The translations under genes and the position numbers were made by a program. DNA of 64,000 nt from Xaviernesmea oryzae (GTDB lineage: Bacteria; Pseudomonadota; Alphaproteobacteria; Rhizobiales; Rhizobiaceae): assembly GCF_900177415.1 (NCBI RefSeq), contig NZ_FXAF01000011.1:62001-126000 (forward strand), read 5' to 3'. The notes under the pieces were generated by a model. That model had not been told where the DNA came from. It made no database searches and saw only the letters and a list, made by a program, of their open reading frames with translations. Of this stretch, positions 1 to 64,000 are shown piece after piece (positions within the stretch are counted from its first letter, which is position 1; every line of letters begins with the position of its first letter).

Positions 1-165
1 GTCGAGGTGTGACATCCGGGATTCACCTCGCCAACAAAACTGTGCATCGGCCCGCCGCATGAGGCACTTGTCATTGTTTCCGGCTCCCCCGACACCTTAA
101 ACTGACGGCGATTCGAAAGCGCCTTTTCAGGGGCCGAATCGGGGTGCCGGTAACAGGGGATGAAA

Positions 166-1041
166 ATGGCTCAGCCAAGTGTAGCGCGTGAACCCTCCAT
201 GGAAGAAATCTTGGCGTCCATTCGCCGGATCATTGAAAGCAATGAGCCGAACGCCGAGAACGCGTCCCTCCGTCCGCTGCCTCCGGCCTATGAGGATGAA
301 ATCGATGAAGCCGAAGAAGCGGATTTTGGTCCGGATGCGGCTGCCAATGATCCCGGCCTGCCCACGCGCAACGAAGCGATGAACCAGGCGCCGGCACCGG
401 TAGCGGCGAGTCAGCCGGCTCAACCGGAGCGTTCCCTGTCTCTGGCCGACGTCGCCGCGCGGGTGCGCGCGGCTTCCGCGCGCCAGCAGGAAGCCGGCAA
501 CGTGCGGCCCGCTGTGACCGCGACCGCTCCGGCTGCCGCTGTTCCGGCCCCAGCGGCTCCGGCAGCCCTCCCGGAGGAGCAGGTTCCGTTGCGTTCTCAG
601 AGCCCGCGCATGCCCGAAGTGCCCCGCCTGTCTGAATTCCGCGGGCCGTCGGCTGCTCCGGCCGTTCAGCCGGTCTTGCCGCAGTCCGAACCCGTTGATC
701 GCGCGGTGCCTCCGGCTTTCGAGCCGCCGCAGCCGGCAGCCGCAAGGGCGGAAGCGCTCGCTTTGCATGAGCTTGCCGCCGCTCCCGAACCGCAGAGCCT
801 GCCGGCCAAGATCGAAGAGGCTGCAAGTCTTCTGTCCGCGGAAGCGGGCGCGCAGGTCGCGAAATCCTTCAGCGATCTCGCCGCCGTGTTCAACGGCATC
901 GAGCGCCGTTCTCTGGAGGAGATGGCGCAGGACATGCTGCGCCCGATGCTTCAGGAATGGCTGGACGATAACCTGCCGACGCTCGTCGAGCGCCTGGTGC
1001 GCGAGGAGATCGAGCGCGTGGCCCGCGGTCCGCGCCGCTGA
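166..1041 (+). CDS. popZ: Polar organizing protein PopZ (DUF2497 family)
   Basis: PopZ forms a self-assembling matrix at the cell pole; in Agrobacterium-type cells it marks the growing pole and anchors chromosome-segregation factors. The protein has 291 residues. It carries the two conserved ends of the family: an N-terminal helix with MEEILASIRRII (about residues 12-23) and a C-terminal helical block (about 235-285) with MLRPMLQEWLDDNLP. The long middle is rich in Pro, Ala and Glu and looks disordered, which explains why it exceeds the 177-residue Caulobacter protein. I chose ATG 166 because AGGGG at 155-159 lies six bases before it; ATG 160 is in frame but badly spaced. A 21-bp tandem repeat and a terminator follow. 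Its place before valS is the usual rhizobial order. Confidence 0.92.
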   Translation: MAQPSVAREPSMEEILASIRRIIESNEPNAENASLRPLPPAYEDEIDEAEEADFGPDAAANDPGLPTRNEAMNQAPAPVAASQPAQPERSLSLADVAARVRAASARQQEAGNVRPAVTATAPAAAVPAPAAPAALPEEQVPLRSQSPRMPEVPRLSEFRGPSAAPAVQPVLPQSEPVDRAVPPAFEPPQPAAARAEALALHELAAAPEPQSLPAKIEEAASLLSAEAGAQVAKSFSDLAAVFNGIERRSLEEMAQDMLRPMLQEWLDDNLPTLVERLVREEIERVARGPRR

Positions 1042-1143
1042 TCCGGTGGTCGGCGCCGCCGATCCAGTGGTCGGCGCAGCCGGTCCAAGGGCCAGTATAG
1101 CTGGTCCCCGGGCTGGCATAGCTGGTTCCGGGCCGTCGTAGCC
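1040..1143. repeat. Five tandem copies of a degenerate 21-bp unit
   Basis: Units start at 1040, 1061, 1082, 1103 and 1124 (the last is 20 bp), and a sixth partial unit begins at 1144. The first two, GATCCGGTGGTCGGCGCCGCC-like, differ at two positions; later units diverge but keep the GGTCC and AGC(C/T) ends. The array overlaps the popZ stop codon and ends before the popZ terminator, so it lies in the 3' untranslated region. It encodes nothing in the popZ frame. Confidence 0.8.
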
Positions 1144-1173
1144 GATCCGCCGGCTACGATCGACGGTCAAATG

Positions 1174-1201
1174 GCCGCTCCGGTGTCGGGGCGGCTTTTT
1201 T
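1174..1201 (+). terminator. Intrinsic terminator of popZ
   Basis: An 8-bp stem, GCCGCTCC (1174-1181) with GGGGCGGC (1188-1195), has one G-T wobble and a six-base loop. It is followed by six T at 1196-1201. Confidence 0.85.
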
Positions 1202-1266
1202 ATTGACTTGGAACACCCCATCCTATTTACACGCCGATATCTTCAAAGACCAAAACGGGTCAGGAA

Positions 1267-4098
1267 ATGCTCGAAAAGACCTATGATTCCGCAGCCGTAG
1301 AACCGAAGATCGCAAAAGCCTGGGACGAGGCGGACGCTTTCCGCGCCGGCGTCAATGCGAAGCCCGGAGCGGAAACCTTCACGATCGTGATCCCGCCGCC
1401 GAACGTCACCGGTTCGCTGCACATGGGTCATGCGCTCAACAACACGCTGCAGGACGTCATGGTCCGCTTCGAGCGCATGCGCGGCAAGGACGTGTTGTGG
1501 CAGCCGGGCATGGACCATGCGGGCATCGCCACGCAGATGGTCGTCGAGCGCCAGTTGATGGAGCGCCAGCTTCCGGGCCGCCGCGAGATGGGCCGCGAGG
1601 CCTTCGTCGAGAAGGTCTGGGAATGGAAGGCGGAATCGGGCGGCCTGATCTTCAATCAGTTGAAGCGCCTCGGCGCTTCCTGCGACTGGTCGCGCGAACG
1701 CTTCACCATGGACGAGGGGCTGTCGAAGGCCGTCCTCGAAGTCTTCGTCACGCTCTACAAGCAGGGCCTGATCTATAAGGACAAGCGTCTGGTCAACTGG
1801 GACCCGAAGCTGCTCACCGCCATTTCCGACCTTGAAGTCGAGCAGCACGAGATCAACGGCAATCTCTGGCATCTGCGTTATCCGCTGGAGCCGGGCGTCA
1901 CCTACCAGCATCCGGTCGCTTTCGACGAAGACGGCAAACCGACCGAATTCGAAACGCGGGACTATCTCGTCGTCGCCACCACCCGGCCGGAAACGATGCT
2001 CGGCGATACCGGCGTTGCGGTAAACCCGGACGACGACCGTTACAGGGCGCTCATCGGCAAGCATGTGATCCTGCCGATCGTCGGCCGCCGCATCCCGATC
2101 GTCGCTGACAGCTACGCCGATCCGACCGCCGGAACCGGTGCCGTCAAGATCACGCCGGCGCACGACTTCAACGACTTCGAAGTCGGCAGGCGTGCGGGCC
2201 TGCGCGCCATCAACATCATGAATGTCGACGGCACGATCACCATCAAGGACAACGAGGATTTTCTCGAAGGGCTCGATCATCCGGCAGCACTTCATGGCGC
2301 CTGGGACCGGCTGGAGGGGCAGGACCGCTTCTATGCCCGCAAGGTCATCGTCGAGATATTCGAGGAAGCCGGTCTGCTCGACAGGATCGAGCCGCACAAG
2401 CACATGGTTCCGCATGGCGACCGCGGCGGCGTGCCGATCGAGCCGCGCCTGACCGAGCAATGGTATGTCGATGCCCATACGCTCGCTCAGCCGGCGATTG
2501 CTTCGGTCCGTGAAGGCCGAACCAAATTCGTGCCGAAGAATTGGGAAAAAACCTATTTCGAGTGGATGGAGAACATCCAGCCCTGGTGCATTTCGCGTCA
2601 GCTCTGGTGGGGCCATCAGATTCCGGCCTGGTACGGTCCCGATGGACAGGTCTTCGTCGAAAAGACGGAGGAAGAGGCGCTTCAGGCCGCGATCCAGCAT
2701 TATCTGTCCCATGAAGGGCCGATGAAGGCCTATGTCGAGGACCTGCTGGAGAACTTCAAGCCGGGCGAAATCCTGACCCGCGACGAGGACGTGCTCGATA
2801 CCTGGTTCTCCTCGGCCCTTTGGCCCTTCTCGACGCTCGGCTGGCCGGACAAGACGAAAGAGCTGGAAAAATATTACCCGACCAGCGTTCTGGTCACGGG
2901 CTTCGACATCATCTTCTTCTGGGTCGCCCGCATGATGATGATGGGCCTTCACTTCATGAAGGACGAGGAGGGCAATCCGGTCGAGCCCTTCCACACCGTC
3001 TATGTCCATGCGCTGGTCCGCGACAAGAACGGTCAGAAGATGTCGAAGTCGAAAGGCAACGTCATCGATCCGCTGAACCTCATCGACGAATACGGCGCCG
3101 ACGCGCTGCGTTTCACGCTGGCGATCATGGCGGCGCAGGGCCGCGACGTGAAGCTCGATCCGGCCCGCATCGCCGGTTACCGCAATTTCGGCACGAAACT
3201 CTGGAACGCCACCCGTTTCGCCGAGATGAACGGCGTCAAGGCCGATCCGAAATTCATTCCGGAAACCGCCACGCTCACCATCAACCGCTGGATCCTGACG
3301 GAGCTTTCCGCGACGATCCGCGACGTCACCGAGGCGATCGAAACCCAGCGCTTCAACGAGGCGGCGGGCTCGCTCTACCGTTTCGTCTGGAACCAGGTCT
3401 GCGACTGGTATCTGGAATTCCTGAAGCCCGTTTTCGCCAGCGAAGACGAGAAGGCCAAGGCGGAGGCGCAGGCCTGTGCGGCTTATGTGCTGCAGCAAAC
3501 CTATAAGCTGCTCCACCCCTTCATGCCGTTCATGACGGAGGAGCTCTGGGCCCATAACGATACGCGCGACGGCCTGCTCTGCCACGCGGAATGGCCGGCG
3601 CCGGAATTTTCCGATCCGGCGGCAGCCGAAGAGATCAACTGGCTGGTCGATCTCGTCTCCGGCCTGCGCTCGGCACGCGCCGAGATGAACGTGCCGCCGT
3701 CGGCCGTCGCGCCGCTGATCGTGGTCGGCGCCAATGAAACCAGCCAGGCGCGTCTCAAGCGTCACGAGGCGGCGATCAAGCGCCTCTCCCGTGTCGACGC
3801 CATCGAACTTGCCGATGTTGCTCCGAAGGGAGCGGCTCAGATCGTGGTCGGCGAGGCGACCGCCTGCCTGCCGCTCGGCAACCTGATCGACCTTTCGGCA
3901 GAAAAGGCACGTATCGAGAAGGCGGTCGCCAAGACGGAGAGCGAAATGGACCGGACGGCCAAGAAGCTGGCGAACGAGAAGTTCGTCGCCAATGCCGATC
4001 CGGAAGTGGTCGCGGCCGAGCGCGAGCGCCTCGCGGAACTCGAAGTGCAGCTTGCGAATCTCAAAACCGCATTGCTGAGAATCAGCGAAGCCGGCTGA
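1267..4098 (+). CDS. valS: Valine--tRNA ligase
   Basis: Charges tRNA-Val with valine in the cytoplasm. This is a 943-residue class I synthetase of normal bacterial length. The HIGH motif reads HMGH at residues 52-55 after PPPNVTGS, and the KMSKS motif is exact at 591-595. The editing domain lies between them, and the C-terminal 65 or so residues form the coiled-coil arm typical of ValRS. The start ATG has AGGA directly upstream, and family alignments begin close to it. A possible weak promoter (TTGACT at 1203, TATTTA at 1224, spacer 15) lies in the short gap after the popZ terminator. The gene ends in its own terminator, so it is probably a single-gene transcript. Confidence 0.98.
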
Positions 4099-4123
4099 TC
4101 CGTTCCCGACAGATGGTCGAAGG

Positions 4124-4155
4124 ATGCCGCGCCGGAAACGGCCGCGGCATTTTTC
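4124..4155 (+). terminator. Intrinsic terminator of valS
   Basis: ATGCCGCG at 4124-4131 pairs perfectly with CGCGGCAT at 4143-4150. It is followed by TTTTCTTTTC. Confidence 0.85.
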
Positions 4156-4459
4156 TTTTCGCGCGCCGCGATGGCGGGCCGTGTCCCGGAGTGTGCGCCT
4201 GCTCACAGGCAGAAAGCCGAACTGTTGCGGTATGAACACAGTCCGCCGGTGTGAAACGATAAAATTCTAACATTCCCGCGGCGCGGCGCGTAGCAGTAGT
4301 AAAATTGTGCGTGAATCGCGCTCGGGGACTGTGTTCCCGATTTTTTTACGTAAATCAGGCAAGCTTTTGCAGAGCTGCAATAGCAACACCGGAAAGTTGT
4401 CATTCGGAACGAACCATCTACAAGTGATTCCGGTCACTTATCTGGGAGTGGGAGCAATT
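4156..4459 (+). promoter_or_regulatory. Leader or intergenic region before fadL with an internal terminator-like hairpin
   Basis: About 300 bases with no convincing gene; the fadL frame runs open from 4307, but that part has no family similarity. At 4322-4347 there is a factor-independent terminator shape: TCGGGGA (4322-4328), loop CTGTG, TTCCCGA (4334-4340), then seven T. It sits 113 bases before the fadL start, so a transcript starting upstream would either end here as a short RNA of up to about 150 nt or be attenuated before fadL. I could not assign a promoter with confidence. Confidence 0.5.
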
Positions 4460-5599
4460 ATGATAAGCAGACACATTACCAGGGGATTTTTGGTTCTCGG
4501 GGCAGTCGGACTTTGGCAGCCTCAGGCCCACGCCGGTGGTTTTTCGTGGGGGGAGGCCAGCACGGATATTCTCTACGAACGGGGCAACGCGGCGGCGGAA
4601 GCCGGCGTGATCTATGTGAGTCCGCACCGGAAATTCGATACGATCAGCGGCGTAAGCTCTTCCGACAGCCGTTTCTCGCAGGACTATTTCATCCCGGATG
4701 TCGCCATCATGGGGCGCCTCTCGGACATGTTCGCCTGTGCGTTCACCTACACGCGGCCGTTTGGCGGTGATTCGGAATACGGCCCTCAGGCGCAGACGGC
4801 GGATTTGATTTCGAGCCCTCCGACATCCTACAGCAGCAAGAAGTTCCACACCAACGAGTACGGTGCGACCTGCGACGTCAGCTTCGAACTCGGCAAGGGC
4901 CGGCTGCACTTCATCGGCGGCGGCTTCATGCAGGACTTCGATTACGAGGCGGTCGCAAACATCGGAACCCTGAGGCTCGAGGACGATTCGGCCTTCGGTT
5001 ACCGCCTGGGCGTAGGCTACGATATTCCTGAGTATGCGTTGCGCGCGCAGCTCATGTATCGGTCGGAAGTCAAGCATGAGGCGGACGGCGATTTCACGAC
5101 CAATCCGCTGCTCGGCCTGCCGGCGGTTCTCGATGCAAGCGGCCACGGTTCTTTGCCCCAGTCGCTGAAGCTCAGCCTGCAGAGCGGCGTCGCGCCGGGC
5201 TGGCTGGTCTACGGCTCGGTGGAATGGACGGACTGGAGCGTTCTGCAGACGCTGAATTATAACATCGACATCCTCGGTGACCGCCAGGACGTCTATAACT
5301 GGCGCGACGGCTGGACGATCATGGCCGGCGTCGGTCACCAGTTCATCGACAAGATCGCCGGTACGGTCAACATCCGCTGGGACCGGGGCGTCGGAACCGG
5401 TGCCGACATCATGACCGATACCTGGACCGTCGGTGCGGGCGCCGCCATCGATTGCGGACCGGGTCAGCTTCGGCTCGGCGGCGCCGTCAGCTATCTGACC
5501 TCCGGCAGCCAGTCTCTTGGCGACGGCGCTACCTTCGACGCCACGGCGGATGGCGACTGGGCCTATGCCCTGACGGCCAACTATACCATCAAGTTCTGA
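4460..5599 (+). CDS. FadL/OmpP1-family outer membrane channel
   Basis: A 379-residue outer membrane beta-barrel of the OmpP1/FadL/TodX family, which passes long-chain fatty acids and other hydrophobic compounds; rhizobial members have been linked to sensing long-chain acyl-homoserine lactones. The start at ATG 4460 has GGGAG seven bases upstream and begins a signal peptide (residues 1 to about 25, ending AHA before GGF). The rest alternates Gly- and aromatic-rich strands, and the protein ends in a terminal Phe (TIKF), as expected for barrel assembly by BamA. The in-frame extension back to 4307 would bury the signal peptide and is rejected. Flanking terminators suggest a monocistronic unit. 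Substrate is not readable from sequence. Confidence 0.85.
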   Translation: MISRHITRGFLVLGAVGLWQPQAHAGGFSWGEASTDILYERGNAAAEAGVIYVSPHRKFDTISGVSSSDSRFSQDYFIPDVAIMGRLSDMFACAFTYTRPFGGDSEYGPQAQTADLISSPPTSYSSKKFHTNEYGATCDVSFELGKGRLHFIGGGFMQDFDYEAVANIGTLRLEDDSAFGYRLGVGYDIPEYALRAQLMYRSEVKHEADGDFTTNPLLGLPAVLDASGHGSLPQSLKLSLQSGVAPGWLVYGSVEWTDWSVLQTLNYNIDILGDRQDVYNWRDGWTIMAGVGHQFIDKIAGTVNIRWDRGVGTGADIMTDTWTVGAGAAIDCGPGQLRLGGAVSYLTSGSQSLGDGATFDATADGDWAYALTANYTIKF

Positions 5600-5671
5600 A
5601 TGCGGCCGGAAGCCGGCGTCGGATGAGGCGGCTCAGCCGTCTTCAGCCGGTGCCGGTTTTGCCGGCGGAGG

Positions 5672-5708
5672 ATCTCCGGAGCTTCCATTCGCTCCGGAGA
5701 TTTTTTTT
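5672..5708 (+). terminator. Intrinsic terminator of the fadL-type gene
   Basis: A perfect 11-bp stem, ATCTCCGGAGC (5672-5682) with GCTCCGGAGAT (5691-5701), has an eight-base loop and is followed by seven T. Confidence 0.93.
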
Positions 5709-6119
5709 GGCGTGCTGCGGCAATATTCTTGTGACGATTTGGCAACACTTTTGAGGGACTATTGTCAGGTGCCTTGAGAGGGATTGTCTCTGTCCATTTC
5801 CCGCCACAAACAGGGCGCAGCGGTAGAGGGGTAACGGTAGCGGACCGCGGGGGCGGGGCGCGTCTTTTGGAGTATCATGGGCGGGTTTCTTTATGAAAAG
5901 CCGGGTCTTTCACGCGCCGGCGGACGGATTTTGATGCCGTCCTCTCATGCGGCTGATGCTGCCGCAATGGGTCCTAGTCTTGCCGAAAACGGCAGTTACA
6001 GTTTCATCCCTCTCTCGGGAGGAGCAGGCACCGGATACACCCGGATGAACCTTTTTCCGGCAGCCCGAGAAGCTCGGGCTGCGGCAGGAAGCTGCGTGCG
6101 GAGTGAAAGAAACTGAACC
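5709..6119 (+). promoter_or_regulatory. Long exoR upstream region with a short ORF and a hairpin
   Basis: Some 410 bases lie between the preceding terminator and exoR. They hold a 79-codon ORF (5877-6116) with GGAG four bases before its ATG; its stop is three bases before the exoR ATG. No family similarity is apparent. A perfect 10-bp hairpin, GCAGCCCGAG (6060-6069) with CTCGGGCTGC (6073-6082) and a three-base loop, lies 38 bases before exoR and has no T-run, so it is not a standard terminator. ExoR levels are tightly controlled in rhizobia, so leader control is plausible but unproven. Confidence 0.4.
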
Positions 6120-6914
6120 ATGCCGAAGTCTGACATAGGATCCATGAGAGTATTGCTTCTTGGAATGTCGCTCGCCTCGGTTCTGGCGGGATCGGCGGCG
6201 GCTTTCGACATCAAATCGGGGGTCACCAAGGAATCGGGACCGTTCGATCTCTTCAAGTTCGGCTTCAAGGCCTACAAGAACGGTCAGAAGGAAGATGCGG
6301 TCGAGGCCTATCGTTATGCCGCTGAGAAAGGCCACACGGGCTCGCGCTGGGCGCTTGCCAACATGTATGCCTATGGCGACGGCGTGGCCAAGGACGATTT
6401 CGAGGCCTTCAAGATCTACAACGAGATCGCCGCCCAGGGCGTCGAGCCCGGTTCGGAGGATACGGGCTTCTTCATCAACGCGCTCCTGTCGCTCGCCAAC
6501 TATTACCGCCGCGGCATTCCGGGCAGCCCGATCAAGCCCGATCTTTCGCAGGCGCGGCAGATCTATTTCCAGGTCGCTTCCACCTTCGGCGTCGCCGAAG
6601 CGCAGTTCCAACTCGCGAAGATGATGCTGGCGGGCGAGGGCGGCGGCGCCAGTATTCAGCAGGCCAAGAAATGGCTGAACCAGGCCCGCAGGAACGGGCA
6701 TGCGGGCGCCATGGCCGTGTTCGGCAACGTGCTCTTCCAGGAAGGGCAGACGGTGCGGGGGCTTGCCTTCATGACGGCAGCGCTCGACCGCTGCACCCAG
6801 AAGGATTGCATCTGGATGCAACAATTGCAGGAACAGGCGTTTTCCGTGGCCGGCGAAGAGGATCGCCGCGGCGCGATTGCGCTGTCGCAGCAATTCGCCA
6901 ACGGCGCCGATTGA
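6120..6914 (+). CDS. exoR: ExoR, periplasmic repressor of the ExoS/ChvI two-component system
   Basis: ExoR binds the sensor kinase ExoS in the periplasm and holds it off. Its proteolysis (for example in acid) releases ExoS/ChvI signalling, which controls exopolysaccharide, motility and host invasion. The 264-residue product has a signal peptide ending near GSAAA before FDIK, then Sel1-type helical repeats (for example GSRWALANMYAYGDGVA at about 77-93, and AEAQFQLAKMMLAGEGG further on). Length is near the 268 residues of S. meliloti ExoR. ATG 6120 lacks a clear ribosome site and follows a short ORF by three bases; ATG 6144, with AGGA three bases upstream, would leave a shorter but still complete signal peptide. 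The gene converges on xthA with a nine-base gap. Confidence 0.93.
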   Translation: MPKSDIGSMRVLLLGMSLASVLAGSAAAFDIKSGVTKESGPFDLFKFGFKAYKNGQKEDAVEAYRYAAEKGHTGSRWALANMYAYGDGVAKDDFEAFKIYNEIAAQGVEPGSEDTGFFINALLSLANYYRRGIPGSPIKPDLSQARQIYFQVASTFGVAEAQFQLAKMMLAGEGGGASIQQAKKWLNQARRNGHAGAMAVFGNVLFQEGQTVRGLAFMTAALDRCTQKDCIWMQQLQEQAFSVAGEEDRRGAIALSQQFANGAD

Positions 6915-6923
6915 CGTTTCCGC

Positions 6924-7728
<805 letters not shown>

Positions 7729-7808
7729 CCGGTCCCTCCGTCTGTTCGCTTCCTCTTTTAGCGAAAGAGGAAGCGTTGGGAAGGGCGAAGTGAAGCGGAG
7801 CGGCCGAT

Positions 7809-7842
7809 ATCAGCCCAGGACCGGCATCAGCCCAAGACCGTC
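7809..7842. repeat. Tandem 17-bp duplication at the 3' end of erpA
   Basis: Two abutting 17-mers, ATCAGCCCAGGACCGGC (7809-7825) and ATCAGCCCAAGACCGTC (7826-7842), differ at two positions. They stop one base short of the erpA stop codon (complement of 7844-7846). Confidence 0.7.
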
Positions 7843-7843
7843 G

Positions 7844-8173
7844 TCAGATGGAGAAGCTGGTGCCGCAGCCGCAGCTCGCGACGGCGTTGGGATTCTTGAT
7901 CTGGAAGGACTGGCCGAGCAGGTTATCGACGAAATCGATCTCCGAACCCGCCATGTAGACGAGCGAGAGGCTGTCGATCAGCACCTTGGCGTCGCCGTTG
8001 GCGACGACGACATCGTCGGCTTCGGGTGCCTCGGCAAGGTCGAACTTGTAGGAAAAGCCGGAACAGCCGCCGCCTTCGACCGAGACGCGCAGCGCCTGCT
8101 TGCCGGCCTCGCTTCCGACAATTTCGGCGATACGCTTTGCCGCCGCATCCGAGAGGGTTACATTTGCATTCAT
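7844..8173 (-). CDS. erpA: Iron-sulfur cluster insertion protein ErpA (A-type carrier)
   Basis: A 109-residue HesB/IscA-type carrier that delivers iron-sulfur clusters to target enzymes. The three cluster-ligating cysteines are all present: Cys37 in GGGCSGF, and Cys101 and Cys103 in SCGCGTSF at the C-terminus. Genomic place next to xthA and divergent from dgt is the common alphaproteobacterial arrangement, which favours ErpA over IscA or SufA; the family members are hard to separate by sequence alone. The 173-base divergent gap to dgt must hold both promoters, but none stands out. Confidence 0.9.
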   Translation of the reverse strand: MNANVTLSDAAAKRIAEIVGSEAGKQALRVSVEGGGCSGFSYKFDLAEAPEADDVVVANGDAKVLIDSLSLVYMAGSEIDFVDNLLGQSFQIKNPNAVASCGCGTSFSI

Positions 8174-8346
8174 TTCCGTCTCCTGCCGGGTTCAAGGCCC
8201 GGTGGTCCTGACACGTGGGTACCGGGCAAGGCCCGGAGGATACGCTCGAATAACTGTCACCGGCATTGCGCACGGTTTCACTATAGGTATGAAGACGGGA
8301 ACCGCGCGTCAATGGGTGGGTTGCGTATGAGGAAACAGGTGAAGGC

Positions 8347-9564
8347 ATGACGATCGATACCGGGGTGCTTGGTTTCGGCAGCGGCGAGCGCGCGGTCTAT
8401 GCGGCCAATCCGTGGGCGTCGCGTGGCCGGATGTTTCCGGAGACGGGCAGCCTGACGCGTTCCGAATTCCAGCGTGATCGCGACCGCATCGTCCATACGA
8501 CGGCCTTCCGGCGGCTGAAGCACAAGACGCAGGTCTTCATCAGCCCCGACGGCGATCATTATCGCACGCGGCTCACCCATACGATTGAGGTGGCGCAGAT
8601 CGCCCGTGCCCTGGCGCGTGCCCTGAAGCTCGACGAGGATCTCGCCGAGGGCGTGGCGCTGGTGCACGATTTCGGCCATACGCCTTTCGGCCATACCGGC
8701 GAGGACGCGCTGGACGAGATGCTGAAGCCCTATGGCGGCTTCGACCACAATGCCCAGTCGCTGCGCGTCGTCACCAAGCTGGAACGGCGTTATGCGGAGT
8801 TCGACGGGCTGAACCTCACCTGGGAAAGCCTGGAAGGGCTGGTCAAGCACAACGGACCGCTTCTGACGAAAACGGGTGAGGGCACGCGCGGCCCCGTTCC
8901 GCAGCCGATCCTCGACTATTGCCAGCTTCACGACCTGGAACTCGCAAGCTATGCCAGTCTCGAGGCGCAGGTCGCGGCGATCGCCGATGACATCGCCTAC
9001 AATACCCACGATATCGACGACGGTCTGCGTTCCGGTCTGCTGACCTTCGAGATGCTGGAGGAAGTGCCGTTCCTGGCGGGCCTGATGGCGGATGTGAGGG
9101 CACGCTATCCGCATCTCGAAGCAAGCCGCTTTGCCTACGAGGTCACGCGCCGGCAGATCACCCGCATGGTCGAAGACGTGATCGGCGTGTCGCAGGACAA
9201 TCTCAGGAAGCTGAAGCCCGAAAGCGCCGGCGACATCCGCGCCGCCGACCACGTGATCTCAACGTTTTCGGCCGACATGGCAGAGACCGACCGCTGCATC
9301 AAGAAGCTTCTGTTCTCGCGCATCTACCGCCATCCGGACATCATGCGCATCCGCGCCGGCGCGACGCAGATCGTCCAGGATCTCTTCAGGGCCTATATGG
9401 ATGACCCGTCCTTGATGCGCAGCCATTACTGGGTCAACCACATCTCCGGTCTCGGCGAGGCGGCGAGGGCCCGCCACGTGGGGGATTATCTCGCTGGGAT
9501 GACGGACACCTATGCGATCAGGGCGCATGGCGAGCTGTTTGACCAGACTCCCGATTTGCGCTAG
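8347..9564 (+). CDS. dgt: Deoxyguanosinetriphosphate triphosphohydrolase-like protein
   Basis: An HD-domain dNTP triphosphohydrolase (dGTPase type 2 subfamily) that cleaves dNTPs to nucleoside and triphosphate. The 405-residue protein shows the metal-binding set in order: [11 protein letters not shown], then His in [10 protein letters not shown], His-Asp in [14 protein letters not shown], and a later Asp in [14 protein letters not shown]. The start ATG has AGGTGAAGG just upstream. It is followed by argS after 62 bases, probably in one transcript. Confidence 0.93.
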
Positions 9565-9626
9565 GCACCCCGCAAATATTAACGGCTTCAAGCCCCACGT
9601 GGGGCCGGCACGCCCGGATGAGTGAC

Positions 9627-11384
9627 ATGAACCTATTCGCCGACTTCGAAACAAGAATTAAGAACGCTTTGGAAAGCCTTGATATCATCAAGGAAAAGCG
9701 AAGCGAAGTCGATTTCGGACGTGTCGCCGTGGAACCGCCGCGCGATCCGAGCCATGGCGATGTCGCCACCAATGCCGCCATGGTTCTGGCAAAGCCGCTC
9801 GGCACCAATCCGCGTGTGCTTGCCGATATCATCGCCGAGGCATTGCGTTCGGATGCGGATATCGACGAAGTTTCGGTGGCCGGCCCCGGCTTCATCAACA
9901 TCCGGCTTTCGACCGGCTACTGGCAGAACCTGTTGTCGTCGATGATCGGCGCTGGCCTCGGCTACGGCCGCTCGACCCTCGGCAAGGGCAGGAAGGCCAA
10001 TGTCGAATATGTCTCGGCCAATCCGACCGGCCCGATGCATGTCGGCCATTGCCGCGGCGCGGTCGTCGGTGATGCGCTGGCGAATCTCCTGGAATTCGCC
10101 GGCTACGACGTCACCAAGGAATATTACATCAACGACGCCGGCAGCCAGATCGATGTGCTCGCCCGGTCCGTCTTCCTGCGCTATCGCGAGGCGCTCGGGG
10201 AAAATATCGGCGAAATTCCGTCGGGCCTTTATCCGGGCGATTATCTCGTGCCGGTTGGCCGGGAACTTGCGGCCGAATACGGCCCGCGGCTGCATAACAT
10301 GCCGGAAGAGGACTGGCTGCCGATCGTCAAGGACAAGGCGATCGATGCCATGATGGCGATGATCCGCGACGACCTCGACGCGCTGAACGTCCATCACGAC
10401 ATCTTTTTCTCCGAACGCACGCTGCACGCCAACGGGGCGCAGCGCATCCGGCAGGCGATCAACGACCTGACCTTCAAGGGGCATGTCTACAAGGGCACGC
10501 TGCCGCCGCCGAAGGGTCAACTGCCGGAAGATTGGGAGGATCGCGAGCAGACCCTGTTCCGGTCGACGGAAGTGGGCGACGACATGGACCGGCCGCTGAT
10601 CAAGTCGGACGGCAGTTATACCTATTTCGCGGCCGACGTTGCTTACTTCAAGGACAAGTACGACCGCGGCTACGACGAGATGATCTACGTGCTCGGCGCC
10701 GACCACGGCGGCTACGTGAAGCGTCTGGAAGCGCTGGCGCGTGCCGTATCGGGGGGGAAGGCGAAGCTCACCGTGCTTCTCTGCCAGCTCGTCAAGCTGT
10801 TCCGGAATGGAGAGCCGGTGAAGATGTCGAAGCGCGCCGGCAACTTCGTCACGCTGCGCGATGTGGTCGATGAAGTCGGGCGCGATGCGGTGCGTTTCAT
10901 GATGCTCTATCGCAAGAGCTCCGAACCGCTCGACTTCGATTTCGCCAAGGTAACGGAGCAGTCGAAGGATAATCCGGTCTTTTACGTGCAGTATGCGCAT
11001 GCGCGCTGCGCTTCGGTCTTCCGGCAGGCGCAGAAGGCATTTCCGGATATGGATGTCGAATCGCTCGACCTTCAAGCCCATGTCGGCCTGATCTCGGACG
11101 AGCAAGAATTGAGGCTGGTCGCGAAGCTTGCGGAATATCCACGGGTTATTGAGGCTGCGGCCCAGGCGCAGGAGCCGCATCGGCTTGCTTTTTACCTCTA
11201 TGATCTGGCAAGTTCATTCCATGGTCTTTGGAGTAAAGGCTCCGAAAATGCCGACTTACGCTTTGTTAACGATAAAAACCGACAATTAAGCGTTGCCAGG
11301 CTTGGGCTGGTGCATGCTGTCGCCTCCGTTTTGAAGTCAGGACTTGCAATTACAGGCACAGCGGCTCCGGAAGAAATGCGGTAG
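9627..11384 (+). CDS. argS: Arginine--tRNA ligase
   Basis: Charges tRNA-Arg. A class I synthetase of 585 residues. The N-terminal Arg-S add-on domain (1 to about 100) is followed by the HIGH motif as HVGH (about 138-141, in [12 protein letters not shown]), a KMSK motif (about 399-402, in [11 protein letters not shown]), and a C-terminal DALR anticodon-binding domain. Family members begin MNLF, so ATG 9627 is preferred; ATG 9618 is in frame three codons earlier. The gene lies between dgt and a SPOR protein, the standard rhizobial order, and the 65-base gap downstream has no terminator. Confidence 0.96.
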
Positions 11385-11449
11385 AAAAGCCACCATTTCC
11401 CCACATTGCACTGGCATATGCGTTGTAATGTAGGTGAGTGGACGAGGTA

Positions 11450-14400
11450 ATGGCAGATAACAACCTTGCGCGTAGCCGGAATGATTTGCCGGTTTTCTTT
11501 GCCGATGACGACCCGCTGGCAGAACTCGCCCGCATTGTAGGTTATGAGGATCGGCCCGTCGCAACCCCTGCGGCGCCGTTGGGCGCCGCCGCACCCGAGC
11601 CCAGGCGTGAGCCGGCGCTCAATCTCGAAGACGAATTGCTTCGCGAGTTCGAACGCTACGACGCGCCCCGTCTCGATCCGGTTCATGACATAACGCTCGA
11701 CGAAGCGCCGCAGGCGCCTGTCGAAGCCGCGCCATCCGCTCCCGCACAGCCGATCGAGCCGGAAGAGCTGGACTTCATTCCAGCCGAGGCGAGCGCCGTG
11801 GAACTGCCGGCCTTTTTACCGTCCGATCGCGAAGCGTTCGTTCACGGCGATCTGGATTTCGGCGACGAGGAAGCGCCGGCCGCGTTCGATGCCGCCGTCG
11901 AGAGCGTCAGGATCGAGGCGGAACCCGCGCAAGCGCAAGCTGAGCCCATCCAGGATGAGCCGGCGGTCGAGCTGGCGCAGGAAACCGGTCATGTCGATCC
12001 GATCGTCGATCTGCCGGACCTTCCGGTCATGGGCGAGATATCGGCCGTTCCGCAGGCCTCGTTCTCGCAGCCGAGTGAGCAATCTGCCCAGGAATTCGAT
12101 CTTGCCGCCGAGCTGGAAAGCTCGATCGGCGCGGAGCCCGCGATCGAAGGTCAGCCGGAGGTGAAGCCCGAGCCGAAGGGCAAGGGTTACGTTCCGGGTT
12201 TCCGGATGCCGCTCGCCAATTTTGCCCCCGCCTCGGCATCCGTTCCGCAGCAGGAGCCGATTGTGCCCGAACCGGCCGGACAGGTCTTCGATCTGCCGGT
12301 CCTGGATGACCTTCCGGCCCTGACGTCGAAGCCGGATTTCATTGCCGAAGTGCCGGCATCCGTCCCGGCTGCGCCTGCTGACCTGCAGGCAGCTGCTTCT
12401 GCGGCGCCCGTCGCTCCTCCGGCTGCCGTTGAGCCGGTGCCGGCTGAAAATCGGTTCTCCGCACTGGATGAACTGATCTACGATGTCCAGCGTTACGCGA
12501 TGTCTGCCGACAAGGCGGGCTCGCCTGCGGCCGCTTTCTCCAAGACGCCCGAACCGGCTCCGTCAGAACCTCTCGTGACAGCGGCCGCCGAGCCGGTAGT
12601 GCCGGTCGCCCAGGCTCCGGCTCCCGAAGCTCCGGCGGCGAAGGCTCAGGCGGTCGAAGAAAAGGATCCATTCTCCGACGAGGAGTTCGAGCTTGCGCTG
12701 GGCGATCTCGAACTGGACCTTGCCGACCTTGTCGCGGAGGAAGCTCCGAAGCAACCGGAAGAGGCCGCGCCTGCGACCGCGCCGGCTGCAAAAATCGAAA
12801 CCGCCCCTGCCAAGCCCGCGATGCCGGTCGTTCCTCCGGCGCCCGTTGTGGCTGCCGCGCCGGCGGTAATGGCGGCAGCCGAGGCGAAGGATGACGTTGA
12901 AGCCGTCGCCGAGCTGCCTTTCGATCCGGCTCAGATTGCCGATTCCGAAGACCAGGTGGAGGCCATCGCCGAGCTCGACGTGCCTGCGCTGCCGGCGGAA
13001 GAACCGGAACAGCCGCCGGTCTATCGTCCCGATTACGATCTCGACATCGACGCCGAACTCGCGACGCTCCTGATGACGCCGGAAAAGGCCGCCGATTCGG
13101 CCCCGGCACGCAAGCCCGAGATCGCCATCGCTTCCGCGGCGCAGGGTGCCGCCGATCGCCCCGTTCAGGCCGGCCGCACGCCGAACTACACCGATCTCGA
13201 CGATTTCGAACGCGCACTGGAGGAAGATTTCCGGCGCAGTCTCGCCGCTCCCTTGCCGCCGTCGGAAAATGAAGATCTGCATTATGCCGAGGCCGATTAT
13301 CTCGCGACCGTGGAAAAGGCGCGCAGTTCCGCTCGAAGCTGGGCCGTGCCGGTTGTTCTGGCCGGCGTCGTCATCCTGGGTGGCGTCGGCGCCTATGCCT
13401 GGCTTGGCAATGGCGTGCCGGGCGTCGGAAGCGGCGAGCCGGTGATCATCGCCGCCGATACCGAGCCTGTGAAGGTCGCGCCCGAAAATCCGGGCGGCAA
13501 GACCGTCCCGAACCAGGACAAGGCGGTTTACGATCGGGTGGCCGGCCTCTCGTCGCAGGACCCCAAGCAGGAGATGCTGATTTCCTCCAATGAGGAGCCG
13601 GTCGACGTCGTCCAGAAGACCCTGATGCCCGATACGCTGCCGCTGGAGGGCGAGAACGATATCGAGCCGACCGATGTGGGCGAGACCGCGGACGCGCGCC
13701 TTCTGCCTCAGGATCAGCCCGAGCAGGCGGCCGCGTCTGCCGAGCAGCAGCCGGTCACCGTCATGCCGCGCAAGGTCAAGACGATGATCGTCCGTCCGGA
13801 TGGAACGCTGGTGGAGCAGGAGGTTTCCGCTCCCGCGCTTGCCGCACCGGAACCCGCCAAGGTGCCCGCATCCGGCGCGAAGCTGGCGGAAGTCGCTGCC
13901 GCTTCGCCGCAGGCGCCGGTTTCGGCTCCCGCTGCCCCGGCTCAGACCCAGCCGGTTCAGCCCGCTCCGAGCGCCGGCGCTGCTCCTGTCTCCGCCCCGG
14001 CAACTGGATCCGAGCCGTTCGATCCGGTCGCGCCGGAGATCGCGCTGCCTCCGGTCGAGACCGCCGCCGCACCCGCGGCTCCGGCCGAGGCGGCCGCTCC
14101 CGCGCCCGCGGTGAGGGCTCCAGTTCCGATCGCCCGGCCTTCCGAACAGCCGGTCAACGTCGTCGCGGCCGTGACGGATCAGGGCAATGTCCGTGCTTCG
14201 AACCAGCCGGCTGCTCCGAGCCCGCAGCCTGCCGCGACACAGACCGCCTCGCTCGGCGAGGGTGGTTACGTGATCCAGATCGCCTCGCTGCCGTCCGAGG
14301 CCGATGCCCGGAAGTCCTACCAGAACCTGTCCACCAAGTTCGGCAGCGTGATCGGTGGCCGCGGCGTGGACATCAAGGCCGCGGAGATTGCCGGCAAGGG

Positions 14401-14503
14401 CACGTTCTATCGCGTCCGCATCCCGGCCGGCAGCAAGAACGACGCCGTGGCGCTTTGCGAACGTTATCGCGCCGCCGGCGGAAGCTGCCTGGTCGCCCGG
14501 TAA
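11450..14503 (+). CDS. Large membrane-anchored SPOR-domain protein
   Basis: A 1017-residue single-pass protein. Residues 1-630 are a long, acidic, Ala/Pro/Glu-rich and probably disordered cytoplasmic part. One transmembrane segment follows (about 631-652, starting WAVPVVLAGVVILGG), then a Pro/Ala-rich periplasmic stretch, and a C-terminal SPOR domain (about 940-1017, GGYVIQIASLPSEADA onward), which in other proteins binds denuded septal peptidoglycan. This points to a role in cell division or the wall. ATG 11450 has GAGG only two bases upstream; GTG 11438 is an alternative. The argS-SPOR-nagZ-scpA order is conserved in rhizobia. The low-complexity parts explain several long ORFs in other frames, which I reject. 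Confidence 0.88.
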   Translation: MADNNLARSRNDLPVFFADDDPLAELARIVGYEDRPVATPAAPLGAAAPEPRREPALNLEDELLREFERYDAPRLDPVHDITLDEAPQAPVEAAPSAPAQPIEPEELDFIPAEASAVELPAFLPSDREAFVHGDLDFGDEEAPAAFDAAVESVRIEAEPAQAQAEPIQDEPAVELAQETGHVDPIVDLPDLPVMGEISAVPQASFSQPSEQSAQEFDLAAELESSIGAEPAIEGQPEVKPEPKGKGYVPGFRMPLANFAPASASVPQQEPIVPEPAGQVFDLPVLDDLPALTSKPDFIAEVPASVPAAPADLQAAASAAPVAPPAAVEPVPAENRFSALDELIYDVQRYAMSADKAGSPAAAFSKTPEPAPSEPLVTAAAEPVVPVAQAPAPEAPAAKAQAVEEKDPFSDEEFELALGDLELDLADLVAEEAPKQPEEAAPATAPAAKIETAPAKPAMPVVPPAPVVAAAPAVMAAAEAKDDVEAVAELPFDPAQIADSEDQVEAIAELDVPALPAEEPEQPPVYRPDYDLDIDAELATLLMTPEKAADSAPARKPEIAIASAAQGAADRPVQAGRTPNYTDLDDFERALEEDFRRSLAAPLPPSENEDLHYAEADYLATVEKARSSARSWAVPVVLAGVVILGGVGAYAWLGNGVPGVGSGEPVIIAADTEPVKVAPENPGGKTVPNQDKAVYDRVAGLSSQDPKQEMLISSNEEPVDVVQKTLMPDTLPLEGENDIEPTDVGETADARLLPQDQPEQAAASAEQQPVTVMPRKVKTMIVRPDGTLVEQEVSAPALAAPEPAKVPASGAKLAEVAAASPQAPVSAPAAPAQTQPVQPAPSAGAAPVSAPATGSEPFDPVAPEIALPPVETAAAPAAPAEAAAPAPAVRAPVPIARPSEQPVNVVAAVTDQGNVRASNQPAAPSPQPAATQTASLGEGGYVIQIASLPSEADARKSYQNLSTKFGSVIGGRGVDIKAAEIAGKGTFYRVRIPAGSKNDAVALCERYRAAGGSCLVAR

Positions 14504-14526
14504 GAGAGCCTGCAACGGAAGAGATG

Positions 14527-14555
14527 AAAACGGGGCCTTTGTCGCCCCGTTTTTT
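14527..14555 (+). terminator. Intrinsic terminator after the SPOR gene
   Basis: AACGGGGC (14529-14536) pairs with GCCCCGTT (14544-14551) across a seven-base loop. It is followed by further T residues, and flanking A/T bases extend the stem. Confidence 0.88.
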
Positions 14556-14585
14556 ATTGCGCGTTCAATCGACTAAGATGATCTC

Positions 14586-15602
14586 ATGAGCGAATCAAAA
14601 GCAATGATCCTGGGCTCGAGCGGCCCGACCCTCACTCCGGATGAAATCGCGCTGTACAGGCACGAGCGGCCCTGGGGCTTCATCCTCTTTGCCCGCAATT
14701 GCGTCGAGCCGGCACAGATCGCCGATCTCGTGGCGGCGATGCGCGACGCGATCGGCCGGCCGGATGCGCCCGTGCTGATCGACCAGGAGGGCGGCCGCGT
14801 GCAGCGCATCCGCCCGCCGATGATCGAGCGCTATCCCTCCGCCGCGGTGCTCGGCGAACTCTACCGGCAGGACCGCCGGAAGGGCCTGCGGGCCGCCTGG
14901 CTGATGTCGCGCCTGCACGCCTTCGACCTCATGAAGTTCGGCATCAACGTCGATTGCCTCCCGGTCCTCGACGTGCCGGTCGAAGGCGCCAGCAATGTCA
15001 TCGGCGACCGCGCCTACGGCTTCGATCCGAAGGCGGTGGCCGACATGGGCAGGGCGGCGGCGGAAGGGCTGAAGGCCGGCGGCATGCTGCCGGTGATGAA
15101 GCACATGCCGGGCCACGGCCGCGGCATGGCCGATTCCCATCATGAACTGCCGGTCGTCACCGCCTCGCGCGCCGAACTCGAAGCGCATGATTTCTTGCCG
15201 TTCGTCGCCCTGAGGGACGAGCTGATGGCGATGAGCGCCCATATCGTCTTTACCGCGATCGATCCCGAAGAGCCGGCGACCATCTCAGCCAAGGTGATCG
15301 ACGAGATCATCCGCGGCCATATCGGCTTCGACGGCCTGCTGATGTCCGACGACACCTCGATGAACGCGCTGAAGGGCACGATCGGCGAGCGCGCGGCGAG
15401 GATAGTTGGGGGCGGATGCGATATCATCTTGCATTGCAACGGCGTCATGGACGAAATGAAGGCCGTGGTAAAGGAGGCGATCCCGCTTGCAGGCGAAGCG
15501 CTGAGGCGCGCAAAGGCGGTGGAAGCAGCCTTCGGACCGGGCGACGGCGCCGATGAGGAGGCGATCCGCGCCGAATTTCACGGATTGCTCGCCGTCTCGT
15601 GA
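14586..15602 (+). CDS. nagZ: Beta-N-acetylhexosaminidase (glycoside hydrolase family 3)
   Basis: Removes N-acetylglucosamine from cell-wall fragments during peptidoglycan recycling in the cytoplasm. The 338-residue protein has the NagZ signature loop KHMPGHG (172-178), whose His acts as general acid/base with the downstream Asp of MADSHHELP, and the nucleophile region MSDDTSMNAL (Asp255/256). GGRVQRIRPP near residue 70 is also typical. There is no signal peptide, consistent with a cytosolic enzyme. It is separated from the SPOR gene by a terminator and feeds into scpA with almost no gap, so nagZ-scpA-scpB form an operon. Confidence 0.93.
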   Translation: MSESKAMILGSSGPTLTPDEIALYRHERPWGFILFARNCVEPAQIADLVAAMRDAIGRPDAPVLIDQEGGRVQRIRPPMIERYPSAAVLGELYRQDRRKGLRAAWLMSRLHAFDLMKFGINVDCLPVLDVPVEGASNVIGDRAYGFDPKAVADMGRAAAEGLKAGGMLPVMKHMPGHGRGMADSHHELPVVTASRAELEAHDFLPFVALRDELMAMSAHIVFTAIDPEEPATISAKVIDEIIRGHIGFDGLLMSDDTSMNALKGTIGERAARIVGGGCDIILHCNGVMDEMKAVVKEAIPLAGEALRRAKAVEAAFGPGDGADEEAIRAEFHGLLAVS

Positions 15603-15628
15603 CGGCCGGCGGCAGGACGAGGTTGGGA

Positions 15629-16492
15629 ATGGCCATGAACATATCGCAGGATGCCATTCCGATGGACAAGCTCTGGCAGGACGCCGCCGATCGGGCGACG
15701 GACGACCCGGCGCTGGTGATCGATGTCGGCGGTTTCGAAGGTCCGCTCGACCTGCTTCTTCATCTCGCCCGCAATCAGAAGGTCGATCTTTCCCGCATCT
15801 CCGTCCTGGCACTGGCCGAACAGTATCTGAAGTTCATCGAGAGCGCCCGCAGGGTGCGCATCGAGCTCGCGGCCGACTATCTCGTGATGGCGGCCTGGCT
15901 CGCCTATCTGAAATCGAAGCTCCTCATCCCGCAGCAGGCCAAGGGTGACGATGGCCCGAGCGGCGAGGAAATGGCCGCGACGCTCGCCTTCCGCCTGAAG
16001 CGCCTGGAGGCGATGCGCGAGGCGGCGACCCGGCTCGTCAATCGCAACCGCCTCGGCCGCGACGTTTTCGCCCGCGGTGCGCCGGAACATATCCCGCACC
16101 GGGTCCAGTCTGCCTACGACGCGTCGCTTTACGATCTTCTCTCGGCTTACGCGAACCTGCGCCAGCGCAATGCGGTGACGCAGGTGACGATCGAGAAGCG
16201 CAAGGTCTGGTCGCTGGTCGACGCCCGAGATCTCCTGACCCGCATGCTGGGCGAGATCGCCGACTGGACGGCGCTGCAGCACTATCTGCTGCCCTACCTC
16301 CCGCCGGAGGATCGGGTGACGGCGACCGCCAGCGCCTTCGCCGCCTCGCTGGAGCTGGTGCGGGAGGGCAAGCTCGAAATCCGCCAGGAAGGCGCCTTCC
16401 AGCCGATCTATCTGCGCAAGGGCCAGGCGCCGCGCGTGCCGGCCGTACCGCAAGCCGCCAAGGAAGACGTGGCCACGGGAGGCGTGGATTGA
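15629..16492 (+). CDS. scpA: Segregation and condensation protein A
   Basis: Kleisin subunit that links SMC heads and ScpB in the bacterial condensin. The product has 287 residues, with the conserved N-terminal FEGPLDLLLHLARNQKVDL (about 35-53) and a C-terminal winged-helix region. ATG 15629 has GAGG six bases before it; ATG 15635 and a GTG at 15599 overlapping the nagZ stop are alternatives. It overlaps scpB by four bases, indicating translational coupling. Confidence 0.92.
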   Translation: MAMNISQDAIPMDKLWQDAADRATDDPALVIDVGGFEGPLDLLLHLARNQKVDLSRISVLALAEQYLKFIESARRVRIELAADYLVMAAWLAYLKSKLLIPQQAKGDDGPSGEEMAATLAFRLKRLEAMREAATRLVNRNRLGRDVFARGAPEHIPHRVQSAYDASLYDLLSAYANLRQRNAVTQVTIEKRKVWSLVDARDLLTRMLGEIADWTALQHYLLPYLPPEDRVTATASAFAASLELVREGKLEIRQEGAFQPIYLRKGQAPRVPAVPQAAKEDVATGGVD

Positions 16493-17205
16493 CCCGGCAG
16501 GAAGACGACGAGCTGCCGGTCGCGGCGGAGGAGGGGGCCGAGCGTCAATCCTTCTCGCTGGCCGAAGTCGAGCGGATCGCCGAAGCGCTGGTTTTCGCCT
16601 CTGCGGAACCGGTTTCGGAAGCCTTTCTGGCCGAACGCCTGCCGCGCGGCACCGATATCGGCGCCGTCATGCAGCGGCTGATGGAGATTTATGCGCCGCG
16701 TGGCGTCAATCTCATCAGGACCGGCGACCGATGGGCCTTCCGTACCGCGGCCGATCTTTCCTTCGTCATCCGCAAGGACGACACCGAGGCGAAGAAACTG
16801 TCGCGCGCCGCACTCGAAGTGCTGGCTATCATTGCCTATCACCAGCCTGTGACCCGTGCCGAGATCGAGGAGATCCGCGGCGTCCAGACCTCCAAGGGTA
16901 CGCTCGACGTGCTGATGGAGTCGGGCTGGGTGCGCTTCCGTGGCCGCCGCCGCACGCCGGGCCGGCCGGTGACGCTCGGCACGACGCCGGATTTCCTCGA
17001 CCATTTCGGCCTCGAAGAGCTGCGCGACCTGCCCGGTCTCGAAGAATTGAAGGGCGCGGGATTGCTTTCCGGCCGCATCCCGCCGGGCTTCGCAATCCCT
17101 ATTCCGCAGAATGTTGACGAGCTTTCCGAGGACGAGGACCCGATCACCCAGCTCGACCTTGAGGAACTCGGCCTCTTGACACCTGGCGGCGATGCGGAGG
17201 AATAG
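16489..17205 (+). CDS. scpB: Segregation and condensation protein B (TTG start)
   Basis: Winged-helix partner of ScpA in the SMC-ScpAB complex. The product has 238 residues. The conserved core includes AEALVFASAEPVSEAFL and AYHQPVTRAEIEEIRGV, and the C-terminal tail is acidic. The start codon appears to be TTG at 16489, overlapping the scpA TGA, with GGGAGG at 16477-16482 six bases upstream. No ATG or GTG in frame lies upstream of the conserved core within a sensible distance, so this unusual start is well supported. Confidence 0.93.
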   Translation: MTRQEDDELPVAAEEGAERQSFSLAEVERIAEALVFASAEPVSEAFLAERLPRGTDIGAVMQRLMEIYAPRGVNLIRTGDRWAFRTAADLSFVIRKDDTEAKKLSRAALEVLAIIAYHQPVTRAEIEEIRGVQTSKGTLDVLMESGWVRFRGRRRTPGRPVTLGTTPDFLDHFGLEELRDLPGLEELKGAGLLSGRIPPGFAIPIPQNVDELSEDEDPITQLDLEELGLLTPGGDAEE

Positions 17206-17256
17206 CGGGATATTCCTCTGAAAAGCCCGGCTTTGCGGGTGCGAGCGGGCAGGGAC

Positions 17257-18357
<1,101 letters not shown>

Positions 18358-18396
18358 AGGGCTTACATCGGTAAAACGGTTTAATGGAGTTGGACT

Positions 18397-18609
18397 ATGG
18401 GTTCTTTCAGTGTGTGGCATTGGCTGATCGTTCTGGTCATCGTGCTCGTTCTCTTCGGACGCGGCAAGATTCCGGAATTGATGGGCGACGTCGCAAAGGG
18501 CATCAAGAGCTTCAAGAAGGGCATGACCGACGACGAAGCCCAGGAAGCGAACACGGCCAAGACCGTCGATCACAAGCCTGAAGAGGTCAAGGAAACCGGC
18601 CGGTCCTAA
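18397..18609 (+). CDS. tatA: Sec-independent translocase protein TatA
   Basis: Pore-forming subunit of the twin-arginine translocase, which exports folded proteins. The 70 residues hold one N-terminal transmembrane helix (about 7-21), the hinge [10 protein letters not shown], an amphipathic helix and a charged tail. A GGAG site lies eight bases before the ATG. tatB starts 32 bases after its stop. The gap to the upstream ABC gene is only 39 bases, so any dedicated promoter must lie inside that gene. Confidence 0.95.
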
Positions 18610-18641
18610 GATCGGCCCCAGGGTTTCGGGAGCCTCCTTGA

Positions 18642-19346
18642 ATGTTTGATATCGGCTGGACCGAGCTGCTCGTCATCGCGATCGTGCTTATCGTCGTCGT
18701 TGGCCCGAAGGACCTGCCGCCTATGCTCAGGGCGTTCGGCAAGATGACGGCCAATCTGCGCAAGATGGCCGGCGATTTCCGTACGCAGTTCGACGAGGCG
18801 TTGCGGGAATCCGAGTTGGATGACGTGCGCAAGACGATCTCGGATGCGCAGCGGTTGAATCCGACCAACGCGCTGCGCGATGCGATCAATCCGCTGCGGC
18901 AGATGGGGCAGGAGATCAAGGCGGACCTGCAGAAGGCCACGCAGGTTCCGACGCCGGCGGTGGCCCAGGCCGATGCGGAGGCGCAGCAGGCTGTCGAGGG
19001 TACGCAGTCCGAGGAGCCCGTGCCGGAGGTTCCTGCGAACTTCCCGTCGCCGTCCGTCACGCTGCCTTCGACCCCGCCACAGGTATCGGCCCCGGCTCCC
19101 GCTGCGGCGCAACCCGTGGCCGCCGCCGCGCCGGTTGCAGTCGCTGAAAAACCGAAGCCTGTTCGCAAGGCGCCCGCCAGGGCGAAGCCCGCTGCAGAGG
19201 CAGCGGTCGCACCCGCGGAAAAGCCGAAGCGCAGCCGCGCGGCGAAGCCCGCACCCGCTGCGAAAACCGTGGCCGAGGCGGCCGCGAAGGCGCCGGCCCG
19301 CAAGCGCGCGCCGAAGAAGACCGATACGCCGAAGGATGACGCATGA
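18642..19346 (+). CDS. tatB: Sec-independent translocase protein TatB
   Basis: Receptor subunit that, with TatC, binds twin-arginine signal peptides. The 234 residues start MFDIGWTELLVIAIV, with one transmembrane helix and the VGPKDLPPML hinge, followed by an amphipathic helix to about residue 100. The C-terminal 130 residues are Ala/Pro/Lys-rich and make it longer than the 171-residue E. coli protein; this tail is variable in rhizobia. Its stop overlaps the tatC start by four bases. Confidence 0.95.
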   Translation: MFDIGWTELLVIAIVLIVVVGPKDLPPMLRAFGKMTANLRKMAGDFRTQFDEALRESELDDVRKTISDAQRLNPTNALRDAINPLRQMGQEIKADLQKATQVPTPAVAQADAEAQQAVEGTQSEEPVPEVPANFPSPSVTLPSTPPQVSAPAPAAAQPVAAAAPVAVAEKPKPVRKAPARAKPAAEAAVAPAEKPKRSRAAKPAPAAKTVAEAAAKAPARKRAPKKTDTPKDDA

Positions 19347-20167
19347 GCGGTGATTACGAAGACAAGCCGCAGCCGCTCATCGAACACCTGATGGAGCTGC
19401 GCACGAGGCTGATCTGGTCGATCGGGGCGTTTTTCGTCGCCTTCGTCGTCTGCTTCTTCTTCGCCAAGCAGCTCTTCAACCTGCTGGTCATTCCTTACAA
19501 ATGGGCCGTCATCTGGGCCGGGCTCGATCTGACGAAGTCCGAGCTGATCTACACCGCGCCGCAGGAATTCTTCTTCACGCAGGTGAAGGTGGCGATGTTC
19601 GGCGCGCTGGTGATCGCTTTTCCGGTGATCGCCTCGCAGCTTTACAAGTTCGTGGCGCCCGGCCTCTACAAGAACGAGCGGGCGGCCTTCCTGCCCTTCC
19701 TGATCGCCTCGCCGATCCTGTTCCTGATGGGCGGCGCGCTCGTCTATTTCTTCTTCACGCCCATGGTCATGTGGTTCTTCCTGGCCATGCAGCAGGCGCC
19801 GACCGAAGGCGAACTCGGCATTTCGCTTCTGCCGCGCGTCTCGGAATATCTGAGCCTGATCATGACACTCGTCCTGTCCTTCGGCCTGGTCTTCCAGCTC
19901 CCGGTGGTCACCACGCTGCTCGCCCGTGTCGGGCTGCTCACCAGCGACTGGCTGAGGCAGAAGCGCAAGTTCGCGATCGTCATCGCCTTCGTGGTCGCCG
20001 CGGTGCTGACGCCGCCCGATCCCATGTCCCAGATCGGCCTTGCGCTGCCCACCATCCTTCTCTACGAGATTTCCATCTACGCCGCACGACTCGTCGAGCG
20101 CAGACGTGCTGAAGATGCTCTCCAGGAGCAGGCCTCTTCGAGCGTTGCAGAGACGGAGAAGGCTTGA
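19343..20167 (+). CDS. tatC: Sec-independent translocase protein TatC
   Basis: Six-span core of the Tat translocase that recognises the twin-arginine motif. The 274 residues include the conserved N-terminal LIEHLMELRTRLIWS, the periplasmic loop before helix 2 with QEFFFTQVKVA, and conserved LTPPDPMSQIGLALP near the end. The ATGA overlap with tatB shows coupling. A 51-base gap leads to serS. Confidence 0.96.
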   Translation: MSGDYEDKPQPLIEHLMELRTRLIWSIGAFFVAFVVCFFFAKQLFNLLVIPYKWAVIWAGLDLTKSELIYTAPQEFFFTQVKVAMFGALVIAFPVIASQLYKFVAPGLYKNERAAFLPFLIASPILFLMGGALVYFFFTPMVMWFFLAMQQAPTEGELGISLLPRVSEYLSLIMTLVLSFGLVFQLPVVTTLLARVGLLTSDWLRQKRKFAIVIAFVVAAVLTPPDPMSQIGLALPTILLYEISIYAARLVERRRAEDALQEQASSSVAETEKA

Positions 20168-20218
20168 GCTTCCGTCTCTCGCCGGGTATGCGGTATTCCG
20201 CTCAAAGGCGAGGAAACA

Positions 20219-21502
20219 ATGCTCGATATCAAGTGGATACGTGAAAACGAAGGGGCTCTCGACGAAGCGCTGAAGAAGCGTGGCGCCGAGCCCATGGCGG
20301 CAACCCTCGTGGCGCTGGACGACAAGCGCCGCTCTGTCATCCAGAAGCTCCAGGACATGCAGTCCCGCCGCAACGCCGCCTCCAAGGAGATCGGCGCGGC
20401 CATGGCCCAGAAGAACAGCGAGCTCGCCGAGAAGCTGAAGGCCGAGGTCGCCCGGATCAAGGACACGCTGCCCGCCGCCGAGCAGGAGGAGCGCGAGGCT
20501 GTCGCCGCGCTCGATGATGCCCTGTCGCGCATCCCGAACATTCCGTTGGATGACGTGCCGGTCGGCAAGGACGAGCACGACAACGTTGTGAAACACGTCG
20601 TCGGTGAAAAGCCGCGCTGGAATCATGCCGCGAAGGAGCATTTCGAGATCGGCGAAGCGCTCGGGCTTATGGATTTCGAGCGCGCCGCAAAGCTTTCCGG
20701 CGCTCGCTTCACGGTCTTGACCGGTCAGCTCGCCAGGCTCGAACGCGCGCTCGGCCAGTTCATGCTCGACATGCACACGACCGAGCACGGCTATACGGAG
20801 GTCTCGTCGCCGCTGATGGTACGCGACGAGGCCATGTACGGCACCGGCCAGCTGCCGAAATTCGCCGAGGACCTGTTCCGCACGACGGATGGCCGCTGGC
20901 TGATCCCGACGGCCGAAGTGACGCTTACCAATCTCGTTGCCGGAGAGGTGCTTGAGCAGGAAAAGCTGCCTCTGCGCTTCACCGCGCTTACGCCGTCTTT
21001 CCGCTCGGAGGCGGGGTCGGCCGGCCGCGACACGCGCGGCATGCTGCGCCAGCACCAGTTCTGGAAATGCGAACTCGTGTCGATCACCGATCAGGAGACG
21101 TCGATTGCCGAGCACGAGCGGATGACCGAATGCGCCGAGAACGTTTTGAAGCGCCTCGGCCTGCATTTCCGCACCATGACACTCTCGACCGGCGACATGG
21201 GTTTTGGCGCGCGCAAGACTTACGACATCGAGGTCTGGCTGCCGGGGCAGGATACCTATCGCGAAATCTCGTCCTGCTCCGTCTGCGGCGATTTCCAGGC
21301 GCGCCGCATGAATGCGCGCTATCGCGTCAAGGACGACAAGAACCTGAAATTCGTCCACACGCTGAACGGTTCGGGCGTCGCGGTCGGCCGCTGCCTCATC
21401 GCGATCATGGAAAACTACCTGAATGAAGACGGTTCGGTCACAATTCCGGACGCGCTCCTGCCGTATATGGGCGGTCTCACGAAAATTGAGCGGGCCGCCT
21501 GA
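20219..21502 (+). CDS. serS: Serine--tRNA ligase
   Basis: Charges tRNA-Ser. A 427-residue class II synthetase. The N-terminal 100 or so residues form the long antiparallel coiled coil that grips the tRNA variable arm. Class II motif 2 includes the [21 protein letters not shown] region (Arg residues contacting ATP), and motif 3 is seen near [24 protein letters not shown] precedes the ATG by five bases. The stop overlaps the surE start by one base (TGATG). Confidence 0.97.
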
Positions 21503-22275
21503 TGAGAATATTGCTGACCAATGACGACGGCATCCACGCCGAAGGCCTCGCAGTGCTGGAACGCATCGCCAGGGCGCTTTCGGACGATGTCTGGATCGTC
21601 GCGCCGGAGACCGACCAGAGCGGCCTTGCCCATTCGCTGACCCTTTCCGAGCCGCTTCGGCTCCGCCAGGTCGGCGACAAGCATTTCGCGCTGCGCGGCA
21701 CGCCGACCGACTGCGTCATCATGGGCATCCGTGAAATCCTGCCGGAAAAGCCGGATCTCGTGCTTTCGGGCGTCAACGACGGCGCCAACATGGCCGACGA
21801 CGTCACCTATTCCGGCACGATTGCCGGCGCGATCGAAGGCACTATCCAGGGTGTCCGGTCCTTTGCGCTGAGCCAGGCCGTCCGTCGTGAAAACGGCGCC
21901 CGCTACGCGCCCTGGGAAGTCGCCGAGACCTACGCGCCCGATCTGATTCGCAAGCTGAGCGACGTGGAATTGCCGGACGGCACGTTCCTCAACCTCAATT
22001 TCCCGAGTTGCGAGCCGAAAGACGTGCAGGGCGTGGAAGTGACCTCGCAAGGCAAGCTCGATTTCGGCCTGACGATCGACGCCCGCGAGGACGGCCGCGG
22101 CCGTCCCTATTACTGGCTCCGCTTCGGTGACCGAAAAGGGCACTTCCGCGATGGCACGGACATCCGGGCGATGAAGGAAAACAAGATCTCGGTGACTCCG
22201 TTGAAGCTGGACCTGACCGACTATTCGGTTCAGGATCGGGTGGCGAAGGCACTGGGATTCGGAGCGGCCGATTGA
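21502..22275 (+). CDS. surE: 5'-nucleotidase SurE
   Basis: Stationary-phase survival nucleotidase/phosphatase of 257 residues. The metal site is shown by TNDDG at 6-10 (Asp8, Asp9) and by [18 protein letters not shown] with its conserved Asn and Ser. Its position serS-surE-pcm-nlpD is the classical bacterial cluster in which surE and pcm are coupled. It overlaps both neighbours by one and four bases. Confidence 0.95.
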
Positions 22276-22925
22276 AATCGGGCATGGTCGAAAAGGAAGG
22301 TTTTGCGGCGCTGGTGCTGCGGCTCCGGTCGGAAGGCATTTCCGACCTCGACCTTTTGACGGCCGTCGAGCAGACCCCGCGCTCGCAATTCGTGCCCGCA
22401 CCGCTCGCCGAGGAGGCCTATTCCAGCCGCACCGTGCCGATCGATTGCGGGTCCTTCATGGAGGGTGCCGATCTTGCCGTGCGGCTGCTTCATCGCCTTC
22501 AGGTGAAGCCCGGTCACCGGGTGCTGGAGATCGGCACGGGCAGCGGCTTTACCGGCGCCGTCATCGCCCGAATCGCAGAGCGGGTATTGACCGTCGAGCG
22601 CTACCGCACGCTCGTCGCCGCCGCCCAGAACCGCGTCGATGCCCTCGGGCTTCGCAATGTCGTCGTGCGTCAGGCGGACGGCAGCAACGGCATGCCGGGT
22701 GAGGGAACGTTCGACCGCATTTTCGTGACGGCGGCCTTTCCGTCCCTGCCGCGCTTCTATGCCGAGCAGCTGACCCATGGCGGTTCGATGGTGGCGCCGC
22801 TGATGATCGAGGAAGAGACCTGCATGATGGTGCGGCTGACGAAGACCGGCAGCCGATTCGAGCGCGAAGACCTCTTCACCGTTCCCTATCTGCCGATCGT
22901 CCCGCATATCGCCGCGGCGTTATAG
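22272..22925 (+). CDS. pcm: Protein-L-isoaspartate O-methyltransferase
   Basis: Repairs isoaspartyl damage in aged proteins using S-adenosylmethionine. The 217-residue product has the Rossmann motif I EIGTGSGF (86-93) and the family motif in the region [14 protein letters not shown]. The frame opens at TTG 22272, overlapping the surE TGA, with GGAG seven bases upstream; ATG 22284 is an alternative but has no good ribosome site. I use the TTG start. An 8-bp hairpin without a T-run (22942-22961) follows the stop. Confidence 0.9.
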
Positions 22926-23074
22926 GGCCTTTGTTCCCTATCTCGCGGGCTTTCCCGCGAGTCATGGTTATCAATTTGCCAAAAAATTCGGAGCAATGCA
23001 GCCGCTTTAACCGGGCGGTAAGACTAACGCGTTTTAATGACTCACACGATGGTTGCGTATCTGTAGGTCGAGTC

Positions 23075-24700
23075 ATGCGTATGAAGAGTCTCTCCAAGTC
23101 TGGAAAATCTGTTGCCAAGCTCGCTGTGGCGGCACTTCTCGCAAGCGTTGCGACGGGGTGCAGTTCGGATGCGACGCGCTTTTCGGGCCTCTTCTCCAGT
23201 TCCGACAATATCACGACGGCCTCGATCCCGCAGCGCCAGGGAAGTGGTGCTTACGGCCAGGCGCCGACGCCGCAAGCCGACCTCGGCAACGGTCAGGCCC
23301 TGCCTCCGATCCCGCAGAACGACTACGGCTCGCGCGGCGCCGCGATGGCTCAGCCTTATCCCGCCGCCAATTCCGGCGGTTACGCATCGCCCGCCCGCGC
23401 CGCCTCCGCACCCGTCTCCGTCCAGCGTTCAGAACTCGCAGCACCGTCCGGCATGAGCGCCTCGCGCAGCGCGCCGTCGATGGGTGGCGACCCTGCGACC
23501 CGGCGTGAAGCGCTTGCCCAGCCGTTCCCGGGCCGCCAGGGCGGATCCACGCTTTCGGCTCCGTCCGCCCCGCGGACCGCGGGCGACGACGTCGTCACCG
23601 GCACGGTCAGGTCCCAGGCGCCCCAGGCGGCGCCGATGTCCGGCTGGTCGACGGTCAACGCGCCGAGGGTGACGCTGAGGCCGGGTGAGACGGCTTCGAC
23701 GCTTTCGAAGCGTTACGGCGTTCCGGAAAAGGAAATCCTCAAGGCAAACGGCGGCGCGATCGCGGCCGGCCAGTCCGTCGTGATCCCGACTTTCGGTCCT
23801 GCCCGCAACTCCGCAAAGACTGCGGCCGGCGACATCGATCTGCAGAACAAGGTTCCGGCGCCCGCCCGCGAGCCCGAGCAGAAGGTCGCAGTCCTGCCGA
23901 CGCCTGCGCGTGACAAGGCGCTTGCCGAACCCGCCAGGATCACGCCGCCTGCGGGCGGCAAGCCGCTCGGCGACACTTATACGGTCAAGCCCGGCGACAC
24001 GCTCACCAAGATCGCCCGCGAAACCGGCACGTCCGTCGACCAGCTCAAGGCGGCCAACAACCTGACGAGCGGCGGCATTCGTGTGGGCCAGACGCTGAAG
24101 GTCGCGAAGGGCGGTGCCGCCCCCGCTGATACGGTCAAGACCGCCTCCATTCCGCAGCAGCCGGTCGAGAAGCCGGCCGCGACGCCGAAGCCCGCTGCAT
24201 CTGCCGCGGCCCCGGTTGTTCAGGCCTCCGCTCCCGCGGCCGCGAAAGTCGCCGCCGAAACGGCCTCCATCTCGGAAGTCGAGAAGAAGGCGGACGTTGC
24301 CGCCGTGGCGCCGCAGTCCACCGGCATCGGCAAATATCGCTGGCCCGTCAACGGTGCGGTCATCGCGGGCTACGGTCAGAACGTCGACGGCAACCGCAAC
24401 GACGGCATCGACATCTCGGTTCCGGAAGGCACGCCGATCAAGGCCGCCGAGAACGGCGTGGTCATCTATGCCGGCAACGGCCTGAAGCAGCTCGGCAATA
24501 CGGTTCTGGTCCGTCACGACGACGGCAAGGTCACCGTCTACGGCCATGCGGGCAGCATCAACGTCACCCGCGGCCAGAAGGTCACGCGCGGTCAGACGCT
24601 CGCCTCGTCCGGCATGAGCGGCGACGCCAAGCGCCCGCAGGTCCATTTCGAGGTCCGCAAGGACGCGACCCCGGTCAACCCGATCACCTTCCTTGAATAG
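23075..24700 (+). CDS. LysM/M23-domain lipoprotein, probable NlpD/DipM-like amidase activator
   Basis: A 541-residue secreted protein. The signal sequence ends in a lipobox-like ASVATGC. A Pro/Ser/Ala-rich linker leads to two LysM peptidoglycan-binding modules (about 196-240 and 300-345), another low-complexity linker, and a C-terminal M23/LytM domain (about 421-541). The zinc site looks incomplete: the usual His before GxD is Asn (NRNDGID) and the first His of the HxH pair is Gln (QVHFEVR). That pattern is known from non-catalytic NlpD/EnvC proteins that activate cell-wall amidases at division. The start at 23075 has AGG seven bases upstream; the frame is open to 22931, but that part lacks a signal. 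It follows surE-pcm, as nlpD does elsewhere. Confidence 0.88.
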   Translation: MRMKSLSKSGKSVAKLAVAALLASVATGCSSDATRFSGLFSSSDNITTASIPQRQGSGAYGQAPTPQADLGNGQALPPIPQNDYGSRGAAMAQPYPAANSGGYASPARAASAPVSVQRSELAAPSGMSASRSAPSMGGDPATRREALAQPFPGRQGGSTLSAPSAPRTAGDDVVTGTVRSQAPQAAPMSGWSTVNAPRVTLRPGETASTLSKRYGVPEKEILKANGGAIAAGQSVVIPTFGPARNSAKTAAGDIDLQNKVPAPAREPEQKVAVLPTPARDKALAEPARITPPAGGKPLGDTYTVKPGDTLTKIARETGTSVDQLKAANNLTSGGIRVGQTLKVAKGGAAPADTVKTASIPQQPVEKPAATPKPAASAAAPVVQASAPAAAKVAAETASISEVEKKADVAAVAPQSTGIGKYRWPVNGAVIAGYGQNVDGNRNDGIDISVPEGTPIKAAENGVVIYAGNGLKQLGNTVLVRHDDGKVTVYGHAGSINVTRGQKVTRGQTLASSGMSGDAKRPQVHFEVRKDATPVNPITFLE

Positions 24701-24726
24701 AGTAGTGCGTTTTCAAGGGGACGACG

Positions 24727-24754
24727 AAAAAGCCCGGCATTGCCGGGCTTTTTT
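24727..24754. terminator. Bidirectional terminator between the LytM gene and DUF815
   Basis: GCCCGGC (24732-24738), loop ATT, GCCGGGC (24742-24748), flanked by A-run on the left and six T on the right. It can therefore serve both convergent genes. Confidence 0.92.
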
Positions 24755-24774
24755 GCATCCTTCTTCTTTTGGTT

Positions 24775-25659
24775 CTAGTCCTTGTCGAGCGGCTTCCTGA
24801 GCCGGCCGGCGAGGTCCTGGATATACTGCCAGGCGACGCGGCCCGAACGCCCCCCGCGCGTCGTCGCCCATTCGAGCGCTTCGCGGTGCAACGTCTCCCG
24901 ATCTATCCCGCTGGCGAGGCCGAGATCGAAGTGATCGGCATAACCGTCGATCATCGTCAGGTAGTCCTCCTGGCCGCATTTGTGGAAGCCGAGCCAGAGC
25001 CCGAATCGGTCGGACAGCGACACCTTCTCCTCGACTGCCTCCGACGGATTGATCGCCGTCGACTGCTCGTTCTCGATCATGTTGCGCGGCAGGAGGTGGC
25101 GCCGGTTGGACGTCGCATAGAAGAGCACGTTGTCCGGCCGGCCCTCGATGCCGCCGTCGAGTGCGGCCTTCAGCGATTTGTAGGCGGTGTCGTCATGGTC
25201 GAAGGAGAGGTCGTCGCAGAAGACGATGACCCGGTGGCCGGACGCCTTCAGGATGTCGAGGAGGTCGGGCAGCGAGGAGATGTCCTCGCGATGCACCTCG
25301 ACGAGTTTCAGCAAGACGCCGGTTGCGGCACGCACGTCCTCATGCACCGCCTTGACGAGCGAGGACTTGCCCATGCCGCGGGCACCCCACAGAAGCACGT
25401 TGTTGGCAGGGAAGCCTTCCGCGAAGCGTTGCGTGTTCTCCTGCAGGATGTCGCGCACGTGGTCGACGCCGCGGATCAGTTTGAGCGCGACGCGGTTCGG
25501 GCGCGGCACGGGCGCAAGATGCCGGTTTGCCGGCACCCACACGAAACAGTCCGCCGCACCCCAGTCGTTGACCGCAGGCGGCGGGCCGGCGAGGCGTTCG
25601 AGCGCGTCCGCGAGCCTGCGGACCTCTGCCAGGATCTGGGTGTTGAAATCGTCGCTCAT
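24775..25659 (-). CDS. DUF815-family AAA+ ATPase
   Basis: A 294-residue P-loop ATPase of the DUF815 family (sometimes labelled DUF815/ATP-binding protein); its cellular role is not established. Walker A is WGARGMGKSS (91-100) and Walker B is VIVFCDD (about 144-150); a sensor-like YATSNRRHLLP and an arginine-rich lid with SLSDRFGLWLGF follow. I start at the ATG complementary to 25657-25659, which has GGAG upstream. The longer open frame to 25794 has no ribosome site and reads as basic filler. It is convergent with the LytM gene and divergent from yajC. Confidence 0.88.
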   Translation of the reverse strand: MSDDFNTQILAEVRRLADALERLAGPPPAVNDWGAADCFVWVPANRHLAPVPRPNRVALKLIRGVDHVRDILQENTQRFAEGFPANNVLLWGARGMGKSSLVKAVHEDVRAATGVLLKLVEVHREDISSLPDLLDILKASGHRVIVFCDDLSFDHDDTAYKSLKAALDGGIEGRPDNVLFYATSNRRHLLPRNMIENEQSTAINPSEAVEEKVSLSDRFGLWLGFHKCGQEDYLTMIDGYADHFDLGLASGIDRETLHREALEWATTRGGRSGRVAWQYIQDLAGRLRKPLDKD

Positions 25660-25856
25660 GGTGTTTCTCCGGTCCTTTCGGCCCGTCTGGAGCCGTTTTC
25701 CGGTGCGGTAACATGCTCGTTTGCGTATCAAAAGCCTGAGAACCGTGGATTTGGTACGGGAGGCACGTGTTTCTGTTGCATTCCGGCCTATCACAACTAT
25801 ATTCCGGCGGCTTGAAACGGGGGCTTCGACGTCTCCGCTAATCTTAGGAGTTGTCG

Positions 25857-26204
25857 ATGTTCATTACTGAAGCATTCGCCCAGGCCGAAGGCGCCGCACC
25901 CGGAGCCTCCGCATTCGGCTCCGGCCTCGAGATGCTTTTCCTCTTCGCACCCCTCATGGTGGTCTGGTACTTCTTCCTGATCCGGCCGCAGCGCGCCCAG
26001 CAGAAGAAGCGTGCCGAGACGCTTGCCAATATCCGCCGCGGCGACCAGGTCGTGCTCGGCGGCGGCATCACCGGCAAGGTCACGAAGGTGGTCGACGACG
26101 CCGAACTGGAGGTCGAGATCGCCGAAGGCGTGAAGATCCGCGCCATGCGCGCCTATATCGCGGAAGTCCGCGTCAAGGGCGAACCGGTCAAGACCGAAGC
26201 CTGA
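25857..26204 (+). CDS. yajC: Preprotein translocase accessory subunit YajC
   Basis: A 115-residue single-span inner membrane protein that associates with SecDF. It has the transmembrane helix at about 20-42 (LEMLFLFAPLMVVWYFFLI), then the family signature RPQRAQQKKR and a beta-rich cytoplasmic domain with GDQVVLGGGITGKV. AGGAG sits six bases before ATG 25857. In other rhizobia and in Brucella the next genes are secD and secF; here the next gene is the Mth938-like protein, 92 bases on, with no SecDF remnant. Confidence 0.94.
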   Translation: MFITEAFAQAEGAAPGASAFGSGLEMLFLFAPLMVVWYFFLIRPQRAQQKKRAETLANIRRGDQVVLGGGITGKVTKVVDDAELEVEIAEGVKIRAMRAYIAEVRVKGEPVKTEA

Positions 26205-26296
26205 TCGACACGCGGGAACACGCCAGGCGTGGCCCCGTTAGATCTTTGGAGGGCCGGATCGTCCGGCCCGAAACTTTTTCAAGAGAGCGAGCGATC

Positions 26297-26683
26297 ATGG
26301 CGAAAGGCATCGAAATCCGCGAAGCCCATTTTCCCGGTCGCGCGCCGATCGATGCCTATGGCAATGGCGGCTTCCGTTTCGCCGACATGTCGCATCGCGG
26401 CTCGCTGCTCTGCCTGCCCTCCGGCATCCATGGCTGGGACATGCAGGAAGGCGATCCGCTGACGGTCGCGGCCTTTTCCAAGGTACTCGCCGAGGCGGGA
26501 GAGATCGAGGTGCTGCTGGTCGGCACCGGCGCCAATCTGAAGCCGATCCCGGCCGATCTGAAAGCGGCGCTGAAGGCGAGGGGGATAGCTTCCGATCCGA
26601 TGGGCACGGGAGCTGCGGTGCGCACCTTCAACATCATGCTTGCCGAATCGCGCGCCGTCGCGGCCGCCCTCATCGCGGTTTGA
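26297..26683 (+). CDS. Mth938-like domain protein (NDUFAF3/DUF498 family)
   Basis: A 128-residue protein of the Mth938-like (DUF498) family, whose mitochondrial member NDUFAF3 assists assembly of respiratory complex I. The conserved centre includes GGFRFADMSHRGSLLCLPSG and a C-terminal TGAAVRTFNIMLAE. I take ATG 26297; an in-frame TTG at 26246 is less likely. The stop codon is one base before the start of the next gene, a homologue of another complex I assembly factor (NDUFAF6). The pair probably works in complex I biogenesis, but that is inferred from the eukaryotic proteins. Confidence 0.85.
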   Translation: MAKGIEIREAHFPGRAPIDAYGNGGFRFADMSHRGSLLCLPSGIHGWDMQEGDPLTVAAFSKVLAEAGEIEVLLVGTGANLKPIPADLKAALKARGIASDPMGTGAAVRTFNIMLAESRAVAAALIAV

Positions 26684-26684
26684 C

Positions 26685-27539
26685 ATGTCCGATACCCTGC
26701 AGGACACCGGCGATATCTGCCTCGCGACGCTGAGGGAGACCGACCGCGACCGCTATCTCGCCTGCCTGCTGTCGCCGGCCGACAAGCGCGGCGCGCTCGC
26801 CGCCCTCTATGCGTTCAATGCCGAAATCGCCCGGGTGCGCGACGTGGTGCGCGAGCCGCTGCCCGGCGAAATCCGCCTGCAGTGGTGGCGCGATCTGCTG
26901 GAAGGCAACGCCCGTGGCGACGGTTCGGGCAACCCGATCGCCGCCGGCCTGCTGAACGCGGTCGAGACTTATCGGCTTCCCCGCCAGACGCTCGTCGACA
27001 TGACCGAAGCACGGATCTTCGATCTTTATGACGATCCGCTTGCCGACCGCAACGCGCTGGAGGGCTATGCCGGCGAAACCGCATCGGCGCTGATCCAGCT
27101 CGCGAGCCTGATCCTCGATGCCGGGGATGCCGCTCGTTCAGCGGAGGCGGCCGGCCACGCAGGCGTGGCACAGGCGATCGCCGGTTTCCTGCTTTTGATG
27201 CCGATCCACCGCCGCCGCCACCAGCTCTACCTGCCGCTCGATATCCTCTCCGCAACCGGCCTCGACCGCGACGCATTTCTCAAGGGAGAGGATAAGCCGC
27301 GCATTTCCGCGGCGATCGAAGCCTTCGCCGGGCTTGGGCTCGAACATCTCGCCAAGGCGCGCAGGACGGGCTCCGTCCCGGCGGCCGTCTTCCCGGCCTT
27401 CCTGCCGGCGGCACTTGCCGAACCGGTGCTGCGCCGTGCCGCGCGAGCGGGCGCCGCGGTACTCGATACGGCCCTTCAACCGCCGCAATGGCGGCGTCAA
27501 CTGAGGCTCCTGAAGGCCGCCGTCATCCGCCGTTTTTGA
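26685..27539 (+). CDS. Squalene/phytoene synthase-family protein, NDUFAF6-like
   Basis: A 284-residue all-helical protein of the squalene/phytoene synthase fold. The region YAFNAEIARVRDVV (about 40-53) is where true synthases carry their first Asp-rich motif; the pattern here matches the NDUFAF6-type branch, which is thought to lack prenyl-synthase activity and to help complex I assembly. Other family marks are LQWWRDLLEG and YAGETASALIQLA. It begins one base after the Mth938-like stop, so the two are translationally linked. A carotenoid or hopanoid role is less likely because no other pathway genes are near. Confidence 0.83.
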   Translation: MSDTLQDTGDICLATLRETDRDRYLACLLSPADKRGALAALYAFNAEIARVRDVVREPLPGEIRLQWWRDLLEGNARGDGSGNPIAAGLLNAVETYRLPRQTLVDMTEARIFDLYDDPLADRNALEGYAGETASALIQLASLILDAGDAARSAEAAGHAGVAQAIAGFLLLMPIHRRRHQLYLPLDILSATGLDRDAFLKGEDKPRISAAIEAFAGLGLEHLAKARRTGSVPAAVFPAFLPAALAEPVLRRAARAGAAVLDTALQPPQWRRQLRLLKAAVIRRF

Positions 27540-27614
27540 CGGACGCCAAATTCGCGCAAGGCTCGTCGGCTAGAACGCCACAGGCAGAGGCAGGCGCATC
27601 AAAGGAGAAGCGGT

Positions 27615-28106
27615 GTGAGCCCCGTCATCGTCTGGTCGATTATCTTGGGGCTCCTCGTGGTGCTCGCCTATTACGTCACACGGCTGGCCGGCAAGGACCA
27701 GGGAGGCAACCGTCACGATACGGGACTTGCCATCCTGGAATTCGGCCGCGCCTTTCCGGAAGAGGCGATCCGCAGCCTGCATACCACGGCCGACGGCGAG
27801 GCGATCTTTGTTCGCCTGCACGATAACAAGGCCGGCTTCATGCGCAGCCATCGCAACCATTACGCCTGCCATCTGATCGAACCGGGCCGCGTGCGCGTCA
27901 TGCCTCTGCCGAATGCCAGGGGTTTTTCCGTCGAGTTTCTGGATGCCCCCAGCCAGAACGGCACCTTCGTCTTCGCGACCGAGAAGGAGGCCGCCGAAGT
28001 TTCCCTCTGGCTGCTCGACAACTACGTCAACGTCGCCGATCGCGAAGTTGACGAGCACAAGGCGGAGACCTTCTCCGACGGGATCACTCCCGACCGAGCC
28101 ACCTAG
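27615..28106 (+). CDS. Conserved membrane-anchored protein of unknown function
   Basis: A 163-residue protein with one N-terminal transmembrane helix (about 4-22, [19 protein letters not shown]) and a soluble, mixed alpha/beta remainder. I do not recognise a named domain; proteins like it are common in rhizobia beside trmFO. The start is GTG 27615, with AAGGAGAAG ending five bases upstream. Its 3' end overlaps the 3' end of trmFO on the other strand by 23 bases (28084-28106). Confidence 0.8.
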
Positions 28107-29493
28107 CGCAATCACCGAGCGCCCGGGCGGCGAGCAGCTGCCGCTTCATCACCGACTTGTCCTTGCCGCGGAAGCGCTTGACGCCTTCCGGTTTGACGAT
28201 CGAGCCCGGCTCCAGTTCGGGAAACAGTCCGAAATTGACGTTCATCGGCTGAAAGGAGCGCTTGCCCGGCTCGTCTTCAGAAACGAGATGGCCGCCGGTG
28301 ATATGCCCGAGCAGCGAGCCGAAAGCGGTCGTGGCGGGCGGGGCGATGAGCGGCTCGCCCTTGCGCTCTGCGGCGGCGAAGCGGCCGGCAAGCAGCCCGA
28401 TCGCGGCACTTTCCACATAACCTTCGCAGCCGGTGATCTGGCCGGCGAAACGCAGGCCCGGCCGGCTTTTGAGCGTCAGCGTCCTGTCGAGCAGGACCGG
28501 TGAATGGATATAGGTGTTGCGGTGCAGGCCGCCGAGCCGGGCGAATTCCGCATTCTGCAGGCCCGGGATCATCCGGAAGATTTCCGCTTGCGTGCCGTAT
28601 TTCAGCTTCGTCTGGAAACCGACCATGTTGTAGAGCGTGCCGAGCGCGTTGTCCTGGCGCAGCTGCACGACCGCATAGGGCTTGACCGTCGGGTTATGGG
28701 CGTTGGTGAGGCCCATCGGCTTCATAGGCCCGTGCCTCAGCGTCTCGCGGCCCCGCTCCGCCATCACCTCGATCGGCAGGCAGCCGTCGAAATAGGGCGT
28801 GCCCTCCCATTCCTTGAAGCCGACCGTGTCGCCGGCGATCAGCGCGTCGACGAAGGCATTGTACTGCGCTTCGTCCATCGGGCAGTTGATATAATCCTTG
28901 CCGGTGCCGCCGGGACCGACCTTGTCGTAGCGCGACTGGTACCAGCAGATGCCCATGTCGATCGAATCGCGATGCACGATCGGCGCGATCGCGTCGAAGA
29001 AGGCGAGCGAATCCTCGCCGGTCTCTGCCTGGATCGCGGCTGCGAGCGACGGCGAGGTGAGGGGGCCGGTGGCGATGATCGCCAGATCCCAATCCTTCGG
29101 CGGCAGGCCCTGGATCTCCTCGCGCACCACGGTGATCAGCGGATGCTTCTCGATCGCTTCGGTGACGGCGTCGGAAAAGCCGTCGCGGTCGACCGCAAGC
29201 GCGCCGCCGGCCGGCACCTGGTTGCGGTCCGCGGAAGCCATGATCAGCGAACCGGCGAGCCGCATCTCGGCATGGATGACGCCGACCGCATTCGCCGTCG
29301 CATCGTCGGACCGGAAGGAATTGGAGCAGACGAGTTCGGCAAGCCCGTCGGTCTTGTGGGCGTCGGTGCCCCGCACGCCGCGCATTTCATGCAGGATCAC
29401 CGGGACGCCGGCCGAAGCGATCTGCCAGGCGGCTTCCGAACCGGCGAGCCCGCCGCCGACGACATGGATGGGAGAGAGGGGGTTGTTGCTCAT
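28084..29493 (-). CDS. trmFO: Methylenetetrahydrofolate--tRNA-(uracil-5-)-methyltransferase TrmFO
   Basis: Folate- and FAD-dependent enzyme that makes 5-methyluridine at tRNA position 54. The 469 residues begin with an FAD-binding motif [14 protein letters not shown] (10-23). Other family marks are HEMRG near residue 36, [12 protein letters not shown], and [16 protein letters not shown] toward the C-terminus. Length is normal. The 3' ends of trmFO and the small membrane protein overlap. Its upstream side carries four tandem 17-bp repeats about 30-100 bases before the start codon. Confidence 0.96.
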
Positions 29494-29525
29494 GGCCGGC
29501 TCATTATCACGCTGCTCGCGGAACC

Positions 29526-29593
29526 GGAATCAAAAATGGGCCGGAAGCAAAAATGGCTAGGAATCAAAAATGGCCTGGAATCAAAAAGGCACC
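29526..29593. repeat. Four tandem 17-bp repeats upstream of trmFO
   Basis: Units start at 29526, 29543, 29560 and 29577. The consensus is GGAATCAAAAATGGCCN; units 1 to 3 differ at only a few positions, and unit 4 diverges after the A-run and merges into the next hairpin. On the trmFO strand each unit reads as a T-run followed by GATTCC, so the array lies in the promoter or leader of trmFO. Confidence 0.85.
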
Positions 29594-29608
29594 TGAAAAG
29601 GTGCCTTT
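29583..29608 (-). terminator. Terminator of the first DUF1127 gene
   Basis: A perfect 10-bp stem, AAAGGCACCT (29585-29594) with AGGTGCCTTT (29599-29608), has a four-base loop. On the minus strand it is followed by T residues. Confidence 0.88.
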
Positions 29609-29680
29609 GATACGTCCTTGGATGTCCTCATCCTGCCGACTGCAGCGGTTTCATGCCGCGCGGTCCGCTGCGAGAGCGGA

Positions 29681-29824
29681 TTAGCGGAAGGAACGGGCCG
29701 CGATGTTGCGGATGTCGTAGCGGGTCAGACCGATGTCGTTGAGGGCCTGGTTGGAAAGGTTGCCAAGCTCGTTCATCGTGCGGCGGTAGCTGATCCAGTT
29801 CTTAGCGATACGGATCGGGTTCAT
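29681..29824 (-). CDS. Small DUF1127 protein (first copy)
   Basis: A 47-residue arginine-rich protein: MNPIRIAKNWISYRRTMNEL, then the DUF1127 core LNDIGLTRYDIRNIA. DUF1127 (YjiS-like) proteins are common in Rhizobiales, often in pairs or larger sets; in Agrobacterium some have been tied to RNA metabolism and phosphate uptake. The complementary strand shows GAGGAAAC seven or so bases upstream of the ATG. A perfect terminator follows. A second copy lies 248 bases upstream on the same strand. Confidence 0.93.
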   Translation of the reverse strand: MNPIRIAKNWISYRRTMNELGNLSNQALNDIGLTRYDIRNIAARSFR

Positions 29825-30007
29825 GGTTGTTTCCTCAAGAATTGTCCTGATGCTCTGTCGTCATCAGCGATGGCCGTCTTATACAACCGCATAATAAAGA
29901 AGTGCAGTGCAAAAAATATGCGACTGCCATGCAAATGTGCAGGAGGTTGATGAATTTTGTAGCTGAGCCTGAAAAATCGGCAGACTTGAATAGGAAGCTT
30001 TATGCAA

Positions 30008-30041
30008 ACAAAAAGAAAACGCCTCCCGAGGGGAGGCGTTT
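30008..30041 (-). terminator. Terminator of the second DUF1127 gene
   Basis: A perfect 11-bp stem, AAACGCCTCCC (30017-30027) with GGGAGGCGTTT (30031-30041), has loop GAG. On the minus strand it is followed by TTCTTTTTG. Confidence 0.9.
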
Positions 30042-30072
30042 CTGGAGGTCATTGCGTCTGTATTTGAATGGC

Positions 30073-30219
30073 TTAGTAGCCGACGGCCGTGCGGGCGACG
30101 CGGCGGATGTCGGCGCGGCCGATGCCGAGGTCGCTGAGTTCACGGTCGGTCATGCGGCCGAGTTCGCTAACGGTTTCGCGGTACTTGCGCCAGGTGTTGA
30201 GCTTCTGTGCGATGTTCAT
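30073..30219 (-). CDS. Small DUF1127 protein (second copy)
   Basis: A 48-residue DUF1127 protein, MNIAQKLNTWRKYRETVSEL followed by LSDLGIGRADIRRVA. It shares the layout of the first copy (basic N-terminal helix, then the L-x-D-[IL]-G-[IL] turn and an R-rich helix), but the sequence is quite diverged, so the pair is not a recent duplication. It has its own terminator. About 200 bases upstream on the same strand is the terminator of an alpha-r14-type small RNA. Confidence 0.93.
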   Translation of the reverse strand: MNIAQKLNTWRKYRETVSELGRMTDRELSDLGIGRADIRRVARTAVGY

Positions 30220-30421
30220 GATCTTGTCCCTTCAGGTCCTTGCCAGCAGCCCCTGCGGCGCTGACTTCAATCTCATGACCGCGAATATATGCTGCGCTGC
30301 GAAAAGAAAAAGCGCCCTTTCGGTATGCCACCTATGCGTTTGCTGCATTACGAGATTGTTTACTACGCGAGGGGTGGCCAAATGCTAGGCAGATTTGCGG
30401 GCATCGGCAGACGCTCGGATC

Positions 30422-30461
30422 AAAAAATAACGCCCACCGGGGGAGGAGGTCCGGTGGGCGT
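30422..30461 (-). terminator. Terminator hairpin of the alpha-r14 sRNA
   Basis: ACGCCCACCGG (30430-30440) is the exact complement of CCGGTGGGCGT (30451-30461), with a ten-base loop carrying the anti-Shine-Dalgarno motif. The minus-strand product ends in a T-run at 30427-30422. Confidence 0.9.
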
Positions 30462-30546
30462 CATTTGTAATGACCGGCGATTTGGGAGGAGGAGGATCGC
30501 CAGTCCCATCGGGCCTTCGCTGGGAGGAGGAGTGCGCGGCCCGAAT
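30422..30546 (-). ncRNA. Alpha-r14 family small RNA (NfeR1-like) with three anti-Shine-Dalgarno loops
   Basis: On the minus strand three hairpins in a row each expose CCTCCTCCC in the loop. Hairpin 1 has stem GGGCC/GGCCC (30538-30542 with 30511-30515) and its motif at 30522-30530. Hairpin 2 has a 9-bp stem (30496-30504 with 30473-30481, one wobble) and its motif at 30484-30492. Hairpin 3 is an 11-bp terminator stem (30451-30461 with 30430-30440), motif 30441-30449, followed by TATTTTTTG. This matches the published description of the rhizobial alpha-r14 family (S. meliloti NfeR1), trans-acting sRNAs of roughly 120 nt that bind ribosome sites of many mRNAs. The 3' end is set by the T-run; the 5' end is estimated from family length. 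Confidence 0.85.
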
Positions 30547-30864
30547 TCCTGTTCTCGAGAAGCTCCCGAGGGCATTTCATTTCCGTGCGGCTTGCCACCC
30601 CGCCCGAACCGGAGAGGTCGAAAACGGTTCCAATCAATCTCCGTGACTGCATACTATGAAACTGGAGGGTTATTGTGCAGTGCAATATATGAATGGATGG
30701 CATGCGGTCCGCGCATGGCTCCATCGCCCAGCCGAATACAGTCTATGCATTAGTATTTAATAAAACGCTAAGCGGGTCCGGGAGGCCGATGCGCGGTCAA
30801 TCCTGCTGGATAATCGGTATTTCCCGCGGTTTCTGTGAAGTGCCGAAAAAGCGTCATTTTCCCT
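30547..30864. other. Gene-free stretch between the sRNA and tRNA-Leu promoter
   Basis: About 320 bases with stop codons in all frames that matter and no conserved ORF. It must hold the sRNA promoter on the minus strand, but I could not place -35 and -10 boxes with confidence. GTGCAGTGCAA at 30675-30685 recurs exactly at 29902-29912, upstream of the first DUF1127 gene. The right half is AT-richer around 30750. Confidence 0.5.
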
Positions 30865-30892
30865 TTGCGTGCGCTGAAACGGGTGATATAGA
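30865..30892 (+). promoter_or_regulatory. Sigma70-type promoter of tRNA-Leu
   Basis: TTGCGT (30865-30870), a 16-base spacer, then TATAGA (30887-30892). Transcription would start about 50 bases before the mature tRNA. The same box pair, TTGCGT-N16-TATAGC, stands before icd in this window. Confidence 0.65.
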
Positions 30893-30945
30893 GACGCGCG
30901 CTCCGGAAGGCCTCTGGCCACGAGGATTTTCGACGCGGTTGGGGC

Positions 30946-31030
<85 letters not shown>

Positions 31031-31178
31031 GAACCGCCGGGAGTGCGGTCCGAGCCGGTTTCGGTTTGAGGGATCGGCGCTCCTAGAAGCCGCGGCCGGT
31101 CTCTGAAAAGTTCCGGCGATGTGCTCATTGAAACCAACGGCTGTCTGAGCACCGCCGCCACGATATGAAGGTATGAAA

Positions 31179-32672
31179 ATGCAGGTTACCGAAACGCTCG
31201 CTGAAGGGCTGAAGCGCGAAATCAAGGTCGTTATCCCGAAGCAGGATATGGAAGCGCAGCTCAACGTGCGCCTCGCCGACGCCAAGGACAAGGTCCGCAT
31301 CAACGGTTTCCGTCCGGGCAAGGTACCGGTCGCGCATCTGAGGAAGATGTACGGCAAGTCGATCATGGCCGACCTCGTCAACGAGATCGTCCGCGAGCGT
31401 CCGGGCCAGATCCTTTCCGAACGCGGCGAGAAGTCGGCGACCCAGCCGTCGATCGCGATGACCGAGGATGAGGCCGAAGCCGAGAAGATCCTGAACGCCC
31501 AGGCCGATTTCGAATTCACGCTCTCCTATGAAGTGATCCCGCAGATTGACCTGAAGTCGACCGACAACATCTCCGTCGTGCGCGAAGTCGTCGAAGTCTC
31601 GGAAGACGAGGTCAACGAGCAGATCGAGAAGATCGCCGAAAGCGCCCGCACCTTCGAGACCAAGAAGGGCAAGGCCGCCGAAGGCGACCGCGTCACCATG
31701 AACTATCTCGGCAAGGTCGACGGCGAAGCCTTCGACGGCGGCGCTGCCGAGGATGCCGAACTGGTTCTCGGTTCCGGCCGTTTCATCCCCGGCTTCGAAG
31801 ACCAGCTCGTCGGCGTCAAGGCCGGTGACGAAAAGCAGATCACGGTGACCTTCCCGGCCGATTATCCGGCTGCCAACCTCGCCGGCAAGGAAGCCACCTT
31901 CGACATCACCGTCAAGGACGTTGCAGCTCCCGCCGCTCTCGAGATCAACGACGAGCTTGCCACCAAGCTCGGCATCGAATCCGTCGATCGCCTGAAGGAG
32001 ATCGTCCGCGGCCAGATCGAAAGCCAGTACGGCAACGTCACCCGTCAGAAGGTCAAGCGTCAGATCCTCGACCAGCTCGACGAAATGTACCAGTTCGAGA
32101 GCCCGCAGGGGCTGGTCGACGCGGAATTCGAGAACATCTGGCGCCAGATCAACACCGATCTCCAGCAGTCCGGCAAGACCTTCGAGGATGAAGGCACGAC
32201 CGAGGAAGACGCCCGCGCCGACTACCGCAAGCTCGCCGAGCGCCGCGTCCGTCTCGGCCTCGTCCTTTCCGAGATCGGCGAGAAGGCCGGCGTCGAAGTG
32301 ACCGAAGAGGAAATGCAGCGCGCGCTTTACGCGCAGCTCCAGCAGTTCCCGGGCCAGCAGAAGGAAATCCTCGATTTCTTCCGCAACACGCCGGGCGCTT
32401 CCGCTTCGCTGCGCGCGCCGATCTTCGAGGAGAAGGTCGTCGACAAGCTGCTCTCCGAGATCAAGGTCACCGACAAGACCGTGACGAAGGAAGAGCTGAT
32501 GGCCGAAGACGAAGACGGCGCGGAAGCCGCCGAGAAGCCGGCCAAGAAGAAGGCCGCTCCGAAGAAGGCTGCCGCCAAGGCCGAAGCTGCCGACGCCGGT
32601 GAAGGCGAGGAAGCCGCACCGAAGAAGAAGGCTGCTCCGAAGAAGAAGGCCGCTGAAGACAGCGCCGAATAA
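31179..32672 (+). CDS. tig: Trigger factor
   Basis: Ribosome-bound chaperone and peptidyl-prolyl isomerase. The 497-residue protein has the N-terminal ribosome-binding domain with the signature NGFRPGKVP, the FKBP-type domain (about 160-245, [20 protein letters not shown]), and the C-terminal chaperone arms. The last 50 or so residues are a Lys/Ala/Glu-rich tail (repeated APKK), an extension seen in rhizobial trigger factors. GAAGG lies seven bases before ATG 31179; ATG 31173 is too close to it. A terminator follows. Confidence 0.96.
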
Positions 32673-32696
32673 GCTTCACGCTCAAGAGATAGAAAG

Positions 32697-32724
32697 GCCG
32701 GGTCGGCGACGATCCGGCTTTTTT
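32697..32724 (+). terminator. Intrinsic terminator of tig
   Basis: GCCGGGTC (32697-32704) pairs with GATCCGGC (32711-32718) with one wobble across a six-base loop. It is followed by six T. Confidence 0.88.
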
Positions 32725-32753
32725 GTTGCCATCGCCCTCGAAGATTTCCGCCC

Positions 32754-34376
32754 ATGATCCGCATCGAAAACATCAGCAAGTCGAACAGCCACCGCATTCT
32801 CTACATCGAGGCCTCGGCGGCGCTGAACCGCGGCGAGAAGATCGGCCTCGTCGGCCCGAACGGCGCCGGCAAGACGACGCTCTTCCGGATGATCACCGGC
32901 GCTGAAGTGCCGGACGAGGGGCAGGTCGCCACGGAAAAGAACGTCACGATCGGTTATTTCAACCAGGACGTCGGCGAGATGGCAGGCCGCAGCGCCGTCG
33001 CCGAGGTGATGGATGGGGCGGGGCCTGTAAGCGAGGTGGCGGCGGAACTGCGCGAACTCGAAGCGGCGATGGTCGATCCCGACCGGATGGACGAGATGGA
33101 TCAGATCATCGAGCGTTACGGCGAGGTGCAGGCCCGTTACGAGGAGCTCGACGGTTACGGCCTGGAGGGCAGGGCGCGCGAGGTGCTGGCGGGCTTGAGC
33201 TTCACGCAGGAGATGATGGACGGCGATGTCGGCAAGCTTTCCGGCGGCTGGAAGATGCGCGTGGCGCTCGCCCGCATCCTTTTGATGCGCCCGGACGTGA
33301 TGCTGCTCGACGAGCCGTCGAACCATCTCGACCTCGAAAGCCTGATCTGGCTGGAGCAATTCCTCAAAGGTTATGACGGCGCGCTGCTGATGACCTCGCA
33401 CGACCGCGAGTTCATGAACCGCATCGTCAACAAGATCATCGAGATCGATGCCGGATCGCTCACCACCTATTCCGGCGATTACGGATTCTACGAACAGCAG
33501 CGGGCGCAGAACGAGAAGCAGCAGCAGGCACAATTCGAGCGCCAGCAGGCCATGCTCGCCAAGGAGATCAAGTTCATCGAGCGCTTCAAGGCGCGCGCCA
33601 GCCATGCCGCGCAGGTGCAGAGCCGGGTGAAGAAGCTCGACAAGATCGAACGCGTCGAGCCGCCGCGCCGCCGCCAGTCAGTGGCCTTCGAATTCCAGCC
33701 GGCGCCGCGTTCCGGCGAGGACGTCGTGAACCTGAGGGGCGTTCACAAGAAATACGGCAGCCGTTCGATCTACGAGGGGCTGGATTTCATGATCCGCCGC
33801 AAGGAGCGCTGGTGCATCATGGGCATCAACGGCGCCGGCAAGTCGACGCTCCTGAAGCTTGTGGCGGGGGCGACCGAGCCGGACGCGGGCAGCGTGACGC
33901 TCGGCGCCAGCGTCAGGATGGGCTATTTCGCCCAGCACGCCATGGACCTGCTCGACGGCGACCTCACCGTCTTCGGATGGCTGGAGGCGGAGTTTCCGCG
34001 GGCGGGCCAGGGGGCGCTGCGCACGCTCGCCGGCTGCTTCGGCTTTTCCGGCGACGATGTCGAGAAGAAGTGCCGGGTTCTGTCGGGCGGCGAAAAGGCC
34101 CGCCTCGTCATGGCGGCGATGCTCTTCGATCCGCCGAATTTCCTGGTCCTCGACGAGCCGACCAACCATCTCGACCTCGACACCAAGGAAATGCTGATCG
34201 GAGCGCTTTCGGAATACGAGGGCACCATGCTCTTCGTCAGCCACGACCGGCATTTCCTGGCCGAGCTTTCCAACCGCGTGCTCGAACTGACGCCCGACGG
34301 CATCCACCGCTATGACGGCGGCTATACCGAATATGTCGAGCGCACAGGATACGAGGCGCCGGGTCTGCGGAGTTGA
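32754..34376 (+). CDS. ABC-F family ATPase
   Basis: A soluble protein of 540 residues with two ATP-binding cassettes and no membrane part, the layout of ABC-F translation factors (EttA, Uup, YbiT relatives) that act on the ribosome. The first Walker A is GPNGAGKTT (34-42), and the first Walker B and signature are LSGGWKMRVALA and LLDEPSNHLDL. A Gln-rich charged linker (about 244-300, QQRAQNEKQQQAQF) joins the second cassette (Walker A GINGAGKST near 357; LVLDEPTNHLDL). The DEPxNHLD motifs are diagnostic of ABC-F. The subfamily was not resolved. About 1 kb of repeats follows. Confidence 0.93.
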   Translation: MIRIENISKSNSHRILYIEASAALNRGEKIGLVGPNGAGKTTLFRMITGAEVPDEGQVATEKNVTIGYFNQDVGEMAGRSAVAEVMDGAGPVSEVAAELRELEAAMVDPDRMDEMDQIIERYGEVQARYEELDGYGLEGRAREVLAGLSFTQEMMDGDVGKLSGGWKMRVALARILLMRPDVMLLDEPSNHLDLESLIWLEQFLKGYDGALLMTSHDREFMNRIVNKIIEIDAGSLTTYSGDYGFYEQQRAQNEKQQQAQFERQQAMLAKEIKFIERFKARASHAAQVQSRVKKLDKIERVEPPRRRQSVAFEFQPAPRSGEDVVNLRGVHKKYGSRSIYEGLDFMIRRKERWCIMGINGAGKSTLLKLVAGATEPDAGSVTLGASVRMGYFAQHAMDLLDGDLTVFGWLEAEFPRAGQGALRTLAGCFGFSGDDVEKKCRVLSGGEKARLVMAAMLFDPPNFLVLDEPTNHLDLDTKEMLIGALSEYEGTMLFVSHDRHFLAELSNRVLELTPDGIHRYDGGYTEYVERTGYEAPGLRS

Positions 34377-34412
34377 TCGGAGGTTTGGTTGCGTGAGGGC
34401 GTGCCGTTTCCG

Positions 34413-34584
34413 CCCCCCTCTGCCCTGCCGGGCATCTCCCCCACAGGTGGGGAGATCGGCTGGGCGCACCGGCTTCCCCAAATAACTAAGCTTTCTACCC
34501 GGCAAGTCCTCAGTGAGATGGGAAGAGCTTGCCGCTTGTGATCTCCCCACCTGTGGGGGAGATGCCCGGCAGGGCAGAGGGGGG
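34413..34584. repeat. RIME-like palindromic element with perfect 45-bp arms
   Basis: The left arm (34413-34457) runs from CCCCCCTCTGCCCTGCC to GGTGGGGAGATC. The right arm (34540-34584) is its exact reverse complement over all 45 bases, with 82 bases between them. Each arm also contains a smaller hairpin (ATCTCCCC/GGGGAGAT). A long RNA or cruciform stem is possible. Confidence 0.88.
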
Positions 34585-35086
34585 TGGCCGAACGCAGGGG
34601 CAGATAGGGGCTTCCTGGCTGAGGGTTTCAACGACACTGTCCCCGCGCAGTGTCCTGCCGTGGTTTCAAAGATCGGAGAGCCCACACGAATGCGGAACCT
34701 CATTGTATTTGTATAAAGTGGCTCCGCATTCGCGTGGCCTTCGGCGTTCTCTCGGGGCTTCCGGCCCCTACAGGTGATCATCTCGCCTCGCTGCGTGGCC
34801 TTTTCAGACCACTTGCACGGCTCAACCGAACCTGGCCTGGCGACCAGGGGGAGGCTTGATAGGAAAGCCCGTCTTTCGACACGCTCTCCATGGCTTTCAC
34901 CTCTTCCACCGTCCCCGCACGTTACAGTTCCGATGGAAGCGCCGGCCCCCGCCTGCCCGCGAACGTCTCGCGAAACACTCCGGCGACGGAAGCAAGCGGA
35001 TTGTAGGCATGGGTTTGGAGGGCGGGGATGAGAAAGAGCGATTTTTGCTGCCGATTTCCGACAAGGCCTTGATTTGCCTTGCGGCA

Positions 35087-35151
35087 CCCCCCTCTGCCCT
35101 GCCGGGCATCTCCCCCTCAAGGGGGAGATCGGCTGGGCGTGCCGGCTTCCC
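35087..35151. repeat. Third copy of the RIME-like element
   Basis: This copy is in the same orientation as the left arm at 34413, beginning CCCCCCTCTGCCCTGCC and continuing through CTCAAGGGGGAGATCGGCTG to GCCGGCTTCCC. It differs mainly in the hairpin loop (CTCAAG instead of CACAGG). The longer match, with the GGCTGGGCG..CCGGCTTCCC tail, is also present after the left arm up to 34478. Confidence 0.82.
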
Positions 35152-35370
35152 AAACGGAGAAGGGTTTACGGCGGATGCGGAATGGGGGCCGCGCCGCTGC
35201 GATCTGCCGCCTGCCGGGGAGATGTCCAGAACCTGTGCCGAGGGGTTCCGCTTCGTCATCTATCGTGATTCGAGAAAGCTCTATCGGCTTATTGATGTCT
35301 TTTCCGGACTTCGTTTCCTTGGCTTAATCCCGCCAGGCCCTTCGGGCTGGGAGAGATGAGGGAGGATGCC

Positions 35371-36849
35371 ATGAACGAACGGAACGTGTCGGTGAAGGAG
35401 ATACGTCAGACCGAGAACCGCTTTCTGAGTTCCGACATTTTCGAATCGGGGCAGCATGTTTTCCCGCGTCGCAACGGCGAGGGTGTCCTGAGAGAAGAGG
35501 CCCGCGACATCCCCGTCTATCATCGCTGCGATGTCCTGGTCGTCGGCGGCGGGCCATCGGGAACCGCCGCGGCGCTCGCTGCGGCGCGGACCGGGGCGGA
35601 GGTCGTGGTCCTGGAGCGCTACAATCATCTCGGCGGGCTTTCCACGGGGGGCGTGGTGATCTGGATCGACCGGATGACCGACTGGGACGGACGCCAGGTC
35701 ATCCGCGGTTTTGCCGAGGAGGTGATCGGCCGCCTTCCGACGGATGCCATAGCCGGGCCGGACAGGACGCTTTGGGGCGTGCGCGACCCGGAACTTGCGA
35801 AATACTGGCGGCTGCGCACATCCGCCTTCCACGGCATCGTCACCTGGGCGCCGACGATCGACCCCGAGAGGCTGAAACTGACCTCGCAGGAAATGCTGAT
35901 CGAGGCAGGCGTCAGGATCGTTTTCCACTCCTGGGCGGCGACCCCGGTGGTTGAAGACGGCGCCGTCCAGGGGGTCATCTTCGAAAGCAAGGAGGGACGC
36001 CAGGGGATCCTCGCCAAGGTCGTCGTGGATTGTACCGGCGATGGCGACATCTTTGCCCGCGCCGGCGCAGGCTTCGAGGCCGATATCGAGGAAGGCGACG
36101 TCCATCACTCCATGAATACCGGGTTCATGCTGGGCGGCGTGGACATGGAGACGTGGCTGACCTTCCGGGCGACGGAAGAACAGGCTTTCGCGGACTTCAA
36201 CGCGATGGGGCGAGAGCAGCTCGGTTTCTTCCAGACGCCCTACGTCTCCTGGCGCAACGACATCGCGCTCTTCCTGGGGCCCCGGCAATCGGGCCTCTCG
36301 GCGCTCAATGTGGACGACATCACGGAAGTCGAGATCCGCTCCCATCGGTTCATGCAGGCGCATTGCGAGTTCTTCCGCAAATATGCGCCGGGCTTCAAGG
36401 AGGCTTACATGCTCTTGAGCGCGCCGCAGCTCGGCGTTCGGCATACGAGACGTCTGGCGGGCGCCGGCCGGATCGACCGCGGCCAGTGGGCAAGCGGTGC
36501 GATCCAGCCCGACGAGATCGGCGTCAGTCCTTCGGTGTCGCCGAAGTTTCCGGTGCTTTCCGTGCCCTACGGGGCGCTCGTGCCGGCCAGGCTGAACGGA
36601 TTGCTGGCCGCCGGGCGTCACATCTCCTGCGATGCGAACAGCCACGGCTTCATGCGGGAAATTCCGCAGTGCTGGCTGACGGGGCAGGCTGCGGGAGCCG
36701 CGGCCGGCATCGCGGCAAACCGCGGCGTGGCGCCGCGCAATGTCGACATCGCGGAGTTGCAGTCGACCCTGCGCGCTCAAGGTGCTTTCGTGCGTGACGC
36801 AGCTGAAGGCCAATCCAGGGAAAAAGCCGAGCAGGTATCGAGCGGCTAG
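35371..36849 (+). CDS. FAD-dependent oxidoreductase (FAD_oxidored family)
   Basis: A 492-residue flavoprotein of the PF12831 type. The dinucleotide-binding motif VVGGGPSGTAAALAA lies at about 56-70, followed by VLERYNHLGGLSTGG. A second flavin contact is the VVVDCTGDGDIFARAGAGFE segment, and the C-terminal NRGVAPRNVDIAELQ region resembles that family. No signal or membrane segment is present. The substrate is unknown. It stands alone, with repeats upstream and 220 bases downstream before a small gene. GAGGGAGG five bases before ATG 35371 decides the start over the in-frame ATG at 35356. Confidence 0.85.
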   Translation: MNERNVSVKEIRQTENRFLSSDIFESGQHVFPRRNGEGVLREEARDIPVYHRCDVLVVGGGPSGTAAALAAARTGAEVVVLERYNHLGGLSTGGVVIWIDRMTDWDGRQVIRGFAEEVIGRLPTDAIAGPDRTLWGVRDPELAKYWRLRTSAFHGIVTWAPTIDPERLKLTSQEMLIEAGVRIVFHSWAATPVVEDGAVQGVIFESKEGRQGILAKVVVDCTGDGDIFARAGAGFEADIEEGDVHHSMNTGFMLGGVDMETWLTFRATEEQAFADFNAMGREQLGFFQTPYVSWRNDIALFLGPRQSGLSALNVDDITEVEIRSHRFMQAHCEFFRKYAPGFKEAYMLLSAPQLGVRHTRRLAGAGRIDRGQWASGAIQPDEIGVSPSVSPKFPVLSVPYGALVPARLNGLLAAGRHISCDANSHGFMREIPQCWLTGQAAGAAAGIAANRGVAPRNVDIAELQSTLRAQGAFVRDAAEGQSREKAEQVSSG

Positions 36850-37068
36850 GCGCTTTTCGCGACGGACGGACCGCCGCGGGGATCCCGCCACGGGGTGAAA
36901 ATCAACGTTGCATATGACCCGAATTGCCAGGGGGACCTGTCGTCGGGCGTCGCTAATCGAGTTCCTAACCCCTTCCCAAACGCGATTTGCGTTCCATACT
37001 ATTGCAACAGCGGTCGATCGCGATTGTTCCATCGGCCGCCTGTCGTCTCGAGAGGGAGGGAGTACCCC

Positions 37069-37257
37069 ATGAGCAGAAACGCCGTCATCGGCATCATCGT
37101 GGTCATAGTCATTATCCTGATTGCGATCTTCCTGTGGCCCGGATCCACCACCAACACGCCTGGCGGCACGGGGACCGCGCCGACCACACCTGCGCCGACC
37201 ACGCCTGCGCCGACGACACCCGCGCCGGCACCGACGACGCCCGCTCCTTCAAACTAA
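37069..37257 (+). CDS. Small membrane-anchored protein with Thr-Thr-Pro-Ala-Pro repeats
   Basis: A 62-residue protein: one strongly hydrophobic N-terminal helix (about 5-23, IIVVIVIILIAIFLW), then a Gly/Thr patch and tandem TTPAP units up to the C-terminus. GAGGGAGGGAG ends about eight bases before the ATG, which supports real translation. No family is recognised. The tail resembles flexible wall-spanning or surface-exposed linkers. Upstream, 36850-37068 shows no other feature. Confidence 0.7.
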   Translation: MSRNAVIGIIVVIVIILIAIFLWPGSTTNTPGGTGTAPTTPAPTTPAPTTPAPAPTTPAPSN

Positions 37258-37391
37258 TCGCCGATCACAAGATCGTAGGCCCGCCGCTTCCGGTGGGCCT
37301 GCTATCCTTCGGCGCCGTGCCCGGAAAGACCGGCGTCGCGGGCTGCTGCAGATATGCTTTCCGCCGATCGCGGATGAGGCGGCGTGCGTGC

Positions 37392-38021
37392 TTACCCTGC
37401 GCTCTGCAGCTCCGCGGCGGCGGCATTGTCCTTCTCGTTGGCCCGGATGGCGGCCGCGCGGGAGGCGAGCCGCCCGAAATACCGCTCGAAAGCGGGACGC
37501 TTCTCGATCGTGCCGAACTGCATGCCCCAGCCGAGCTGGGCGCCGACATAGACGTCGGCCGCCGTGAACCTGTCCCCGGCGATATAGGGGTTCGCCTCCA
37601 CCGCCTTTTCAAGCGTGTTGATCACGTCGGCATAGGTGCCGTAGCCGATCATCCGCTCGCGATCCTTCGGGACCTCGAAACCGAGCGCCCTGTTGCTGAC
37701 GGATGCCTCGACCGGCCCGGCCGCGAAGAAGAGCCAGCGGTAATAATTCGCGCGTTCGGCGGGCGGCGGAGCGAGGCCGGCTTCGGGGAAGGCATCCGCC
37801 AGATAGGCGCAGATCGCGGCGCATTCCGTCACGACGTCGTTGCCGTGCACGATCGTCGGCACCTTGCCCATCGGGTTGACCGCCTTGTAGCCGTCGGCCT
37901 TCATCGTCGTGCCGAAGCCGAGAATTTCGGTCCGGTAGGGCACGCCCACTTCCTCCAGCATCCAGCGGGCGATGCGGCCGCGCGACAGGGGGTTCGTATA
38001 GAGCACCAATTCTTCGGTCAT
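37392..38021 (-). CDS. Glutathione S-transferase family protein
   Basis: A 209-residue GST. The N-terminal thioredoxin-like domain (1 to about 80) includes LYTNPLSRGRIARWMLEE, the conserved cis-proline loop GKVPTIV, and the glutathione-contacting TECAAICAYLAD. The C-terminal helical domain contains the folding motif FTAADVYVGAQLGWG. The catalytic position has Ser18 near SRGRIARW rather than Tyr. The substrate is unknown. GGAGGAGAGG lies before two adjacent ATGs (38024 and 38021). Confidence 0.88.
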   Translation of the reverse strand: MTEELVLYTNPLSRGRIARWMLEEVGVPYRTEILGFGTTMKADGYKAVNPMGKVPTIVHGNDVVTECAAICAYLADAFPEAGLAPPPAERANYYRWLFFAAGPVEASVSNRALGFEVPKDRERMIGYGTYADVINTLEKAVEANPYIAGDRFTAADVYVGAQLGWGMQFGTIEKRPAFERYFGRLASRAAAIRANEKDNAAAAELQSAG

Positions 38022-38100
38022 CATCCTCTCCTCCATTGTTCTCTTTATGTTCTAGGGCGCGGATGTTACGGAATCAAGACCGGCCGGAAATCTCCGGTGG

Positions 38101-38547
38101 TCAGAGCGGCTTGCGGTACTGAATGAAGCCGGCGTTCTGCGCGACGCGGTCGTAGAGCCGCCGCGCTGTGGCGTTGCTTTCATGCGTCAGCCAGTAGAGC
38201 CGGCCGGCCTTGTTCTTCCGGGCAAGTTCGGCGACGGCATCGATCAGCGCCTCGCCGGTGCCCTTGCCGCGCTGGGAAAGCTCCACATAGAGATCCTGCA
38301 GGTAGCAGGTCCAGTCCGGCAGCCAACAGGAGCGGTGGAAGACCGCATGCGCGATGCCGACGAGCCGCCCGTTTTCATCGAAGGCGCCGAGGCCGTGCAT
38401 CGGCTCTTCGGGATCGAGAAGCCGGTTCCAGGTGAGGTCGTATTGCTCCTTCGGCAGCACCGTTTCGTAGAAGCGAAGATAGGCTTCGAAGAGCGGACCC
38501 CAGGCGGGTCGGTCGGACGGTTCGAGCGGGCGGACGGTGACGGGCAT
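38101..38547 (-). CDS. GNAT-family N-acetyltransferase
   Basis: A 148-residue acetyltransferase with the GNAT fold. The acetyl-CoA loop is QRGKGTGEALIDAV (about 92-105), preceded by the beta-4 strand YLQDLYVE and followed by YWLTHESNATARRLYDRV, the usual motif B. The acceptor substrate cannot be inferred. GAGGAG lies seven bases before the ATG complementary to 38545-38547. It lies downstream of icd on the same strand, but a terminator separates them. Confidence 0.87.
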   Translation of the reverse strand: MPVTVRPLEPSDRPAWGPLFEAYLRFYETVLPKEQYDLTWNRLLDPEEPMHGLGAFDENGRLVGIAHAVFHRSCWLPDWTCYLQDLYVELSQRGKGTGEALIDAVAELARKNKAGRLYWLTHESNATARRLYDRVAQNAGFIQYRKPL

Positions 38548-38560
38548 AGGCGGGCTCCTC

Positions 38561-38590
38561 AAAAGAAAACGGCGGAGATTTCTCTCCGCC
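38561..38590 (-). terminator. Terminator of icd
   Basis: GGCGGAGA (38571-38578) pairs perfectly with TCTCCGCC (38583-38590). On the minus strand it is followed by GTTTTCTTTT. Confidence 0.9.
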
Positions 38591-38616
38591 GCATGTTCTT
38601 AGCCGATTTTTCGGGC

Positions 38617-39831
38617 TCAGGCAGCCATGGCCTTCTTGAGGTTCTCGTCGATCTTGTCGAGGAAGGCCGTCGTCGAAAGCCACGGCTGATCGGGACCGAT
38701 GAGAAGCGCGAGGTCCTTGGTCATGAAGCCGGATTCGACGGTCGCGACGCAGACGGTTTCGAGCGTGGAGGCGAATTTCGCGAGCTCGGCATTGTCGTCG
38801 AGCTTGGCGCGGTGCGCGAGGCCGCGGGTCCAGGCGAAGATCGAGGCGATCGAGTTGGTCGAGGTTTCCTGGCCCTTCTGGTGCTGGCGGTAGTGGCGGG
38901 TGACCGTGCCGTGCGCGGCTTCCGCTTCGACCGTCTTGCCGTCCGGGGTGAGCAGGACCGAGGTCATCAGGCCGAGCGAGCCGAAGCCCTGCGCGACCGT
39001 GTCGGACTGCACGTCGCCGTCGTAGTTCTTGCAGGCCCAGACGTAGCCGCCGGACCACTTCAGCGCAGCCGCGACCATGTCGTCGATCAGGCGGTGTTCG
39101 TAGGTGATGCCGGCTTCGTCGAACTTCGCCTTGAACTCGGTCTGGTAGACCTCTTCGAAGATGTCCTTGAAGCGACCGTCATAGGCCTTGAGGATGGTGT
39201 TCTTGGTGGAGAGGTAGACCGGCCACTTGCGCATCAGGCCGTACATCATCGAGGCGCGCGCGAACTCGCGGATCGAATCGTCGAGGTTGTACATGGCCAT
39301 GGTGACGCCGGCGCCCGGAGCGTTGAAGACGTCCTTCTCGATCACCGTGCCGTCTTCGCCGACGAACTTGATGGTCAGCTTGCCCTTGCCCGGGAACTTG
39401 AAGTCGGTGGCGCGGTACTGGTCGCCGAAGGCGTGGCGGCCGACGACGATCGGCTGCGTCCAGCCCGGAACGAGGCGGGGAACGTTCTTGCAGATGATCG
39501 GCTCGCGGAAGATGACGCCGCCCAGGATGTTGCGGATCGTGCCGTTCGGGCTCTTCCACATTTCCTTGAGCCCGAATTCCTTCACGCGGGCCTCGTCCGG
39601 GGTGATCGTCGCGCACTTGATGCCGACGCCGTGCTTCTTGATGGCGTTGGCGGCGTCGATCGTCACCTGGTCGTTGGTCGCGTCGCGGTTCTCGACCGAG
39701 AGGTCGTAATATTCGATGTCCAGATCGAGATAGGGAAGGATCAGCTTGTCCTTGATGAGCTGCCAGATGATGCGGGTCATCTCGTCGCCGTCGAGATCGA
39801 CGATCGGGTTTGCTACCTTGATCTTTTGCAT
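38617..39831 (-). CDS. icd: NADP-dependent isocitrate dehydrogenase
   Basis: TCA-cycle enzyme converting isocitrate to 2-oxoglutarate with NADP. The 404-residue length and the start [20 protein letters not shown] fit the homodimeric, eukaryote-like (type II) IDH found in alphaproteobacteria, not the E. coli type. Visible active-site parts are KSPNGTIRN (isocitrate phosphate-like loop Ser/Asn), [14 protein letters not shown]-type metal-binding Asp residues, and the NADP loop [18 protein letters not shown] is six bases before the ATG. A promoter at 39893-39920 and a terminator at 38561-38590 frame a single-gene transcript. Confidence 0.97.
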
Positions 39832-39892
39832 GGAATTCCTCTTGGACGTGAGTGGACCTTTTGCGCCCCGACGGGTGGACGCCAGTGGGTGC

Positions 39893-39920
39893 GCTATAGC
39901 ACCGCCGGGCCGGAACGCAA
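39893..39920 (-). promoter_or_regulatory. Sigma70-type promoter of icd
   Basis: On the minus strand: TTGCGT (complement of 39915-39920), a 16-base spacer, and TATAGC (complement of 39893-39898). The leader to the icd ATG would be about 55 bases. It has the same architecture as the tRNA-Leu promoter. Confidence 0.6.
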
Positions 39921-40079
39921 AGGCATTCGGCCGTCCTATGCGGCTTTTCGGGAGAGAAATCGCGGCGCATCCGCGGGACCTCGGCGATTGCCCGGAGGAT
40001 TGCCCGAGGATTGCCCTTGTCAAACCGCAAACCGGGTTTAATGTCCGGGGCATCTCATTCGAACAACCGGATTCTCCCC

Positions 40080-40610
40080 ATGCGGACCCTGCCGCTCGCC
40101 ATCGCCTTTTCGCTGCTCTCCACCTTCGCCGCGGCGGCCGACGCCACCGATCCCGTCAGGCAGGTGATGAAGATCACCGAGGACAACTGGAACACCGTCG
40201 ACAGCGAATGGAAGTACATCTTCGATCCCGACCCGCTGGCCCGCCTTTTCAGCAAGAGGTTCCAGGCCGCCTACGCGGAAGCCGCGAAACATCCGGCCTA
40301 CGAGACCGAGAACAACCAGCCCGGCGACCCCTTCGGCTACGACGTCATCACCAGCTCGCAGGACGGCTGTCCGCTGCAGGAGGTCAAGATGAACTCGGGC
40401 GCGGGCGCGGGCGGCATGACGGACGTGACCGTCACCTTCAAGATGTGGACCTGCGTCGACGAGGCGGATGTCAAGGACAGCGTCAGCGAAGTGCATTTCG
40501 ACGTGATCGACGAGGACGGCAAGCCGGTGATCGACGATATCCACCGCGTCGCCGACGGCGAGCGGGATTCGGTGATCGAGGAGATGCAGTCGATCGCCAA
40601 GGGCGAATGA
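40080..40610 (+). CDS. Secreted protein of unknown function
   Basis: A 176-residue protein with a signal peptide ([20 protein letters not shown], cleavage near residue 20). The mature part is acidic and contains two Cys residues (in QDGCPLQEV and MWTCVDE) that could form a disulfide. I recognise no named domain. It is divergent from icd. The start at 40080 lies beyond a weak ribosome site; upstream in-frame codons to 40011 would place the signal internally and are rejected. Confidence 0.75.
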
Positions 40611-40707
40611 CCGTCCTTCCGGAACGCATGAGCAGGCTCGCCGAATCCATCCGCGGGGATATATTCCATTCCGGTGAGCGGGCGCCGTCGCCCGCCTGGG
40701 GTGGTTG

Positions 40708-42696
40708 ATGAGGTTTGCCACCAAGATCAGGGACTGGCTGCTGGCCAACGATCCGGCGCTGTCGCGCTTCCGCATGGCCGGACGCGTGACGCTGACGGTC
40801 GTGGCGACCGTCGCCTGCCTGGCGGCGATCCATCTGGCCGGCCTGGCGCTGCCTTCGATCGCCTACGGGCTTGCCATCATCCTCTCGATCGAAGGCGGCG
40901 TGGCGGTGCGCGACCGGCTGCCGGCCGAGCAGTTGAAGACGCGGCTGATCGGCGGCGTGGTGAGCCTCTTGTGCGTCGGGCTCGCCGCGGCGCTGGAGGA
41001 CTGGCGCTATATTTCCGATCCGATGTTCCTGGTGGTCATCCTCTGCGCCACCGTCGGCCGCGTCTACGGGCCGCGCGGCTTCGCGGTCGGCATGTTCGCC
41101 TTCACCTCCTATTTCATGGGCGCTTATCTGAGGCCGGGCCTCGCCGACCTGCCGCTCGGCGCGATCGGCCCGGCGCTCGCGGTCGTCACCGGCCATCTGG
41201 TGCGCACCTACGTGCTGCCGGACGACTGGCGGCGCGACCTGCTCCAGTCCCTCGTGGCGATCCAGGGCAGGGTGGGCGACATCCTGATGCGGCTTGCCGT
41301 CCTTTCGGGCGCCCGGTCCTCGACCGACGCGGACCGGCGCGAGCTGCGCCAGTTGGAGGAACGGCTGAAGGACGTGGTGCTGATGGCGGAAGGATTCCTG
41401 CCGCGGCCGCCGGAGGGCTCGATCGAGCCGGAAAACGAGCCGGTCACGGGGCTCGCCATGACGATCTTCGACGTGCATCTCGCCGCCGAAAGCGCGATCG
41501 TGCTCTCGCTCGAAGCGCCGCCGCCCTTCGTGCTCGTCCACGCGCTGATCGAAGAAGACCTGGATATGGCGGAGAAGATCGCCGCAAGCCCGGCGGTCGC
41601 CGGCGACGAGCGGGTATCGGAAAGCGCCCGCGCGCTCGTCTGGCTGCAGAAGGCGAGGATGGCGCTTACGGACGCGATAGAGGAGGGGCGCCGAAACCGG
41701 TTCGAGACGATCGACGGTGCCGTGCCGCCGCCCGCGGCCAAGCCGGATTTTTCCCTCGGGAACCCGCAGATCCGCGCCGCGATCCAGATCACGGTGGCCT
41801 CGGCCGTCGCGATGGGCTTCGGCCTCATGCTGTCTCGCGACCGCTGGTTCTGGGCGGTGCTGACCGCCTTCCTGATCTTCACCAACACGAAGTCGCGCGG
41901 CGACGCGGCGATCCGGGCGCTGCAGCGGTCGATCGGCACGCTCGCCGGCATCGCCAGCGGCCTGGTGCTGGCGACGCTGATCGGTCCCCAGCCGGTCCTT
42001 TCGGTGCCTCTCGTGGCGCTCTGCATCTTCCTGGGCTTCTATTTCCTGCAGGTCTCCTATGCGGCGATGACCTTCTTCATCTCGATCGTGCTCTGCCTGA
42101 TCTACGGGCTGATCGGCTCGCTGACCCTCGATCTCCTGTGGCTGAGGATCGAGGAGACGCTGATCGGCGCGATAGCCGGCACGGTGGTCGCCTTTCTCGT
42201 TTTTCCGGCGCCGACCCGCTCGACGCTCGATCAGGCGCTCGGGCGCTGGTTCGACGGGCTGCGGCAGCTTCTGGCGGCGGTCGAGGAGGGAAAGGGCGGT
42301 TTCGAGGTGATCGAGCTGTCGCGAAAGCTCGACGCCGCCTATCGCGAGGTGACGGTCGCCGCGCGTCCGCTCGGCACCTCCTGGTCGGTGGTGACGCGGC
42401 CCGGCCAGGTGCGTCAGACGCTGGCGATTTTCCTCGGCGCCACCTATTGGGCGCGCATCTTCGCCCATAACGCGGTGCAGGCGGGGCGCAAGCCGGAGGG
42501 AGAGGTGCTGGCCTCGCTCGAAGAAGCGCTCCGGACCGTCGATGCGCTCGCCCCGCGCGGCTCGGAATGTTTTTCGGTCAAACGCGATCTCGGCAGCGCC
42601 GCCGGCCGGCATCTGCCGATCTTCAAGCACGGCACCCGTATAGGCGTCGAAATGATCGGGTCGATGCTGAGCAGGCTTTATCCCGCAGCCGCGTGA
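40708..42696 (+). CDS. FUSC-family inner membrane protein
   Basis: A 662-residue protein with the layout of the FUSC/AaeB family: two clusters of transmembrane helices (about 24-175 and 360-510), each followed by a cytoplasmic segment. Relatives such as E. coli AaeB export aromatic acids, but most are uncharacterised. The second cluster has the family-like RWFWAVLTAFLIFTNTKSRGDAAIR. No membrane-fusion partner (AaeA/HlyD type) is adjacent, so an efflux role is only inferred. The start is ATG 40708 after GGGGTGG. Confidence 0.85.
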   Translation: MRFATKIRDWLLANDPALSRFRMAGRVTLTVVATVACLAAIHLAGLALPSIAYGLAIILSIEGGVAVRDRLPAEQLKTRLIGGVVSLLCVGLAAALEDWRYISDPMFLVVILCATVGRVYGPRGFAVGMFAFTSYFMGAYLRPGLADLPLGAIGPALAVVTGHLVRTYVLPDDWRRDLLQSLVAIQGRVGDILMRLAVLSGARSSTDADRRELRQLEERLKDVVLMAEGFLPRPPEGSIEPENEPVTGLAMTIFDVHLAAESAIVLSLEAPPPFVLVHALIEEDLDMAEKIAASPAVAGDERVSESARALVWLQKARMALTDAIEEGRRNRFETIDGAVPPPAAKPDFSLGNPQIRAAIQITVASAVAMGFGLMLSRDRWFWAVLTAFLIFTNTKSRGDAAIRALQRSIGTLAGIASGLVLATLIGPQPVLSVPLVALCIFLGFYFLQVSYAAMTFFISIVLCLIYGLIGSLTLDLLWLRIEETLIGAIAGTVVAFLVFPAPTRSTLDQALGRWFDGLRQLLAAVEEGKGGFEVIELSRKLDAAYREVTVAARPLGTSWSVVTRPGQVRQTLAIFLGATYWARIFAHNAVQAGRKPEGEVLASLEEALRTVDALAPRGSECFSVKRDLGSAAGRHLPIFKHGTRIGVEMIGSMLSRLYPAAA

Positions 42697-42757
42697 GACT
42701 TGCCGATTGCCGCCTGCACCGCTATTGCGGGCGCGAATTTTGAGACGGAAGCAAAAG

Positions 42758-43594
42758 ATGTCAGGGACGAACAGCGAGCGCGAACTGATTGCGGAAGGGC
42801 CGGCGATCGTGCTGGTGGAGCCTCAGCTTGGCGAGAATATCGGCATGGTGGCGCGCGCCATGGCCAATTTCGGCCTTGCCGAACTGAGGCTCGTCAATCC
42901 GCGCGACGGCTGGCCGAGCGAGAAGGCGCGCGCTGCGGCCTCCAAGGCCGACCACGTGATCGACGCGACCAAGGTCTACGAAACGCTGGAAGAGGCGATC
43001 AGCGACCTGAACTTCGTCTATGCCACCACGGCGCGCGAGCGCTACGGCTTCAAGCCGGTGCGGTCGCCGGTGATAGCGGCCACGACGTTGCAGACGAAAT
43101 TCCGGGCAGGCGAAAAGACCGGCATTCTCTTCGGCCGCGAGCGCTGGGGCCTCACCAACGGGGAGGTGGCGCTCGCCGACGAGATCGTCACGTTTCCCGT
43201 CAATCCCGCCTTCGCTTCGCTCAACATCGCCCAGGCCGTGCTTCTGATGTCCTACGAATGGATGAAATCGGGAATGGAGGACCTCGGCGAGACGCCTTTC
43301 CAGGCCGTCGGGCAGCGGCCCTCCACCAAGGAACAGCTGTTCGGCCTGTTCGAGCATCTGGAAGAGGCGCTCGACGCACGCAACTATTTTCATCCGCCCG
43401 CGAAAAAGCCAAAAATGATCGACAACCTGCGTGCCGTCATCTCGCGGCGGGGTTTTACGGAACAGGAGATCAGCGTGTTCCGGGGCGTCATCAGTTCGCT
43501 CGACCGTTTCCCGCGGCGATGGCCGAAGCAGGAGAAGGCGGGCGATCCCCACGGGGATATCGGGGAGAATACGGGGAATGACGCAGACGAGTGA
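42758..43594 (+). CDS. TrmJ-like SPOUT RNA methyltransferase
   Basis: A 278-residue SPOUT methyltransferase. The N-terminal domain has [20 protein letters not shown], typical of TrmJ/TrmH-type enzymes. The trefoil-knot S-adenosylmethionine site is [12 protein letters not shown] followed by [16 protein letters not shown]. TrmJ makes 2'-O-methylation at tRNA position 32, and I infer that role here. The C-terminal third is helical and typical of the proteobacterial proteins. Its 3' end overlaps the start of murI by 17 bases. Confidence 0.88.
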
Positions 43595-44375
43595 ACTGAA
43601 GCCGGTGCTGATGTTCGATTCCGGCATCGGCGGACTGACGGTGCTGCGCGAGGCGCGCGTCCTGATGCCGGAACGCGGCTTCATCTATATCGCCGATGAT
43701 GCGGGTTTTCCTTATGGCGGCTGGGAAGAGCCGGCGCTCAAGGAGCGCATTCTCTCCCTCTTCGAAAAGCTGCTGAAGGAATACGATCCGGAAGTCTGCG
43801 TGATCGCCTGCAACACGGCCTTCACGCTGGCCGGCGCGGATCTGCGGGAAAAATTCCCCGGGATGGCCTTTGTCGGCACGGTGCCGGCGATCAAGCCGGC
43901 CGCCGAGCGCACCCGCTCCGGTCTCGTTTCCGTGCTCGCGACGCCGGGGACGGTGAAGCGCGCCTATACCCGCGATCTCATCCAGTCCTTCGCGACCCAA
44001 TGCCATGTGCGGCTCGTCGGCTCGGAAAATCTCGCGCGCATGGCCGAAGCCTATATCCGCGGCGAGGCGATCTCCGACGAGGCCGTCATGGCGGAGATCG
44101 AGCCGTGCTTCATCGACAAGGACGGGAAAAAGACCGACATCGTCGTGCTCGCCTGCACGCATTATCCCTTCATGGCGAATGTCTTCCGGCGGCTCGCGCC
44201 CTGGCCGGTCGACTGGCTCGATCCGGCCGAGGCGATCGCGAGGCAGGCGCGCCGCAAGGTGCCGCTCGTCGACGGCGCTGAGCATCCCGACAATTACGAT
44301 TTCGCCGTCTTCATCTCCGGCAGCCCGGATTTCGCGACCCGGCGGCTGATGCAGGGTTTCGGGTTGAGGGCATAG
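43578..44375 (+). CDS. murI: Glutamate racemase
   Basis: Makes D-glutamate for peptidoglycan. A 265-residue enzyme with FDSGIGG at 13-19 and the two catalytic cysteines Cys78 (IACNTA) and Cys193 (ACTHYP). The ATG at 43578 lies inside the trmJ-like gene, with GGGGA three bases upstream, so the two are coupled. The sequence [21 protein letters not shown], with an inserted Ala/Phe near the usual YxxD-xxxPYG, is the rhizobial form. Confidence 0.94.
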
Positions 44376-44479
44376 CAGGCGGTCGGGATCAGGGAAGGGG
44401 CGGCGGCTCCTCAAAACACCCCTTGCCAAGCTTGAAATTCGGTGGCTTGCTCGCCTCCTTCTCTGGAGGAATTTCGAAA

Positions 44480-45118
44480 ATGTCGCTTGAACACTGGCTT
44501 GCCTTCGTCGCCGCGTCGTCCGTCCTGCTCGCGATACCCGGACCGACGATCCTGCTGGTCATCTCCTATGCGCTGAGCCACGGCCGCAGGGTCGCCACCG
44601 CGACGGTCGCCGGCGTCGCGCTCGGCGACTTCACCGCGATGACCGCTTCGATGCTCGGCCTCGGCGCGCTGCTTGCGACCTCCGCGGCGCTCTTCACGGT
44701 GCTGAAATGGGTGGGTGCGGCCTATCTCATCTATCTCGGCATCAAGCTCTGGCGCGCTCCGGTGTCCGAAAGGACGGCCGAGGTCGACGAGGCGGAGACG
44801 CAGTCGGCCAAGCCTTTCCGCGTCTTCCTGCATGCCTATGCGGTGACGGCGCTCAATCCGAAGAGCATCGTCTTCTTCGTCGCCTTCCTGCCGCAGTTCC
44901 TCGATCTTTCGAAGCCGCTCTTCCTGCAGATGGCGATCTTCGAGATCACCTTCCTGACGCTCGCGACGTTGAACGCGACGCTCTATGGTCTCTTGGCAGC
45001 GCTGGCGCGCAACCAGATCCGCAAGCCGAAGGTCCAGAGGATCGTCAACCGCACCGGCGGTTCGCTGATGATCGGCGCCGGCCTGCTTTCGATCGGTTTG
45101 AAGCGCGCCACCGCATAA
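44480..45118 (+). CDS. LysE/RhtB-family exporter (first)
   Basis: A 212-residue inner membrane protein of the LysE/RhtB family of amino-acid and metabolite exporters, with about six membrane helices. The family signature is AIPGPTILLVISYALSHGRR near the N-terminus, and VTALNPKSIVFFVAFLPQF is the conserved second half motif. GGAGGA precedes the ATG by nine bases. A related gene lies 400 bases downstream with a GFA-type gene between them. The substrate is unknown. Confidence 0.9.
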   Translation: MSLEHWLAFVAASSVLLAIPGPTILLVISYALSHGRRVATATVAGVALGDFTAMTASMLGLGALLATSAALFTVLKWVGAAYLIYLGIKLWRAPVSERTAEVDEAETQSAKPFRVFLHAYAVTALNPKSIVFFVAFLPQFLDLSKPLFLQMAIFEITFLTLATLNATLYGLLAALARNQIRKPKVQRIVNRTGGSLMIGAGLLSIGLKRATA

Positions 45119-45142
45119 GCTTTCATCTGGGAGGAGGAGCAG

Positions 45143-45514
45143 ATGCTGACGGGACGTTGCCATTGCGGCGAAACGATTTTCGAGATCGACGGCGAGCTGC
45201 CGCAGGCGCTCACCCGCTGCACCTGTACCTTCTGCTCGAGGCGGGGCACACTTTACGCCTATTACGAGCCGAAGCGGGTGCATGTGAAGGCGGACCCCGC
45301 CAGCGACCGGGTCTACCGCTGGAACTCCAAACTGGTGGCGCATCATTTCTGCGGCACCTGCGGCTGCACGACCTACAGCGACAGCCCGGATTTCCAGCTG
45401 GACGGGACATGGGACGGCAAGACGCGCCGCTTCGGCGTGAATGCAAGGCTGTTCGATGATTTCGATGCCGAGGAATGGCCGCATACGGTCATCGACGGCA
45501 GAAACCTCTGGTAG
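45143..45514 (+). CDS. GFA-family zinc protein
   Basis: A 123-residue protein of the GFA (glutathione-dependent formaldehyde-activating) family. The zinc-binding cysteine pairs are present: Cys6 and Cys8 (RCHCGE), Cys26, Cys28 and Cys31 (TRCTCTFC), and Cys70, Cys73 and Cys75 (HHFCGTCGC). Whether it binds glutathione is uncertain for most family members. It begins 24 bases after the first LysE gene, with GGGAGGAGGAG just upstream, and the second LysE gene starts 10 bases after it. Confidence 0.9.
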   Translation: MLTGRCHCGETIFEIDGELPQALTRCTCTFCSRRGTLYAYYEPKRVHVKADPASDRVYRWNSKLVAHHFCGTCGCTTYSDSPDFQLDGTWDGKTRRFGVNARLFDDFDAEEWPHTVIDGRNLW

Positions 45515-45524
45515 GAGAAGGCTT

Positions 45525-46157
45525 ATGAACGAAGTGACCCTGCTTGCCTTTGCGATCGTCGCTTTCATCGGCATTGCGACGCCGGGGCCGACCGTGCTTC
45601 TGGCGCTGACCAACGGTTCGCGTTACGGGCTCAAACGGGCGCTGCCGGGCATGGCAGGTGCCATGCTCTCCGATTTCGTGCTGATCGGTGCCGTGGCGTT
45701 GGGCCTCGGCGCGCTGCTTGCGGCTTCCGAATTCTGGTTCTCTGTCGTCAAATGGCTGGGTGCCGGCTATCTCGCCTTCCTCGGCATCATGCTTATCCGC
45801 TCCAAAGGATCGCTTGACGTTACGGAAGGTTCCGTGACGTCAGGCTCGGGCTCTGCGAGATCGGTCTTCCTGAAAAGCTTTCTGGTGGCGGTGACCAATC
45901 CCAAGGGCTACCTGTTCTTCTCGGCCTTCCTGCCCCAGTTCATTGCGGCCGATGCGCCGCAGGCGCCGCAATACGCGATCCTCGCGATCGTCTTCGCGCT
46001 GGTCGATTTCGCTGTCATGTTCGCCTATGCGCTGCTCGGCTCGCGGGCCGTGCATCTTTTGAAGAAGAAGGGCGCGCTCTGGCTCGACAGGCTCTGCGGC
46101 GGGGCGCTTCTGGCGCTCGCGGGGTCTCTGGCCTTCTATCGAAGGGCCGCCGGTTAA
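45525..46157 (+). CDS. LysE/RhtB-family exporter (second)
   Basis: A 210-residue LysE-type exporter with the TPGPTVLLALTNGSRYG signature and VAVTNPKGYLFFSAFLPQF as the second motif. It is diverged from the first LysE copy, so it is not a recent duplicate. TAGGAGAAGG lies shortly before the ATG. The three genes LysE-GFA-LysE, with 10-24 base gaps, are likely one transcript, continuing with the VOC gene 23 bases on. Confidence 0.9.
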   Translation: MNEVTLLAFAIVAFIGIATPGPTVLLALTNGSRYGLKRALPGMAGAMLSDFVLIGAVALGLGALLAASEFWFSVVKWLGAGYLAFLGIMLIRSKGSLDVTEGSVTSGSGSARSVFLKSFLVAVTNPKGYLFFSAFLPQFIAADAPQAPQYAILAIVFALVDFAVMFAYALLGSRAVHLLKKKGALWLDRLCGGALLALAGSLAFYRRAAG

Positions 46158-46180
46158 AAGCCGATCAAAGGGAGGACGTC

Positions 46181-46588
46181 ATGCCGAATCCGGTGAAATC
46201 GGTAAGGCCGTTCCTGATGTTCCAGGGCGGCCGCTGCGAGGAGGCGATCACCTTCTATACCTCCGTGCTGCCGGAAAGCCAGATCGCCGATATCAAGCGC
46301 TACGGACCGGGCGAGATGGGAGCGGAAGGCAGCGTGTTCCGCGCGACCTTCGAGCTTGCGGGCCAGCAGGTGGACTGCATCGACAGTCCGGTCAAGCACG
46401 CCTTCGACTTCACGCCGTCCTTTTCCTTCTTCGTGGAATGCGGCACGGAGGAGGAGCTCGGGCGGCTGGCCGGCGCTCTCGCAGAAGGCGGGGCATTCCT
46501 TATGCCGATCGACAATTATGGGTTCAGCCGGAAATTCTGCTGGCTGAACGACCGCTTCGGCATCTCCTGGCAGCTCAATTTCGAGTAG
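46181..46588 (+). CDS. VOC-family (PhnB-like) protein
   Basis: A 135-residue protein of the PhnB/3-demethylubiquinone-9 methyltransferase-like branch of the glyoxalase (VOC) superfamily. The paired beta-alpha-beta units are seen in RPFLMFQGGRCEEAITFYTS and DFTPSFSFFVECGTEEE, ending DRFGISWQLN as in the family. Enzymatic function is unknown; homologues are often single-domain proteins of this length. GGGAGG lies five bases before the ATG. Confidence 0.88.
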   Translation: MPNPVKSVRPFLMFQGGRCEEAITFYTSVLPESQIADIKRYGPGEMGAEGSVFRATFELAGQQVDCIDSPVKHAFDFTPSFSFFVECGTEEELGRLAGALAEGGAFLMPIDNYGFSRKFCWLNDRFGISWQLNFE

Positions 46589-46706
46589 CTCCAAAGCCTG
46601 TGCATTTTCGCTCTTGCCCGGCGAAACGAATCCCGGTCTCTGTTATGGCAGCAGAGTCGCGGGGCCGGTGAGTCACCGCGAAGAGACGGCAGACGAGGGA
46701 ATTGCA

Positions 46707-48221
46707 TTGCAGGTCGGCATCGATATGGGAACTGTGGCCGGGGGCGATCCCGCCAAGCTCGATATCGAGGAGCTTCTGGCCACCCGCCTGCTCGTGCAGG
46801 GCAATTCCGGTTCGGGAAAGTCGCACCTTCTGCGGCGCCTGCTCGAACAGTCCGCTCCGTGGGTGCAGCAGGTCGTCATCGATCCGGAAGGCGATTTCGT
46901 CACCCTTTCGGACAAGTATGGCCATGTGGTCGTCGACGGAGAGCGCACCGAAGCCGAGCTTGCCGGCATCGCCAACCGCATTCGGAAGAACCGCGTATCC
47001 TGCGTTCTGACGCTCGAAGGTCTCGATATCGAGGAACAGATGCGGGCTGCCGGCGCCTTCCTCAACGGCCTCTTCGATGCCGACCGCGAATTCTGGTATC
47101 CGGTGCTGGTGGTGGTGGACGAGGCGCAGATGTTCGCGCCCTCCGTCGGCGGCGATGTTTCCGAGGATGCCCGGAAGATGTCGCTCGGTGCTATGACCAA
47201 TCTGATGTGCCGCGGCCGCAAGCGCGGTCTTGCCGGCGTCATCGCCACCCAGCGGCTGGCGAAGCTCGCCAAGAACGTCGCGGCGGAGGCTTCGAACTTC
47301 CTGATGGGCCGCACCTTCCTCGATATCGACATGGCCCGCGCCGCCGACCTGCTCGGCATGGACCGCCGCCAGGCGGAAATGTTCCGCGACCTGAAGCGCG
47401 GCAATTTCGTCGCTCTCGGCCCGGCCCTGTCGCGCCGTCCGCTGCCGATCGTCATCGGCTCGGTCGAAACCTCCGCGCGTTCGTCGAGCCCCAAGCTGAT
47501 GCCGCTGCCGGATGCGCCGCAGGATGTCGAGGACCTGATCTTCACGCCCGATCCGGAGGAATTCAACCGGCCGGTCGTCCGCCGCGCGCCGCCGCAGCCG
47601 CGCCCCACCACCGATATCCTCGCGGAACTCTCGCGCTCGACGCCGGCGGCTGCGCCCGCACCGCAAGAAGCGCGCGCGCCGCAGCCGGAACTTTCGCCGG
47701 AGGAGCGGGAGGAGCGGCTTTCCGCCGTGCTCTCGGAAATTCTCGACGATCCGCAATCGGCCTACCGGACGGATTCCGTTCTCTATCAGGATTTTCTGGT
47801 CCGCGCCCGCATGCGTCGCCTGCCCGGGCCGCCGCTCTCGCTCTCCGAGTTCCGCCGCCGCGTGGCGATCGCCCGGTCCGGCGTGGATGCGGAGACCGCA
47901 GCCGGCGAGGCGTGGCAGACGGCGCTTTCGCTTTCGTCCGGCGTTTCGGACGATCTCCAGGGCGTGTTCCTGATGATGGCGAAGGCCGCGATTGCCGGTG
48001 AGGAGTGCCCTTCGGACGCCCGCATTGCGCGCGCCTACGGCACGCATTCGGCAAGGCGCGCGCGGCGTCTGCTCGGCTATTTCGAGGAGCAGGGCCTGAT
48101 CGTCGTGCATGCGGATTTTGCCGGCAAGCGCATCGTCGCCTTCCCGGATTTGCAGGCCGAGACCGCGCCCGGCAATGCGGATGCGCCGGACGAGGGCGAG
48201 GCGAGGGCGGCTGCCGAATAG
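46707..48221 (+). CDS. HerA-like ATPase (DUF87/DUF853 type)
   Basis: A P-loop motor-type ATPase of about 504 residues. Walker A is GNSGSGKS (32-39), Walker B VVVDEAQMFAP (about 135-145), and the segment NLMCRGRKRGLAGVIATQR resembles the arginine/sensor region of HerA/FtsK-type proteins. The C-terminal third is Pro/Ala-rich, then helical. No NurA-type nuclease or other HerA partner is adjacent. The start is uncertain: TTG 46707 has GAGGGA six bases upstream; GTG 46668 is in frame earlier; ATG 46725 begins shortly before the conserved part. Confidence 0.8.
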   Translation: MQVGIDMGTVAGGDPAKLDIEELLATRLLVQGNSGSGKSHLLRRLLEQSAPWVQQVVIDPEGDFVTLSDKYGHVVVDGERTEAELAGIANRIRKNRVSCVLTLEGLDIEEQMRAAGAFLNGLFDADREFWYPVLVVVDEAQMFAPSVGGDVSEDARKMSLGAMTNLMCRGRKRGLAGVIATQRLAKLAKNVAAEASNFLMGRTFLDIDMARAADLLGMDRRQAEMFRDLKRGNFVALGPALSRRPLPIVIGSVETSARSSSPKLMPLPDAPQDVEDLIFTPDPEEFNRPVVRRAPPQPRPTTDILAELSRSTPAAAPAPQEARAPQPELSPEEREERLSAVLSEILDDPQSAYRTDSVLYQDFLVRARMRRLPGPPLSLSEFRRRVAIARSGVDAETAAGEAWQTALSLSSGVSDDLQGVFLMMAKAAIAGEECPSDARIARAYGTHSARRARRLLGYFEEQGLIVVHADFAGKRIVAFPDLQAETAPGNADAPDEGEARAAAE

Positions 48222-48250
48222 CTCCCCCGCCAGGTGGGGGGCGGGAGAGC
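48221..48250. repeat. Degenerate RIME-like hairpin at a convergent junction
   Basis: GCTCCCCCGCC (48221-48231) pairs with GGCGGGAGAGC (48240-48250) with one mismatch. The CCCC..AGGTGGGG..AG..CCGGCTT pattern resembles the repeats at 34413 and 35087. There is no T-run, but it lies between the ends of the HerA-like and TerC genes and may help end transcription. Confidence 0.55.
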
Positions 48251-48260
48251 CGGCTTCACG

Positions 48261-49238
48261 TCAGGTCACTTCGTTTTCCTTGCGGGTCGCCCAGAGCGAG
48301 CCGAGAATGCCGGCCGCCAGGATCGAAACCGTGACGCTGAGGGAGATGGACGGCGGGATTTTCGCGATCCCCAGCATGTCGGCCACGAAAATCTTGGAAC
48401 CGACGAAGATCAGCACCGCCGCCAGCGAGTATTTGAGATAGGCGAAGCGGTGCATCAGGGCTGCAAGCGCGAAATAGAGCGCGCGCAGACCGAGGATCGC
48501 GAAGATGTTCGAGGTGTAGACCAGGAACGGGTCCGTGGTGATCGCGAAGATCGCCGGGATGGAGTCGACCGCGAAGACGAGGTCCGCCAGCTCCACCATG
48601 ACGAGCGCCAGGAAGAGCGGCGTCACGAAGGTCTTCAGCCTGCCGGTCTTGTCCTTTTCGCGTACGAAGAAGCTCTCTCCGCGCAGGCCCTGCGTGACAG
48701 GCAGGCGCCTGCGCAGGAATTTCAGCACCGCGTTGTTGCCGATATCCTCCTCGCTGTGGTCGGAGGAGATCAGCATCTTGATGCCGGTGAAGAGCAGGAA
48801 GGCGGCGAAGAGGTAGAGAACCCAGTGGAAGTTCTCCACGATCGCGGCACCGCCGGCGATCATGATACCGCGAAGCACGATCACGCCGAGGATGCCGTAG
48901 AGCAGCACGCGATGCTGGTACTGTCGCGGTATGCCGAAATAGGAGAAGATCATGGCGATGATGAAGATGTTGTCCATCGCCAGGCTTTTCTCAACGACGA
49001 AGCCGGTGAGATATTCGACCGCGGGCTGCTGGCCGGACTGGAACCATATCCAGCCGCCGAAGGCGAGACCTATCGCGATGTAGAAAGCAGACATCCACAT
49101 GCTTTCCCTGACGCCGATTTCCTTCGATTCCTTGTGAAGGACGCCGAGGTCGAGAGCGAGCAATGCGAGGACGAGCGAGAGGAAGAGCGCCCACATCCAT
49201 GCGGGCGTACCGAGAAAATCCAAAAACAGGAAGTCCAT
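48261..49238 (-). CDS. TerC-family membrane protein
   Basis: A 325-residue inner membrane protein of the TerC family (tellurite-resistance-associated, with members now linked to metal export such as manganese). Nine or so hydrophobic helices are visible. Conserved acidic residues in membrane helices include those in VVEKSLAMDNIFII and VELADLVFAVDSIPAIFA, the family's likely metal-binding sites. The ribosome site (AAGG) may be buried in a short hairpin upstream (49243-49264). The gene converges on the HerA-like gene. Confidence 0.9.
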   Translation of the reverse strand: MDFLFLDFLGTPAWMWALFLSLVLALLALDLGVLHKESKEIGVRESMWMSAFYIAIGLAFGGWIWFQSGQQPAVEYLTGFVVEKSLAMDNIFIIAMIFSYFGIPRQYQHRVLLYGILGVIVLRGIMIAGGAAIVENFHWVLYLFAAFLLFTGIKMLISSDHSEEDIGNNAVLKFLRRRLPVTQGLRGESFFVREKDKTGRLKTFVTPLFLALVMVELADLVFAVDSIPAIFAITTDPFLVYTSNIFAILGLRALYFALAALMHRFAYLKYSLAAVLIFVGSKIFVADMLGIAKIPPSISLSVTVSILAAGILGSLWATRKENEVT

Positions 49239-49242
49239 CAGT

Positions 49243-49264
49243 CAACCTTATCCGGACGAGGTTG
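49243..49264 (-). promoter_or_regulatory. Hairpin that may hide the terC-like ribosome site
   Basis: On the minus strand CAACCT (complement of 49259-49264) pairs with AGGTTG (complement of 49243-49248), leaving a ten-base loop. The AAGG that best serves as ribosome site lies in this stem, about five bases before the ATG. I saw no match to the manganese (yybP-ykoY) riboswitch consensus. Confidence 0.4.
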
Positions 49265-49366
49265 GCTTTATAGAGGGTCCGACATCGCGTATGTCCGGAA
49301 TACGCCAGAGGGGCCCGGAACCCAGTCCGCTAGATCGTTGTTCCAGCCGGCCGGTTCAAGAGCCGG

Positions 49367-49395
49367 TTGACATTTTTTCATCCGCGGCCTAAAGA
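49367..49395 (+). promoter_or_regulatory. Strong sigma70-type promoter of rpsD
   Basis: A consensus TTGACA (49367-49372), a 17-base spacer and TAAAGA (49390-49395). Transcription would begin near 49402, giving a leader of about 168 bases. Confidence 0.75.
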
Positions 49396-49401
49396 CCCCG
49401 C

Positions 49402-49569
49402 CAACGCCGGGCTTCAACGCCCGGTGTTTCATTTGACATGTCCCGTGGTTCTCTCCGATCGCTTTCGTGAGAAACCTGTCAGAGCCTCTAAATCGGGGTT
49501 CAGAGGAGGGCGTGTTTCCTTGATCCGGTTTGGCAACAAACCGGTGCAACCGTTTGAGAAGGAAATGCG
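49402..49569 (+). promoter_or_regulatory. Structured leader of rpsD
   Basis: Two clear hairpins lie between the promoter and rpsD. The first, at the 5' end, is a 10-bp stem: AACGCCGGGC (49403-49412) with GCCCGGTGTT (49419-49428). The second is an 8-bp perfect stem, CCGGTTTG (49525-49532) with CAAACCGG (49537-49544), capped by a GCAA tetraloop 25 bases before the rpsD ATG. A two-codon reading frame ATG CGA TGA (49564-49572) ends over the rpsD start. S4 is known to repress its own mRNA in other bacteria, so autoregulation here is plausible. Confidence 0.5.
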
Positions 49570-50187
49570 ATGAGCAAGCGCGAATCGTCCAAGTACAAAA
49601 TTGACCGCCGTATGGGCGAAAACATCTGGGGCCGTCCGAAGTCCCCGGTCAACCGTCGTGAATACGGCCCGGGCCAGCACGGCCAGCGCCGCAAGGGCAA
49701 GCTCTCCGACTTCGGCGTGCAGCTGCGCGCCAAGCAGAAGCTGAAGGGCTATTACGGCGATCTGCGCGAAAAGCAGTTCCGCGCGATCTATGACGAAGCC
49801 AACCGCCGCAAGGGCGACACGTCGGAGAACCTGATCGGCCTCCTGGAATCGCGCCTCGACGCGATCGTCTATCGCGCCAAGTTCGTGCCGACGGTCTTTG
49901 CCGCCCGTCAGTTCGTCAACCACGGCCACGTGACCGTCAACGGCGTTCGGGTCAACATCGGTTCCTACCGTTGCAAGGCCGGCGACGTGATCGAAGTCCG
50001 CCAGAAGTCGAAGCAGCTCGTTTCGGTACTGGAAGCCGTCCAGCTCGCAGAGCGCGACGTTCCGGACTATATCGAAGTCGACCACAACAAGATGGTTGCC
50101 ACCTTTGCTCGCGTTCCGAGCCTGTCCGACGTGCCTTACGCCGTCGTCATGGAACCGCAGCTGGTCGTCGAATTCTATTCGCGTTAA
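49570..50187 (+). CDS. rpsD: 30S ribosomal protein S4
   Basis: Primary 16S rRNA-binding protein and assembly initiator of the small subunit. The 205 residues include the N-terminal domain ([20 protein letters not shown]) and the S4 RNA-binding motif (about 94-155, [32 protein letters not shown] by position). AAGGA lies six bases before the ATG. As usual in alphaproteobacteria, rpsD is separate from the alpha operon. A double terminator follows. Confidence 0.97.
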
Positions 50188-50194
50188 CCGCAGG

Positions 50195-50222
50195 AAAATG
50201 GCCCCGGAAGGGGCCATTTTCA
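50195..50222. terminator. Intrinsic terminator of rpsD
   Basis: A perfect 11-bp stem AAAATGGCCCC (50195-50205) with GGGGCCATTTT (50210-50220) and a GGAA loop. Its A and T flanks let it work in both directions. Confidence 0.9.
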
Positions 50223-50239
50223 TATGGAAAGACCGGAAA

Positions 50240-50266
50240 GCCGCCTCACTTCGAGGCGGCTTTTTT
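50240..50266. terminator. Second terminator, overlapping the sthA stop codon
   Basis: GCCGCCTC (50240-50247) pairs with GAGGCGGC (50253-50260), followed by six T on the plus strand. The sthA stop (complement of 50246-50248) lies in the stem and loop, so the last sthA codons form part of the hairpin. Confidence 0.8.
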
Positions 50267-51730
50267 CTCGTCCGCCGTGACGGTCGTGGTCGCGGTGGTG
50301 TCGAGCGGCTGGGCGGTCGCGACCGGGGCTTCCTTCGGCAGCTCGCCCATGCGGTTCCAGGCGTCGAGACCGGCGATCTTGTAGGCTTCGGCAAGCGTGG
50401 GATAGTTGAACGTATTCTCGACGAAATATTCGACCGTGCCCTTGAGGTTGAGGACGGCCTGGCCGATGTGGACGAGTTCGGTCGCCCCTTCGCCGACGAT
50501 ATGCACCCCGAGCAGGCGGCGGGTCTTCAGCGAGAAGATCAGTTTCAGGAGGCCGGTGTCGAGGCCCATGATATGGCCGCGCGAAGTCTCGCGGAAGCGG
50601 GCGATGCCGCATTCGTAGGGAATGCCGCGCTCCTTCATCTCCTCCTCCGTCAGGCCGCAGGTGGAGATTTCCGGCACGGCATAGATGCCGTAGGGGAAAT
50701 ATTTCTGCGGCTCCTTGGCGATTGCGCCCACGGCGACGCGGGCGGCGATGCGGCCCTGTTCCATCGAGGTCGAAGCAAGGCTCGGGAAGCCGACGACATC
50801 GCCGGCGGCGTAGATGCCGGGAACCGAGGTCTCGAAGGTTTCCGGATTGACCTTGAGACGGCCGCGGCTGTCGGCTTCGAGGCCGGCTGCGGCGAGATTC
50901 AGCGTGTCGGTGGCGCCCATGCGGCCGGCGGCGAAGAGCACCATGTCGGTGACGATACGGCGGCCGCTGTCGACCTGAACCGAAACCTTGCCGTCGGGAA
51001 GCCGCTCGACCTTCTCGGCCTTCTGGCCGAGCAGCAGCTTCATGTTCCGGTCGCGCAGCTGATAGGTGAAATCCTCGACGATCTCCTTGTCGATGAAGTC
51101 GAGCATGGTCGGCTTCGGATCGATGACGGTGACCGCGGTGTCGAGCGCCGAGAAGATGGTCGCATATTCGATGCCGATGACGCCGGCGCCGATGACGACC
51201 ATGGAACGGGGAAGTTCCTCGATTTCCAGCAGTTCGTCGCTGTCGACGACCGTCTTGCCGTCGAAGGGCATGTAGTCCGGGCGAAAGGGCTTGGTACCGA
51301 CGGCAAGCAGGATCGATTTGCTCGTGGCGTGCAGGATCTCCCCGTCGTCCTTGGCGATCGCCAGCGTATCGGGCGTGACGAAAGTGGCCTTGCCGCGAAT
51401 GCTTTGAACCCGATTGCGGGCGAACTGGTGCTCGAGCACCTCGACCTCGTGATCGAGGGTGATGATGAGGCGGCGGCGCAGGTCTTCCGCGCTGATCTCT
51501 TGCTTGACGCGATAGGCCCGGCCGTAGAAGCCGCGCTCGCGCCAGCCGGAAAGGTTGAGAGCGGTCTCGCGCAGCGTCTTCGACGGGATCGTGCCGGTAT
51601 GCACGGAGACGCCGCCGACCCTTTTGCCCTGTTCGACGACCAGGACCTTCTTGCCGAGTTTGGCCGCCTGAATGGCTGCCCGGCGACCGGCCGGTCCGCT
51701 GCCGACGACGATGAGGTCGTATTGGTTCAT
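50246..51730 (-). CDS. sthA: Si-specific NAD(P)+ transhydrogenase (soluble)
   Basis: Soluble flavoprotein that moves reducing equivalents between NADPH and NAD+. The 494 residues belong to the pyridine nucleotide-disulfide oxidoreductase class I family. FAD is bound by VVGSGPAGRRAA (about 8-19). The redox cysteine pair of lipoamide-type relatives is absent (VSVHTGTIPSK), as expected for SthA. The NAD(P) motif is VIGAGVIGIEYA, and the dimerisation domain has the expected PEISTCGLTEEE. The C-terminus is extended by a short Ala/Thr/Lys tail. It converges on rpsD. Confidence 0.94.
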   Translation of the reverse strand: MNQYDLIVVGSGPAGRRAAIQAAKLGKKVLVVEQGKRVGGVSVHTGTIPSKTLRETALNLSGWRERGFYGRAYRVKQEISAEDLRRRLIITLDHEVEVLEHQFARNRVQSIRGKATFVTPDTLAIAKDDGEILHATSKSILLAVGTKPFRPDYMPFDGKTVVDSDELLEIEELPRSMVVIGAGVIGIEYATIFSALDTAVTVIDPKPTMLDFIDKEIVEDFTYQLRDRNMKLLLGQKAEKVERLPDGKVSVQVDSGRRIVTDMVLFAAGRMGATDTLNLAAAGLEADSRGRLKVNPETFETSVPGIYAAGDVVGFPSLASTSMEQGRIAARVAVGAIAKEPQKYFPYGIYAVPEISTCGLTEEEMKERGIPYECGIARFRETSRGHIMGLDTGLLKLIFSLKTRRLLGVHIVGEGATELVHIGQAVLNLKGTVEYFVENTFNYPTLAEAYKIAGLDAWNRMGELPKEAPVATAQPLDTTATTTVTADEKKAASK

Positions 51731-51916
51731 GAAATGCTCCGCTTCGAAAATGCCCGCCGCCGCAATGCGGCCGCGCTCTCGCTTCTCTTGTAGCCGCCTA
51801 TTCTAAAGTTTTGATTGCGGTGCATTCAAGCCTCGATTCCGGTCGTTCTGCATAGATTTTGTGCATCGCGGAAATTGCCGAAAAATTGCCTTGACGCAGG
51901 GCCGGAAATGCCATCC

Positions 51917-51940
51917 ATTGGAACCAATTAAAAATTGGTC
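51917..51940. promoter_or_regulatory. Candidate GntR operator upstream of the regulator gene
   Basis: Three alternating half-sites form overlapping palindromes: ATTGG (51917-51921), CCAAT (51924-51928) and ATTGG (51934-51938). Within this, ACCAATT (51923-51929) and AATTGGT (51933-51939) are perfect inverted repeats three bases apart. It ends seven bases before the likely start codon, a place suited to autorepression. Confidence 0.5.
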
Positions 51941-51946
51941 CAGAAA

Positions 51947-52726
51947 ATGGTACAGGGGAAAACAGGCGAGGCTCACGACAACTCGAACTATGCGCTCGAC
52001 CGCCTGAGGGAGCTCCTTGGGGCGGGGGAACTCGGTTCGGAAGGGCGCCTGCCGACGGAACGGGCATTGGCCGAGATGCTCGGGATAAGCCGCCGGGTGG
52101 TGCGCCGCGCATTGGAAGTGCTTGAGGCGGAAGGCCTGATCTGGCGCCGCCAGGGGTCGGGTACGTTTGTCGGCGAACGTCCCGACCGTTTCAGCGAACA
52201 TCTTGGCGATATCGTCGCCGGCACCGATTTCATGGAGCTGATGGAGGTTCGCCTCAGGATCGAGCCGCAGCTCGCCCAGCTTGCCGCCATGCGCGCCAGG
52301 CCGCGTGATGTGGAAAAGATGCGGGAGCTTGCCCGGAAGATCATCGAAAGCAGCGATGCGGACGCCCGCGAACTCTGGGACGGCGCATTGCACCGGCTGA
52401 TCGCCCAGAGCGCCGGCAACCGGCTGTTCCTGTCCATTTTCGACGTGATCAACCGCGTGCGGCAGGACGAGGCATGGCGGGCGGTCCGCGAGCGCGCCCG
52501 CTCGGGGAAGAATGCGTTCGAGGTCTCCTACGCGCAGCACAAGAACATCATCGAGGCGATTGCCGCACGCGATCCGGCGCGTGCCGGCGAGGCGATGCGC
52601 GAACACATGCTGACCCTGCAGGAGCGGCTCATCCGGGCGACCTCCATGGAGCACGATCACACCATTCCAAATGCCGACACCGAGGATGATCCGGAAGGAT
52701 TCCGGGCGCAGAACGCGACCGCGTGA
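51947..52726 (+). CDS. GntR-family transcriptional regulator, FadR (FCD) subgroup
   Basis: A 259-residue regulator. The N-terminal winged helix-turn-helix (about 15-75) carries LPTERALAEMLGISRRVVRRALEVLEAEGLI by position and GSGTFV in the wing. The C-terminal FCD domain (about 95-230) has the metal-binding pattern typical of the family, with Asp in MEVRLRIEPQLA, His in HRLIAQ and His in AQHKNIIEAIAARD. It is first in a run of seven same-strand genes encoding a peptide importer and hydrolases, and is likely their regulator. There is no clear ribosome site before ATG 51947. A palindrome directly upstream suggests autoregulation. Confidence 0.9.
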   Translation: MVQGKTGEAHDNSNYALDRLRELLGAGELGSEGRLPTERALAEMLGISRRVVRRALEVLEAEGLIWRRQGSGTFVGERPDRFSEHLGDIVAGTDFMELMEVRLRIEPQLAQLAAMRARPRDVEKMRELARKIIESSDADARELWDGALHRLIAQSAGNRLFLSIFDVINRVRQDEAWRAVRERARSGKNAFEVSYAQHKNIIEAIAARDPARAGEAMREHMLTLQERLIRATSMEHDHTIPNADTEDDPEGFRAQNATA

Positions 52727-52785
52727 GAAGCCGGTAAACCGGCCGAGACAGAAGACAGTCTGAAACCAAGAGAGGAATGATCACA

Positions 52786-54294
52786 ATGAAGCGACTTACC
52801 AAGTTGACGACCGCGCTGCTTGCCGGCGCGCTGTTCGCCTTTCCGGCCATGTCCGCGGAGCTTCGCATTGGCCTCCAGGACGATGCCGACGTTCTCGATC
52901 CGGCCCAGTCCCGCACCTTCGTGGGCCGCATCGTCTATACGGCGTTGTGCGACAAGCTGGTCGACGTTTCTCCGGACCTGAAGATCGTTCCGCAGCTTGC
53001 GACCGAGTGGAATTGGTCCGCCGACGCCAAGGAACTCACCATGAAGATCCGCGACGGCGTCAAGTTCCACGACGGCACGGCGCTGGATGCGGCAGCCGTG
53101 GTCGCGACGATCGAGCGCAACATCAACCTGCCGGAATCCCGCCGCAAGAGCGAGCTCGCCTCCGTCGCCAAGGTCGAGGCGACCGGTCCGCTGGAAGTCA
53201 AGTTCACGTTGAAGGCGCCTGACGTCACGCTGCTGGCGCAGCTTTCGGACCGCGCCGGCATGATCGTCTCGCCGGCGGCCGCCAAGGAGCTCGGCGCCAA
53301 TTTCGGCTCCAAGCCCGTCTGCGCCGGCCCGTTCAAGTTCGTCGAGCGGGTCCAGCAGGACCGTATCGTGCTCGAAAAGTTCGCCGACTACTGGGACAAG
53401 GACAAGATCTTCATCGACAAGGTCACCTACCTGCCGATCCCGGATACCACCGTCCGTCTCGCCAACCTTCGGTCCGGCGATCTCGACTTCATGGAGCGCC
53501 TGGCGCCGACGGACGTGGCCGCCGTCAAGTCCGACGCGAACCTCGGTTTCGATTCCGTCGTCAACATCGGCTACATGGCGCTCTATGCGAATATCGGCAA
53601 CGGCCCGCGCGCCGACAACCCGTTCGGCAAGGACAAGCGCCTGCGCCAGGCCTTCTCGCTGGCGATCGATCGTGACGCGCTGAACCAGATCGTCTACGAA
53701 GGCACCGCCGTCGGCGGCAGCCAGCCGTTCCCGCCGAACAGCCCGTGGTTCAACAAGGCGCTGCCCGTGCCGGCCCGCGACGTGGAGAAGGCCAAGGCGC
53801 TGATCAAGGAAGCCGGTTTCGACCGCGTTCCGATCGAAATGCAGATCCCGAACAATCCCGTCGCGCAGCAGATGATGCAGATCGTCCAGTCGATGGTCGC
53901 CGAAGCCGGTTTCGACGTCAGCCTCAAATCGACGGAATTCGCCACGCTTCTCGACGAGCAGACCCGCGGCAACTATCAGCTCAGCCGCTCCGACTGGTCC
54001 GGCCGTGTCGATCCGGACGGCAATATCCACCAGTTCATCACCTGCAAGGGCGGCATCAACGATACCAAATATTGCAACCCGGAAGTCGACAAGCTGCTGA
54101 ACGAAGCACGCGCCTCGACCGACGATGCGGTCCGCAAGCAGAAATACGATGCCGCTTCGGCGATCCTCAACGACGAGCTGCCGGTCATCTATCTCGGCCA
54201 CCAGTCGTGGATCTGGGCTTACAAGAAGAGCGTCACAGGTTTCGTGCCTTCTCCTGACGGCATGATCCGCCTGCAGGGCGTCAAGAAAGGCTGA
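52786..54294 (+). CDS. Peptide-type ABC transporter substrate-binding protein
   Basis: A 502-residue periplasmic binding protein of the oligopeptide/glutathione (SBP_bac_5) class. It has a signal peptide (MKRLTKLTTALLAGALFAFP to AMSA, cleavage near residue 22), then the family sequences in LRIGLQDDADVLDPAQSRTF and RDGVKFHDGTALDAAAV. No lipobox is present. AGAGAGGA lies nine bases before ATG 52786; ATG 52777 is directly against that site and less likely. A stem-loop follows the stop, before the permease genes. The ligand is inferred from neighbours only (gamma-glutamyl peptides). Confidence 0.9.
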   Translation: MKRLTKLTTALLAGALFAFPAMSAELRIGLQDDADVLDPAQSRTFVGRIVYTALCDKLVDVSPDLKIVPQLATEWNWSADAKELTMKIRDGVKFHDGTALDAAAVVATIERNINLPESRRKSELASVAKVEATGPLEVKFTLKAPDVTLLAQLSDRAGMIVSPAAAKELGANFGSKPVCAGPFKFVERVQQDRIVLEKFADYWDKDKIFIDKVTYLPIPDTTVRLANLRSGDLDFMERLAPTDVAAVKSDANLGFDSVVNIGYMALYANIGNGPRADNPFGKDKRLRQAFSLAIDRDALNQIVYEGTAVGGSQPFPPNSPWFNKALPVPARDVEKAKALIKEAGFDRVPIEMQIPNNPVAQQMMQIVQSMVAEAGFDVSLKSTEFATLLDEQTRGNYQLSRSDWSGRVDPDGNIHQFITCKGGINDTKYCNPEVDKLLNEARASTDDAVRKQKYDAASAILNDELPVIYLGHQSWIWAYKKSVTGFVPSPDGMIRLQGVKKG

Positions 54295-54300
54295 CCGCTT

Positions 54301-54334
54301 GTGCCGCGTGGGTTTTTTCCCATGCGGCACTTTT
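54301..54334 (+). terminator. Internal hairpin between binding protein and permease genes
   Basis: GTGCCGCGTGG (54301-54311) pairs with CCATGCGGCAC (54320-54330) with one G-T wobble, followed by TTTTCCC. Such partial terminators after binding-protein genes commonly leave more binding protein than permease. Confidence 0.75.
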
Positions 54335-54377
54335 CCCAGGCACTTTGAAACGCGTTTGCAAATACGGGGGCGGCACC

Positions 54378-55325
54378 ATGCCCGTTTACATCGGAAAGCG
54401 TCTCCTGGTCGCGATCCCGACCCTGCTGATCATCTCCGTCTTCGTCTTTTCGCTGCAGAAGCTGCTGCCGGGCGATCCGATCCTGGCCATGGCCGGCGAG
54501 GAGCGTGATCCCGCGGTCATCGAATTCCTGCGCGACAAGTACCGGCTGAACGATCCCGTCGTCGTGCAATATTTCTACTGGCTGGGCGGCGTGCTCACCG
54601 GCGATTTCGGCATCTCGCTGCGCACCAACCAGCCGGTCCTGGAGCTGATCCTGCAGAAGCTGCCGGTGACGATCCAGCTCGCCGTCATGGCGATGTTCTT
54701 CGCCATGCTGATCGGCATTCCGATCGGCATCCTGGCGGCCGTCAAGAAGAACACGGCGATCGATTACATCGCCAATATCGTCGCGCTCTCGGGCCTCTCT
54801 ATCCCGAATTTCTGGCTCGGCATCATGCTGATCCTGCTGATTTCCGTGCAGCTCGGCTGGCTGCCGGCCTCGGGCTACGAATCGATCTTCGTCGATCCCG
54901 TCCGCTCGCTTCAGACCATGATCATGCCGGCCTTCGTGCTCGGCAACGCGCTCGCCGCGACCTTGATGCGCCACACCCGCTCGGCCATGGTGGGCGTGCT
55001 CAGCGCCGATTATATCCGCACCGCCCGCGCCAAGGGGCTTTCGCCGCGCGAGGTGGTGCTGAGCCACAGCTTCCGCAACGCGCTGCTGCCGGTCGTCACG
55101 CTGTCGGCGCTGCTCTTCGGCGAGCTGCTCGCCGGCGCCGTGCTGACGGAGCAGATCTTCACCATTCCGGGCTTCGGCAAGCTGATCGTCGATGCCGTCT
55201 TCAACCGCGATTATGCGGTGGTGCAGGGCGTGGTGCTCTGCACGGCGGTCGGCTTCATTCTCATGAATCTGATAGCGGACGTGCTCTATGTCCTGCTCAA
55301 TCCGCGTCTGAGGGCGACCCTATGA
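54378..55325 (+). CDS. Peptide ABC transporter permease (DppB/GsiC type)
   Basis: A 315-residue permease with six predicted membrane helices of the DppB/OppB/GsiC family. The N-terminal helix starts RLLVAIPTLLIISVFVFSL, and the cytoplasmic EAA loop contacting the ATPase is DYIRTARAKGLSPREVVLSH (about 215-234). The start at ATG 54378 is followed by typical MPVYIGKRLL. It overlaps the next permease by four bases. Confidence 0.93.
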   Translation: MPVYIGKRLLVAIPTLLIISVFVFSLQKLLPGDPILAMAGEERDPAVIEFLRDKYRLNDPVVVQYFYWLGGVLTGDFGISLRTNQPVLELILQKLPVTIQLAVMAMFFAMLIGIPIGILAAVKKNTAIDYIANIVALSGLSIPNFWLGIMLILLISVQLGWLPASGYESIFVDPVRSLQTMIMPAFVLGNALAATLMRHTRSAMVGVLSADYIRTARAKGLSPREVVLSHSFRNALLPVVTLSALLFGELLAGAVLTEQIFTIPGFGKLIVDAVFNRDYAVVQGVVLCTAVGFILMNLIADVLYVLLNPRLRATL

Positions 55326-56197
55326 CCACGATGGACCAAGCCGTGCCCTCCGTGGCGGCGAAGCGGGAGCAGAGCCGCGCCTGGCGCAAGATGAAGCGCA
55401 ACAAGTCGGCGCTCGTCGGCGCCGTGATCGTCCTGTTCTTCACGGTCCTGGCGGTCGCGGCACCCGTCCTGCCGATCATCGACCCCGTCGCCACGAGCTG
55501 GTCGGCGATCCGCAAGGCGCCGTCCGCCGTGCACTGGCTCGGCACCGACGATCTCGGCCGCGACATTCTCTCGCGCATGATCTGGGGAGCGCAGGCCTCG
55601 CTGATGGCGGGCGTCTTCTCCGTCGCCATCGCGGTCTGCATCGGCGTGCCCTTCGGCCTCGTCTCCGGCTATTTCGGCGGCTGGGTGGACATGGTGATCT
55701 CGCGCATCACCGAGGCGCTGCTCGCCATGCCTTTTCTCATCATGGCGATCGCGCTGGCGGCTTTCCTCGGGCCGAGCCTGATGAACGCCATGATCGCGAT
55801 CGGGCTCTCCGCCATGCCGATCTTCGTGCGGCTGACGCGCGGTCAGGTGCTGGCGGTCAAGACGGAAGATTACGTCGAGGGAGCGCGTGCCGTCGGGCTG
55901 AACCATGTGGAGATCATGGTCCGCTACATCCTGCCGAATGTCGTGGCGCCGATCATCGTGCAGGCGACGCTGACGATCGCCACCGCCATCATCGCCGAGG
56001 CGAGCCTTTCCTTCCTCGGCCTCGGCCAGCAGCCGCCGGCGCCGTCCTGGGGATCGATGCTCAACGTCGCCAAGAATTTCCTGAGCCAGGCGCCGTGGAT
56101 GGCGCTGTGGCCGGGTATCGCAATCTTCCTCGTCGTCATAGGCTTCAATCTTCTGGGCGACGGCCTGCGCGACGCGCTGGATCCCCGCGAGGCGTAG
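55322..56197 (+). CDS. Peptide ABC transporter permease (DppC/GsiD type)
   Basis: A 291-residue second permease of the DppC/OppC/GsiD family. It has the N-terminal OppC_N segment (RAWRKMKRNKSALVGAVIV), the conserved LGTDDLGRDILSRMIWGA, and the EAA loop EDYVEGARAVGLNHVEIMVR. ATGA overlap with the first permease shows coupling. The next gene follows after 40 bases. Confidence 0.93.
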   Translation: MTTMDQAVPSVAAKREQSRAWRKMKRNKSALVGAVIVLFFTVLAVAAPVLPIIDPVATSWSAIRKAPSAVHWLGTDDLGRDILSRMIWGAQASLMAGVFSVAIAVCIGVPFGLVSGYFGGWVDMVISRITEALLAMPFLIMAIALAAFLGPSLMNAMIAIGLSAMPIFVRLTRGQVLAVKTEDYVEGARAVGLNHVEIMVRYILPNVVAPIIVQATLTIATAIIAEASLSFLGLGQQPPAPSWGSMLNVAKNFLSQAPWMALWPGIAIFLVVIGFNLLGDGLRDALDPREA

Positions 56198-56237
56198 TGA
56201 CCGGGCGAAGCATGGGTTTCAAAAAGGATTTCCGAGA

Positions 56238-58022
56238 ATGACTGAATTCACCACAAGGCCCGAAATCCTCGGCACGTTCGGGGTCGTGACGTCGACCCAC
56301 TGGATCGCGTCGGCGGTCGGCATGTCGATCCTCGAAAAGGGCGGCAATGCCTTCGATGCGGCGGTCGCGACCGGCTTCGTGCTGCAGATCGTCGAGCCGC
56401 ATCTTTGCGGCCCGGGCGGCGACATGCCGGCCATTTTCTATTCGAAGAAAAAGGACAACGTCGAAGTCATCTGCGCGCAAGGCCCGGCGCCGGCGGGCGC
56501 GACTATCGAGCACTACACTTCCGAGGGCCTGGCGATGATCCCAGGCGACGGCCTGCTCGCGACCGTCATCCCCGGCGCCTTCGACGGCTGGATGCTGATG
56601 CTGCGCGACTACGGCACGATGAGCGTCCGCGACGTGCTGGAGCCGGCGATCTATTACGCCGAGAACGGCCATCCCGTGCTCGCCCGCGTCTCGGCCACCA
56701 TCAAGGGGCTCGCGGGCTTCTTCGAGAAGGAATGGCCGACCTCCTACGCGACCTGGCTTCCGGGCGGAACCGCTCCGGAGCCGCTCTCCAACTTCAAGAA
56801 CCCGGTTCTGGCCGAAACCTGGAAGCGCGTCGTCGCGGAGGCCGAGGCGAAGAGCGGCCGCGAAAACCAGATCGAGGCCGCACGCGATGCCTTCTACCGC
56901 GGCTTCGTCGCCGAGGCGATCGACGCCTATGTCCGCACCGCCGAGGTCATGGACGCCAGCGGCTCCCGCCACAGGGGCGTGCTGACGGCGCAGGACATGG
57001 CGAGCTGGCAAGCGACGGTCGAGGCGCCGCAGACCTACGACTATCACGACTGGACCGTCGCCAAGACGCCGGCCTGGGGGCAGGGGCCGGTGCTCCTGCA
57101 GTCTCTGGCGCTGCTGAAAGGCTTCGATCTTTCGTCCATGGACCCGTCCGGCGCCGACTTCGTGCATGTCGTCGTGGAGGCCATGAAGCTCGCCTATGCC
57201 GACCGGGAGGTCTATTACGGCGACCCGGATTTCGCACAGATCCCGACCGAATATCTGCTGTCGGAAGGTTACAATGCCGAGCGCCGCAAGCTGATCGGCG
57301 GGCAAGCCTCGCTGGATCTTCGCCCCGGCCGCGTGCCGGGTTACGACCATCAGCTCGATCTAACCATGGCGATGCTGGGCGAGGTGAGCGGCAAGGGCGC
57401 GGTCTACGAGCCGACCATGTCGCATCTCACCGAGAAGCGCGGCGACACCGTCCATATCGACGTCATCGACCGCTGGGGCAACATGGTCTCGACCACGCCG
57501 TCGGGCGGCTGGCTGCAGTCTTCGCCGATCGTGCCGGGTCTCGGCTTCGCGCTGAACTCGCGTGCGCAGATGTTCTGGCTGAAGCCGGGCCTGCCGACCT
57601 CGCTGGAACCGGGAAAGCGTCCGCGCACGACGCTGACGCCGTCGCTTGCGCTGCACCAGGGCCGCCCGACGCTGGTTTTCGGCACGCCCGGCGGCGACCA
57701 GCAGGACCAGTGGCAGCTTCCCTTCTTCCTGCGCTACGTGCACCACAAAAAGAACCTGCAGGCGGCGATCGACATGCCGCTCTTCCACACGACCCATTTT
57801 CCGGGCTCGTTCTACCCGCGCACCCGCGAGCCGGGCAATATCATGGTGGAAAGCAATGTCGGGCCGGAGGTTCTGGCCGAGCTTCGCCGCCGCGGCCATC
57901 AGGTGACCGTGGCCGATCCGTGGAGCGTCGGCCGCCTGACGGCTGCGCGCCGCGATGTCGACGGACTGATGCGGGCGGCAGCGACGCCGCGCCTCATGCA
58001 GGCCTATGCGGTGGGGAGATAG
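56238..58022 (+). CDS. Gamma-glutamyltransferase family Ntn-hydrolase
   Basis: Gamma-glutamyltransferases cleave or transfer the gamma-glutamyl group of glutathione and similar peptides, and self-process at a threonine. The 594-residue protein has the N-terminal GGNAFDAAVATGFVLQIVEP and PGGDMP motifs and the processing/nucleophile region GDTVHIDVIDRWGNMVSTT, with Thr404 as the likely nucleophile. Unlike many bacterial enzymes it has no signal peptide (begins MTEFTTRPEILG), so it is probably cytoplasmic. It is embedded in a peptide-importer operon. The substrate could be glutathione, gamma-glutamyl amines or another peptide; some family members are cephalosporin or other acylases. Confidence 0.9.
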   Translation: MTEFTTRPEILGTFGVVTSTHWIASAVGMSILEKGGNAFDAAVATGFVLQIVEPHLCGPGGDMPAIFYSKKKDNVEVICAQGPAPAGATIEHYTSEGLAMIPGDGLLATVIPGAFDGWMLMLRDYGTMSVRDVLEPAIYYAENGHPVLARVSATIKGLAGFFEKEWPTSYATWLPGGTAPEPLSNFKNPVLAETWKRVVAEAEAKSGRENQIEAARDAFYRGFVAEAIDAYVRTAEVMDASGSRHRGVLTAQDMASWQATVEAPQTYDYHDWTVAKTPAWGQGPVLLQSLALLKGFDLSSMDPSGADFVHVVVEAMKLAYADREVYYGDPDFAQIPTEYLLSEGYNAERRKLIGGQASLDLRPGRVPGYDHQLDLTMAMLGEVSGKGAVYEPTMSHLTEKRGDTVHIDVIDRWGNMVSTTPSGGWLQSSPIVPGLGFALNSRAQMFWLKPGLPTSLEPGKRPRTTLTPSLALHQGRPTLVFGTPGGDQQDQWQLPFFLRYVHHKKNLQAAIDMPLFHTTHFPGSFYPRTREPGNIMVESNVGPEVLAELRRRGHQVTVADPWSVGRLTAARRDVDGLMRAAATPRLMQAYAVGR

Positions 58023-58024
58023 CC

Positions 58025-58786
58025 ATGACCTGGTCGATCGTCGCACGCGATCCTGAGACCGGCCATTTCGGGATTGCCGTCGCCAGCCGCTTCTTCGCGG
58101 TCGGCGCCGCCGTGCCGCATGTCAAGGGCAGGGTGGGGGCCGTCGCCACGCAGGCCTTCGTCAGCCCGCTCTACGGCACGGACGGGCTGAAGCTGCTCGA
58201 AGAGGGCAGGTCGCCGGAAGAGATCATCGAAACGCTGACGGCCCGCGACGACGGGCGCAGGCAGCGCCAGTTCCACCTGATCGATGCTGAGGGCCGCAAT
58301 GCCGCCTATACCGGCGAAATCTGCGTCGATTGGGCCGGGCATCTGGTGGACAAAAATGTCTCGGTCGCCGGCAATATGCTCGCCGGCCCCGAGGTGATTG
58401 CCGAAACCCTGCGTGTCTATAAGGAGAGGGCTTCGGCCGGCGCGCCGCTTGCCGAACGTCTGCTCGACGCCATGGATGCGGGAGAAGCGGCCGGCGGCGA
58501 CAAGCGCGGCAAGCAGTCCGCGGCACTCGTCCTTTATCGCGACCAGGATTACGCCTGGTTGCGCATTCACGCGGACGACCATGCCGATCCGCTTAAGGAG
58601 CTGCGCCGGCTTTATGCGGTGGCGCAGGAGCGGTACCTGCACGTCGCCGAGACCATGCCGACACGCGAAAACCCGCACGGCATGATCGACCGCCGCGTCA
58701 TCGACGGGAAGATCGCCGCGCTGGAAGCCGCCCGCGAAGCGGAAGGCCGTCCCTCGGCCTCCTTCGCAACCCCGTGGAAGCCTTAA
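58025..58786 (+). CDS. DUF1028 family protein (putative Ntn-hydrolase)
   Basis: A 253-residue member of DUF1028, a family predicted to have the Ntn-hydrolase fold. The conserved N-terminal part is TWSIVARDPETGHFGIAVAS, followed by GAVATQAFVSPLYG and the central VSVAGNMLAGPEV. No signal peptide. It starts two bases after the gamma-glutamyltransferase stop and is followed 15 bases later by the transporter ATPase, so it is firmly part of the operon. A peptidase or amidase role acting with the transferase is inferred, not shown. Confidence 0.87.
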   Translation: MTWSIVARDPETGHFGIAVASRFFAVGAAVPHVKGRVGAVATQAFVSPLYGTDGLKLLEEGRSPEEIIETLTARDDGRRQRQFHLIDAEGRNAAYTGEICVDWAGHLVDKNVSVAGNMLAGPEVIAETLRVYKERASAGAPLAERLLDAMDAGEAAGGDKRGKQSAALVLYRDQDYAWLRIHADDHADPLKELRRLYAVAQERYLHVAETMPTRENPHGMIDRRVIDGKIAALEAAREAEGRPSASFATPWKP

Positions 58787-58801
58787 ATGAGGGAAGCCGT
58801 C

Positions 58802-60613
58802 ATGAGCGAAGCCCCCGTCCTTTCCGTCAGAGACCTCACGACCTCCTTCCTGGTCGAGGGTGAATGGAAGAGCGTCGTGCGCGACGTCTCCTTCGACGTG
58901 CGCCCCGGCGAAACGGTCGCGATCGTCGGCGAGAGCGGTTCGGGCAAGAGCGTCACGTCGCTGTCGATCATGAGGCTCCTGGCGCCGGGCTCCAGCCGCA
59001 TCGAAGGAAAGATCGTTCTCAACGGCAAGGAGCTTCTGGCGCTGTCCGAAAAGGAGATGCGGGGCGTGCGCGGCAACGACGCCTCGATGATCTTTCAGGA
59101 GCCGATGACCTCGCTGAACCCGATCTTCACCATCGGCCGGCAGATTTCCGAGGTGCTGACGCGCCACAGAGGGCTCTCGAAGCAGGAGGCACGCGCCGAG
59201 ACGGTACGGCTTCTGGAAAAGGTGCGCATACCGAACGCCTCTTCTCGCTTCGACGACTACCCGCACCAGTTCTCGGGCGGCATGCGCCAGCGCGTCATGA
59301 TCGCCATGGCCCTGGCTTCCAAGCCGAAGCTTCTCATCGCCGACGAGCCCACCACCGCGCTCGATGTCACCATTCAGGGACAGATCCTCGATCTCATCAA
59401 GGTGCTGCAGGAGGAGGAGGGCATGTCGGTGCTCTTCATCACCCATGACATGGGCGTGGTCGCCGAAATCGCCGACCGCACCATCGTGATGTATCGCGGC
59501 GAGGCGGTCGAAAGCGGCCCGACCGAGGAGATTTTCCATCGCGGCAAGCATCCCTACACGCGGGCGCTTCTTTCCGCCGTGCCGAAGCTCGGCTCGATGC
59601 AAAATCGCAGATGGCCGACCCGGTTCGCGGTCGTCGACATGAAGACCGGCGAGGCGGCGGAACCGCAGGAAGTCGCCGGCACGGTGGCGAGCGGCAGGAC
59701 GCCGGTCCTGGCGGTGAAGAACCTCGTCACCCGCTTCCCGGTCCGCTCCGGCCTCTTCGCCCGGCAGACCGGCGCGGTGCATGCGGTGGAGGACATTTCC
59801 TTCGACCTCTTCCAGGGCGAGACCCTGTCACTGGTCGGTGAATCCGGCTGCGGCAAGTCGACCACCGGTCGCTCGATCATGCGGCTGATCGAACCGAGCG
59901 GCGGCGAGGTCGCGCTTGACGGCTACGACGTGCTGCGTCTCGATCAGGTCGGGTTGCGCAACATGCGCAAGACCATCCAGATGATCTTCCAGGACCCGTT
60001 TTCTTCGCTCAACCCGCGCATGACCGTCGGAGCCGCGATCTCCGAACCCTTCATCAAGCACAAGCTCGGCACCGCGAAGGAAGCAAAGGAAAAGACCGCC
60101 GATCTCTTGCGCAAGGTGGGCCTCTCTCCGGACATGGCGAGCCGTTATCCGCACGAATTCTCCGGCGGCCAGAGGCAGCGCATCGCGATCGCCCGGGCGC
60201 TCTCGCTCGATCCCAAAGTCATTGTCGCCGACGAAAGCGTCTCGGCGCTCGACGTGTCGATCAAGGCGCAGGTCTGCAACCTGCTTCTCGACCTGCAGCA
60301 GAGCCTCAATCTCGCCTTCCTGTTCATCAGCCATGACATGGCCGTGGTGGAGCGTGTGAGCCACCGCGTCGCGGTCATGTATCTCGGCGAAATCGTCGAG
60401 ATCGGCCCGCGGGCGGCGGTCTTCGACAATCCGCAGCATCCCTACACGAAGAAGCTGATGGCCGCCGTTCCCGTGCCGGATCCTGCGCGCCGCGGCATCC
60501 GCCGGGGCATCTCGAACGACGAGCTGAAGAGCCCGGTCCGGCCGATGGATTACCGGCCGCCGAAGCGGGAATATCGCGAGGTTTCGGAAGGGCACCTGGT
60601 GCAGGTGGCCTGA
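58802..60613 (+). CDS. Fused double ATP-binding protein of the peptide importer (GsiA type)
   Basis: A 603-residue protein with two complete oligopeptide-type ATPase domains joined in one chain, as in E. coli GsiA. Domain 1: Walker A GESGSGKS, signature [12 protein letters not shown], Walker [12 protein letters not shown]. Domain 2 (from about 300): Walker [10 protein letters not shown], signature [12 protein letters not shown], Walker [13 protein letters not shown], where Ser replaces the usual Pro but the catalytic Glu remains. Each half ends with the oligopeptide C-terminal module. GAGGGA seven bases before ATG 58802 decides the start. It ends the operon; a strong palindrome lies 40 bases after the stop. 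Confidence 0.94.
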
Positions 60614-60650
60614 TCTTCCGGAGAACAATCTCATGTGGAATTGTCCTTCA

Positions 60651-60748
60651 CCCTCTCCCCGTAAACGGGGAGAGGGAAGGTGCCCCGCTTGACGGGATGG
60701 GAACGGAGGCAGTGCGGCGTACCCTTCTCCCCGCTTGCGGGGAGAAGG
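60651..60748. repeat. Pair of intergenic palindromes
   Basis: Palindrome 1 is an 11-bp perfect stem, CCCTCTCCCCG (60651-60661) with CGGGGAGAGGG (60666-60676), loop TAAA. Palindrome 2 is an 11-bp perfect stem, CCTTCTCCCCG (60723-60733) with CGGGGAGAAGG (60738-60748), loop CTTG. The two are near copies, 46 bases apart. They lie between convergent genes and may end transcription from either side. Confidence 0.85.
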
Positions 60749-60794
60749 TCCCGGCAGGGGGATGAGGGGCAGCATCGATGACGCTGCTCCGAAA

Positions 60795-61598
60795 TCAGAT
60801 CAGCTTGAGGCCCTTCATACTGACATGCCCGTCCTTGCCGATGATGATGTGGTCGTGCACCGTGATGCCGAGCGGCTTGGCGGTGTCGATGATCGTTTTC
60901 GTCATGTCGATATCGGCGCGCGACGGTGTCGGGTCGCCACTTGGGTGATTGTGCACCAAGATAATCGCCGTGGCGGAAAGCTCCAGCGCCCGGCGCACCA
61001 CCTCGCGCGGATAGACTGGCGTGTGATCGACGGTGCCGTGGCCCTGCACCTCGTCGGCGATCAGCGCGTTGCGCTTGTCCAGGAAAAGGATACGGAACTG
61101 CTCGCGGGATTCGTAGGCCATGGCCGCGTGGCAGTAGTCGATCACGGACGACCAGGAAGAGAGCACCTGCTTGCCCCGCAGCTCGCTTTTGAGCATCCGC
61201 TGGCCGACGGTGGCGACGAGCTTCAGGTCGAGCGCGACGGTCTCGCCGACGCCCTTCACCTCCTGCAGCAGCCCAGCCGGCGCGCCGAACACGCCTGCAA
61301 GCGTCCCGAAGCGATCGAGCAGAGCCTTGGCGATCGGCTTCGTGTCGCGGCGCGGGATCAGCCGGAAGAGCAGCAGTTCAAGGATCTCGTAGTCGGCAAG
61401 CCCGGTGTCGCCGTGATCGCGGTATTTGGTCCTGAGCCGCTCGCGATGGCCGTGATAATGGGCCGCCTGATCCTCCTTTGCGGGAGGTGCGGATTTCTGG
61501 ATGGCTTTCGGCTTGGAGAGTTGTTCGGCGAAAAAGCCGCGCTCGTCCTCCAGAAGGGAGGCTTGTTCGTCCGGCGGCGGGGCTGGACGCTTGGTCAT
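60795..61598 (-). CDS. radC: RadC family JAB1/MPN-domain protein
   Basis: A 267-residue RadC protein. The N-terminal helix-hairpin-helix (about 90-125, [16 protein letters not shown]) precedes the MPN/JAB domain, whose metal motif is [16 protein letters not shown] with Glu upstream. The first 45 residues are low-complexity and charged. RadC was once thought to act in DNA repair, but its function is unsettled. The start is one base after the map stop on the same strand, so the genes are coupled. Confidence 0.93.
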
Positions 61599-61599
61599 G

Positions 61600-62436
61600 T
61601 TACCTCGAAAGCGGCGGCAGGCCGGGCCGGTCGAGGCCGCCGGGCGAAAGGGTGAAAACCTCGCAGCCCGTCGCCGTGACGCCGACGGCATGCTCGTATT
61701 GCGCCGAAAGCGAGCGGTCGCGGGTGACCGCGGTCCAGCCGTCGGAGAGAACCTTCACATGCGGCTTGCCGAGATTGATCATCGGCTCGATCGTGAAGAT
61801 CATGCCTTCCTTCATCTCCGGGCCTTCGTCGGCGCGGCCGTAATGCAGGATGTTCGGGGAATCGTGGAAGAGCCGGCCGACGCCATGGCCGCAGAAATCG
61901 CGCACCACCGAGCAGCGCTCGGCTTCCGCATAGGTCTGGATCGCTTCGCCGATGGCGCCGGTGCGGGCGCCCGGCTTCACGGCGGCGATGCCGCGCAACA
62001 GGCATTCATAGGTCACTTCGAGCAGACGTTCGGCAGCGCGCTTGATCTGGCCGACGGGGTACATGCGGCTCGAATCCCCATGCCAGCCATCGAGGATGTA
62101 GGTCACGTCGATATTGACGATATCGCCTTCGCGAAGCGGCTTGTCGTCCGGAATGCCGTGGCACACGACATGGTTGATCGAGGTGCAGGTGGATTTCGTA
62201 TAGCCGCGATAGTTGAGCGTCGCAGGCAGCGCGCCGTGATCCATGCCGAATTCGAAGACGAAGCGGTCGATGGCATTGGTCGTAATGCCGGGCTTCACGA
62301 TCGCCGCCAGCTCGTCGAGGCAGCGTGCCGTGAGCAGGCTGGCCTTGCGCATGCCTGCAAAGTCTTCCTGAGTGTAGAGCCGGATCGCGCCCGTATTCTT
62401 CGCAGGGGCGGAAACCGCCTCGATATAGTTGACCAT
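61600..62436 (-). CDS. map: Type I methionine aminopeptidase
   Basis: Removes the initiator methionine from nascent proteins. The 278-residue enzyme has the metal ligands in order: Asp in [16 protein letters not shown] (two Asp), His in [11 protein letters not shown], Glu in FTIEPMIN and Glu in YEHAVGVT. The N-terminal start is [14 protein letters not shown], a short extension common in alphaproteobacteria. It lies between sfsA and radC with gaps of 25 and 1 bases. Confidence 0.96.
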
Positions 62437-62461
62437 GGTTCTTCTCTCGCAATTCCTCCGT

Positions 62462-63181
62462 TCATAAAGCAGGCAGCCCCGGTTCGTCCATCGTAACTAG
62501 CCCCGAAGGGGCGATTTCCTCCGGCGAAACGCGGCAGCGGACGGCATAGGCCTCGACGCCGCGGGTTTTCGCACGCTCGAAGGCGAGCGCATAAAGCGGA
62601 TCGAGATCGGCGCAGATCCTGAAATGCGAGCAGTCGTGCCGCTGGATGAGATAGATCGTCACCGCCCGGTGACCGGCTTCTACCATGTCTCCGAGTTCTT
62701 CCAGATGCTTGGCGCCGCGCTTCGTGACCGTATCGGGAAACTCGGCCAATCCGGCTTCGCGCATGAAATGCACGTTCTTCACTTCCACATAGGCATCAGG
62801 CAGACCTCTGCCCGAAAGCAGAAAGTCGATGCGGGAATTGCGGCCGTAGCGCTGCTCGCGCAGGATGGTGTCGTAGCCGGTGAGGCTCGGGATCAATCCG
62901 GCGCGGATCGCTTCCTCTGCAAGCCGGTTCGGCAGGCCGGTATTGATCCCGACCATCTCGCCGTCCACCTCGATCATCTCGAACATGTGCCGGTATTTGC
63001 GGGTCGGGCTATCGTGCAGAGACACCCATATCCTCGAGCCGGGGGCGGTCAGCCCGCGCATCGAGCCGGTATTGGGGCACGAGCCGGTGAAGGGTGTGCC
63101 GTCAGCCGCGACCGCGTCGAACAGGAAGCGCTTGTAGCGCTGCAAAAGGGTTGCGGGAACGAGCGGCGGATCGAAACGCAT
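62462..63181 (-). CDS. sfsA: Sugar fermentation stimulation protein SfsA homologue
   Basis: A 239-residue SfsA-family protein, a nucleic-acid-binding or nuclease-like family with OB-fold and PD-(D/E)XK-like parts. Typical segments are [15 protein letters not shown] (about 34-48), [23 protein letters not shown], which holds the predicted metal-binding Asp/Glu-x-Lys, and [16 protein letters not shown]. The start ATG (complement of 63179-63181) is 10 bases after the phaC stop, so both are in one transcript. Confidence 0.94.
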
Positions 63182-63191
63182 CGGTTGAAGT

Positions 63192-64000
63192 TCAAACGCG
63201 GGTAAGCACGTAGGTGCCGGGCGCGTCGGCAATCGCGTTCAGCGCCGAGCCGCCGGGCTTGCGGGCCGATACGCGTTCGTCGCCCTTCGCCTCGATCCAG
63301 GCATGCCAATGCGGCCACCAGGAGCCTTTGGCCTCCTCGGCTTTCTCCATCCAGTCCTCGAACTGGCCCTTGGCCTTGCCGCCGGTCCAGTACTGGTATT
63401 TCTGCTTGTCGGGCGGGTTGACGACGCCGGCGATATGGCCGGACCCGGTCAGTACGAAATCCACCGGCCCGCCGAACAGCGAAGAGCCGAGGAAGACGGA
63501 TTTCGGCGGCGCGATATGGTCCTCGCGGGTGGCGAGATTGTAGACGGGGATCTTGATGTCTTTCAGCGAGATCGTCTTGTCGCCGAGCTGCATCTCGCCC
63601 TTGCTGAGATTGTTGTTGAGATAGCAGTTGCGCAGATAATAGGCGTGGTTGGCCGCCGCCATGCGCGTCGAGTCGGAGTTCCAGTAGAGCAGGTCGAAGG
63701 GCGGCGGCTCCTGGCCCCTGAGGTAGTTATTGACCACATAGGGCCAGATGAGCTCCGAGGCGCGCAGCATGTTGAAGGCCATCGCCATCTTCGAGCCTTC
63801 GAGATAACCGGCCGCGTTCATCTGCTTTTCGATCGCCGCGATCTGCTCCTCGTCGACGAAGACCTTGAGGTCTCCGGCATGGGTGAAATCCACCTGGGTG
63901 GTGAGGAAGGTGGCGGACGCGATGCGGCGGTTCTTTTCCTTGGCGTGATAGGCGAGGGTGGCCGCAAGCAGCGTGCCGCCGACGCAGTATCCGATCGCGT
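63192..64000 (-). CDS. phaC: Class I poly(3-hydroxyalkanoate) synthase, C-terminal part (cut by window edge)
   Basis: Polymerises 3-hydroxyacyl-CoA into storage granules. Only the last 269 or so codons are in the window; the frame runs open through 64000. The lipase-like box GYCVGG with the catalytic Cys lies at the very edge (near 63985), followed by the catalytic Asp in TREDHIAPP and His in GSGHIAGVV. Other class I hallmarks are [15 protein letters not shown] and WWPHWHAWI. It leads an operon phaC-sfsA-map-radC. Confidence 0.95.

Follow-up and report, generated by a model that had tools for sequence, protein, structure and literature searches.

The window, by which we mean the whole 64,000-nucleotide stretch analysed here, carries an ar14 small RNA on its minus strand, followed on the same strand by two DUF1127 genes. 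The best explanation of this locus, to which we give a probability of about 0.65, is that ar14 would act as a silencing RNA that is repressed by PhaR, the sensor of PHB granules, until PHB accumulates and is co-regulated with the DUF1127 genes next to it. Rhizobia commonly contain both ar14 RNAs and DUF1127 proteins, and each is puzzling; studies of DUF1127 suggest RNA binding for one species and, for another, phosphate sensing. If the two have a conserved PhaR-type operator in common, carbon storage would be the input to both.

Family and fold of the ar14 RNA

The body of the RNA, a series of three hairpins, spans positions 30425–30549. In an Rfam search, model RF02344 (ar14) aligned over its full length (model positions 1–123) with 30549–30425 of the minus strand, scoring 108 bits (E = 5.2e-19) against a curated cut-off of 58.8. 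Our own covariance model, built from 61 sequences including the window copy itself, gave the window ar14 129.8 bits. Membership of the ar14 family is supported far above threshold; the preliminary description had proposed alpha-r14 and named a covariance-model search as a check, and the search upholds the assignment well over the cut-off.

Each hairpin presents CCUCCUCCC unpaired in its loop: at 30522–30530 in hairpin 1 (30509–30544), at 30484–30492 in hairpin 2 (30472–30505), and at 30441–30449 in hairpin 3 (30425–30466). CCTCCTCCC occurs four times in the window where 0.93 are expected, a count reached by 2 of 100 shuffles, and three of the four fall within ar14, one per loop at these minus-strand positions. 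The 128-nt minus-strand fold has an energy of −60.8 kcal/mol (z = −5.83), none of 200 shuffles being equally stable, and places the motif in all three loops. Three minus-strand hairpins with a shared loop motif, as originally described from the letters, are thus confirmed by motif positions, fold, and RF02344 match. Hairpin 3 leads into a U-run, GUUAUUUUUU on the minus strand, and we infer that the two together form the terminator of ar14. A minus-strand terminator scan did not report hairpin 3 because its 10-base loop exceeds the scan's 3–8 loop limit; what the scan listed was this repeat as read on the plus strand.

The alignment of 61 sequences, comprising five copies from this genome and 56 from relatives, bears the marks of a conserved structure: 95.6% of cells pair, and double-sided changes occur in 25 of 28 pairs. 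None of 500 shuffles attains any of five covariation measures, and pairings slid by 1–3 columns drop to 32–47%. Across the 61 sequences the nine-letter motif never varies in the first two loops and hardly varies in loop 3, although this invariance is not independent evidence because the sequences were partly picked by the motif. The search for ar14 found it in 97 of 101 Rhizobiaceae genomes and in 63 of 199 genomes of the order.

A small protein from the 51-aa frame at 30420–30575 was considered and rejected: when ten sequences were compared by eye, their long frames over ar14 did not resemble one another. Elsewhere in the window, a terC RNA (RF03067, 49 bits, cut-off 39.9) at 49271–49326 on the minus strand lies directly upstream of a membrane-protein-like frame (48261–49238, minus strand) and has the appearance of an ordinary terC cis element.

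The tig locus and the identity of the copy

tig and tRNA-Leu (30946–31030, a flanking landmark from the tRNA call) lie on the plus strand, followed on the minus strand by ar14, DUF1127 gene 1 (30073–30219, 48 aa, PF06568 at 54 bits; by synteny, the positional orthologue of SMc02051), and DUF1127 gene 2 (29681–29824, 47 aa, PF06568 at 51.7 bits). These are the flanks as claimed before, namely two minus-strand DUF1127 genes and a plus-strand tRNA-Leu. The best relatives of the window's trigger factor, including those of Rhizobium terrae and Neorhizobium huautlense, are 93% identical, which marks the genome as Neorhizobium-like. Through the trigger factor we assembled 80 Rhizobiaceae records (best 80 of 250), with one record almost devoid of upstream flank (L076) still counted. 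tRNA-Leu and DUF1127 lie upstream of tig in 79 of these best 80 of 250, and the comparison of flanking genes that had been suggested for other Rhizobiaceae thereby finds them conserved. By our own model, 63 of the best 80 of 250 contain ar14, and five of them, S. meliloti included, contain two copies; seven weak matches (E 0.0037–0.08) and two partial matches of 104 (one each in L143 and L153) were left out.

The number of ar14 copies at the tig locus varies. Two copies are present in L094, L099, L104, L109, and L111; in L013, from another genome, three ar14 copies precede a pair of DUF1127 genes, with tig outside that stretch; and the tig loci L083, L097, L100, L106, L108, L110, L112, and L119 have none. 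Eight of ten Agrobacterium records are without ar14, yet retain two DUF1127 genes and the LsrB-type element described below.

The linkage to DUF1127 genes, earlier put forward as worth testing, is real. Among the matches listed, 56 of 70 Rhizobiaceae genomes have a same-strand DUF1127 gene within 1.5 kb of ar14, none has one on the opposite strand only, and 14 have none nearby; the 70 are the genomes with a listed best ar14 match, our own included, at one per genus plus one extra of its own genus. At the linked loci of these genomes (matches listed), 39 have DUF1127 ahead of ar14, 14 have ar14 in front, and 3 show both arrangements. An order-wide search yielded 28 further loci (four from Rhizobiaceae), 23 of them with DUF1127, which, judged by eye, always precedes ar14 and shares its strand. 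The window, where the sRNA leads, thus shows a minority order, DUF1127-first being the common one. The association of DUF1127 with sRNAs is in print as the CIN1 locus (PMC10253847, citing another paper), and the window likewise has DUF1127 and an anti-SD RNA adjacent on one strand. It lacks the CcsR-type arrangement, in which an sRNA downstream of DUF1127 is released from the 3′ UTR of that gene, since ar14 precedes DUF1127.

The position of ar14 before DUF1127 on one strand, together with the leader attenuation described for a DUF1127 gene of S. meliloti (PMC12218461), could also suit a leader acting in cis to attenuate DUF1127 gene 1, with anti-SD loops that work on the nascent mRNA or by read-through. 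We consider this most improbable. The mechanism described in S. meliloti uses a translated uORF and has no intrinsic terminator (PMC12218461), whereas a terminator-like hairpin and 205 nt separate ar14 from the DUF1127 domain here, and in the ten sequences compared by eye the long frames over ar14 agree neither in start and frame nor in sequence. DUF1127 gene 1 moreover has LsrB- and PhaR-type elements of its own, and the LsrB-type one is retained in 15 of 16 loci that lack ar14.

The SMc02051–tig region of S. meliloti holds SmrC14, later named NfeR1 (PMC2780559; PMC7143759), as well as SmelC398, an RNA of 217 nt (PMC2873474) that is sm7′ in PMC2573895. At the locus of S. meliloti 4H41 (L111), which has two ar14 copies, the coordinates published for SmelC397 agree with the proximal copy and those for SmelC398 with the distal one, and the proximal copy bears the TGCA-N6-GCAT LsrB box described for NfeR1 (PMC10746234). 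The published 5′ end of SmelC398 falls 0–2 nt behind CTATAT of the L111 distal promoter, with a few bases of slack since strain 4H41 is compared with 1021. The window has the distal copy alone, between tig and the SMc02051-type gene and with the TTGCACTGCACAA promoter; a DUF1127-proximal copy of the NfeR1 type, with an LsrB-type element just upstream, is missing. Judged by position and promoter, the window ar14 is the orthologue of SmelC398, with NfeR1 (SmelC397) as the DUF1127-proximal copy.

The preliminary description had named NfeR1 as its example, and the locus might simply be NfeR1, the nodulation and salt-stress sRNA that is activated by LsrB and repressed by NtrC: the window RNA belongs to the family of NfeR1 and lies in the SMc02051/tig intergenic region, as does S. 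meliloti nfeR1 (PMC2780559). This identity did not hold up, and we regard it as very improbable. NfeR1 is the proximal copy and the window retains the distal one only; GCATRGGTG stands before none of 63 distal copies vs four of five proximal, NfeR1-like ones; and the distal promoter has a different conserved box of its own and, in many species, a longer leader. For an orthologue of SmelC398 the osmoadaptation and nodulation roles of NfeR1 are therefore not simply transferable, and caution is advised in assigning NfeR1 functions to every ar14 RNA at the tig locus.

The primary transcript of ar14 probably starts near 30648, judging from a −10-like TAGTAT at 30656–30651 and from the 5′ end of SmelC398 in the same promoter frame. 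This would give a 5′ leader at 30550–30648 and a predicted transcript of ∼224 nt, vs the 217 nt published for SmelC398. A start near 30546, as initially assumed, is unlikely: that position is the end of the conserved body, and both the −10 and a conserved box, TATTGCACTGCACAATA, which starts ∼136 nt upstream of the body, lie farther upstream. The output of a generic sigma-70 scan does not include the proposed promoter. An ECF promoter at ∼30632–30603 (GGAAC-N16-GGTT, which we take to be the RpoE2-type consensus) was also considered and rejected; its letters form an inverted repeat within the predicted leader, and the conserved box and −10 are again farther upstream. In S. meliloti northern blots, just one of six ar14 copies is reliably seen (PMC7143759).

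LsrB-type and PhaR-type promoter elements

DUF1127 gene 1 is preceded by an LsrB/VtlR-type element, TGCA-N6-GCATAGGTGGCAT (30325–30347, minus strand), recognized by consensus match and conservation. GCATAGGTGGCAT fits the LsrB consensus GCAT-N3-TG-N3-T (PMC8844928), a match that by itself is not above chance, 29 of 100 shuffles holding one with ≤1 mismatch. GCATRGGTG is found in 62 of 63 orthologous promoters of DUF1127 gene 1 and in none of 52 of DUF1127 gene 2, and controls contain it rarely (0 of 280 control frames, 5 of 1400 random windows); in a wider family sample it is rare too (9 of 86 DUF1127 genes, 2 of 34 free-standing ar14). The presence of a putative element of this type upstream of DUF1127 gene 1 agrees with the control of DUF1127 genes by VtlR, the Brucella LsrB (PMC12595884). 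We rejected it as the activator of the window ar14, as it stands before DUF1127 gene 1 instead.

The box of the ar14 promoter, ATATATTGCACTGCACAATAA (30670–30690, minus strand), is an exact match to the PhaR/AniA consensus published for S. meliloti, WNWD2NYGCRNYGCRNH2WNW (PMC12542648), and the genome encodes one PhaR. A second exact match is in the promoter of DUF1127 gene 1 (30287–30307, minus strand; core at −82 from the ATG), and DUF1127 gene 2 has the PhaR-type core TGCACTGCA at −87 (29903–29911, minus strand), within a 21-mer that is not an exact match. Of its two putative elements, DUF1127 gene 1 would accordingly have one in common with NfeR1 and the other in common with the RNA of the SmelC398 type. 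Exact matches in the window number three vs 0.24 expected. The third (51856–51876) lies between a flavoprotein dehydrogenase-like frame (50246–51730, minus strand) and a GntR-like regulator frame (51935–52726, plus strand), both named by eye. Genome-wide, the full consensus is hardly enriched, with 27 sites vs 23 for the reversed control; the match alone therefore carries little weight, and as stand-alone proof it is ruled out. The case for PhaR as the predicted regulator rests on the conservation of the box and on its absence in genomes lacking PhaR.

Conservation is marked at the distal copies. The core TYGCRSYGCACAA with ≤1 mismatch is found within 260 nt upstream of 55 of 63 distal ar14, and is missing from the other eight orthologous promoters, vs 50 of 3289 random windows. 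Its distance to ar14 ranges from 63 to 184 nt, yet in most rows it stands ∼16 nt before a TATA-like −10 (by eye). None of 16 testable ar14-less loci has the exact core, and two have it with one mismatch. The genome under study contains the exact core 12 times vs 2 for the reversed sequence, with two of the 12 just before ar14 copies, and YGCRNYGCR within 140 nt of all five of its ar14 copies (shuffle mean 1.0, largest 4). Across the sampled genomes, with a search distance of 220 nt, YGCRNYGCR precedes 64 of 86 DUF1127 genes and 23 of 34 free-standing ar14, but only 5 of 63 ar14 directly behind DUF1127 or another ar14; among controls it is found for 63 of 280 frames and for 303 of 1400 random windows. 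One of five NfeR1-like copies is preceded by this core, and 50 of 52 orthologous promoters of DUF1127 gene 2 contain a PhaR-type core.

PhaR (PF07879) was found in 88 of 101 Rhizobiaceae genomes. YGCRNYGCR is present in 35 of 40 DUF1127 promoters from genomes with PhaR vs 3 of 16 from genomes without it (p = 1.8e-6), a comparison that, with nine PhaR-lacking genomes, kinship ignored, and lower GC in these, rules out composition and shared descent just in part. Resampling leads one to expect the core in 10.4 and 1.7 promoters, respectively: it falls to chance level in the DUF1127 promoters of genomes without PhaR. The 21-mer with ≤1 mismatch is in 25 of 40 vs 0 of 16. GC is 0.32–0.58 in the PhaR-lacking promoters, mostly <0.5 and lower than in most of the others; among distinct promoters of <50% GC from genomes with PhaR, 19 of 23 contain the core (25 of 29 before overlapping promoters were merged), although the GC of most PhaR-lacking promoters is below even that of these. 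The two sets were chosen unequally. The first comprises the best-ranked DUF1127 gene, among the matches listed, of the first 39 genomes with PhaR, plus that of G079, which is not next in rank and replaced G086, whose match sits at a contig end; the second comprises all 16 listed DUF1127 matches of the nine genomes.

Exceptions run both ways. G031, a draft of ∼140 contigs in which PhaR was not found, retains the core and supplies two of the three PhaR-lacking cases that have it. Among 69 other genomes, the core is missing at the sampled locus in nine, three without PhaR and six with it (G018, G028, G079, G081, G088, and G097); four of these six have it at another DUF1127 gene. Outside the Rhizobiaceae, 16 of 31 DUF1127 promoters contain the core, a count without control. 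Both ar14 and DUF1127 persist in genomes in which PhaR was not found (G006, G016, G026, G031, G056, G072, G078, G091, and G096); PhaR would therefore be an input to the ar14/DUF1127 module and not its condition, and the module would have a role without PhaR. The broader proposition, that throughout the Rhizobiaceae PhaR directly controls free-standing ar14 and DUF1127 genes and that the operators decay where PhaR is lost, we hold at about even odds.

With the ar14 identity right, the conserved box might still be part of the core promoter or the site of a regulator other than PhaR, a reading that we consider unlikely. The box lies on the −35 region with near-fixed spacing to the −10 in most rows (by eye), palindromes like it are common, and the PhaR consensus is loose. 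A core promoter element, however, should not fall to chance in genomes without PhaR in which DUF1127 genes persist, and PhaR binds similar S. meliloti sites by EMSA (PMC12542648). We continue to prefer PhaR as the putative occupant of the box.

Proposed circuit and known systems

Under PhaR control, RNA polymerase would start at ∼30648, with the putative PhaR (AniA) operator covering the −35 region. In the absence of PHB, PhaR would repress ar14; as PHB granules form, PhaR would be drawn off and the ∼224-nt RNA would be made, ending at hairpin 3. The three CCUCCUCCC loops would then pair with strong Shine-Dalgarno sequences and leave those mRNAs untranslated, redundantly, as with NfeR1, which is transcribed, independent of Hfq, and silences mRNAs in trans with three redundant loops (PMC10746234). 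Both DUF1127 genes, having the same kind of box, would respond together with ar14, DUF1127 gene 1 possessing the putative LsrB/VtlR element in addition, and ar14 and the small DUF1127 proteins would constitute one carbon-storage-responsive module. Published work has PhaR leaving the DNA as PHB accumulates, and the SMc02051 protein is increased in a phaR mutant (PMC12542648). If PhaR indeed controls both partners throughout the Rhizobiaceae, translation and the uptake of nutrients would be under a brake that depends on carbon storage.

Leaders perfectly complementary to the loops (GGGAGGAGG-N3-10-ATG) occur at 19 places vs 3 for the reversed sequence; one of the 19 lies inside an ar14 copy in antisense orientation, two coincide, and several open no long frame. 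Ten frames were scanned, which encode two GFA proteins, a periplasmic binding protein, an ABC ATPase, a TPP enzyme, an FAD-binding protein, a DLH hydrolase, a cytochrome c, an RTX/cadherin-repeat protein, and an IclR regulator. No clear transporter theme emerges among these ten, and the genes behind such leaders are weak candidates for ar14 targets. One such leader lies in the window (45129–45145, plus strand), before a GFA-domain gene, and marks a possible target.

Titles and abstract openings among the matches listed contain no combination of ar14 or NfeR1 with PhaR, most subscription papers lying beyond this search, and in the literature searched we met no description of what signals govern the ar14 copies apart from NfeR1. 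In that literature DUF1127 and PhaR occur together in one paper, on taxonomy (PMC9230146), and the name SmelC398 likewise in one. SMc02051 is listed as uncharacterised in PMC12542648, with no mention of DUF1127 or an sRNA. As to RNA metabolism, raised earlier in connection with the DUF1127 link, RNA binding has been found for CcaF1, with no evidence of it for YjiS (PMC12501420).

The RNA and its DUF1127 link are of known kinds; control by a PhaR-type box looks new. SmelC398/sm7′ resembles the window ar14 in its position between tig/tRNA-Leu and an SMc02051-type DUF1127 gene, in strand, in the TTGCACTGCACAA box, and in its comparable length, but S. meliloti has NfeR1 (SmelC397) between SmelC398 and DUF1127 and the window does not. 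NfeR1/SmrC14/SmelC397 shares the RNA family and the three CCUCCUCCC loops; unlike the window ar14, it is proximal, 123–124 nt long, and has an LsrB site and an RpoD promoter just upstream. In the CIN1 locus of Rhodobacter sphaeroides (CcaF1 with CcsR1–4), a DUF1127 gene is likewise associated with same-strand sRNAs of the CcsR/cuckoo type (PMC10253847), although in that locus the gene leads, behind an RpoHI/HII promoter, and its 3′ UTR is the source from which the sRNAs are cut, whereas in the window the sRNA comes first and would have its own promoter. MmgR of S. meliloti is a different sRNA for which PhaR binding is shown, while for ar14 it is predicted; like the window ar14, it is a trans-sRNA with a PhaR/AniA operator, and it is repressed by PhaR (PMC12542648).
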